NCBI GenBank assembly: GCA_026125585.1 | Contig: JAHCLD010000006.1 | Span: forward strand, 1 to 33,002 | From: Burkholderiales bacterium | Lineage (GTDB): Bacteria > Pseudomonadota > Gammaproteobacteria > Burkholderiales > SG8-41 | Reading direction: 5' to 3' | DNA: 33,002 nucleotides | In this document: in pieces, positions 1 through 33,002 of the stretch | Position numbering within the stretch: the stretch's first letter is position 1 | Layout: the number at the start of each line of letters is the position of its first letter | The notes under the pieces: generated by a model | What the model saw: the letters and a program-made list of their open reading frames with translations, nothing else | Told to the model about the DNA's origin: nothing | Database searches by the model: none | Made by a program: the position numbers and the translations under genes

Positions 1-924
1 TTCCGCGAGGTGCTGACGGCGATGACCGAGGAAATGGAGGCGGGCAGCGTGCTGTCGCAGTGCATGGCCTCGCACTCCGACGTGTTCGACAAGGTCTTCG
101 TCAGCCTGATCCGCGCCGGCGAGCAGTCCGGCCAGCTGCCGGAAGTGTTCAAGAACCTCGCCGACACCATACGCTGGCAGGACGAGTTGATCTCGCAGAC
201 GCGGCGGCTGCTGATGTATCCCGCGCTGACGCTGGTGGTGGTTCTGGGCGTGATGGCGGCCCTGCTGATTTTCCTGGTGCCGCAGATCGCCCAGCTGTTC
301 AAGTCGATGGGCATGGATCTGCCGGCGCAGACCCGTGCCCTGCTCGCCGTATCGGGCTTCGCCAGGGATTTCTGGCTGCCGATCCTGCTCGCGCCGGTGA
401 TCGCCATCGTCACGCTGACGGTCACCGTGCGCCGTTCCGGCAAGGCCGCGTACCTGTGGGACTACACCAAGCTGCGCCTGCCGGTGATCGGCCCGATCCT
501 GCAGAAAATCATCCTGTCCCGCTTCGCCAACGTGTTCGGCCTGATGTACCGCTCGGGCATCACCGTGCTCGAAGGCATCCGCATCAGCGAGGAAGTCGTC
601 GGCAACCGCGTGGTCGCCGACGGCCTGAACCGGGCGGTACAGCAGATCGCCGCCGGCGACGGCATGACGGAGTCATTCAACAACCTCGGCCTGTTCCCGC
701 CGCTGGTCATCCGCATGCTGCGGGTGGGCGAGAACACCGGCGCGCTCGACGTGGCGCTGGCCAACGTCACCTACTTCTACAATCGCGACGTCAAGGATTC
801 GGTGGACAAGGGCATGAAAATGCTCGGCCCGGCGTTGACCCTGATCCTCGGCGGCATGATCGCCTTCGTGATCTGGGCGGTGCTCGGACCCGTCTATGAT
901 ATTCTCGGCAAACTGCAATTTTAG
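1..924 (+). CDS. Type II secretion/type IV pilus platform protein (GspF/PilC/MshG family), 5' end outside window
   Basis: Inner-membrane platform protein that couples the cytoplasmic assembly ATPase to pilin or pseudopilin extrusion. The frame is open from base 1 (FREVLTAMTEEMEAG), so the true start lies upstream and the GTG at 10 is only internal. Visible features are a cytoplasmic T2SF helical domain with LIRAGEQSGQLPEVF, a membrane helix (YPALTLVVVLGVMAALLIFLV), a second T2SF domain with MLRVGENTGALDVAL, and a C-terminal membrane helix (ALTLILGGMIAFVIWAVLGPV). The paired LIRAGEQSG and MLRVGENTG motifs are typical of the duplicated GspF domain. It is followed after 22 bases by a GspL/MshI-like gene, which fits an MSHA-type or type II secretion-like operon. 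The family is certain; which sub-system it serves is inferred from neighbours. Confidence 0.92.
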   Translation, partial: FREVLTAMTEEMEAGSVLSQCMASHSDVFDKVFVSLIRAGEQSGQLPEVFKNLADTIRWQDELISQTRRLLMYPALTLVVVLGVMAALLIFLVPQIAQLFKSMGMDLPAQTRALLAVSGFARDFWLPILLAPVIAIVTLTVTVRRSGKAAYLWDYTKLRLPVIGPILQKIILSRFANVFGLMYRSGITVLEGIRISEEVVGNRVVADGLNRAVQQIAAGDGMTESFNNLGLFPPLVIRMLRVGENTGALDVALANVTYFYNRDVKDSVDKGMKMLGPALTLILGGMIAFVIWAVLGPVYDILGKLQF

Positions 925-946
925 CCGCGGGGCGTCCTTCCCCACC

Positions 947-2509
947 ATGGCCAGCAAACTCCTGATCTGCATTTCGGCGAACCACGCGACAGTGGCGCGC
1001 TGGCGCGGCGGCCGTCTCGTCGATTGCGAAGTGTTTGCCGCCGACGAAGCCGGCATCGCGGAATTCAGAAACTACGCCGCCGCCTGCGGCAACATCCCGG
1101 CCTTCATGATCGTCGATGCAGTGGAGGAGGATTACCGCTTCGAAACCCTGCCTCATGCCTCGGGCTCGGACCGCGCGCAGATGGTCGAGCGCAAGCTGCG
1201 GCAGTATTACCGCGCCTCCCCCTACTGCGCGGCTTCGCTGATCGGCAGGGACGGCGGCAAGCGCCGCGACGACCGTTTCCTGTTCGCGGCGCTGACCAAC
1301 CCGGAAATCGTCGCCCCTTGGCTCGGCGTGCTGGTCGAATGCCAGCTGCCGGTCGGCGGCATTTTCCTGCTGCCGATGGTGACCTCCGGCATTCTCGGCA
1401 TGCTCGACGGCAAGGCCGACAACCTGCTGCTGGTGGCCGCGCATCCCGCCGGCCTCCGGCTGACGTTTTTCCGTGAAGGCGCGTTCCGCCTGAGCCGCCT
1501 GAGCCGTGGCGATGCCGCCGCGGCCGTGCAGGGCCGCACCATCATCGACGAAATCTCCAACACGCGGCTCTACCTGCACGCGCTGCGCGCGGCGACGCTC
1601 GACGAACCGGTCAGCGTCGTCTTTCTCGACCACGGCGACCAGCTCGGCGACATCCCGCGCCAGATCAGCGAGGAAAACGCCAGCCTGCAATGCAGCGCAC
1701 TGGGAAGCGGCGAGATTGCGAAACGCCTCAGGCTCGATCCCGCGCTGCTCGGCATCTCGCCGGCGGTCATCTACCTGCAGCTTCTGGGCGGCAGCACGCC
1801 GGAAAACAACCTGGCGTCGTCCGCAATCACCGCGGGTTATCGCCGCTACCGGGCGCGCCGCCAGCTGTTCGCCGCCAGCGCGGCGGCAGCCTGCATCGGA
1901 CTGGCCTGGTCGGGCGCCAACCTCTGGCAGCAGTTCTCGACGCAGGAAAATATCGACAACACCGCGCGCAGGACCGCGCAGGTCAACATCGAATACCGGA
2001 CGGCCACGCTGCAGTTCCCCGCGGCCCCGACCTCGGCCGACAACCTCAAGCGCGCCACCGAACTCGCCGAAAAACTGCGCGATTCGGCGGTTTCCCCGGA
2101 GCCGCTCCTGCAGGTCGTCGGCCGCGCGCTGGCGCCCAGCCCCGAAATCGTGCTGACCGAACTCGGCTGGCAGTACCGGCCCGGCGAATTCGATGCCGGC
2201 GGGACGGCCGGCGCGGCGCCGCGCCAGACCCCGCCACCGGGCGGGCCGGCGCCGGCCCTGCGGCGGCACAGCGGACTGCTGGCGGGGCAGGTGCGCGATT
2301 TCAGGGGCGATTTCCGCCAGGCCATCCTGTCGATCAACACGCTCGCCGAGCGCCTGCGCGGCGACCCCGCGGTCGAAAATGTGCGTGTCGTGCAGTTGCC
2401 GCTCAATGTCAGTCCAGGGCTGGCGCTGTCGGGCAACACCTCGGATGCGCCGGCGCAGGGCGGCAGCGCCGATTTCCGCATCGTCGTGACGCTGAAGCAG
2501 CCCTCATGA
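947..2509 (+). CDS. MshI/GspL-like pilus assembly protein (actin-like cytoplasmic domain, one membrane helix, periplasmic domain)
   Basis: Predicted 520 aa when started at ATG 947 (MASKLLICISANHATVARW); the open frame reaches 896, but that would add residues overlapping the previous gene. The first ~300 residues resemble the actin-like fold of PilM/GspL/MshI only loosely. A single membrane helix lies near residues 304-325 (LFAASAAAACIGLAWSGANL). The periplasmic remainder has a helical stretch and a disordered Pro/Gly/Ala segment (around GAAPRQTPPPGG). Cytoplasmic domain, helix and periplasmic domain in this order match GspL or a PilM-PilN fusion as in MshI. Its stop overlaps the next start by 4 bases (ATGA), which suggests translational coupling. 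The assignment rests mainly on architecture and order after a GspF homologue, not on recognised motifs. Confidence 0.72.
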   Translation: MASKLLICISANHATVARWRGGRLVDCEVFAADEAGIAEFRNYAAACGNIPAFMIVDAVEEDYRFETLPHASGSDRAQMVERKLRQYYRASPYCAASLIGRDGGKRRDDRFLFAALTNPEIVAPWLGVLVECQLPVGGIFLLPMVTSGILGMLDGKADNLLLVAAHPAGLRLTFFREGAFRLSRLSRGDAAAAVQGRTIIDEISNTRLYLHALRAATLDEPVSVVFLDHGDQLGDIPRQISEENASLQCSALGSGEIAKRLRLDPALLGISPAVIYLQLLGGSTPENNLASSAITAGYRRYRARRQLFAASAAAACIGLAWSGANLWQQFSTQENIDNTARRTAQVNIEYRTATLQFPAAPTSADNLKRATELAEKLRDSAVSPEPLLQVVGRALAPSPEIVLTELGWQYRPGEFDAGGTAGAAPRQTPPPGGPAPALRRHSGLLAGQVRDFRGDFRQAILSINTLAERLRGDPAVENVRVVQLPLNVSPGLALSGNTSDAPAQGGSADFRIVVTLKQPS

Positions 2510-3117
2510 ACGGCGAAGAACTCAAGGCCCTGCGCGCGCCGCTGATCCTGCTGGCCGTGATCATCGCGGCGGCGGCCGGTGCGGTCTACTACACCGACCT
2601 GCTGCGCAAGCAGGCGCAGGGTACGCTGGTCCGGCAGGAAGCCCAGCTGCGCGAGGCGCAGGCCCGGATGCAGCGCTCCGGCGACGAAAAGGGAATCATC
2701 GTCCAGTACGTCGACCGGTACCGCCAGCTCCAGGCGGCCGGCTTCATCGGCGAGGAGCAGCGCATCAACTGGATCGACGCCCTGCGCAACGCAAACGCCG
2801 GCGTCGACCTCTTCGGTGTCAGCTACGACATCGGCGCCCAGCAGCCCTATGCCCATGCCGCCGAACTGGCGCCGGGGTCGATCGCGCTGCACCAGTCACG
2901 CATGAAGCTGAACGTCAGCCTGGTGCACGAAGCCGACCTGCTGCGCTTCTTCGACGCGCTGCGCGAACAGGGCGCGGGCCTGTTCCACCTCGACCAGTGC
3001 ACGCTGCGGCGAACGACTCCGGGCGGCGCCCTCCGCTACCAGCCGAACATCGCCGCGAACTGCGAACTCGTCTGGATCACCGCGACGCCGGATTCCGCGC
3101 CCGGGGGAAAACCATGA
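2506..3117 (+). CDS. PilO/MshJ/GspM-like pilus assembly protein
   Basis: Predicted 203 aa. A short cytoplasmic N-terminus is followed by one membrane helix (LILLAVIIAAAAGAVYYTD, residues ~14-32), then a charged helical stretch likely to form a coiled coil (QAQGTLVRQEAQLREAQARM) and a periplasmic alpha/beta domain. This is the PilO/GspM/MshJ plan: a bitopic protein that pairs with the GspL/PilN partner through the coiled coil. The ATG at 2506 overlaps the upstream stop (ATGA), and its own stop overlaps the next start the same way, so three consecutive genes are translationally coupled. Two cysteines near the C-terminus (DQCTLRR and ANCELVW) could form a periplasmic disulfide. The name is inferred from topology and gene order. 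Confidence 0.7.
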   Translation: MNGEELKALRAPLILLAVIIAAAAGAVYYTDLLRKQAQGTLVRQEAQLREAQARMQRSGDEKGIIVQYVDRYRQLQAAGFIGEEQRINWIDALRNANAGVDLFGVSYDIGAQQPYAHAAELAPGSIALHQSRMKLNVSLVHEADLLRFFDALREQGAGLFHLDQCTLRRTTPGGALRYQPNIAANCELVWITATPDSAPGGKP

Positions 3118-3650
3118 GAGCCATGCTCGCGATCCTGCTGATGGCCGTGCTGCCCGCCGCCCATGCCGCGGAGCTCGCGGGCCGCCTGTTTTTCACGCCG
3201 GAGCAGCGCGCGCAGCTCGACCAGTTGCGCAGACAGAAGATGGTTGCATCACAGGTCAGCGAACAGCCGCTTCCGGAAACGGTGTCCTACAACGGCATCA
3301 TCCGCCGCAGCGACGGCAAGACGACCATCTGGATGAACAACCAGCCGATGTCGGCAGCCGAACTGCGCAGCGGCCAGTCAGTGACCGGCACCGTCAGCCG
3401 CGATGGCCGGATCGTGCTGCAGAACCCGCAGTCGGGCAGCGGCGCGAGGCTGGAGCTCAAGGTGGGGCAGAGCGCGACGCTGCTGTCGGGCAAGGTGGAC
3501 GAGTCGTTTTCGTCACAGCGCGCCCCGGCGTCCGCGAAAAACAAACCCACTGACACAAAAGCCGCAACGGAAACTCCGAAACTCCCGCAGGCTGCGGACG
3601 GTGGACCCGAGCGTCCGGCCGGCAGAACACCGGAGCCGGGCTCCCGCTAG
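3114..3650 (+). CDS. Secreted MshK/PilP-like protein of the pilus operon
   Basis: Predicted 178 aa with a clear signal peptide (MRAMLAILLMAVLPAAHA, cleavage probably after AHA). The middle has a small beta-rich stretch (VSYNGIIRRSDGKTTIWMNN, then GTVSRDGRIVLQNP) of the kind found in PilP/MshK/GspC proteins, which link the inner-membrane platform to the secretin. The last ~60 residues are Pro/Thr/Lys-rich and probably disordered. ATG 3114 overlaps the preceding stop. Position and size fit MshK, the last of the MshI-J-K trio. Similarity is weak by eye, so a generic periplasmic pilus-associated protein remains possible. Confidence 0.6.
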   Translation: MRAMLAILLMAVLPAAHAAELAGRLFFTPEQRAQLDQLRRQKMVASQVSEQPLPETVSYNGIIRRSDGKTTIWMNNQPMSAAELRSGQSVTGTVSRDGRIVLQNPQSGSGARLELKVGQSATLLSGKVDESFSSQRAPASAKNKPTDTKAATETPKLPQAADGGPERPAGRTPEPGSR

Positions 3651-3661
3651 GACGCAGATCC

Positions 3662-4807
3662 ATGACCCGGCAAGTCCGCAGGGCGTCCGGAACCGGCCGC
3701 CAGACACAGAAAGGCGCTGCATTCCTGATCCTGATCTTCATGCTGGGCGTTGCCGCCGCGTCCGTCATCGTTGCCGCGGGACCGGCCGCGAACACACAGC
3801 TCGCCGCCGCCGAAAAAACGGCCTCGGCCCTTGCGACTGCGCGCGAAGCCCTGATGGCCTATGCCGCGAGTGTCCCGGACAGTGAACGGCCGGGTGACCT
3901 GCCCTGCCCGGCCACGAGTTACGCCAACGGGCAAACAGCGACCTCCTGCAACACGGCAGCCTCGCGCATCGGCTATTTGCCCTGGAAAACACTGGGCTTG
4001 CCCGATCTCCGGGACGGCTCGGGATCGCCGTTGCTGTACGCGGTTTCCAACGGATTCAAATACAACCCCCGCACCGGCACCCTGAATTCCGACACGGCCG
4101 GCGAATTTTCGGTGTCCGGTGAAAACGCCATCGCGATCATATTCGCGCCCGGACCCTCCCTGCCCGCCCAGGACCGGAATGCCGCGACGTTCAACGTGGC
4201 GAACTTTCTGGAACTGGAAAACGCCAACGGCGACACGACATTCACCGCGGCCCTGGAAACCGGCAACTTCAACGACCGGCTGCTATGGATCACGCCACGG
4301 GCATTTTTCCCCGCACTGGAAATGCGCGCGATGCGCGTCGCGCAGGAACGGCTGAATCATTACATGTCGGTCACCAGGCGCTATCCGCGATCCAACCGTT
4401 ACATGAACGACTACGAATGCTGGACCAACGGTGGCCGCCTGCCCTATCCCGTCGGCAGCGCCAATCCCTGCCTGCCGGGCGGCAACGGCGCCACCGCCGG
4501 GCAATGGACCATGGCGTGGCCAAACTGGTTTTTCACGAACTACTGGGACTATGTGATGCACTACGCGGTATCGCCGAAGTGCACCACGACCTCCGGCGCT
4601 CCATGCGACGGTGCCGGCAGTTTCCTGACCGTGGACAGCCAGAACAACGTGCGCGCGCTGCTGATCCGCCAGGGCATCCCCAACGGTCAGACCCGGCCTT
4701 GCAGCACCGTGACTCAATGCCTGGACGATGCAGAGAACCGCGACAGCGATCTCGTCTACGTCACGCCCTCGGCGGGCAACGACCGGATGACCATAATCTC
4801 GCCCTGA
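3662..4807 (+). CDS. Prepilin-like protein lacking Glu5 (GspK/PilX-type minor pseudopilin candidate)
   Basis: Predicted 381 aa. A basic leader (MTRQVRRASGTGRQTQKG) is followed by a pilin-like hydrophobic helix (AAFLILIFMLGVAAASVIVA), so prepilin peptidase would be expected to cut after Gly18. The residue that should be Glu5 of the mature pilin is Ile, as in GspK/PilX-type minor pilins that sit at the tip. The globular domain has DLPCPATSYANGQ, GYLPWKTLGLPDLRDGSG and several cysteines. The next gene product carries a related block (GNLPWRTLGL), so the two look like diverged paralogues. The ATG lies 11 bases after the previous stop, behind a modest AGGA. No known function is recognised for the globular domain. 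Confidence 0.65.
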   Translation: MTRQVRRASGTGRQTQKGAAFLILIFMLGVAAASVIVAAGPAANTQLAAAEKTASALATAREALMAYAASVPDSERPGDLPCPATSYANGQTATSCNTAASRIGYLPWKTLGLPDLRDGSGSPLLYAVSNGFKYNPRTGTLNSDTAGEFSVSGENAIAIIFAPGPSLPAQDRNAATFNVANFLELENANGDTTFTAALETGNFNDRLLWITPRAFFPALEMRAMRVAQERLNHYMSVTRRYPRSNRYMNDYECWTNGGRLPYPVGSANPCLPGGNGATAGQWTMAWPNWFFTNYWDYVMHYAVSPKCTTTSGAPCDGAGSFLTVDSQNNVRALLIRQGIPNGQTRPCSTVTQCLDDAENRDSDLVYVTPSAGNDRMTIISP

Positions 4808-4810
4808 ACC

Positions 4811-5503
4811 ATGCGACAACGACAGCGCGGCTTTTCCTTCCTCGAACTGGCTGTGGCCATGTTCATCCTGACGCTGCTGCTGGGCAGCATCCTGGTGCCC
4901 CTGGCCACACAGGTCGAGCAGCGGCAAATCTCGGAAACCCAGCGCACGATGGATCAGGCGAAGGACGCCCTGCTCGGCCACGCCATCGCATTTGGATACC
5001 TGCCCTGCGCGGACACCGACAATGACGGCTTGGAGGATGTGACCGGCAGCCTATGCACCGGCCTCTCCGGCGGCATTGCGCAGGGCAACCTGCCGTGGCG
5101 GACCCTGGGACTCGCCGCTTCCGACAACTGGGGCAACCGCTTCCGCTACGCCGTTCATGGCGACTATGCGCGCCGCACCAGCCTGTTCACGCTGGGCACC
5201 AATACCTCCAACCTGCGGGTCTGCGAAGCGGCCGGGTGCGCGTCCGATCTGACTTCAACGGCAGTGGCCGTGCTGATTTCCCACGGGAAAAACGGTTACG
5301 GCGCCACCAACAGCATAGCCGGAGCAGTCAATGCCGCGCCGGCCGGCGCAGATGAATTGGAAAATACCGACAACGATCGCGATTTCGTCAGCCGCGTGGC
5401 CACGGCCACCGGCGCCGCCGCCGGCGAATTCGACGACATCCTGATCTGGCTGCCGCGCTATATCCTGTTCAACCGCATGGTGGCAGCGGGCAAGCTCCCG
5501 TAA
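4811..5503 (+). CDS. Type IV prepilin-like minor pilin
   Basis: Predicted 230 aa. The N-terminus MRQRQRGFSFLELAVAMFIL is a class III prepilin signal: basic leader, Gly7, Phe at mature position 1 and Glu at position 5, then a hydrophobic helix (AVAMFILTLLLGSILVPLA). The globular part contains GYLPCADTDNDGLEDV, which could be a Ca-binding-like Asp loop, and GNLPWRTLGL with DNWGNRFRYAV, shared in outline with the preceding gene product. It starts 3 bases after the upstream stop and is the last gene of the operon; it ends 7 bases from the convergent histidine-kinase gene. Likely role: minor pilin or pseudopilin processed by the prepilin peptidase and assembled by the machinery encoded upstream. 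Confidence 0.75.
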   Translation: MRQRQRGFSFLELAVAMFILTLLLGSILVPLATQVEQRQISETQRTMDQAKDALLGHAIAFGYLPCADTDNDGLEDVTGSLCTGLSGGIAQGNLPWRTLGLAASDNWGNRFRYAVHGDYARRTSLFTLGTNTSNLRVCEAAGCASDLTSTAVAVLISHGKNGYGATNSIAGAVNAAPAGADELENTDNDRDFVSRVATATGAAAGEFDDILIWLPRYILFNRMVAAGKLP

Positions 5504-5510
5504 AGAGCGG

Positions 5511-7241
5511 TCAGCCGCTCCGCTTCAGCTCGAAACACACCCGCCCCCGGCGGTTCTCCGCCAGCACCAGCGCATAACCCGACTGCGCGGCGAACTTCGC
5601 CGCCTGGAACAGGCCGACGCCCAGCCCGCTCTCCGAGGACACGGGCGCCGACAGCAAGTCGTTCTCGATGGCCGGCGGCACCGGCGCCCCGTCATCGCAG
5701 ACCGTCAACCGCGGCCCCGCCGACAGTGCGACACTGATGCGCAGCGCGCCGTCCCGGGAAGCCTTGTAGAGGGCGTTTTCGATCAGGGTGTCCGCGGTGC
5801 TGTCGAACAGTTCGGCGGGAAGGTGCTCGCCGGCGGGCACCGCCTCCGACAGGAACACGACGCCGCGGCCCGCGTAACGCGCCTGCAGTCCCTGCCACCA
5901 GATGCCGGCGTCGACATTGTCCATCTCGATGGCGCCGGGGGACTTGAGCTTTTCCAGCGTCGTTCCGAGACGCTGGGTGATCTGCGGCAACTGCCGCTGC
6001 ACCAGCGCGCGGAACGCCTGATTGTCGTCGACCCCGCGCATTTCCGCGGCGGCGCAGATCGAACGCAGCGACTGCAGCAGGTTCTTGACGTCGTGGGTCA
6101 GCCGGGCGCCGGTCTCGTAAATCGCCTGGGCATAGGCCGACTGCCGGCGGACCTGTTCGCGGCGCAACGCCTCGTGGAAATGGCCGACCATCTGCATCAA
6201 CAGTTTCAGGTGCAGCAGCACCGCCGGCGAAAAAGGCCGCGCCGCATGCAGCGTGAAGCGCAGGCCGCCGGTTTCATAGTGCTCCGCGTGCGCCGCCGTC
6301 CGGCCGACTTCGCCTCCGGAATGGGCGGACTGCCAGCCCAGGCCGGTCACCCAGGGCAGTTCGAGCAGGTAGGTCAGCGCATCGTGCAGGAATCGTTCCG
6401 GACGCGGTTCCGTCTGCGCCAATTCGGCCAGCCGGCGCATGCGCAGTTCGAAGGGCAGCCCCAATCCGAGCAGATAACGCGACAGCAGTGTGCCGATGCC
6501 GCTGAAACCGGCGCGCGGATTCCACAGCCATGACAGGCCCGCGAGCAGCAGCGCGATCACCATCAGCGCCTGCGCCAGTCCGAGCAGGTACTGCCCGTGC
6601 GCGATTTCCTGAATGACGAAACTGCCGAGCGCCAGCGCCACCACCAGCAGGAACAGCATCAGGCTGTAGAACAGGTCGACGATGACCGGAGCCCCGCGGC
6701 GGCTCCCGTCGCGGGGGGCAACGAGCATCGCCAACGGCAGCAGCGGCAGCCCGTAACGCACCATGTCCGCCACTTCCGGAGGCACCGCATAACGGGTGAA
6801 CAGCTGCGGCACCACCCACATCAGCAGCATCGCCACCAAGTAGACGGCGCCGAGGATCGCCACCAGCCGGTCGCCCCTGCCGACCGTGCCGGGCACGCCA
6901 CCGCCGATCAGTCCGAACAGGACCGCGATCCAAGTAGCGATCAGCCACCAGTTGCCGGCCACCGCAAAAAAGGCGCCGAGGCAGAGCACCAGCAGCGCCA
7001 GCGCCAGCGGCACCTGCCGCTCGCCGCGCCACACCGGCTGCCAGATCAGGAACAGTCCGAAATGCGCGAGCAGGAAGCCGCGCTGCCACCATTCGCCGCC
7101 GCCCCAGGCAATGGCGCCATGCAGGGTCAGCAGCATGGCCACCAGCAGGAAATTCAGGTGCCGGTTGGGCACATCCGAGGCGCCCAGGGCCGGCAGCGAT
7201 CTTGCCGGCGACAGCGAAGGATTCGGCAATTCTTCAGACAT
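5511..7241 (-). CDS. Membrane-bound sensor histidine kinase (orphan)
   Basis: Predicted 576 aa. The first ~250 residues contain about seven hydrophobic segments, so the sensor region is a polytopic membrane domain. Residues ~270-360 resemble a GAF-like linker only in size and position. The kinase core is clear: H-box ARLTHDVKNLLQSL with His383, N-box DTLIENALYKA (Asn489), G1 box CDDGAPVP (516-523) and G2 box SGLGVGLFQAAKFA (~538-551). It should autophosphorylate and pass phosphate to a response regulator, but no regulator gene is present in the window. The 7TM plus kinase layout resembles PrsK-type kinases; that comparison is inference. It converges on the pilus operon and is divergent from the ABC permease gene across only 42 bases. 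Confidence 0.85.
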   Translation of the reverse strand: MSEELPNPSLSPARSLPALGASDVPNRHLNFLLVAMLLTLHGAIAWGGGEWWQRGFLLAHFGLFLIWQPVWRGERQVPLALALLVLCLGAFFAVAGNWWLIATWIAVLFGLIGGGVPGTVGRGDRLVAILGAVYLVAMLLMWVVPQLFTRYAVPPEVADMVRYGLPLLPLAMLVAPRDGSRRGAPVIVDLFYSLMLFLLVVALALGSFVIQEIAHGQYLLGLAQALMVIALLLAGLSWLWNPRAGFSGIGTLLSRYLLGLGLPFELRMRRLAELAQTEPRPERFLHDALTYLLELPWVTGLGWQSAHSGGEVGRTAAHAEHYETGGLRFTLHAARPFSPAVLLHLKLLMQMVGHFHEALRREQVRRQSAYAQAIYETGARLTHDVKNLLQSLRSICAAAEMRGVDDNQAFRALVQRQLPQITQRLGTTLEKLKSPGAIEMDNVDAGIWWQGLQARYAGRGVVFLSEAVPAGEHLPAELFDSTADTLIENALYKASRDGALRISVALSAGPRLTVCDDGAPVPPAIENDLLSAPVSSESGLGVGLFQAAKFAAQSGYALVLAENRRGRVCFELKRSG

Positions 7242-7251
7242 CCTGATTGGC

Positions 7252-7257
7252 TATACT
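7252..7257 (+). promoter_or_regulatory. Possible -10 element for the permease gene in a 42-bp divergent intergenic region
   Basis: TATACT lies 26 bases upstream of the GTG start of the permease gene. No convincing -35 hexamer is visible at 16-18 bases upstream. The same short gap must also hold the histidine-kinase promoter unless that one lies inside the permease gene. Confidence 0.35.
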
Positions 7258-7283
7258 GTCCATCGGCAAGAAAGCGAACACAA

Positions 7284-8048
7284 GTGCATATCACCACCAT
7301 CGGCCGTTACACCGCGCTGGAAGCCCTGCGCACGCGCGTCCCGGCGACCACGCTGCTGACCCTGTGCGTGCTGCTCGGCGCCAGCCTGTTCATCCGGGAG
7401 CTGGCGGTGACCGAAAGCGCGCGTTTCCAGACCGGTTTCTATGCTGCGGCCGCACGACTGTGCGCGGTGTTCATCACCAGCCTGTATGTGCTCGCCAGCA
7501 TAACCCGGGAATTCAACGACAAGGGCCTGGAAGTGCTGCTCGCGCTCGACTTGCCGCGCTCCCATTATATCTGCGGCAAACTGGGCGGATTCACGCTGAC
7601 GGCTGCCGGCGTCGCCGTGCTGCTGTCCCTGCCGTTGTGGCTGCTCGCGCCGGCGGCGGCGGCATTGCCGTGGACGGTGTCGCTGGTGGTCGAACTTGCG
7701 GTCGTGGTCGCCCTCTCGCTGTTCTGCATCGTCACTTTCAGCCAGCTCCTGCCGGCCGCGGGGTTCGTCGCCGCGTTCTACCTGCTTGCCCGCGGCATCA
7801 CGGCCATGCGGCTGATGGGCGAAAACCCGGTCGCCGGGCAGGACACGCTCTCGCACCAGTTCACCGGTGCGCTGGTCGAGGGACTCGCCTTCCTGCTGCC
7901 TGCGCTGGACGGCTGGACGCAGACCGCCTGGCTGACGGACATGCCGCCTTCGGCGGGGATGCTGCCCGCGATACTGGCGCAGGGGACCATCTACATCACG
8001 CTGCTGACCGCGGCGGCCCTGTTCGATTTCCACCGCCGGAGCCTTTAG
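7284..8048 (+). CDS. ABC-2-like transporter permease subunit
   Basis: Predicted 254 aa from a GTG start (VHITTIGRYTALEAL); the frame stays open much further upstream only because it shadows the opposite-strand kinase gene. It has about six hydrophobic segments, for example TTLLTLCVLLGASLFI and VVELAVVVALSLFCIV. The phrase ITREFNDKGLEVLLALDLPRSHYICGKLGGF is typical of ABC-2 permeases (the 'plug' between helices 2 and 3), where an amphipathic segment contacts the ATPase. No ATP-binding subunit is encoded next to it, so the partner must be elsewhere. The next gene starts at the base after its stop codon and is probably co-translated. The substrate is unknown. Confidence 0.7.
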   Translation: MHITTIGRYTALEALRTRVPATTLLTLCVLLGASLFIRELAVTESARFQTGFYAAAARLCAVFITSLYVLASITREFNDKGLEVLLALDLPRSHYICGKLGGFTLTAAGVAVLLSLPLWLLAPAAAALPWTVSLVVELAVVVALSLFCIVTFSQLLPAAGFVAAFYLLARGITAMRLMGENPVAGQDTLSHQFTGALVEGLAFLLPALDGWTQTAWLTDMPPSAGMLPAILAQGTIYITLLTAAALFDFHRRSL

Positions 8049-8792
8049 TTGGCTGCCCTCCTGGCCGCCGAGGAACGCGCACTGGCCGTGGTGCCCCGCG
8101 GCACATGGTGGCTGCTCGCCGCGGCGCTGGCGATGCAGCTCTGCTGGCACGCCCTGAGCCCGCCGCCGGACGCGCGCGCGGAAGCCTTGCCCGCGCCGCC
8201 CCAGGTCGGCGCCCTGCGGGCCGCCAGCCTCGGCGAGCCGGTCGCCGCGGCACAGCTGCTGCTGCTGTACCTGCAGGCCTTCGACAACCAGCCCGGTGTC
8301 AGCATCCCCTTCGCCGAACTCGATTACCGCCGGGTCACGGCCTGGCTGGATGCCGCCTTGCGCCTGGATGCGCACACCGGTTACCCGCTGCTGATGGCTT
8401 CCCAGCTGTACGGCCAGGTGCCCGATGCCGGCAAACAGCGCGCCATGTGCGATTTCGTCCAGGCGCGTTTCCTCGAAGCGCCGGATCTGCGATGGCGCTG
8501 GCTCGCGCACTGCGCGATCATGGCCAAGCACCGGCTGCACGATCCGGCGCTGGCGCTGCGTTACGCGGCCGACATCACCCGCCACGCCGGCGGCGCCTCC
8601 GGCTGGGCACGCCAGATGCAGGTGTTCATCCTCGAAGACCTCGGCGAAACCGACAGCGCCCGGATACTGCTGGGCGGGCTGCTCGCCAATGACGAGATCA
8701 CGGACCCCGCCGAACTGCACTTCCTGACAGAACGGCTCAAGGCACTGGAAAGCGCCGAAAAACCGTCGAAACCGTCGAAATCCCGACAATGA
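8049..8792 (+). CDS. Uncharacterised membrane-anchored helical (TPR-like) protein
   Basis: Predicted 247 aa from TTG 8049, directly after the permease stop. GGAG at 8038-8041 lies seven bases upstream of this TTG, which supports the unusual start. An N-terminal signal anchor (WWLLAAALAMQLCWHAL) precedes a mostly helical domain. Segments such as ALRYAADITRHAGGASGWARQM and ILEDLGETDSARILLGGLL look like degenerate TPR repeats. The C-terminus ends in a small Lys/Pro/Ser tandem (EKPSKPSKSRQ). I do not recognise the family. Coupling to the permease gene suggests a periplasmic accessory factor of that transporter, which is inference only. Confidence 0.6.
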   Translation: MAALLAAEERALAVVPRGTWWLLAAALAMQLCWHALSPPPDARAEALPAPPQVGALRAASLGEPVAAAQLLLLYLQAFDNQPGVSIPFAELDYRRVTAWLDAALRLDAHTGYPLLMASQLYGQVPDAGKQRAMCDFVQARFLEAPDLRWRWLAHCAIMAKHRLHDPALALRYAADITRHAGGASGWARQMQVFILEDLGETDSARILLGGLLANDEITDPAELHFLTERLKALESAEKPSKPSKSRQ

Positions 8793-8871
8793 CCGTCAGT
8801 TTTCCGTCACCGTCTTTTTACAAGAGTGGCGTGGCGTACACCGTCAGCGCATCGATTTTATAAAAAAACAA

Positions 8872-8891
8872 TAAAAACAAATACTTATTGA
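8872..8891 (+). repeat. AT-rich motif, copy A (intergenic, upstream of pilin sigma-54 promoter)
   Basis: TAAAAACAAATACTTATTGA. The core is bracketed by a perfect 6-bp inverted repeat CAATAA (8869-8874)/TTATTG (8885-8890). It is one of four similar copies in the window; see 18143, 25020 and 32944. It sits about 60-80 bases upstream of the -24 element of the pilin promoter, where an IHF or activator site would be expected, but it matches the IHF consensus poorly. Confidence 0.6.
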
Positions 8892-8953
8892 TGCTCCGGC
8901 ATGGTGCAAGACCTTCTGCCAGCCCATCTGTTGACATCGTGGCCACCGTCCGA

Positions 8954-8968
8954 TGGCACGATATTTGC
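8954..8968 (+). promoter_or_regulatory. Sigma-54 (-24/-12) promoter of the type IV pilin gene
   Basis: TGGCACG-ATAT-TTGC matches the sigma-54 consensus TGGCACG-N4-TTGC at every defined position, with GG and GC ten bases apart. Transcription would start near 8980, giving a leader of about 35 bases before the pilin ATG at 9015. Type IV pilin genes are classically RpoN-dependent and activated by PilR or similar enhancer-binding proteins. The 160 bases upstream are free of genes and include an AT-rich tract (8856-8890) suited to DNA bending. Confidence 0.85.
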
Positions 8969-9014
8969 GGTAATTCGCACACAATTTCCGCTCATGCGTG
9001 GCGAGGAGAAAAAA

Positions 9015-9695
9015 ATGAAACGAGAACAAGGCTTTACGCTGATCGAGATCGCGATCGTGCTGGTCATTATCGGCCTGCTGCTCGGCGGCGTGCTGAAAGG
9101 CCAGGAACTGATCACCAGCGCCAGGGTACGCAATATCATTGCCACACAGGACGGGACCAAAGCAGCCTATTTCGGCTTCCTCGACCGTTACCGTGCACTG
9201 CCCGGCGACTACCTGACCGCATCGGCTCAAGCAAATATCCCTGGTTGTGGCCCCGCTGTGTGCTTTGGCGGTAACAATGACGGCCAAATCACCGGTGCCG
9301 AAGCAATCCATGCATGGGAACATTTGTCCAAAGCTGGCTTTATTACCGGCAGCTACACTTCCGGAACCGCCACACCAACTGCAGACACCAGCAACACCCC
9401 TTCGAATCCTTATGGTTCGTTAGTTCAGATCATTTTCGATGGCGTCTATCGCGAGGGCGCAGCAGATACCGGCAATACAAGACACAATTTGAAAACAGGG
9501 ACCGGCATTCCTTCTGACATTCTTGCAGAAGTAGACCGTAAAGTAGACGACGGCCGCGCCAACACTGGGCAAATGCGTCATTCCACATTTGCCGTTGCCC
9601 CAGCAACAGCTGGATCATTTGCAGATTGCGCTGATGCTAATGGATGGAAATCCCAAACGCCATTTGCCAACTGTGGAGCAACTACCTTGTTCTAA
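9015..9695 (+). CDS. Type IV prepilin (PilA/MshA-like major pilin candidate)
   Basis: Predicted 226 aa. MKREQGFTLIEIAIVLVIIG is a textbook class III prepilin signal: a six-residue leader ending in Gly6, Phe+1, Glu+5 and a long hydrophobic helix. The rest is a Gly/Thr/Ala-rich globular domain with cysteine pairs (IPGCGPAVCFGG and ADCADANG/FANCGATTLF) suggesting disulfides, including a C-terminal D-loop-like one. The ATG is six bases after an AGGAG Shine-Dalgarno (9004-9008). The gene stands alone between a sigma-54 promoter and a strong terminator, so it is probably a separately controlled, abundant pilin. Codons are visibly more AT-rich from ~9200 to 9690 than in neighbours, which may reflect fast evolution or transfer of the variable domain. 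Confidence 0.85.
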   Translation: MKREQGFTLIEIAIVLVIIGLLLGGVLKGQELITSARVRNIIATQDGTKAAYFGFLDRYRALPGDYLTASAQANIPGCGPAVCFGGNNDGQITGAEAIHAWEHLSKAGFITGSYTSGTATPTADTSNTPSNPYGSLVQIIFDGVYREGAADTGNTRHNLKTGTGIPSDILAEVDRKVDDGRANTGQMRHSTFAVAPATAGSFADCADANGWKSQTPFANCGATTLF

Positions 9696-9709
9696 CGCAA
9701 TCTGCTCTT

Positions 9710-9736
9710 AAAAAGCCCGCCTCGGCGGGCTTTTTT
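9710..9736 (+). terminator. Rho-independent terminator of the pilin gene
   Basis: GCCCGC (9715-9720), loop CTCG, GCGGGC (9725-9730), then six T (9731-9736), with an A run on the 5' side. It starts 15-20 bases after the pilin stop. Confidence 0.92.
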
Positions 9737-9891
9737 GTTGCCCGACACATGTTTTCCCTTGGTGCGGCAGGCACTTCGAGCCTATGACCGGAACAGCAGC
9801 AGCGATCTCTTCCCGATGGGGAATACCCCCTGAAATACCGCGTTCCATCAATAAGTTGCGAGCGGCCTTACCCGTGACAAAAAAACGACCT

Positions 9892-9900
9892 TGCTATAAT
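9892..9900 (+). promoter_or_regulatory. Extended -10 promoter immediately upstream of kdsD
   Basis: TGCTATAAT is a perfect extended -10 (TGn plus TATAAT at 9895-9900). A GTGACA at 9874-9879 could serve as a weak -35 with 15-base spacing. The expected transcription start (about 9906-9908) coincides with the GTG start codon at 9908, so the mRNA would have no leader or almost none. Confidence 0.7.
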
Positions 9901-9907
9901 TTGCGCC

Positions 9908-10900
9908 GTGAACGACTTCATCGAAAACACCGGTACAGGTCCCGCAATCGCCGCGGCCCGTGAAGTGCTCGCCATCGAAGCCCGGGCGATCACCGATCTG
10001 ATTCCCCGTGTTGACGCCGCTTTCGAGCAGGCCATCCGCATCATCCTGCAATGCCGCGGCCGCGTCGTCGTCAGTGGCATCGGCAAATCGGGCCATGTCG
10101 CGCGCAAGATCGCCTCGACGCTGGCCAGCACCGGCACCCCGGCCTTTTTTGTCCACCCGGCCGAAGCCAGCCACGGCGACCTCGGCATGGTCACCCGCGA
10201 CGACGTGTTTCTTGCGCTGTCCAATTCCGGGGAAAGCGCGGAGCTGCTGACCATCATTCCCGTGCTCAAGCGCCAGGGCGCGAAGCTGGTCGCGCTGACC
10301 GGCAACGCCGGCTCCACGCTCGGCCGCGAAGCCGACGTGCACCTGTACGCCGGCGCCGCGCAGGAAGCCTGTCCGCTGAACCTCGCGCCCACGGCCAGCA
10401 CGACCGCGGCGCTGGCGCTGGGCGACGCCATCGCCGTCGCGCTGATGCGAGCGCGCGGCTTCACCCAGGACGAATTCGCGCGCTCGCATCCCGGCGGATC
10501 GCTGGGCCGCAGGCTGCTGACCCTCGTCCGCGACGTCATGCGCTCCGGCACGGAGGCGCCCAGGGTGACCACCGCGGCCACGCTCACCGACGCGCTGCTG
10601 GAAATGTCCCGCGGCCGGATGGGCATGACCGCGGTCGTCGACGAGGCGCAGGTCGTCCGGGGCATATTCACCGACGGCGACCTGCGGCGGGCCATCGAGA
10701 AAGGGCAGGATCTGCGCGGAACGATCATCCGCGACATCATGTCGGCCAGCCCGCGAACCATCGGTCCCGACCGGCTGGCCGCCGAAGCGGTCGAAATCAT
10801 GGAGCGCGGCAAGGTCAACCAGCTGCTGGTCGTCGATGACGGGAAAAGGCTGCTTGGCGCGCTGAACATCCACGACCTGTTCCGCGGCAAAGTGGTCTGA
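9908..10900 (+). CDS. kdsD: Arabinose-5-phosphate isomerase (KdsD/KpsF family)
   Basis: Predicted 330 aa, the usual length. It interconverts ribulose-5-phosphate and arabinose-5-phosphate, the first committed step to Kdo for lipopolysaccharide. The N-terminal SIS domain has VVVSGIGKSGHVARKIASTL, FFVHPAEASHGDLGMV and SNSGESAELLTIIPVLK, all family hallmarks, followed by ACPLNLAPTASTTAALALGD. Two CBS domains follow (~205-330), with GMTAVVDEAQVVRGIFTDGDLRR in the first. The start is GTG 9908; homologues begin at about this point (AAREVLAIEARAI aligns near residue 17), and no alternative start fits better. The gene opens a long operon with kdsC, lptCAB and rpoN and is probably translated from a leaderless mRNA. 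Confidence 0.96.
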   Translation: MNDFIENTGTGPAIAAAREVLAIEARAITDLIPRVDAAFEQAIRIILQCRGRVVVSGIGKSGHVARKIASTLASTGTPAFFVHPAEASHGDLGMVTRDDVFLALSNSGESAELLTIIPVLKRQGAKLVALTGNAGSTLGREADVHLYAGAAQEACPLNLAPTASTTAALALGDAIAVALMRARGFTQDEFARSHPGGSLGRRLLTLVRDVMRSGTEAPRVTTAATLTDALLEMSRGRMGMTAVVDEAQVVRGIFTDGDLRRAIEKGQDLRGTIIRDIMSASPRTIGPDRLAAEAVEIMERGKVNQLLVVDDGKRLLGALNIHDLFRGKVV

Positions 10901-10922
10901 CGGCCGGTCCGCCACCGACTCC

Positions 10923-11456
10923 GTGCCCAGCATCCAGGCATTTCCGGACATCAGGCTCGCCGCGTTCGACGTCGACGGCGTGCTCACCGATGGCGGCCTG
11001 CATTATTCCGGCGACGGCGACTTCATGAAGACCTTCGACGTGCGCGATGGCATGGGCATCAGGATGCTGCAGGATTCCGGCATCGAGGTCGCGATCATCA
11101 CCAGCCGCAAGGCACCGATGGTCGAGCTGCGCGCGGCCGATCTCGGCATCCGCCACCTGCGGCAGGGCGTCCACGACAAGGCCGGCGCGCTCGGGGCGCT
11201 GCTCGCGGCACTCGCCGTCCCGCCGGCGGCCGCGGCCTTCATGGGCGACGACCTGGTCGATCTGCCGGCATTCCGGCTGTGCGGCTTCACGGCCACCGTC
11301 GCCGGCGCGCCGGCGCTGCTCAAACGCCATGCCCACCATGTCACGCGCGCGAGGGGCGGTCACGGCGCGGTGCGCGAGTTCTGCGAACTGCTGCTCCATC
11401 GCCGCGGCATGCTCACCGCGCACACCCGCCGTTTCCTCGGCGCCACGACGGACTGA
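10923..11456 (+). CDS. kdsC: 3-deoxy-D-manno-octulosonate 8-phosphate phosphatase (KdsC)
   Basis: Predicted 177 aa, normal for the family. It is a HAD-superfamily phosphatase that hydrolyses Kdo-8-phosphate to Kdo. Motif I is AFDVDGVLTDG (nucleophile Asp16, acid/base Asp18), motif II is ITSRKAPMVELRAADLGI, and motif III/IV is AAFMGDDLVDLPAF. GTG 10923 is chosen as start because it leaves the usual ~15 residues before motif I. It lies 22 bases after kdsD and 5 bases before lptC. Together with kdsD it supplies two steps of Kdo synthesis. Confidence 0.95.
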   Translation: MPSIQAFPDIRLAAFDVDGVLTDGGLHYSGDGDFMKTFDVRDGMGIRMLQDSGIEVAIITSRKAPMVELRAADLGIRHLRQGVHDKAGALGALLAALAVPPAAAAFMGDDLVDLPAFRLCGFTATVAGAPALLKRHAHHVTRARGGHGAVREFCELLLHRRGMLTAHTRRFLGATTD

Positions 11457-11461
11457 CCGCC

Positions 11462-12040
11462 ATGCCCCGTCTCCCACAGGTGTTTCCGGTGGCGCTGATG
11501 ACCGCGCTCGCCGGGCTGACGTTCTGGCTCGACCAGGCGATCCTGCAGGATACGGCCGCGCCGGAAACCAAGCGCCATGATCCGGATTACATCGTCGATA
11601 ACGTGACCGCACACCGGATGGATGCCGAGGGACGGATCAAGCACACGCTGCGCGCGCAGCGGCTGACCCACTATCCGGACGACGACAGCACGCATCTCGT
11701 CGCGCCCCATTTCACCAGCAACGCATCGCGCACACCGATGACCATCACCTCGCGCACCGCAAGGATGTCCAGCGGCGGCGAGCACGTCTATTTCGAGACC
11801 GACGTGCGTGCGACGCGCGCGGCATACGGAAAGCACAGCGAGATGGTCATGGAGACCAGCTTCCTCCATGTCACGCCGGACGAGAACACCGCCCGCACCG
11901 ACCGGCCGGTCACCATCACCGACGCCAATACCGTTGCGCACGCGATTGGCTTAGAATTGAACAGTGAAACCCGCATCGTCAAATTCCTGTCCCGGTTCCG
12001 CGGCACCTACCATGATCCCGGCCGCGCGTCGTCCCGGTAG
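11462..12040 (+). CDS. lptC: LPS export ABC transporter periplasmic protein LptC
   Basis: Predicted 192 aa. One N-terminal membrane helix (VFPVALMTALAGLTFWLDQAI) anchors a periplasmic OstA/LptC-like beta-jellyroll, seen as repeated short strands (YIVDNVTAHRMDAEGRIKHTL, VTITDANTVAHAIGLELNSE). It takes LPS from the LptB2FG complex and passes it to LptA. Position between kdsC and lptA is the conserved proteobacterial order. Its 3' end overlaps the lptA start by 29 bases. LptC is poorly conserved in sequence; topology plus context make the call firm. Confidence 0.9.
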   Translation: MPRLPQVFPVALMTALAGLTFWLDQAILQDTAAPETKRHDPDYIVDNVTAHRMDAEGRIKHTLRAQRLTHYPDDDSTHLVAPHFTSNASRTPMTITSRTARMSSGGEHVYFETDVRATRAAYGKHSEMVMETSFLHVTPDENTARTDRPVTITDANTVAHAIGLELNSETRIVKFLSRFRGTYHDPGRASSR

Positions 12041-12647
12041 TCCGCTCGGCGGAATGGTGCATGTCCTGGTCGCTGCACTGCTGCTGGCAACCGCCTTTCC
12101 GGCCACGGCCGAAAAGGCAGACCGCGAAAAGCCGATCAACATCGAGGCCGACCGCGTGACCGTCGATGACGCAAAGCAGATCTCGAATTTCGAAGGGCGC
12201 GTGGTGCTCACGCAGGGCACGCTGGTCATCCGCGGCGACCGCATGGAAGTCCGCCAGGACGACCAGGGGTTCAACAGCGGAATCACCTGGGGCAACCTGG
12301 CCTACTTCCGCCAGAAACGCGAAGGTTATGACGAATACATCGAGGGCTGGGCCGAGCGCATCGAGTACGACGGCCGGGCCGACAAGCTGCAGATGTTCAA
12401 CCGGGCATCGATGAAAAAGACCGGCGGCGACGAAGTGCACGGCAACTACATCTCGTACGACGCCAACACCGAATTCTTCCAGGTCATCGGCGGCGGATCG
12501 AAAACGGCGGCGGAATCGCCCGACCGCCGCGTGCGCGCGGTCCTGCAGCCCAAACCCAAGACCAAGCCGGCGGCGCAGCCGCCGGTATCGCTGAAGCCCG
12601 CGGCAACGATCGCCTCGCCCCGGGACGAGCTATCCTCGCCCCGCTAA
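12012..12647 (+). CDS. lptA: Lipopolysaccharide transport periplasmic protein LptA
   Basis: Predicted 211 aa from ATG 12012. Signal peptide: MIPAARRPGSPLGGMVHVLV continuing into AALLLATAFPATA, cleavage probably before EKADREKP. The mature OstA domain shows INIEADRVTVDDAKQISNFEG, LVIRGDRMEVRQD and EYDGRADKLQMFN, characteristic of LptA. It forms the periplasmic bridge carrying LPS to the outer membrane. A GTG at 11964 and an ATG at 12054 are alternative starts; 12012 gives the most normal signal peptide. The C-terminal ~40 residues are Pro/Ala/Lys-rich. It is followed 6 bases later by lptB. Confidence 0.93.
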   Translation: MIPAARRPGSPLGGMVHVLVAALLLATAFPATAEKADREKPINIEADRVTVDDAKQISNFEGRVVLTQGTLVIRGDRMEVRQDDQGFNSGITWGNLAYFRQKREGYDEYIEGWAERIEYDGRADKLQMFNRASMKKTGGDEVHGNYISYDANTEFFQVIGGGSKTAAESPDRRVRAVLQPKPKTKPAAQPPVSLKPAATIASPRDELSSPR

Positions 12648-12653
12648 CGCGCA

Positions 12654-13433
12654 TTGGACTCCGTGCAGCACACGCCCGCCGCAGCAACGCAGGACGCGCC
12701 CGCGCAGGGCACATTCCTGCTGAAGGCGGAAGGCCTGAAAAAACGCTACCGCACGCGCACCGTGGTCAAGGACGTGTCCATGGAGGTGCGCAGCGGCGAG
12801 GTCATCGGCCTGCTGGGACCCAATGGCGCCGGGAAAACCACCTGCTTCTACATGATGGTGGGGCTGGTCGCGATGGACGGCGGCGAGCTGCACCTCGACG
12901 GCACGCGGCTGACGCACATGCCGATGCACCGGCGCGCGCGCCTCGGCCTGAGCTATCTGCCGCAGGAGGCCTCGATATTCCGCCGGCTGTCGGTCGCCGA
13001 CAACGTGCGCGCGATCCTCGAGCTGTACCATGACAGCGCGGATGCCATCGAATCCCGCCTCGACGCGCTGCTGCAGGACCTGCATGTGGGCCATCTGCGC
13101 AACAATCCGGCAATCAGCCTTTCCGGTGGCGAGCGCCGGCGCGTGGAAATCGCGCGCGCGCTGGCCACCGAGCCGCGCTTCATCCTGCTGGACGAACCCT
13201 TCGCGGGCGTCGACCCGATCGCGGTCATCGAGATCCAGAAAATCATCGGCTTCCTGAAGGCCAGGGGAATCGGGGTGCTGATCACGGACCACAACGTCCG
13301 GGAAACCCTGGGCATCTGCGACCGCGCCTACATCATCAACGACGGCACCGTGCTTGCATACGGCAAGCCCGACGAGATCGTCTATAATGAGAACGTAAGA
13401 AAAGTCTACCTCGGCGAGCATTTCCGCCTCTGA
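12654..13433 (+). CDS. lptB: LPS export ABC transporter ATP-binding protein LptB
   Basis: Predicted 259 aa if started at TTG 12654; GTG 12663 is equally possible. It is the cytoplasmic ATPase that powers LPS extraction with LptF/LptG. Walker [11 protein letters not shown] (residues ~55-64), Q-loop region [16 protein letters not shown], signature [15 protein letters not shown], Walker [15 protein letters not shown] and switch His in [11 protein letters not shown] are all intact. [12 protein letters not shown] and the C-terminal [16 protein letters not shown] are diagnostic for LptB. The N-terminus is about 15 residues longer than in E. coli LptB and low in complexity ([13 protein letters not shown]). 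Confidence 0.96.
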
Positions 13434-13498
13434 GATGGCACGCCGCGCGCAACCGTCTGCGTGCGATCCCGGGAGGCACTCCCCCTGTCCGGACTCCG

Positions 13499-14929
13499 AT
13501 GAAACATTCGTTACAACTCAGGCTATCGCAGCACCTCACGTTGACGCCGCAGCTGCAGCAGTCGATCCGGCTGCTGCAGCTGTCCACGCTCGAACTCAAC
13601 CAGGAGATCGAGCGGCTGCTCCAGGACAACCCGCTGCTTGAGCGGGAAGACGGCGGCGCCGAGCCGCCACCGCTGCTGCATGACGCGCCCCCCGAACCGG
13701 CGGCCGCCGAAGTGCCGGCGGCAACGGTGGAATCCGAGCCGGCGACGACGGCGGAGGATGGCGGCACCTTCGACGCGATGGAAGGCGCCTCCTTCGGCAA
13801 TGGCAACGGCGGCGACGACGAGGACTTCCCGCCGATCGCTGAACAGCCGGCCAATCTCCGGGCGCACCTCGGCGGGCAGCTCGCGCTGCTGCACCTGTCC
13901 GACCGCGACCGGCAGCTGGTCGGCCTGCTGATCGACTCCCTCGACGACGGCGGCTACCTGCCGCAATCCCTGGAGGAGATCGCCGCCATGCTGCCCGCGG
14001 AACTCGGGGTCGAACCCGAGGAACTGTCGATCGCGCTGCGGCACCTGCAGCACCTCGAACCGACCGGCGTGGGCGCGCGCAGCCTTGCCGAGTGCCTCAT
14101 GCTGCAGCTCGACGCGCTGCCGGCGGAAACGCCCTGCCGGGAACAGGCCCGGGAGATTGTCCGCGAGCACCTGGATGCCCTCGCCGGGCGCGACTTCGCC
14201 CGCCTCAAGCGAGCCCTGAAATGCGACGACGCCTGCCTGCGCGAAGTGCAGAAGCTGATTCTCCGCCTGAATCCGCGCCCCGGCCGCGAGTTTGCCGTGG
14301 AGGAAACGCGTTTCGTCGTCGCGGATGTCATCGTGCGCAAGGTCAAGGGCGTCTGGCTCGCCGCGCTCAATCCCGATGCCATGCCAAAACTCAAGGTGAA
14401 CCGCCTGTATGCGGACATCCTGCAGCGCAACCGGGGCAGCAACTCGCAGCAGATCACCGCGCAGCTGCAGGAGGCGAAATGGCTGATCAAGAACGTGCAG
14501 CAGCGCTTCGACACCATACTGCGCGTGTCCCAGGCCATCGTCGACCGCCAGCGCAACTTTCTCGAACACGGCGAAGTGGCGATGCGGCCGCTGGTGCTGC
14601 GCGAAATCGCCGATACGCTCGGCCTCCACGAATCCACCGTGTCGCGGGTCACCACGCAGAAGTTCATGCACACGCCGCGCGGCATTTTCGAGCTCAAATA
14701 CTTCTTCGGCAGCCATGTCGCCACGGAGGCCGGCGGCTCGGCGTCGAGCACCGCGATCCGCGCGCTGATCAAGCAGCTGGTCGGTGCGGAAAACACGCGT
14801 TCCCCGCTGAGCGACGGCCAGATCTCGGAATTGCTCGGCCAGCAGGGTATAGTCGTGGCAAGGCGTACTATCGCGAAATACCGGGAATCGCTGCAGATCC
14901 TCCCCGTGAACCTCAGAAAGACCCTTTGA
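13499..14929 (+). CDS. rpoN: RNA polymerase sigma-54 factor (RpoN)
   Basis: Predicted 476 aa, typical length. Region I is Gln/Leu-rich (LRLSQHLTLTPQLQQSIRLL, then ERLLQDNPLLE) and contacts enhancer-binding proteins. Region II is acidic (about residues 50-120, with GGDDEDFPPI). The core-binding domain, the helix-turn-helix (LREIADTLGLHESTVSRVTT) and the RpoN box ARRTIAKYRE (454-463, Val to Ile relative to the common form) read the -12 and -24 elements. A 65-base gap separates it from lptB; this holds a small GGGAG-GCA-CTCCC hairpin. Placement before hpf and ptsN is conserved. The pilin promoter at 8954 is a likely target. Confidence 0.97.
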   Translation: MKHSLQLRLSQHLTLTPQLQQSIRLLQLSTLELNQEIERLLQDNPLLEREDGGAEPPPLLHDAPPEPAAAEVPAATVESEPATTAEDGGTFDAMEGASFGNGNGGDDEDFPPIAEQPANLRAHLGGQLALLHLSDRDRQLVGLLIDSLDDGGYLPQSLEEIAAMLPAELGVEPEELSIALRHLQHLEPTGVGARSLAECLMLQLDALPAETPCREQAREIVREHLDALAGRDFARLKRALKCDDACLREVQKLILRLNPRPGREFAVEETRFVVADVIVRKVKGVWLAALNPDAMPKLKVNRLYADILQRNRGSNSQQITAQLQEAKWLIKNVQQRFDTILRVSQAIVDRQRNFLEHGEVAMRPLVLREIADTLGLHESTVSRVTTQKFMHTPRGIFELKYFFGSHVATEAGGSASSTAIRALIKQLVGAENTRSPLSDGQISELLGQQGIVVARRTIAKYRESLQILPVNLRKTL

Positions 14930-14948
14930 CAGAGGAGAAAGAACCACC

Positions 14949-15275
14949 ATGAACCTGCACCTCACCGGCCACCACCTCCAGATCACCCCGGCCATCCGCG
15001 ACCACGTGGCGCACAAGCTCGAAAAGATCACCGCGCATTTCGACCACGTGATCGACATCAACGTGATCATGACGGTCGAGAAACTGCAGCACAAGGTGGA
15101 GGCCACCGTGCGCCTCAGCGGCAAGGACATTTTCTGCGAGACCCGCGAGGAGGACATGTATGTGGCGATCGATCACCTGGTCAACAAGCTCGACCGGGCC
15201 GTCATCAAGCACAAGGAAAAGCACCTGGGGCACCGCCACGACGGCGATCCGCTGAAACACCGGGTTACGGAATAA
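14949..15275 (+). CDS. hpf: Ribosome hibernation-promoting factor, short form (HPF/RaiA family)
   Basis: Predicted 108 aa, the short form that promotes 100S ribosome dimers in stationary phase. MNLHLTGHHLQITPAIRDHV at the N-terminus and the strand-helix pattern through DINVIMTVEKLQHKVEAT and REEDMYVAIDHLVNKLDRA are typical. An AGAGGAGAAAG stretch gives a strong Shine-Dalgarno before ATG 14949. The C-terminus is His/Lys-rich (KHKEKHLGHRHDG). It sits between rpoN and ptsN as in most proteobacteria. Confidence 0.95.
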   Translation: MNLHLTGHHLQITPAIRDHVAHKLEKITAHFDHVIDINVIMTVEKLQHKVEATVRLSGKDIFCETREEDMYVAIDHLVNKLDRAVIKHKEKHLGHRHDGDPLKHRVTE

Positions 15276-15299
15276 ACCTCACCGGCTCCGCTTCCATCT

Positions 15300-15785
15300 A
15301 TGAACCTGATCGCCAAACTGCTGCCTGAAAGCCACATCCTGCTGGACGCCGATCTCACCAGCAAAAAGCGCGTGTTCGAGCAGGCGGGCCTGCTGTTCGA
15401 GAACACCGACAGCATCGGCCGCAACGTCGTCTTCGACAGCCTGTTCGCAAGGGAAAAGCTCGGCTCGACCGGCCTCGGCCAGGGCGTGGCGATTCCCCAC
15501 GGCCGCATCAAGGGCCTGAAAGCGGCCAGCGGCGCGATGATCCGCCTGCGCAACGCGATTCCCTTCGACGCGCCGGACGGCCAGAACGTGGGCCTCGTGT
15601 TCGTGCTGCTGGTGCCCGAGCGCGCCACCGACGAACACCTGCAGATCCTGTCCGAACTCGCGCAGATGTTCTGCGACAAGCCGTTCCGCGAACGGCTGCT
15701 CGGCGCCGCGACGCCGGCGGAACTGCTGCAACTGATCACCGCATGGGAACCCGATGCCCAAGGTCAGCATAACCAGGCTGTTTGA
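15300..15785 (+). CDS. ptsN: PTS system nitrogen-regulatory EIIA (PtsN, EIIA-Ntr)
   Basis: Predicted 161 aa. Phosphorylatable EIIA of the regulatory nitrogen PTS; it has no sugar-transport role and affects potassium transport, phosphate and nitrogen signals in studied species. The active-site His67 lies in TGLGQGVAIPHGRI, the family signature, and RATDEHLQILSELAQMF is also characteristic. The 3' end overlaps hprK by 32 bases. No NPr or EI-Ntr gene lies in the window, so the upstream phosphorelay partners are elsewhere. Confidence 0.95.
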   Translation: MNLIAKLLPESHILLDADLTSKKRVFEQAGLLFENTDSIGRNVVFDSLFAREKLGSTGLGQGVAIPHGRIKGLKAASGAMIRLRNAIPFDAPDGQNVGLVFVLLVPERATDEHLQILSELAQMFCDKPFRERLLGAATPAELLQLITAWEPDAQGQHNQAV

Positions 15786-16698
15786 AGGCACCCGGGAAAA
15801 GCTCCAGCTGACCTGGGTCGCCGGGCAGGCCGGCGCCGGCAAGGGCATCGACAGCGAGCTCACCAAGGATTCGTCCAAGGGGCTGGTCGGCCATCTCAAC
15901 TTCATCCACCCGAACCTGATCCAGGTGCTCGGCGATTCCGAGGTGGATTATCTGGGCAGCCTCCCCGCCACCGAATGCCGGGCCATGCTTGAAAAGGCGG
16001 CGATACGGGAACTCGCCTGCTTTATCGTCGCCGGCGGCAATCCGGTGCCTGCGGCGCTGGCCGAGGTCGCGGAATTCACCCAGACCCCCCTGTTCTCGTC
16101 GCCCATCCCCAGCGTGGAGCTGATGTGGATCATGCGCCCCCACCTCGCGCGCGAGCTCGCCGAGTCGTCCACCACGCACGGCGTGTTTCTCGACGTGCTC
16201 GGCGTCGGCGTGCTGCTCACCGGGGACTCCGGCGTGGGGAAAAGCGAGCTCGGCCTGGAACTGATCAGCCGCGGCAGCGGCCTGATCGCCGACGACATCG
16301 TCGAACTCTACCGGCTGGGACCGGAAAGCATCGAGGGCCGCTGCCCGCTGATGCTGCGCGACTTCCTGGAAGTGCGCGGCCTCGGCGTGCTCAACATCCG
16401 CACGATCTTCGGTGAAGCCGCGCTGCGCCCGCGCAAGAACGTCAAGCTGATCGTGCATCTCGAGCGCCCCAGGAGCACCGATCCGACCCACATCGAGCGG
16501 CTGCCGCTGAAACCGGGCACCGAGTCGCTGATGGGCGTGGAAATCCGCAAAGTCACCATCCCGGTCGCCGCGGGCCGCAACCTCGCGGTGCTGACGGAAG
16601 CCGCGGTGCGCAGCTACGTGCTGCAGATGCGCGGCATGGACAGCACTCGCGAGTTCATCGAACGCCAGGAGCGCGCGATGAACAACACCGATGCCTGA
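15754..16698 (+). CDS. hprK: HPr kinase/phosphorylase (HprK)
   Basis: Predicted 314 aa, full length. The enzyme phosphorylates HPr or NPr on a regulatory serine and also reverses this. The C-terminal kinase domain has the P-loop TGDSGVGKSELGLELI (Walker A residues 157-164), an essential His142 in TTHGVFLDVLG, and the HprK signature EVRGLGVLNIRTIFG. LNFIHPNLIQVLG is also well conserved. The start ATG 15754 lies inside ptsN, and rapZ follows after 12 bases. In proteobacteria hprK commonly sits here and is thought to tune PTS(Ntr). Confidence 0.96.
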   Translation: MPKVSITRLFEGTREKLQLTWVAGQAGAGKGIDSELTKDSSKGLVGHLNFIHPNLIQVLGDSEVDYLGSLPATECRAMLEKAAIRELACFIVAGGNPVPAALAEVAEFTQTPLFSSPIPSVELMWIMRPHLARELAESSTTHGVFLDVLGVGVLLTGDSGVGKSELGLELISRGSGLIADDIVELYRLGPESIEGRCPLMLRDFLEVRGLGVLNIRTIFGEAALRPRKNVKLIVHLERPRSTDPTHIERLPLKPGTESLMGVEIRKVTIPVAAGRNLAVLTEAAVRSYVLQMRGMDSTREFIERQERAMNNTDA

Positions 16699-16710
16699 AA
16701 CACGCCCGGC

Positions 16711-17550
16711 ATGCAGCTGATCCTGATCACCGGCCTGTCCGGATCGGGCAAAAGCGTGGCGCTGGCCGTGCTCGAAGACGCCGGCTTCTATTGCGTCGAC
16801 AATCTGCCGGTGGCGATGATCGGCGAGCTGGTCGCCAGCCTTCGGGCCGCAGGCCATGAACGCGTGGCGCTGACCGTCGATGCCCGCACCGGCGACGCCG
16901 TCGCCGGCCTGCCGGGGGCCGTCGAACGCCTGCGCGCCGGCGGCGCCGACGCGAGGGTGCTGTTCCTCGAGGCCAAATCCGACACGCTGATCAAGCGCTT
17001 CTCCGAAACGCGGCGTCGCCATCCGCTGTCGTCCGGTGGACTGACGCTGCCGGAGTGCATCGCCCGCGAACGCGGCATGGTCGAGGGCATCTCCGGAATC
17101 GCCCACCGCATCGACACCAGCGACCTCGCCCCGAACACCCTGCGCAACTGGGTCAGGGATTTCGCGGTGCTGCCAGCGGCCGGACTGACGCTGCTGTTCG
17201 AATCCTTCGGCTTCAAGCACGGCATCCCGCTGGATGCGGATTTCGTGTTCGACGTGCGCTGCCTGCCCAATCCGCACTACGACCCCGTCCTGCGGCCGCT
17301 GACCGGCTGCGATGCCGCGGTGGCGGAATTCATCCGCGCCACGCCCGATGCGATGCGCATGCTCGAAGACATCCACCGCTTCATCAAGGACTGGCTGCCG
17401 GCCTTCGAGCGTGACAATCGCAGCTATCTGACCGTCGCCATCGGCTGCACCGGGGGACGCCACCGTTCGGTGTTTTTCGTCGAAACACTGGCCGGACGGT
17501 TCCGCGAACGCACGCGCACCCTCGCCCGCCACCGCGAACTCGACGCATGA
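16711..17550 (+). CDS. rapZ: RNase adapter protein RapZ (YvcJ-family nucleotide-binding protein)
   Basis: Predicted 279 aa. N-terminal P-loop [18 protein letters not shown] (Walker A 8-15) and [11 protein letters not shown]; the C-terminal half carries [15 protein letters not shown], the hallmark of the RapZ RNA- and metabolite-binding domain. In E. coli RapZ directs RNase E to the small RNA GlmZ and senses glucosamine-6-phosphate; whether this applies here is unknown. The last residues are basic and His-rich. The stop overlaps the next start (ATGA at 17547). Confidence 0.96.
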
Positions 17551-18155
17551 GCGGCGGCATCCTCGAAATCCCGCTGTTCCCCCTGGGCACCGTGCTGTAT
17601 CCCGGCGGACAGCTGCCGCTCAAGATCTTCGAACAGCGCTACGTCGACATGACCAAGGCCTGCCTGCGCGACTCGACACCCTTCGGCGTGTGCCTGATCC
17701 GGGAAGGACGCGAAGTCGGCGAACCCGCGACGCCGCATGCGGTGGGTTGTCTCGCGCAAATCGAGCAGTGGGACGTGCCCCATCCCAACCTGTTCGCCAT
17801 CCTCGCGCGCGGCGGCGAACGCTTTCGCATCCTCGGCGCGGCAGTATCGCCCGGCGGGCTGATCACCGGCCGCGTTGAAATCCTTCCCGAACCCTCGCGC
17901 CCCGCGACCGTCGATCGCGCCTGCCAGGAAGTGCTGCGGCTCGCCATCGAACGCGCCGGCAGCGACAGCGTCCCCGGACCGATACGGCTGGATGACCCGG
18001 TCTGGGTCAGTTACCGCCTCGCCGAAATCCTGCCGATCACGCCCCTGGAGAAACAGGCCATGCTGGAGCTGGACGACACCGGCACAAGGCTGGCACAGCT
18101 GCACGAACTGCTGCTCAAGCACGGTATCATAGAAAATATCAATAAAAACAAATAG
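17547..18155 (+). CDS. LON substrate-binding-domain protein (stand-alone, no protease domain)
   Basis: Predicted 202 aa. The opening [20 protein letters not shown] and [20 protein letters not shown] are the signature of the Lon N-terminal substrate-recognition domain; [20 protein letters not shown] and RFRILGA continue it. No AAA+ or Ser-Lys protease domain follows, so it is one of the small stand-alone LON-domain proteins of unknown role. It overlaps rapZ by 4 bases and ends the long operon. Its last codons (ENINKNK, stop) are made of the AT-rich motif copy B, very different in base composition from the rest of the gene, so the native C-terminus may have been altered. Confidence 0.88.
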
Positions 18156-18163
18156 TTACTGAT
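18138..18163 (+). repeat. AT-rich motif, copy B (3' end of the LON-domain gene)
   Basis: TAAAAACAAATAGTTACTGA at 18143-18162, with ATCAATAA (18138-18145) and TTACTGAT (18156-18163) as 8-bp arms with one mismatch. It supplies the last codons and the TAG stop of the LON-domain gene. Confidence 0.6.
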
Positions 18164-18234
18164 TCACTGTTTCTGTAGATACTACCCGCGGCGGCAGGCA
18201 TGCCCGCCCCGGCACCACCCGATCCGCCGGCAGG

Positions 18235-19350
18235 TCATGCGCCCGCAGATCGCGAACCATCCCGGTGCCCGATCAGTTGCATGATGATGTCGCGAACCGG
18301 CGTCGGCAGCGCGGCGCGCAGCGCATCCTCCGGGGAAATCCACAGGCGGCCCGCCTCCTCCGCCCGCGGCGGCCATGATTTCACCGCCGCGGGTTGCGGC
18401 AGGATGTCGAGTTTGAAATGGGTGAAGCCGTGCGCGATCACCGGCAACATCGCTCCCGGCACGACCTTCGCGCCGAAACGCCGCGCGCATGCGGCCACCG
18501 GGTCGGCACCGGGATCTTCCTCGGGAAAACACCACAGGCCGCCCCAGATCCCCGCCGGCGGGCGTTTTTCGAGAAGGATTTCGCCGGCACGCTGCAGCAC
18601 CAGCATCATCGTGCGCCGCTGCGGCAGTGCCTTGCGCGGTTTCGGCGTTGGCAGCGCGACAACACGACCGGTTTCGAATGCCGCGCACAGCGACCGCACC
18701 GGGCATTCGTCGCACCGCGCATTCCGGCGCGTGCAAACCGTGGCCCCCAGATCCATCAAACCCTGGGTATAGGCCGCCAGGCCGCTTTCCGGCAGCAGGG
18801 CCTCGGCATCCCGCCACAGCCGCGCAGCCACCGCCGTCTCCCCCGGGTAACCTTCGATGCCGCGCAGGCGCGCGAGCACGCGCTTGACGTTGCCGTCGAG
18901 GATGGCCGCGCGGCCGCCGAAGGCAAACACCAGGATCGCCGCCGCGGTCGAGCGGCCGATGCCCGGCAAGTCCTCCAGCAAGGCCTGCGTTCCGGGAAAG
19001 CGGCCGCCGTGCCGCTCGACGACGAGCCGCGCGGCGCGATGCAGGTTCCGCGCCCGCGAGTAATACCCCAGGCCGCTCCACAGCGCGAGCACGTCATCCT
19101 CCGCGGCGGCGGCCAGCGCCGCGACCGTCGGAAAACGCTCGAGAAAGCGCCGGTAATAGGGAATCACCGCCGTCACCTGTGTCTGCTGCAGCATGATTTC
19201 CGACAGCCATACCGCATAGGGATCGCGGGTGTTCTGCCACGGCAGATCGTGCCGGCCGTGGCGCTCCTGCCAGGCGATCAGCGCCGGTGCAAATGCCGCG
19301 ACAGCACGGTCGACCGCGGGCCTGCCCGCTGTCGTGGAATCAGCGGCCAA
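18235..19350 (-). CDS. mutY: A/G-specific adenine glycosylase MutY
   Basis: Predicted 371 aa. It removes adenine mispaired with 8-oxoguanine. Catalytic Glu51 is in WLSEIMLQQTQV, the helix-hairpin-helix is EDLPGIGRSTAAAI, and catalytic Asp152 is in ILDGNVKRVLAR. A [4Fe-4S] loop C-x6-C-x2-C-x5-C spans Cys206, 213, 216 and 222. The C-terminal NUDIX-like domain (MLVLQRAGEILLEKRP, GIWGGLWCFPEE, HGFTHFKLDI) recognises 8-oxoG. The start is TTG 19350, which overlaps the asmA stop by 11 bases and has AAAGG upstream; no ATG or GTG is available nearby. Translational coupling to asmA is likely. Confidence 0.96.
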   Translation of the reverse strand: MAADSTTAGRPAVDRAVAAFAPALIAWQERHGRHDLPWQNTRDPYAVWLSEIMLQQTQVTAVIPYYRRFLERFPTVAALAAAAEDDVLALWSGLGYYSRARNLHRAARLVVERHGGRFPGTQALLEDLPGIGRSTAAAILVFAFGGRAAILDGNVKRVLARLRGIEGYPGETAVAARLWRDAEALLPESGLAAYTQGLMDLGATVCTRRNARCDECPVRSLCAAFETGRVVALPTPKPRKALPQRRTMMLVLQRAGEILLEKRPPAGIWGGLWCFPEEDPGADPVAACARRFGAKVVPGAMLPVIAHGFTHFKLDILPQPAAVKSWPPRAEEAGRLWISPEDALRAALPTPVRDIIMQLIGHRDGSRSAGA

Positions 19351-21562
19351 GCAGGCCTTTCAGCGCGTCGCGCGCACTGCCACCTTTCTTTTCGCCATCG
19401 GCTGCGGCTCCGCCCGGCAGGTGCTTCTGCAGCTGTTTTTTCACGGCATCTCCGACTTTCTGCTTTGCACTGTCGGTGATCATCGCGCCGAAATCCAGCT
19501 TGTACGAGGGCGCGGCCAGCGGACCGCTGATCCGCACCGGCACCGTGACGCCGCGCAGTTCCTCGGTCTCGCGCCCGCCCTGTCCCTTGCCGCTGCCGAC
19601 GATGCTGGCCTTCACCAGATAATTGACGGTATCGGCGCCGATGTTGACCTCCCCTTCGCCGCCGACCCGCAACAGCGGGGACTTCATCGACAGGTCGTTG
19701 TTGCGCGCCACGCCGCCGGCAATCCTGAATGTCGCTGTCAGCTCGGAAAAATCCGTCTTCTGCCGGGCATCCGACTGCTGGGTCTGCTCCCCCTTCAGCG
19801 CGCCTAGGCGGGCCTGCGCGGAACGGATCGCTCCGCCGATGTCGATGCCCTTGAGCGCGCCGTCCGCCAGGCGCAGCGCCGCGGTGCCGTCGAGCGCGCG
19901 CTTCAGGGTGCCGCCCGTATTGCCCCGGGTGGTCACGTCGACCGACACGGTGCCCCTGCCTTCCAGCGTCTCGTTGTCCGCCAGATCCTTCAGCAGCGGC
20001 GCGACGTTGACCGCCGAAAGATTCTGCTTCAGCGAAAACGCCGGAACCGGGGCGGCGGCATTGACGGACGCCGTTCCGCTCAGCGACCCCTGATAAAGAT
20101 CGGCCGTCAGCGGATTCACGTCGAGGCGCCCGCCGGACGCCCTGAGTCCGGCGCGCACATTCTGCATCCTGAGTTTGTTCACCGTCAGCGCGCCGACGCG
20201 GATGCTGCCGTCCATGCGCAGGGTTTTCAGCGCCGAAAGGTCGAACGGCTGCTCGGCTCCCGCGGCAGCCGGCGCTTTCGCGGCGGGCGCAGCCCCGCCT
20301 GCCGCCGTGTTTTGCACCGGCAGCAGGCGGTCGACATCCAGCCGGTCGATATCCACGTCGAAATTGAATGCCGGCCGCGAAAAATCCGCGATGCCGACGC
20401 GCGCCTTGATCGCGCTGTCCGCGATCCTGCCCGAGGCATTCAGCTGCGCATGCCGCTTCCCGATGTCGAGGTTCGCCGCGCCGGCCAGGTTGCCGCTGAT
20501 GCTTTTTCCCGGCAGATCGGGCCCGGTCGCGCTGACGTCCGCCTTCCATTGCGGCAGGCTGAACCGCTGCGCCCGCAGATCGCCGTTCAGCGGCGAGGCC
20601 AGCCGCAGCTTGATCTCCCGGCCGCCCTGCTTCAGATCGGCCGCCAGCGCCACCGCCGCGGCCTTGAACGCCTGTGTGGAGCCGGCCACCGCCGGTACGT
20701 CCAGCTTGACGTCGAAAGCCTCCTTGCCCTGCATGCCGGTGGCCGCCACGGCGAGTTTGTCAGCCGTGAATTCGCTGCCGTCCGTTTTTGCCCGGAGGGT
20801 GCCGCCCGCCTTGAGCACCAGCCCGGTCACGTCCGCAACCTGGCCGCGGACTTCCAGTGCCAGCCCTTCCAGCGTGCCCTGTCCCGCGCCGAAGGTGAGC
20901 CGCGTCTTGAGATCGACCGCCAGATCGAGCTTCGGCTGGCTGCCCTGCGCGGCCAGCGTCAGCCTGACATCGGTCGGCGCGCCGCCCGCGATGCGCCCGG
21001 TCTGCAGGTTGAGCTTTGAAACCGCATATCGCGCACCCGCGGCCTCGTCGCGGAATTCCAGCATCGAATCGGCGATCACCACCCGGTCAATGTCGAAGGC
21101 GAACTGCTGCGCTTCGCCGCCGGCCGGCGGCTGCCGCGATTCCGGTCCGCGCGGAGCACCCGCATCGTCCCCCAGCAGATCGTCAAAATTCATGCGGCCG
21201 TCCCTGCCGCGCACCAGGCTGATGCGCGCGCCGCGCACCGTCACCTCGTCGACCACCAGACGCTTCGACAGCAGCGGCAGCAGCTTCAGCGAAAACCGGG
21301 CACCCTCGACGGCGACGAACGGCTTCTCGCTGTTGCGCTCGGACAGCGACAGCTTGCCGAGCTCGGCGCCGATGCCGGGCCAGAACGCGAGCCTGATGTC
21401 GCCCTCCGGCTTCAGCGTGCGCTGCGTGTGCTGCCGCACCAGCTCGACAAGCTGCGGCTTGTAATCGTTGGGATCGAAGGTGGCGGCGACATAGGCCAGC
21501 ACGCCGCCGGCCACGACCACCAGCGCACCGAAAACAAGAGTGGCAATTTTGAGGATTCTCAT
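19340..21562 (-). CDS. AsmA family protein
   Basis: Predicted 740 aa. One N-terminal membrane helix (KIATLVFGALVVVAGGVLAYV) and then the AsmA signature FDPNDYKPQLVELVRQHT and LAFWPGIGAELGKLSLSE. Long repeats of beta-strands follow, and the C-terminal AsmA-like region has RGTVSVDVTTRGNTGGTLKR and DGALKGIDIGGAIRSAQARL. AsmA-like proteins (AsmA, TamB, YhdP relatives) are thought to form periplasmic grooves that move phospholipids to the outer membrane. It begins 26 bases after the 3' end of tRNA-Gly on the same strand and overlaps mutY. A short linker in the middle is Ala/Pro-rich. Confidence 0.93.
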   Translation of the reverse strand: MRILKIATLVFGALVVVAGGVLAYVAATFDPNDYKPQLVELVRQHTQRTLKPEGDIRLAFWPGIGAELGKLSLSERNSEKPFVAVEGARFSLKLLPLLSKRLVVDEVTVRGARISLVRGRDGRMNFDDLLGDDAGAPRGPESRQPPAGGEAQQFAFDIDRVVIADSMLEFRDEAAGARYAVSKLNLQTGRIAGGAPTDVRLTLAAQGSQPKLDLAVDLKTRLTFGAGQGTLEGLALEVRGQVADVTGLVLKAGGTLRAKTDGSEFTADKLAVAATGMQGKEAFDVKLDVPAVAGSTQAFKAAAVALAADLKQGGREIKLRLASPLNGDLRAQRFSLPQWKADVSATGPDLPGKSISGNLAGAANLDIGKRHAQLNASGRIADSAIKARVGIADFSRPAFNFDVDIDRLDVDRLLPVQNTAAGGAAPAAKAPAAAGAEQPFDLSALKTLRMDGSIRVGALTVNKLRMQNVRAGLRASGGRLDVNPLTADLYQGSLSGTASVNAAAPVPAFSLKQNLSAVNVAPLLKDLADNETLEGRGTVSVDVTTRGNTGGTLKRALDGTAALRLADGALKGIDIGGAIRSAQARLGALKGEQTQQSDARQKTDFSELTATFRIAGGVARNNDLSMKSPLLRVGGEGEVNIGADTVNYLVKASIVGSGKGQGGRETEELRGVTVPVRISGPLAAPSYKLDFGAMITDSAKQKVGDAVKKQLQKHLPGGAAADGEKKGGSARDALKGLLGR

Positions 21563-21588
21563 CGGTCGACCCGCGGCTGTTGCTGGGG

Positions 21589-21662
21589 TGGAGCGGGTGA
21601 AGGGAATCGAACCCTCGTATGCAGCTTGGGAAGCTGCCGTTCTGCCATTGAACTACACCCGC
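21589..21662 (-). tRNA. tRNA-Gly (anticodon CCC)
   Basis: 74 bases on the minus strand including an encoded CCA. Acceptor stem GCGGGTG/CACCCGC, D arm TAGTTCAATGGCAGAA, anticodon stem GCAGC/GCTGC with loop TTCCCAA (anticodon CCC), T arm GAGGGTTCGATTCCCTT. All stems pair well. It reads GGG codons. Confidence 0.97.
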
Positions 21663-21674
21663 ATGGAGCGACAC

Positions 21675-21680
21675 ATTGTA
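21675..21680 (-). promoter_or_regulatory. Probable -10 element of the tRNA-Gly promoter
   Basis: TACAAT on the minus strand lies about 13 bases upstream of the mature tRNA 5' end. No good -35 hexamer is visible. The rest of the 276-base gap up to 21938 contains the GTAAG repeats described separately and no gene that I can support. Confidence 0.5.
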
Positions 21681-21832
21681 CGACATAAGCGACGCCCTGG
21701 CGCGAACGTGCATCCGCGGCACCACGCCGCGCCGTCTCATCGCGGAGACAAAGCGCAATCCGGTGCGAACAAGAATTTCCCGCGCGTCGCGTTTCGTTTA
21801 CGTCCGCCTCTCATCGATTACACGCGCCCCGC

Positions 21833-21874
21833 CCGCGTAAGCCTGCGGTAAGACCGCGTAAGCATGCCGCAAGT
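21833..21874. repeat. Two imperfect 21-bp tandem units with helically phased GTAAG boxes
   Basis: Unit 1 (21833-21853) and unit 2 (21854-21874) match at 17 of 21 positions and both begin CCGCGTAAGC. Within them GTAAG (last one GCAAG) begins at 21837, 21848, 21858 and 21869, so spacings are 11, 10 and 11 bases. This places all four boxes on the same face of the helix, 65 bases upstream of the next gene. Confidence 0.6.
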
Positions 21875-21938
21875 GTCGCGCCGTAGCCTCATCCGTCGCC
21901 GGAAAAATCCCGGCCGCTTGCACTCACAAAAACGACAC

Positions 21939-22682
21939 ATGCAGACACCGACGACTTCGCACTTCCAGTTGCGACAGCTGGTTTCGCCGCCGTTCCTGCG
22001 GGAGTTGCATCATTTCCTGTGGACGGAACCCTGCATGGCCGACGACCGGATCGACGTCGGCTGGAACTGCCGCGATCATGCCTGGACGCTCGCATTCCTG
22101 CTGCAGTTCTTCGGCATCGATTCCGCCGTGGCGCATGGCCAGGCTTTTTTCGCATCGGGTCCCACCGTGAAACAGGAAGCCGTCAGCTACACCCAGGCAC
22201 CGCACAGCTGGCTGGTCGCCAAAAATCTCGGAGCCATCGATCTCAGCATCAAGCCTGCCTTCGTGGCCGCAGGCGACAGATTCAGCGTGCCCATCAAATG
22301 GATATTCCTGAACGGCGCCGCCCCCGGAAAATGCGAAACGCTGTTCTTCACGGATGAAAACGCCTACCGGCGCGCAACCCTCCAGCTGCCGGAACGCCGC
22401 AACCGGATGGGCGCAGCATACCTGGCCGAAGGATATGAACGCCTGGGACGGGATCATTTCGAATCCGCGGCACGCTGGATGGATTCCAGCCTGACGCGCC
22501 AACTGCTCAATCTGCGCGCCGACCCCTCCGGTCTCTATGCCGCGCTGCTCGCACACCTGATCGGTTTTCTTCAGGGGCGGGCGCCCAGCCTCGCCGCCCT
22601 GCCTTTCAGGGACGCCTGGTCGGCGCTGGCGTCCGAGCAACCCGCCTTTCGGAATCTCCCCGAGCTGTTGCCGGCGGCCTAG
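21939..22682 (+). CDS. Uncharacterised protein with transglutaminase-like Cys-His-Asp pattern
   Basis: Predicted 247 aa from ATG 21939; an ATG at 21864 would add a very basic, repeat-encoded stretch and is less likely. No signal peptide or membrane helix is seen. WNCRDHAWTLAFLLQFFGID (Cys44) followed by HSWLVAKNLGAIDLS (His89, Asp101) has the spacing and local sequence of a transglutaminase or papain-like triad: Cys starting a helix, then His and Asp on adjacent strands. I do not recognise the family, and the C-terminal half (AAYLAEGYERLGRDHFESA) is helical without known motifs. The gene stands alone, and its TAG stop lies inside the left end of the palindromic element at 22679. Confidence 0.65.
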   Translation: MQTPTTSHFQLRQLVSPPFLRELHHFLWTEPCMADDRIDVGWNCRDHAWTLAFLLQFFGIDSAVAHGQAFFASGPTVKQEAVSYTQAPHSWLVAKNLGAIDLSIKPAFVAAGDRFSVPIKWIFLNGAAPGKCETLFFTDENAYRRATLQLPERRNRMGAAYLAEGYERLGRDHFESAARWMDSSLTRQLLNLRADPSGLYAALLAHLIGFLQGRAPSLAALPFRDAWSALASEQPAFRNLPELLPAA

Positions 22683-22840
22683 AGCCTGTTATGGACTTGA
22701 AAAAGTATTAAGAATCAATAGCTCACTGCACCCTCACCCCCTGCCCCTCTCCCGAAGGGAGAGGGGTTTTAAAGCCCTTCTCCCTCCGGGAGAAGGGTTG
22801 GGATGAGGGAAAAGGGGGTCAAGTCCATAACAGACTCTAG
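22679..22840. mobile_element. MITE-like palindromic element with 22-bp terminal inverted repeats
   Basis: The ends are 22-bp inverted repeats with one mismatch: 22679-22700 (CTAGAGCCTGTTATGGACTT...) and 22819-22840 (reverse complement begins CTAGAGTCTGTTATGGACTT). Inside are CCCTCACCCC (22731-22740)/GGGATGAGGG (22800-22809) and two perfect 10-bp hairpins: CCCCTCTCCC-GAA-GGGAGAGGGG (22744-22766) and CCCTTCTCCC-TCC-GGGAGAAGGG (22775-22797), separated by TTTTAAAG. There is no ORF. The core resembles the CCCTCTCCC-type repeats widespread in proteobacterial intergenic DNA. It lies exactly between two convergent genes, whose TAG stops both fall in its ends, and it should act as a two-way terminator. 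Confidence 0.8.
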
Positions 22841-25828
22841 ACCACCACCCGCGACACCCGGCACAGCAGCACTTTCAGGTTGGTCTGGTCCGACACCGGA
22901 TCGCGCTGCGTCTTGTCGGTCAGGAAATTCACCGGCCGCCAGGGGTTGTACGGCTGGCGCTCGCCCCAGCCGATGGGAATGAACACCGCGGTCGGCCGGA
23001 TGCCGGCGTGCACCCAGGCCATCGCCTCGATGCTGCCGTGCGCCGACTCCACCTTGACGCGCTCGCCGTCGCGGATGCCGAGTTGCGCCGCCTTCTCCGG
23101 ATGGATCTGGCAATAGAGGTCGGGCCACATCTCCTGCGACTGCCAGAAATAATGCGTCCAGCTGTGGAAATGCGCCGCCGGCGGGCGGCCGGTGACGAGC
23201 TCGGTATCGAAGCCCTGCGCACGCAGCTTCGCGCCGGGATGATCCGGGCCGGGCGCGACGATGCGGCCGCGCGCGCTGCCGGTGGCCGGAGAGCAGAACG
23301 GCGAAATTACGCCTTCCTCGGCATCGGTCTCCAGCAGTTCCATGTACGGCAGGTCGACGAGCTGCTCGCGCTCCGAATAGAACTCCGGCAGCGCCGACAA
23401 GCCCAGCGTGTTGAATTTCGCTTCCAGCTCCGGCGTCCAGAATTCGAGCTTGCCCGATTTCGTCGGGAAACGCCGGCCCGGCGCGCCGGTGGGGACGGTC
23501 GTGCCTTCGAGGTACAGCGTCTCGATCTCCGGCGCGTCCTCGGTCGGCACGGGAATGCGCACCCAGCGGTGCGGCACCGAATGCAAGCGCTTCTGCGTGC
23601 AGCCTTTCATGCTCGGTGTATCGATGCAGACCTCGTCCCAGAACACGGCCGGGTCCTTGTATTCCTCCTTCAGCACGTCGCCGAAACCGAGGCGCTTGCC
23701 GAGCTCGACCCAGATCCAGGTGTCGGATTTCGCCTCGCCCGGCGGATCGATCATCTTGTCGATCCACACCACGCGGCGGTCGTCGTTGGAGCGGCCGATC
23801 TCGCCCTTCTCGATGCCGCTCGCCGCCGGCAGCAGGTAATCCGCGTACGCCGAAGTCTCGTTGGCAAACAGTTCGATGTGCACCATCAGGTCCAGCGCGG
23901 CGAACGCGGCGCGCGCCTTTGCCTGCCCCGGCCACTGCGCCATCGGATTGTTGCAACTGATCAGCGCGCGGATCGGATACGGCTTGCCGTGCAGCATCGC
24001 CTCGGTCCAGCCGGCGGGACTGCGGCGCACGCGCTGCTTGTTGATCTTCGGCGCGCGGTGCTCCGGCACCTTCGCCGCCAGCGGCGTGCCGGCGCTCATG
24101 TTGAAATAGGCGCCACCGCGCCGGCCCCAGTTGCCGGTGATCGCCGACAGGAACATCAGCACGCGGTTGGTCTGCGTGCTGTTGGTGTGCTGGTTGATGC
24201 CGCGGCTGGCGAAGATCACGCAGCCGTCGGCCGCGGCGATCTCCTCCGCAAGCTGGCGGATGTCGTTCGCCGCAAGGCCGGTGATCGGCGCCGCCCATTC
24301 CGGCGTATAGTTTTTCTGCAGAATGAAGTCGCGCCACTCGGCGAAACCCAGCAGCCAGTCGGCGCAGAACTGCGCGTCGTGCAGGTCGTTGGCGAGAATA
24401 TGCTGTGCAAGAGCAAGTGCCAGCGCCATGTCGGTGCCGGGGCGGATCGGCAGCCAGCGGTCGGCCTTCGACGCGGTGGCGGTCAGGCGCGGATCGACGG
24501 CGACCATTTTTGCGCCGTGCTTCAGGCGCCAGTCGTTGATCATGCCGAAGTACACTGGCCGCGTTTCGGCCTGGTTGTCGCCGATGTAGACGTAGAGCTG
24601 CGCCGAACCGAGGTCGTTCTCGGTATAGCTGTTGCCGCTGCCGATGCTGCCCAGCGTGATCTCGAAGGCGACGTTCTTGCCGCTGGCGCAGAAGGGATCG
24701 GTGCCGTCCTTGTTCGGCGTGCCGAACAGTTTCGCAAACATCGGGGTCGTCGTGCGGTAATCGAGGATGCCGGTGCGCGTGCCGACGAACATCGCCAGCG
24801 CCTCGGCGCCGTACTGGTCGCGGATTTTTTTCAGTTTCTCCGCGATTTCATCCAGTGCCTGGTCCCAGGAAATGCGCTCGAAGCGGCCCTCGCCGCGCGC
24901 GCCGACGCGTTTCTGCGGATACCGCAGGCGATGCTCGCTGTGGTACATCTGCAGCGTCAATTGCGACTTCGGACAGACGCGCCCTTTCAGCAGCGGATCG
25001 TCGTCGTTGCCGGTGATTTTCACTAACTTATTGTTTTTAAAGTGAAATTTAACCGTGCAGCAGTTGAAGCAGATATTGCAGCCGCCGGGCACGACACGGT
25101 CCGGCGCAGTGTCGTCCCGCGTTTCGCGGTACGGAAAAGCCGGCGACTGCGCCTGCACCGCGGTCTGCGCCGGCACGCCGTCCATGAACGCGGGACGGCG
25201 CGAGGTCGAAGGATGAGCGCGCGCCGGCGTCACCGCGGCCACGGCACCGACCGGCTGCGGCGTCGTGCGCTCCAGATAAATCGTCGCCGGTCCGAGCAGG
25301 AAATGGTCCTGATCGCGCGGCGCGCGGCCGGCGGCGCGCGCCTCGGCCAGCAGCTCCTCACGTTTACCAAAGCGGATCGCCTGCGTCGGGCAGACGCTGG
25401 CGCAGGCGGTGGTCTGCGCGCCCTCGGCGCGGCGGTCGACGCAGAGATCGCACTTCACCGCATGGTGGCCCTTGGCATCGTAGCCCATCGCGCTGTACGG
25501 GCAGGCCATCACGCACTCGCCGCAGCCGGTGCAGCGCGACTCGTCGACGCGCACGATGCCGGTGACCGGATCCTTGGCGATGGCTTTCGGGTTGACCGGG
25601 CAGGCGCGCAGGCAGGCCGGACGCTCGCAGTGCTGGCAACTCAGCGTCAGGAAGGCGAGCCCCGCCTGCTTCCAGCTCGCTGGCCCACACCACCTTGTTG
25701 CGGTACTCGCCGGGACCGAGCCGGTGCTCGGTCTTGCAGGCCGCCTCGCAGCTCTTGCAGCCAGTGCAGCGCTCGATGTCGATCAGCAGCGCGAGCCGTC
25801 CGGAAGGTCCGGCGTTCATCGTGTCCAT
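22837..25828 (-). CDS. Polyferredoxin-molybdopterin oxidoreductase fusion, split by an apparent one-base frameshift
   Basis: If one base is removed from CCCC at 25660-25663, a single 996-aa frame runs from ATG 25828 to the TAG at 22837. The first ~150 residues are a DmsB/NrfC-like [4Fe-4S] module with four Cys clusters: CTGCKSCEAACKTEH, CQHCERPACLRACP, CTGCGECVMACP and CDLCVDRRAEGAQTTACASV. A Pro/Ala linker leads to a DMSO-reductase-family catalytic subunit: its own cluster (CNICFNCC, then GRVCPKSQ), FVGTRTGILDYRT, PFCASGKN (possible Mo-ligating Cys) and a C-terminal domain with VTGRPPAAHFHS and IHPEKAAQLGIRDGE. No twin-arginine signal is seen, so a cytoplasmic location is likely. It is one base from the upstream membrane-protein gene. 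The substrate cannot be told from sequence. Without a correction the second piece is a 905-aa ORF from 25554. Confidence 0.8.
25020..25039 (-). repeat. AT-rich motif, copy C (inside the molybdopterin oxidoreductase gene)
   Basis: Minus strand TAAAAACAATAAGTTAGTGA. It is bracketed by TTTCACT and AGTGAAA, 7-bp perfect arms with a 16-base centre. It encodes FKNNKLVK, in a turn next to the N-terminal Fe-S cluster of the catalytic subunit. Confidence 0.6.
25660..25663 (-). other. Apparent +1 frameshift site (CCCC/GGGG run)
   Basis: Upstream the reading frame encodes CKTEHRLGPGEYRNKVVWAS followed by ELEAGG; downstream the continuing ferredoxin (LAFLTLSCQHCERPACLRAC) is in a different frame. Dropping one base of the four-base run joins them exactly. 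Sequencing error and a true mutation both fit. Confidence 0.75.
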
Positions 25829-25829
25829 T

Positions 25830-26609
25830 TCAGCCTCCCCAGGCCCGCAGATGCCACCAGGTGATCGGCCCGCCGTCGGCGACGTAGCCCGCGAAAAAGG
25901 TCACCGTGACCACGTGGATGACGATGCCCAGCACGAACAGCCAGGCCAGCGCCATGTGCAGCGGCCGCCACCAGGCCTGCCGCGCCGGCACCGCGGCGCG
26001 CGTGCCGAGCAGCCGCGTTTCCTCCCGCGCCAGCCTGCGGTAGGCCAGCGCGAGCCGCGGGCTGCGGATGAAATGCGGCAGATTGACCGAGAACGTGCCT
26101 TCGGTGGCCCGCGGATCGAGCCGCGCCAGCAGGCTGCGCTTCTCCGAGATCAGCGCGCGCAGCCGTTCGCGCGTCGCCACGTCGGGCACCCTGAACGCCG
26201 GCGCCTTGGACGCGAAGGTCGCGGCGATGCGCCGCGAGCCGCGCACGCGCGCCCAGATTCCCAGCGCCGCGAGCGCCAGCAGCGCCAGCAGCAGCAGCGC
26301 CGGCGGCCGGCGCAGGAAGCCGCCGGAGTGGATCGCGATCAGCACCATGCCGGCCAGCGAACAGGCCACATGCGCGTTGAACCAGTTCACCGGATTGGCA
26401 CCGCTGCCGCCGCGCTTGGCAACGACGAAGGCCACCGGCACCAGCAGCAGGGCCGCGCCGGCCACGCCGGTCAGATACAGTTCGGGGCTGCCCGGCGTGC
26501 GCCAGGCTTCGGGCAGGAAGCCGCGCAGCGCGAACCATGCGGCCATCAGAACAACGGCGGCGGCGGTCAGCTGCAGCAGGCGGGAATCGGCAAGGTCGCG
26601 TCGTGGCAC
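25830..26609 (-). CDS. Membrane protein with two H-x13-H helices, probable diheme cytochrome b subunit
   Basis: Predicted 259 aa from GTG 26609. At least five hydrophobic segments. His80 and His94 lie in one (AHVACSLAGMVLIAIHSGG), and His218 and His232 in another (PLHMALAWLFVLGIVIHVV). Two helices with H-x13-H are the usual arrangement for two stacked b hemes, so this subunit probably links the quinone pool to the downstream Fe-S/molybdopterin protein. A charged cytoplasmic-looking loop (~120-205) separates the halves and contains FRVPDVATRERLRALISEKR. It ends one base before the start of the oxidoreductase. No named family was recognised; the heme assignment is inference from the His pattern. 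Confidence 0.75.
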   Translation of the reverse strand: MPRRDLADSRLLQLTAAAVVLMAAWFALRGFLPEAWRTPGSPELYLTGVAGAALLLVPVAFVVAKRGGSGANPVNWFNAHVACSLAGMVLIAIHSGGFLRRPPALLLLALLALAALGIWARVRGSRRIAATFASKAPAFRVPDVATRERLRALISEKRSLLARLDPRATEGTFSVNLPHFIRSPRLALAYRRLAREETRLLGTRAAVPARQAWWRPLHMALAWLFVLGIVIHVVTVTFFAGYVADGGPITWWHLRAWGG

Positions 26610-26745
26610 GGAACGAAATGGGGCAGTTGCGGAGTGATTACCGGAATCGAAACGCTGGCGAAAACGCAGGTCGATTCTAGCATCAGCATGTGCTTATTCT
26701 TCCGCCGAATCCATATCGTAGGCACCGGAAGGAGACTGCCGGCGT

Positions 26746-29442
26746 TCAGTTCAACGCCAGCGTCACGCGCCTGACCTGCGGATCGTCGGTATCGGCGATC
26801 GCAAAACCCAGCTTCCCGCACAGATCGAGCATGGCGCGGTTGCCGGCCAGCACATGCCCGATCATGGTCTGCAGGCCGCGCGCGCGCGCCACGCCGATCA
26901 GCGCCGTCATCAGGCGCCGCCCGAGTCCGCGGCATTGCCAGTCATCGGCCACCGCGACCGCGTATTCGCAGCTGACGCCGTCGGGATTCGTGACATAGCG
27001 GCAGACGCCGATCTCCCGCTCCCGTCCGTCCTGCGCGACGACCGCGATGAGCGCCATTTCGCGGTCATAATCGATCTGCGTGAAGCGCGCGAGCATCTGC
27101 GGCGTCAGTTCGCGCAGCGTGTCCATGAAGCGCGAGCGTTTGCTGACCGGAGACAGCGCGCGCACGAACGCCTGTTCGATCTCCGCATCCTCCGGGCGGA
27201 TCGGCCGCAGCGTGACCGGGGTTCCGCCTTTGGGCGTCCACGTCGTGACCAAGTCCGAGGGATAGGGATGGATCGCCATGTGCCCGTAGCGCCCGCGCAC
27301 CGGCACGTGTTCGGCGACGACCACGCGCGCGTCGACGGCGATGGCGCCCTGCTCGTCGGCCACCAGCGGATTGATGTCGAGCTCGGCGATCCACGGCAGT
27401 TCGCAGACCATTTCCGACACCCGCAGCAGCACCGATTCCAGCGCCGCCATGTCCACCGGCGGCATGCGCCGGAAGGCGCCGAGCAACTTCGAGACCCGGG
27501 TATCGCGGATCAGTTCGGCGGCGAGATAGCCGTTCAGCGGCGGCAGCGCCACCGCGCGGTCCTTGTGCACCTCGATCGCCACGCCACCGGTGCCGAAGGC
27601 GATCGCGGGGCCGAACACCGGGTCGCGGATCACGCCGACCATCAGTTCGCGGCCGTTGGCGCGCCGGATCATGGGCTGTACCGCCACGCCGTCGATCCTG
27701 GCCTGCGGCTTCATCCGCGCCGCCTGCCCGGTGATCTGCGCGAAGCCGGCGCGCACCGCCGCGGCGTCGCGCAGGTTCAGCAGCACGCCGCCGACGTCGG
27801 TCTTGTGGGTGATGTCGGGCGAATCGATTTTCAGCACGACCGGATAGCCGATGCGGTCCGCGGCGGCCACCGCCGCCGCGGCATCGCGGGCGGTGACGGT
27901 TTCCGCCACGGGAATGCCGAAGGCCGCCAGCAGCGACTTCGATTCGATTTCGGTCAGCACCGCGCGCCGCGCCACCAGCGCGGCATCGATGATCCGCCGC
28001 GCCGCGGCGACGTCCGGCGGCGACTGCTGCGTCAGCGGGCCGGGCGTCTGCAGCAGCGTCCGCTGGTTGCGGTAGAACGACGACAGGTGGCCGAACATCT
28101 CGACCGCGGGATCCGGCGTGCGGAACGCCGGAATGCCCGCGTCGGCCAGGCGCTTGCGCGCGGCGGCCACGCCGGCCTCGCCCATCCAGCAGGCCAGCAC
28201 GGGCTTGCTGCGCCCGCGCGCGGCCTCGATCACCGCGCCGGCCACCTTGCCGGGTTCGGTCATCGCCTGCGGCGTCAGGATCACCAGCGCGGCGTCGACG
28301 CCGTCGTCGTCGAGGCAGGCGGTGACCGCCGCGCGGTAACGCGCGGCGTCGGCGTCGCCGATCAGGTCGACCGGATTGCCGTGCGACCAGTTCGCCGGCA
28401 GCGCGCCCTGCAGCGCCCCGATGGTGGCCGGCGCGAGTTCGGACAGCGGAATGTCCAGATCGGCGGCGCGGTCCGCGGCCATCACGCCGGGACCGCCGCC
28501 GTTGGTGATGACCGCCAGCCGTTCGCCGCGCGGCCGCACGCGCGCGGTCAGCGCCTGCGCCGCCGCGACCAGCTGGCCGATGGTGGTCACGCGGACGGCG
28601 CCGGCGCGGCGAACCACCGCGTCGAACACGTCGTCGGCACCGACGATGGCGCCGGTGTGCGATACCGCCGCGCGGGAACCCACCGGATGGCGGCCGACCT
28701 TCATCAGGATCACCGGCTTGATGCGCGCCGCGGCGCGCAGGCTCGAGAAGAACCGGCGCGCATCGCGCACGCCCTCGATGTAGAGCAGGATGTGCTCGGT
28801 CTGCGGATCGTTCACCAGGTAGTCGATGATTTCGCCGAAATCGATGTCGCGCGAGCCGCCCATCGAAATGACGCTGGAAAAGCCGACCCGGTTGGGCAAG
28901 GCCCAGTCCAGCATCGCCGTGCACACCGCGCCCGACTGCGACACCAGGCCCAGCCCGCCGGGAAGCCCGTTGCCGCGGGCGAACGTCGCGTTGAGCCCGA
29001 GGCCGGGCCGCATGATGCCCAGGCAGTTGGGGCCGATCACGCGCACGCCGTGGCGGCGCGCGTTGTCGAGCGCCGCGCGTTCCAGCCGGGCCCCGGCCTC
29101 GCCGGTCTCGGAAAATCCGGCGGTGATGACGACCGCCGCGCGCACGCCGGCCAGGCCGCACTCGGCCATCAGCTGCGGCACGGTTTGCGGCGGCGTGGCG
29201 ACGACCGCGAGGTCGACCTGCCGCGGCACCGCGCCGATGTCCGGGAAACAGGGCACGCCCTGCACGCTGCGGTGCTTCGGGTTGACGGCGAACAGTTCGC
29301 CGCGGTAACGCGCCGCGCGCATGTTCTCCACCAGCACCGTGCCGATCGCGCCGGCGCGTTCGCTGGCGCCGATGATCGCCACCGAGGCGGGCTCGAACAG
29401 CGGGGTCAGGTAGTGGCGGTCGGGCAGCGGCACGGGTGTCAT
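26746..29442 (-). CDS. Pat-like bifunctional protein: ADP-forming acyl-CoA synthetase domains plus GNAT acetyltransferase
   Basis: Predicted 898 aa from ATG 29442 with AGGAA upstream; the open frame extends to GTG 29481. Order: CoA-binding Rossmann domain (SVAIIGASERAGAIGTVLVE), succinyl-CoA ligase-like domain (VRVIGPNCLGIMRPGLGLN, GLVSQSGAV), ATP-grasp domain (GYPVVLKIDSPDITHKTDVG, ELMVGVIRDPVFGPAIAFG, ELDINPL), then a GNAT domain (~735-898) with WQCRGLGRRLMTALI for acetyl-CoA binding. This is the layout of the protein lysine acetyltransferase Pat (YfiQ/PatZ), which inactivates acetyl-CoA synthetase. Unlike what I recall for the Salmonella enzyme, the catalytic His of active synthetases seems present (AAVSHTGAIVG, near residue 262). 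A stem-loop GGCGTT-CAGTTC-AACGCC overlaps the stop. Confidence 0.9.
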   Translation of the reverse strand: MTPVPLPDRHYLTPLFEPASVAIIGASERAGAIGTVLVENMRAARYRGELFAVNPKHRSVQGVPCFPDIGAVPRQVDLAVVATPPQTVPQLMAECGLAGVRAAVVITAGFSETGEAGARLERAALDNARRHGVRVIGPNCLGIMRPGLGLNATFARGNGLPGGLGLVSQSGAVCTAMLDWALPNRVGFSSVISMGGSRDIDFGEIIDYLVNDPQTEHILLYIEGVRDARRFFSSLRAAARIKPVILMKVGRHPVGSRAAVSHTGAIVGADDVFDAVVRRAGAVRVTTIGQLVAAAQALTARVRPRGERLAVITNGGGPGVMAADRAADLDIPLSELAPATIGALQGALPANWSHGNPVDLIGDADAARYRAAVTACLDDDGVDAALVILTPQAMTEPGKVAGAVIEAARGRSKPVLACWMGEAGVAAARKRLADAGIPAFRTPDPAVEMFGHLSSFYRNQRTLLQTPGPLTQQSPPDVAAARRIIDAALVARRAVLTEIESKSLLAAFGIPVAETVTARDAAAAVAAADRIGYPVVLKIDSPDITHKTDVGGVLLNLRDAAAVRAGFAQITGQAARMKPQARIDGVAVQPMIRRANGRELMVGVIRDPVFGPAIAFGTGGVAIEVHKDRAVALPPLNGYLAAELIRDTRVSKLLGAFRRMPPVDMAALESVLLRVSEMVCELPWIAELDINPLVADEQGAIAVDARVVVAEHVPVRGRYGHMAIHPYPSDLVTTWTPKGGTPVTLRPIRPEDAEIEQAFVRALSPVSKRSRFMDTLRELTPQMLARFTQIDYDREMALIAVVAQDGREREIGVCRYVTNPDGVSCEYAVAVADDWQCRGLGRRLMTALIGVARARGLQTMIGHVLAGNRAMLDLCGKLGFAIADTDDPQVRRVTLALN

Positions 29443-29552
29443 GGTTCGGATTTCCTGGGCGGGAACGGCGGAAGGTTGCACGCAGTATAAAATACCGGTC
29501 GACGGATTCCGTCGCCATCGCAGATCCGACCATCGCCGCCATCCGCACCGAC

Positions 29553-29756
29553 ATGATTTCCGTGACCATCAACGGCGAACCGCGCACCCTCGACCGGGCG
29601 CTGACCTGCGCCGAGCTGGTCGGCGAGCTGGGCCTCGCCGGCAAACGCATCGCCATGGAGCGCAACGGCGAAATCGTGCCGCGCAGCCAGTACGGCCTTT
29701 GCGCCCTGCGCAACGGGGACCGGCTGGAAATCGTCGCCGCCGTCGGCGGCGGATGA
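29553..29756 (+). CDS. thiS: Sulfur carrier protein ThiS
   Basis: Predicted 67 aa. Ubiquitin-like carrier whose C-terminal glycine is thiocarboxylated to give sulfur to the thiazole ring of thiamine. Sequence MISVTINGEPRTLDRALTC starts the beta-grasp fold; IAMERNGEIVPRSQY and LRNGDRLEIVAAVGGG are typical, and the Gly-Gly end is intact with one extra Gly. ATG 29553 is chosen because family members begin at this strand; the frame extends to 29436. thiG follows 82 bases later. The TATAAAAT stretch at 29486 in the gap to the divergent acyltransferase gene may carry the promoter, but no -35 is seen. No TPP riboswitch was found. Confidence 0.93.
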   Translation: MISVTINGEPRTLDRALTCAELVGELGLAGKRIAMERNGEIVPRSQYGLCALRNGDRLEIVAAVGGG

Positions 29757-29838
29757 ACCTTCTTGACGCCGGTCATTGCCGCCCGCCGCAGGGGCCGCCA
29801 CAATGTCCGTTTCCGGCATTCCACACCACGACCGCCCC

Positions 29839-30642
29839 ATGAACACTCCTGAAAATCCAGACCCGCTGGTCATCGGCGGACAGACCTTCCGCTCCCGGCT
29901 GCTGATCGGCACCGGCAAATACCGGGATTTCGCCGAGACCCGCGCCGCCATCGACGCCAGCGGCGCCGAGATCGTCACCGTGGCGATCCGCCGCACCAAC
30001 ATCGGCCAGAACGCCGGCGAGCCGAGCCTGCTCGACGCCGTGCCAGCCTCGGCATTCACGATGCTGCCCAACACCGCCGGCTGCTACACCGCCGACGATG
30101 CGGTGCGCACACTGCGCCTCGCGCGCGAGCTGCTCGACGGCCACGATCTGGTCAAGCTGGAAGTGCTGGGCGATCCCAGGACCCTCTACCCGAACGTGGT
30201 CGAAACCCTCGCCGCGGCGAAAACGCTGGTCAAGGAGGGCTTCCGGGTCATGGTCTACACCTCGGACGACCCGATCGTCGCGAAGCAGCTGGAGGAGACC
30301 GGCTGCGTGGCGGTGATGCCGCTGGCTTCGCTGATCGGCTCCGGCATGGGCATTCTCAATCCGTGGAACCTGCAGATCATCATCGAAAACGCGAAGGTGC
30401 CGGTCGTCGTCGATGCCGGCGTGGGCACGGCCTCCGACGCCGCGATCGCGATGGAACTGGGCTGCGACGCCGTGCTGATGAATACCGCGATTGCGGCGGC
30501 GCGCGATCCCGTGCTGATGGCCGGCGCGATGAAACAGGCGGTTGCCGCGGGACGCGACGCCTGGCGCGCGGGACGGATGCCGAAGAAGCTGTATTCCGCG
30601 GCGCCCAGTTCACCGGCCACCGGGCTGATCGGCAAGCCCTGA
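29839..30642 (+). CDS. thiG: Thiazole synthase ThiG
   Basis: Predicted 267 aa. It condenses deoxyxylulose-5-phosphate, dehydroglycine and ThiS thiocarboxylate to the thiazole phosphate. [16 protein letters not shown], the Schiff-base Lys106 in [17 protein letters not shown], and the phosphate-binding glycine loops ([34 protein letters not shown]) are all present. Start ATG 29839 is preferred over an upstream start at 29776 that adds a low-complexity 21-residue extension. It is co-oriented with thiS and trmB. No thiO, thiE or thiC lies in the window. Confidence 0.96.
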
Positions 30643-30694
30643 TCCGCACCCGGGCGGGCATTGCCGGCGACCGTTTCCGTTACACTCGGCGGCC

Positions 30695-31381
30695 ATGAAT
30701 CCGCCGGAACAACAACGATCGATCCGCAGCTACGTGCTGCGCCAGGGCCGCGTGTCGAACGCGCAAAAGCGCGCCTGCGACACCCTGATGCCCCGTTACG
30801 GCCTTGAATACCGGGACGCTCCGGTCGACCTCGACCGGGTGTTCGGCCGCAGCGCGCCGCGCATTCTCGAAATCGGCTGCGGCATGGGCGAAACCACGGC
30901 GGCCATTGCCGCCGCCCATCCCGGCACCGATTACATCGGCATCGAGGTGCACACGCCGGGCGTGGGCAGCCTGCTCAAGCAGATCGACGCAGCGGGGCTG
31001 GACAATATCCGCGTGATCCAGCATGACGCGGTCGCGGTGCTGCGGGACATGATTGCGCCGGCGAGCCTCGACGGCATCCACATTTTTTTCCCGGATCCCT
31101 GGCCGAAGAAACGCCACCACAAGCGCCGGCTGATCCAGCCGCCGTTCGCCGCGCTCGCGGCGTCGCGGCTCAAGCCGGGAGGCTATCTGCATGCGGCAAC
31201 CGACTGGCACGAATACGCCGAACAGATGCTGGCCGTGTTCGGCGCCGAACCGCTGCTCGCCAACACCGCCGCGGCCTATGCCGAACGCCCGGCCTACCGG
31301 CCGCAGACCAAGTTCGAGACCCGCGGCCTGAAACTGGGCCACGGCGTCTGGGACCTCGTGTTCCGCCGGAAACCGCAATGA
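30695..31381 (+). CDS. trmB: tRNA (guanine-N7)-methyltransferase TrmB
   Basis: Predicted 228 aa. It makes m7G46 in tRNA using S-adenosylmethionine. The SAM-binding motif is [16 protein letters not shown], followed by [15 protein letters not shown] and the TrmB signature [18 protein letters not shown]. The C-terminus [17 protein letters not shown] is also diagnostic. It starts 52 bases after thiG. It ends at a strong palindromic terminator shared with the convergent tctC-like gene. Confidence 0.97.
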
Positions 31382-31382
31382 A

Positions 31383-31408
31383 AAACGGCGGCCCGCGGGC
31401 CGCCGTTT
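31383..31408. terminator. Bidirectional terminator between trmB and the TctC-family gene
   Basis: A perfect 26-base palindrome (AAACGGCGGCCC, GC, GGGCCGCCGTTT). On the minus strand it is followed by TTTTT overall, making it a good terminator for the TctC-family gene; on the plus strand only three T follow, so it is weaker for trmB. Confidence 0.8.
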
Positions 31409-31429
31409 CCGGAGTCGGCCGCGCCGACG

Positions 31430-32407
31430 CTACTGGTTGCCGCTGATCTTCGCCTCGCGGATCACGTCACCCCAGAGCTTGCGTTCGGACTTGATGAAAG
31501 CACCGAACTCCTCCGGCGTGCTGTACACGGCTTCGATCGCCATCAGGCCGAGATTCCTTTTGACCTCCTCGTCGCCGAGGGCACGCTTGAGGTCGGTGGA
31601 AACCTTGTCGATCATCGCTTTCTGCACGCCGGCCGGGAACATGATGCCCCACCAGTTGGCCGCGTCGAAGCCTTTCAGCCCCTGCTCCGCCATCGTCGGC
31701 AGTTCGGGATTGAAGGGGGTGCGCTGGCCGCTGGTCACCGCGAGCGCCTTGAGCTTGCCGGCCTTGATGTTGCCCATCACCGGTGGCGCATCCGAGAACA
31801 TCAGCATGATGTGTCCACCCTGCACCGCGGCGATGGAATAGACGCCGCCCTGGAAAGGCACCGTGACGATGTCGACCTGCGCGTTGCGCTTGAACATTTC
31901 GCCGACCAGATGCGACATGCTGCCCGGGCCGCTGGTGGCGTAGGTCAGGACGCCCGGCTGTTTTTTCGCCAGCGCGATGATGTCCTTGACGCTTTTGACC
32001 GGCAGCGTGTTCGGCGTGACCAGGATGTTCGCCGCGCGGGTGATCTGGCTCACCGGCACGAATTCCTTGTCGACGTCGTATTTGACCTTGTTCAGCAGCG
32101 GATTGGCCACCACCGGGCCGAAGTTGCCGAGCAGGAAGGTGTAGCCGTCGGGCGCCTGCTTGGCCGCGTACTCCATGCCCACCGCGCCGGCTGCGCCCGG
32201 ACGCGATTCCAGCAACACGTTCTGACCCCAGTATTCGGTCAGCTTCTTACCGATGATCCGCGCCATGACATCGGAACTGCCGCCGGCGGGATACGTCACC
32301 ACGAAACGCACCGATTTCGACGGATAGGCCTGGGCCTGCGCCGGCACACCCGCCAGGGTGGCGACGGCCGCTGCCGATGCGATCAAGATCTGCTTGATGT
32401 TCACCAT
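31430..32407 (-). CDS. Tripartite tricarboxylate transporter substrate-binding protein (Bug/TctC family)
   Basis: Predicted 325 aa from ATG 32407, six bases after a perfect AAAGGAGG. Signal peptide MVNIKQILIASAAAVATLAG ends near PAQAQA, then the family opening YPSKSVRFVVTYPAGGSSDV. Other hallmarks are VLLESRPGAAGAVGMEYAAK, APDGYTFLLGNFGP, VLTYATSGPGSMSHLVGEMF and DIVTVPFQGG, and the C-terminal domain with GFDAANWWGIMFPAG. It binds carboxylate-type ligands in the periplasm; the ligand is unknown. No TctA/TctB membrane genes lie nearby, which is usual for the expanded Bug family. The longer frame to 32530 would bury the signal peptide and is rejected. The 232-base gap upstream (32408-32639) has only weak promoter-like AT-rich sequence. 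Confidence 0.95.
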   Translation of the reverse strand: MVNIKQILIASAAAVATLAGVPAQAQAYPSKSVRFVVTYPAGGSSDVMARIIGKKLTEYWGQNVLLESRPGAAGAVGMEYAAKQAPDGYTFLLGNFGPVVANPLLNKVKYDVDKEFVPVSQITRAANILVTPNTLPVKSVKDIIALAKKQPGVLTYATSGPGSMSHLVGEMFKRNAQVDIVTVPFQGGVYSIAAVQGGHIMLMFSDAPPVMGNIKAGKLKALAVTSGQRTPFNPELPTMAEQGLKGFDAANWWGIMFPAGVQKAMIDKVSTDLKRALGDEEVKRNLGLMAIEAVYSTPEEFGAFIKSERKLWGDVIREAKISGNQ

Positions 32408-32639
32408 GAAAAACCTCCTTTGGATACAACAACTTATGATTTGATTATGGCTCCCGGTCTGCCGTCCCGGAAACACCGGCGCGAAAGACCGCAAACGCTT
32501 GCATTCTAGCCGGTGACGACGGAAACGCAACGCCTTCCCACGCCTGGGAGAAAACCGGCCGCCACAGGAAACGGGCGGCGTCGATGCCCTGATATCCGGG
32601 GTTCCCGTGCGACACGATCCGGCCGCCGCCGCGCGGCGC

Positions 32640-33002
32640 TCAGGGCAGAAACAGTTCCAGCAGATCGTTCAGGAAACGGCGTCCGAGCGGAGTCGGCCGG
32701 ACATGCCGGTGATCGCGCTGCAGCAGGCCGCGGGCTTCGGCCCGATCGAGGACGGGCAGCACGCCGGTCAGATCAAGGCCCGTGCGCTCGACAAACAGGG
32801 CCAGTTCGAAACCGTCGTTCAGCCGCAGGGCGTTCATCATGAATTCACCCGGCAATTCCGCGGGCGTCAGCTCGCGCCGCTCGCCGACCGCGGCGCCGGT
32901 CGCCGCACGGGCCAGATAAGCTTTCGGCTGCCTCGTACGGGATTCACGTAATATATTGTTTTTAAACAATATTTTTCCTTGCGCCCCGGCGCCGATGCCG
33001 AG
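32640..33002 (-). CDS. hemW: HemW-like radical SAM protein, C-terminal part (5' end outside window)
   Basis: The frame is open from the window edge: LGIGAGAQGKILFKNNILRE, then RTRQPKAYLARAATGAAVGE. The end ELPGEFMMNALRLNDGFELAL ... PTPLGRRFLNDLLELFLP is the C-terminal HemN/HemW domain. GIGAGAxGK and RxxxRQPKAYL also match HemW, now considered a heme chaperone rather than a true coproporphyrinogen oxidase. The radical SAM core (CxxxCxxC) is outside the window. The stretch ILFKNNIL is encoded by an AT-rich palindrome (motif copy D), unlike the GC-rich codons around it. Confidence 0.88.
   Translation of the reverse strand, partial: LGIGAGAQGKILFKNNILRESRTRQPKAYLARAATGAAVGERRELTPAELPGEFMMNALRLNDGFELALFVERTGLDLTGVLPVLDRAEARGLLQRDHRHVRPTPLGRRFLNDLLELFLP
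32944..32972 (-). repeat. AT-rich motif, copy D, with a 9-bp palindrome (inside hemW)
   Basis: Minus strand TAAAAACAATATATTACGTG plus A (21 bases, one longer than other copies) at 32944-32964. It overlaps the perfect inverted repeat ATATTGTTT-TT-AAACAATAT at 32953-32972. It encodes the FKNNIL segment of HemW. Confidence 0.6.

Follow-up and report, generated by a model that had tools for sequence, protein, structure and literature searches.

Two copies of an AT-rich motif in conserved genes

Two conserved genes in a 33,002-nucleotide stretch of Burkholderiales DNA (the window) contain closely similar AT-rich DNA, and the question is what put it there. The first gene is hemW, of which the C-terminal part lies in the window (32640..33002, minus strand) and the rest continues beyond it; the name comes from an earlier, sequence-only reading of this DNA and from the HemN_C domain (Pfam PF06969). 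The second encodes a molybdopterin oxidoreductase with an N-terminal 4Fe-4S domain (22837..25554, minus strand; Pfam PF00384, PF01568, PF13247 and PF04879). The hemW copy (32940..32982, minus strand) has the core TTTAAAAACAATATATTA at 32949-32966 and reads FKNNIL in the context GAGAQGKIL-FKNNIL-RES, while the molybdopterin copy (25015..25057, minus strand) has the core TTTAAAAACAATAAGTTA at 25024-25041 and reads FKNNKL in the context CCTVKFH-FKNNKL-VKITG. Minus-strand translation of both cores thus confirmed that the same DNA is read as FKNN-x-L in both genes.

A pattern made from these copies, allowing up to three mismatches, had two matches in the window, and 100 shuffles gave no match. The sequence-only reading had described two copies. 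Both are real, with matrix (PWM) scores of 46.3 in hemW and 42.7 in the molybdopterin gene, but two more strong ones lie outside both genes. One (8854..8896, plus strand; PWM 59.5) lies beyond 8792, where no gene was called; its aligned counterpart in genome G001 has the motif, while in G006 a site could be placed only somewhere in a 3.1-kb flanked interval. The other (18125..18167, plus strand; PWM 53.3) covers the 3′ end of a gene with a Lon-substrate domain (PF02190), whose TAG stop at 18153-18155 falls within it, and G001 and G006 likewise have sites at the end of the corresponding gene. All four are putative IHF-type sites, as argued below.

The motif replaces residues without adding length

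The sequence-only reading had proposed one small DNA element behind both peptides, inserted or converted in frame by analogy with Rickettsia palindromic elements, which are repeated DNA read within protein genes. A search of 29 genomes gave hemW matches in 27; from 18 genomes of the genus, 17 sequences were compared. Opposite SFKNNILRE of the genus, hemW of ten other families of the order has SFADRIVRE, SFPDRVRRE or SFHDKIIRQ, and the lengths at the motif are equal. The replaced residues are therefore ADRIV, PDRVR, HDKII and similar, instead of the DGKL-like turn that had been expected, and the homologue alignment that the reading proposed showed no extra residues at FKNN in either hemW or the molybdopterin protein.

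Codon usage sets the motif apart from its surroundings. Across the 17 genus sequences, the window's own included, GC3 was 0.22 in the hemW motif codons versus 0.72 elsewhere in the fragment; the same codons in the ten other-family sequences had a GC3 of 0.72 (range 0.33 to 1.0). All 17 sequences contain TTT AAA AAC, and in two loci (L095 and L099) CAG replaces the CAA that comes next in the motif, a change permitted by the WATCAR form of the consensus. Ordinary protein conservation had been expected to show as the same FKNN residues with ordinary codons in unrelated genomes; hemW from the ten other families lacks FKNN and uses mostly GC-rich codons there. For the molybdopterin gene, 15 genus sequences span the position (own included; L080 does not), and 12 of them contain TTTAAAAAC; two paralogues without it read FKGDELV at equal length. 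Conservation at silent positions, together with the absence of FKNN from hemW of the ten families, indicates that a DNA element and not protein similarity explains both peptides, so this part of the earlier proposal stands while insertion does not.

In both genes the motif replaces residues without adding length and is not inserted DNA. Likewise, at a site present in G006 and absent from G001 the DNA aligns free of gaps. A small mobile insertion tolerated in frame would fit a motif that is repeated, AT-rich and found in coding and non-coding DNA, but we rejected it as highly improbable: neither protein changes length at the motif, the absent site aligns without a gap, and copies vary in the way of a binding site with nothing in common outside the motif. 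Positions are also largely kept between species (see below), which is not how a mobile element behaves; with no residues added either, the Rickettsia analogy fails. Intragenic sites may instead have been built by point substitutions where the protein tolerates FKNN-like residues.

The motif is abundant in four genera of one family

Run over the draft genome, the window-derived pattern had 66 matches and its reversed control 2. With a stricter 26-base pattern there were 178 matches in the same draft and 219 in G019, and the reversed control gave none in either. When the stretches around 61 matches of a near-identical pattern were fetched, they shared a motif of about 41-43 bp that reaches far past the pattern, and nothing outside it. 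We trained a matrix on 77 sites, some from genomes that were then scanned, and at a threshold of 32 obtained 133 sites from five longer contigs and the window. Scores fall into two groups in G001 and G006, where only 3 and 1 matches lie between 26 and 35; in G019 the reversed control gives 11 matches at a threshold of 30 and still 6 at 35, which means that false matches may be among the 40 sites counted there. Pieces of the motif are the top over-represented 10-mers and 12-mers (at least 12 copies) in four contigs of the genus, and the motif is over-represented on both strands genome-wide. Another repeat, around AGCCACAGAGGACACAGAG, is also over-represented in these contigs (G001:C20, G006:C1, G016:C22 and G019:C1) and has no relation to the motif.

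We surveyed 74 genomes of the family, with reversed-pattern controls of 0-4. All 21 genomes of the window's own genus (g1) have 84-290 matches, and arrays also occur in g22 (23-814 in 14 genomes), g138 (51-108 in three) and g139 (649 in one). The remaining 35 genomes, in g2, g3, g4, g5 and g140, have 0-4 matches, apart from 17 in G021 and 15 in G347. G347 belongs to g3, a genus otherwise at 0-4; its control gave 0, and the assembly possibly contains foreign contigs. In a survey of 300 genomes of the order, 291 of them outside the family, most outside genomes had none or few; the highest, G190 of family f45, had 43 against 3 in the control and has HU, and is perhaps an independent smaller array. 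Other maxima were 14-17.

The exact common form of the motif was found in at least 114 stretches, the matches listed including titles of Burkholderiales, Betaproteobacteria, beta proteobacterium and Bordetella parapertussis. The assemblies with the last label that contain the exact motif (L194, L198, L203 and others) look mislabelled. The carriers are a group of uncultured Burkholderiales, and the sites look like IHF docking places.

The motif resembles a strong IHF site

IHF reads DNA indirectly, and its strong sites, including those of lambda attP and E. coli, combine the consensus WATCARNNNNTTR on the right with an A-tract on the left (PMC9519438). The motif of about 43 bp described here has a similar layout, an A-tract followed by a core that comes close to WATCARNNNNTTR, mostly with A in place of T. 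The core is an exact fit in 36 of the 133 sites, with one mismatch in 93 and two in 4, although this fit was partly selected by the search patterns. The consensus T position holds A in 93 sites, T in 39 and G in one, and 126 sites fit when it is ignored. The A-tract, absent from the search pattern, is seen upstream of the core in the profile of 61 own-genome sites; a 6-mer with at least four A occurs in 113 of the 133 sites, a set in which an A-tract was partly required. Many positions exchange A/T or C/G, as expected for reading of DNA shape.

The lambda attP stretch contains exactly three WATCARNNNNTTR matches, which by their positions we take to be the IHF sites H1, H2 and H′. H2 is the best attP match of both our matrices, while H′ and H1 are at noise level. 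This single match is suggestive only, as H2 scores 15.58 and the best of 200 shuffles 15.99; its score of 33.5 with the second matrix, which assumes a GC-rich background, is not strictly comparable. As a second yardstick, the E. coli K-12 oriC stretch had no motif match, and the annotation shown for it carries no IHF feature. The array differs from the lambda and E. coli sites in several ways: A is common at the core T, the many near-consensus sites form a class that in two contigs is set off by a scarcity of intermediate scores, their spacing is even, and gene ends are a frequent location.

The T-to-A departure could mean that the sites belong to a family-specific DNA-binding protein other than IHF, with an architectural or segregation role, and the limitation of the array to four genera of the family while IHF is general would agree with this. 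We consider such a protein unlikely, because the A-tract and core stand in the register expected for IHF and H2 is the top attP match.

The RIP/BIME elements of enterobacteria also recur along the chromosome and contain an IHF site, whereas here nothing outside the site is conserved, neither a palindrome nor any other sequence. The motif profile lacks a G+C-rich hairpin, which makes a terminator unlikely. A TTTCACT/AGTGAAA inverted repeat beside the molybdopterin copy is not general among the sites. The window also contains an inverted repeat with 28-nt arms (22673-22700 and 22819-22846), 89% complementary and 118 nt apart.

Sites are largely kept in place between species

We asked whether sites of one genome recur at the same place in another. 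Where the place was found, the site was kept in 11 of 11 cases from G001 to G006 (17 asked) and 12 of 13 in the reverse direction (24 asked), in 9 of 12 from G006 to G016 (24 asked) and 8 of 11 back (22 asked), and in 2 of 3 from G001 to G016 (17 asked) and 2 of 6 back, with two more intermediate (22 asked). Some places were located by their flanks only, the longest such interval being 3.1 kb, and a single G001 site corresponds to two G006 sites that lie 84 bases from each other. Window sites were kept in 3 of 3 cases in G001, 3 of 3 in G006 and 1 of 1 in G016, and in the reverse direction in 3 of 3, 3 of 4 and 1 of 1. No G019 site aligned in this comparison, its contig being another region.

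There were 47 spanning alignments, of which 27 were scored as kept. In these ordered pairs, which include reciprocals, identity was 0.91 in the core versus 0.78 in the flanks, and the core was higher in 25 of 27. The 20 pairs scored as not kept were left out of these figures; inspected by eye, most still show the motif and were missed because an alignment gap cut down the length that was scored. Some six appear to be genuine absences, and none of these has a clean gap of 26-43 bases.

Sites favour gene boundaries and are evenly spaced

Using gene calls from a crude in-house caller, we placed 83 of the 133 sites (62%) between genes, 27 over a gene 3′ end only, 19 within genes and 4 touching a 5′ end or both ends; random places were 82% intragenic and 14% intergenic. 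Divergent gaps hold 18 sites and convergent gaps 7, against random intergenic shares of 0.19 and 0.15. The intergenic excess and the preference for divergent over convergent gaps would suit ordinary promoter sites of IHF or another regulator, unusually well conserved. We think this improbable, given the 27 sites that lie only over 3′ ends and the 19 intragenic sites, 15 of which are at codon 120 or later; nor is the even spacing described below expected from promoter control. Of the intragenic sites, 16 are read on the gene's own strand, for which stop codons in the other frames may account. Readings such as KTNTY- and NKIKYL- also occur, so FKNN-x-L is one of several open readings and not a special peptide. 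Some sites at gene starts give N termini resembling MNKNMNKIKYL- or, read by eye, MKNLFKINKL- (G006:C1 13060; L150 of G019), and these are perhaps the starts of signal peptides.

Spacing was analysed in four pooled contigs of the genus (1.08 Mb). At three thresholds the coefficient of variation (CV) of the gaps was 0.61 (103 sites), 0.63 (90) and 0.71 (78), against about 1.07 for a null of random gene gaps (p 0, 0 and 0.0003 in 3000 draws; at 90 sites 0 of 3000 draws were as even). Gaps shorter than 0.3 of the mean made up 6-7%, versus 31-32% for random gene gaps. Site-free AT-rich islands had a CV of 0.83-1.33, with a null limited to contigs with enough islands. Taken singly against random gene gaps, contigs gave p 0.19 for G001, below 0.001 for G006, G016 and G019, and 0.001 for G283 of g22, whose evenness is weaker when the threshold is raised (p 0.06 and 0.17). 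Pooling the genus contigs gave a median gap of 9.5 kb; taken one at a time their medians were 7.4-13.5 kb, and that of G283 was 4.4 kb. Mean gaps per contig ranged from 4.8 to 13.3 kb.

Orientation followed no rule: 49 of 90 sites lay on the G-over-C strand and 36 of 86 neighbours were oriented alike. With neither a strand bias following GC skew nor runs of a single orientation, we rejected a polar FtsK- or Chi-type motif, which also weakens that form of the non-IHF reading, as the sites are not polar along the replichore.

We favour the interpretation that the motif is a strong IHF binding site, forming an array of sites along the chromosome that would divide it into loops, and hold this to be somewhat probable. 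IHF would bind each site and make a U-turn, and we propose that this places the tips of supercoiled loops at the sites, dividing the chromosome into loops of about 4-14 kb. Published simulations place IHF at the tips of plectonemes, which it pins, and report that it can partition DNA into topological domains (PMC9519438).

A DNA uptake sequence is the main rival

A DNA uptake sequence would mark a cell's own DNA for transformation and spread by uptake bias, and its spacing would reflect fragment length. USS and DUS cores are 9-12 bp long. The uptake sequences of Pasteurellaceae and Neisseriaceae are known to be dispersed motifs (PMC7811141, PMC3630211, PMC2346458). The motif here is likewise dispersed on both strands, lineage-specific and tolerated in genes; its places are largely kept, and its pieces are the top over-represented k-mers. 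We nevertheless judge uptake unlikely, though the strongest competitor to IHF docking. The mean gaps compare with about 1 kb in H. influenzae (PMC7811141), which makes the motif about 5 to 13 times sparser, and with its 43 bp and IHF-like design it would combine an A-tract and an IHF-like core in register by coincidence. Competence genes are uninformative on this rival: ComEC was found in 16 of 17 genomes, but is equally present in motif-free genera of the family and does not discriminate. Among the titles and abstract openings listed for open-licence papers, we found neither an evenly spaced IHF array nor a Burkholderiales uptake motif, which is weak evidence of novelty.

Array genera lack detectable HU

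We searched 49 family genomes for HU and IHF proteins (PF00216) and compared the matches with reference proteins. No HU was found in the site-bearing genera checked (21 genomes of g1, 8 of g22, 3 of g138 and 1 of g139), in which IHF subunits were found; 32 of these 33 genomes have at least 50 sites, as do 38 family genomes in all. At least 50 sites were present in 32 of 39 family genomes without detected HU and in 0 of 10 with HU, which have 0-2 sites (HU of G345 is partial). Since the lineages are related, this association does not represent 49 independent events. In g1, proteins were classified by sequence for G000, G001, G016, G017 and the extra copies of G010 and G020, and the rest by counts and lengths. 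Put to NCBIfam, one IhfA and two IhfB scored above the NF001401/NF001222 cut-offs, and two HU proteins matched HU models best, but below cut-offs. Seven of the 32 site-rich drafts (G000, G003, G005, G008, G015, G319 and G321) have one or no PF00216 protein and so lack at least one IHF subunit as well, which makes the failure to find HU in them weak evidence.

Loss of HU is not a sufficient cause of the array, since seven genomes without detected HU (G021, G023, G324, G327, G330, G348 and G358) have only 0-23 sites. Altered IHF was also rejected as a cause, because the compared IHF proteins are alike across the family: those of array-free genera (G022, G023 and G024) are 90-98% identical to those of the own genus, so the array needs a separate reason.

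A broader question is whether the boundaries of bacterial supercoiling domains are encoded at all. More tentatively than for IHF docking itself, we suggest that a sequence-encoded array of IHF U-turns may set the positions of supercoiled loops every 4-14 kb after loss of HU, held by selection even in conserved genes; the job of the array would matter more once HU was gone. If true, this would be a bacterial counterpart of positioned loop anchors. The motif also shows that a DNA site can override the choice of codons and amino acids, even where the gene is conserved. Some genera of the family have the array and their neighbours do not, a natural comparison in which nearly identical IHF proteins can be contrasted by the presence or absence of the array and of HU.

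The extra PF00216 copies of G010 and G020 are both IhfB-like. G358, with 23 sites, few for its genus g22, has a third, diverged IhfB-like protein.
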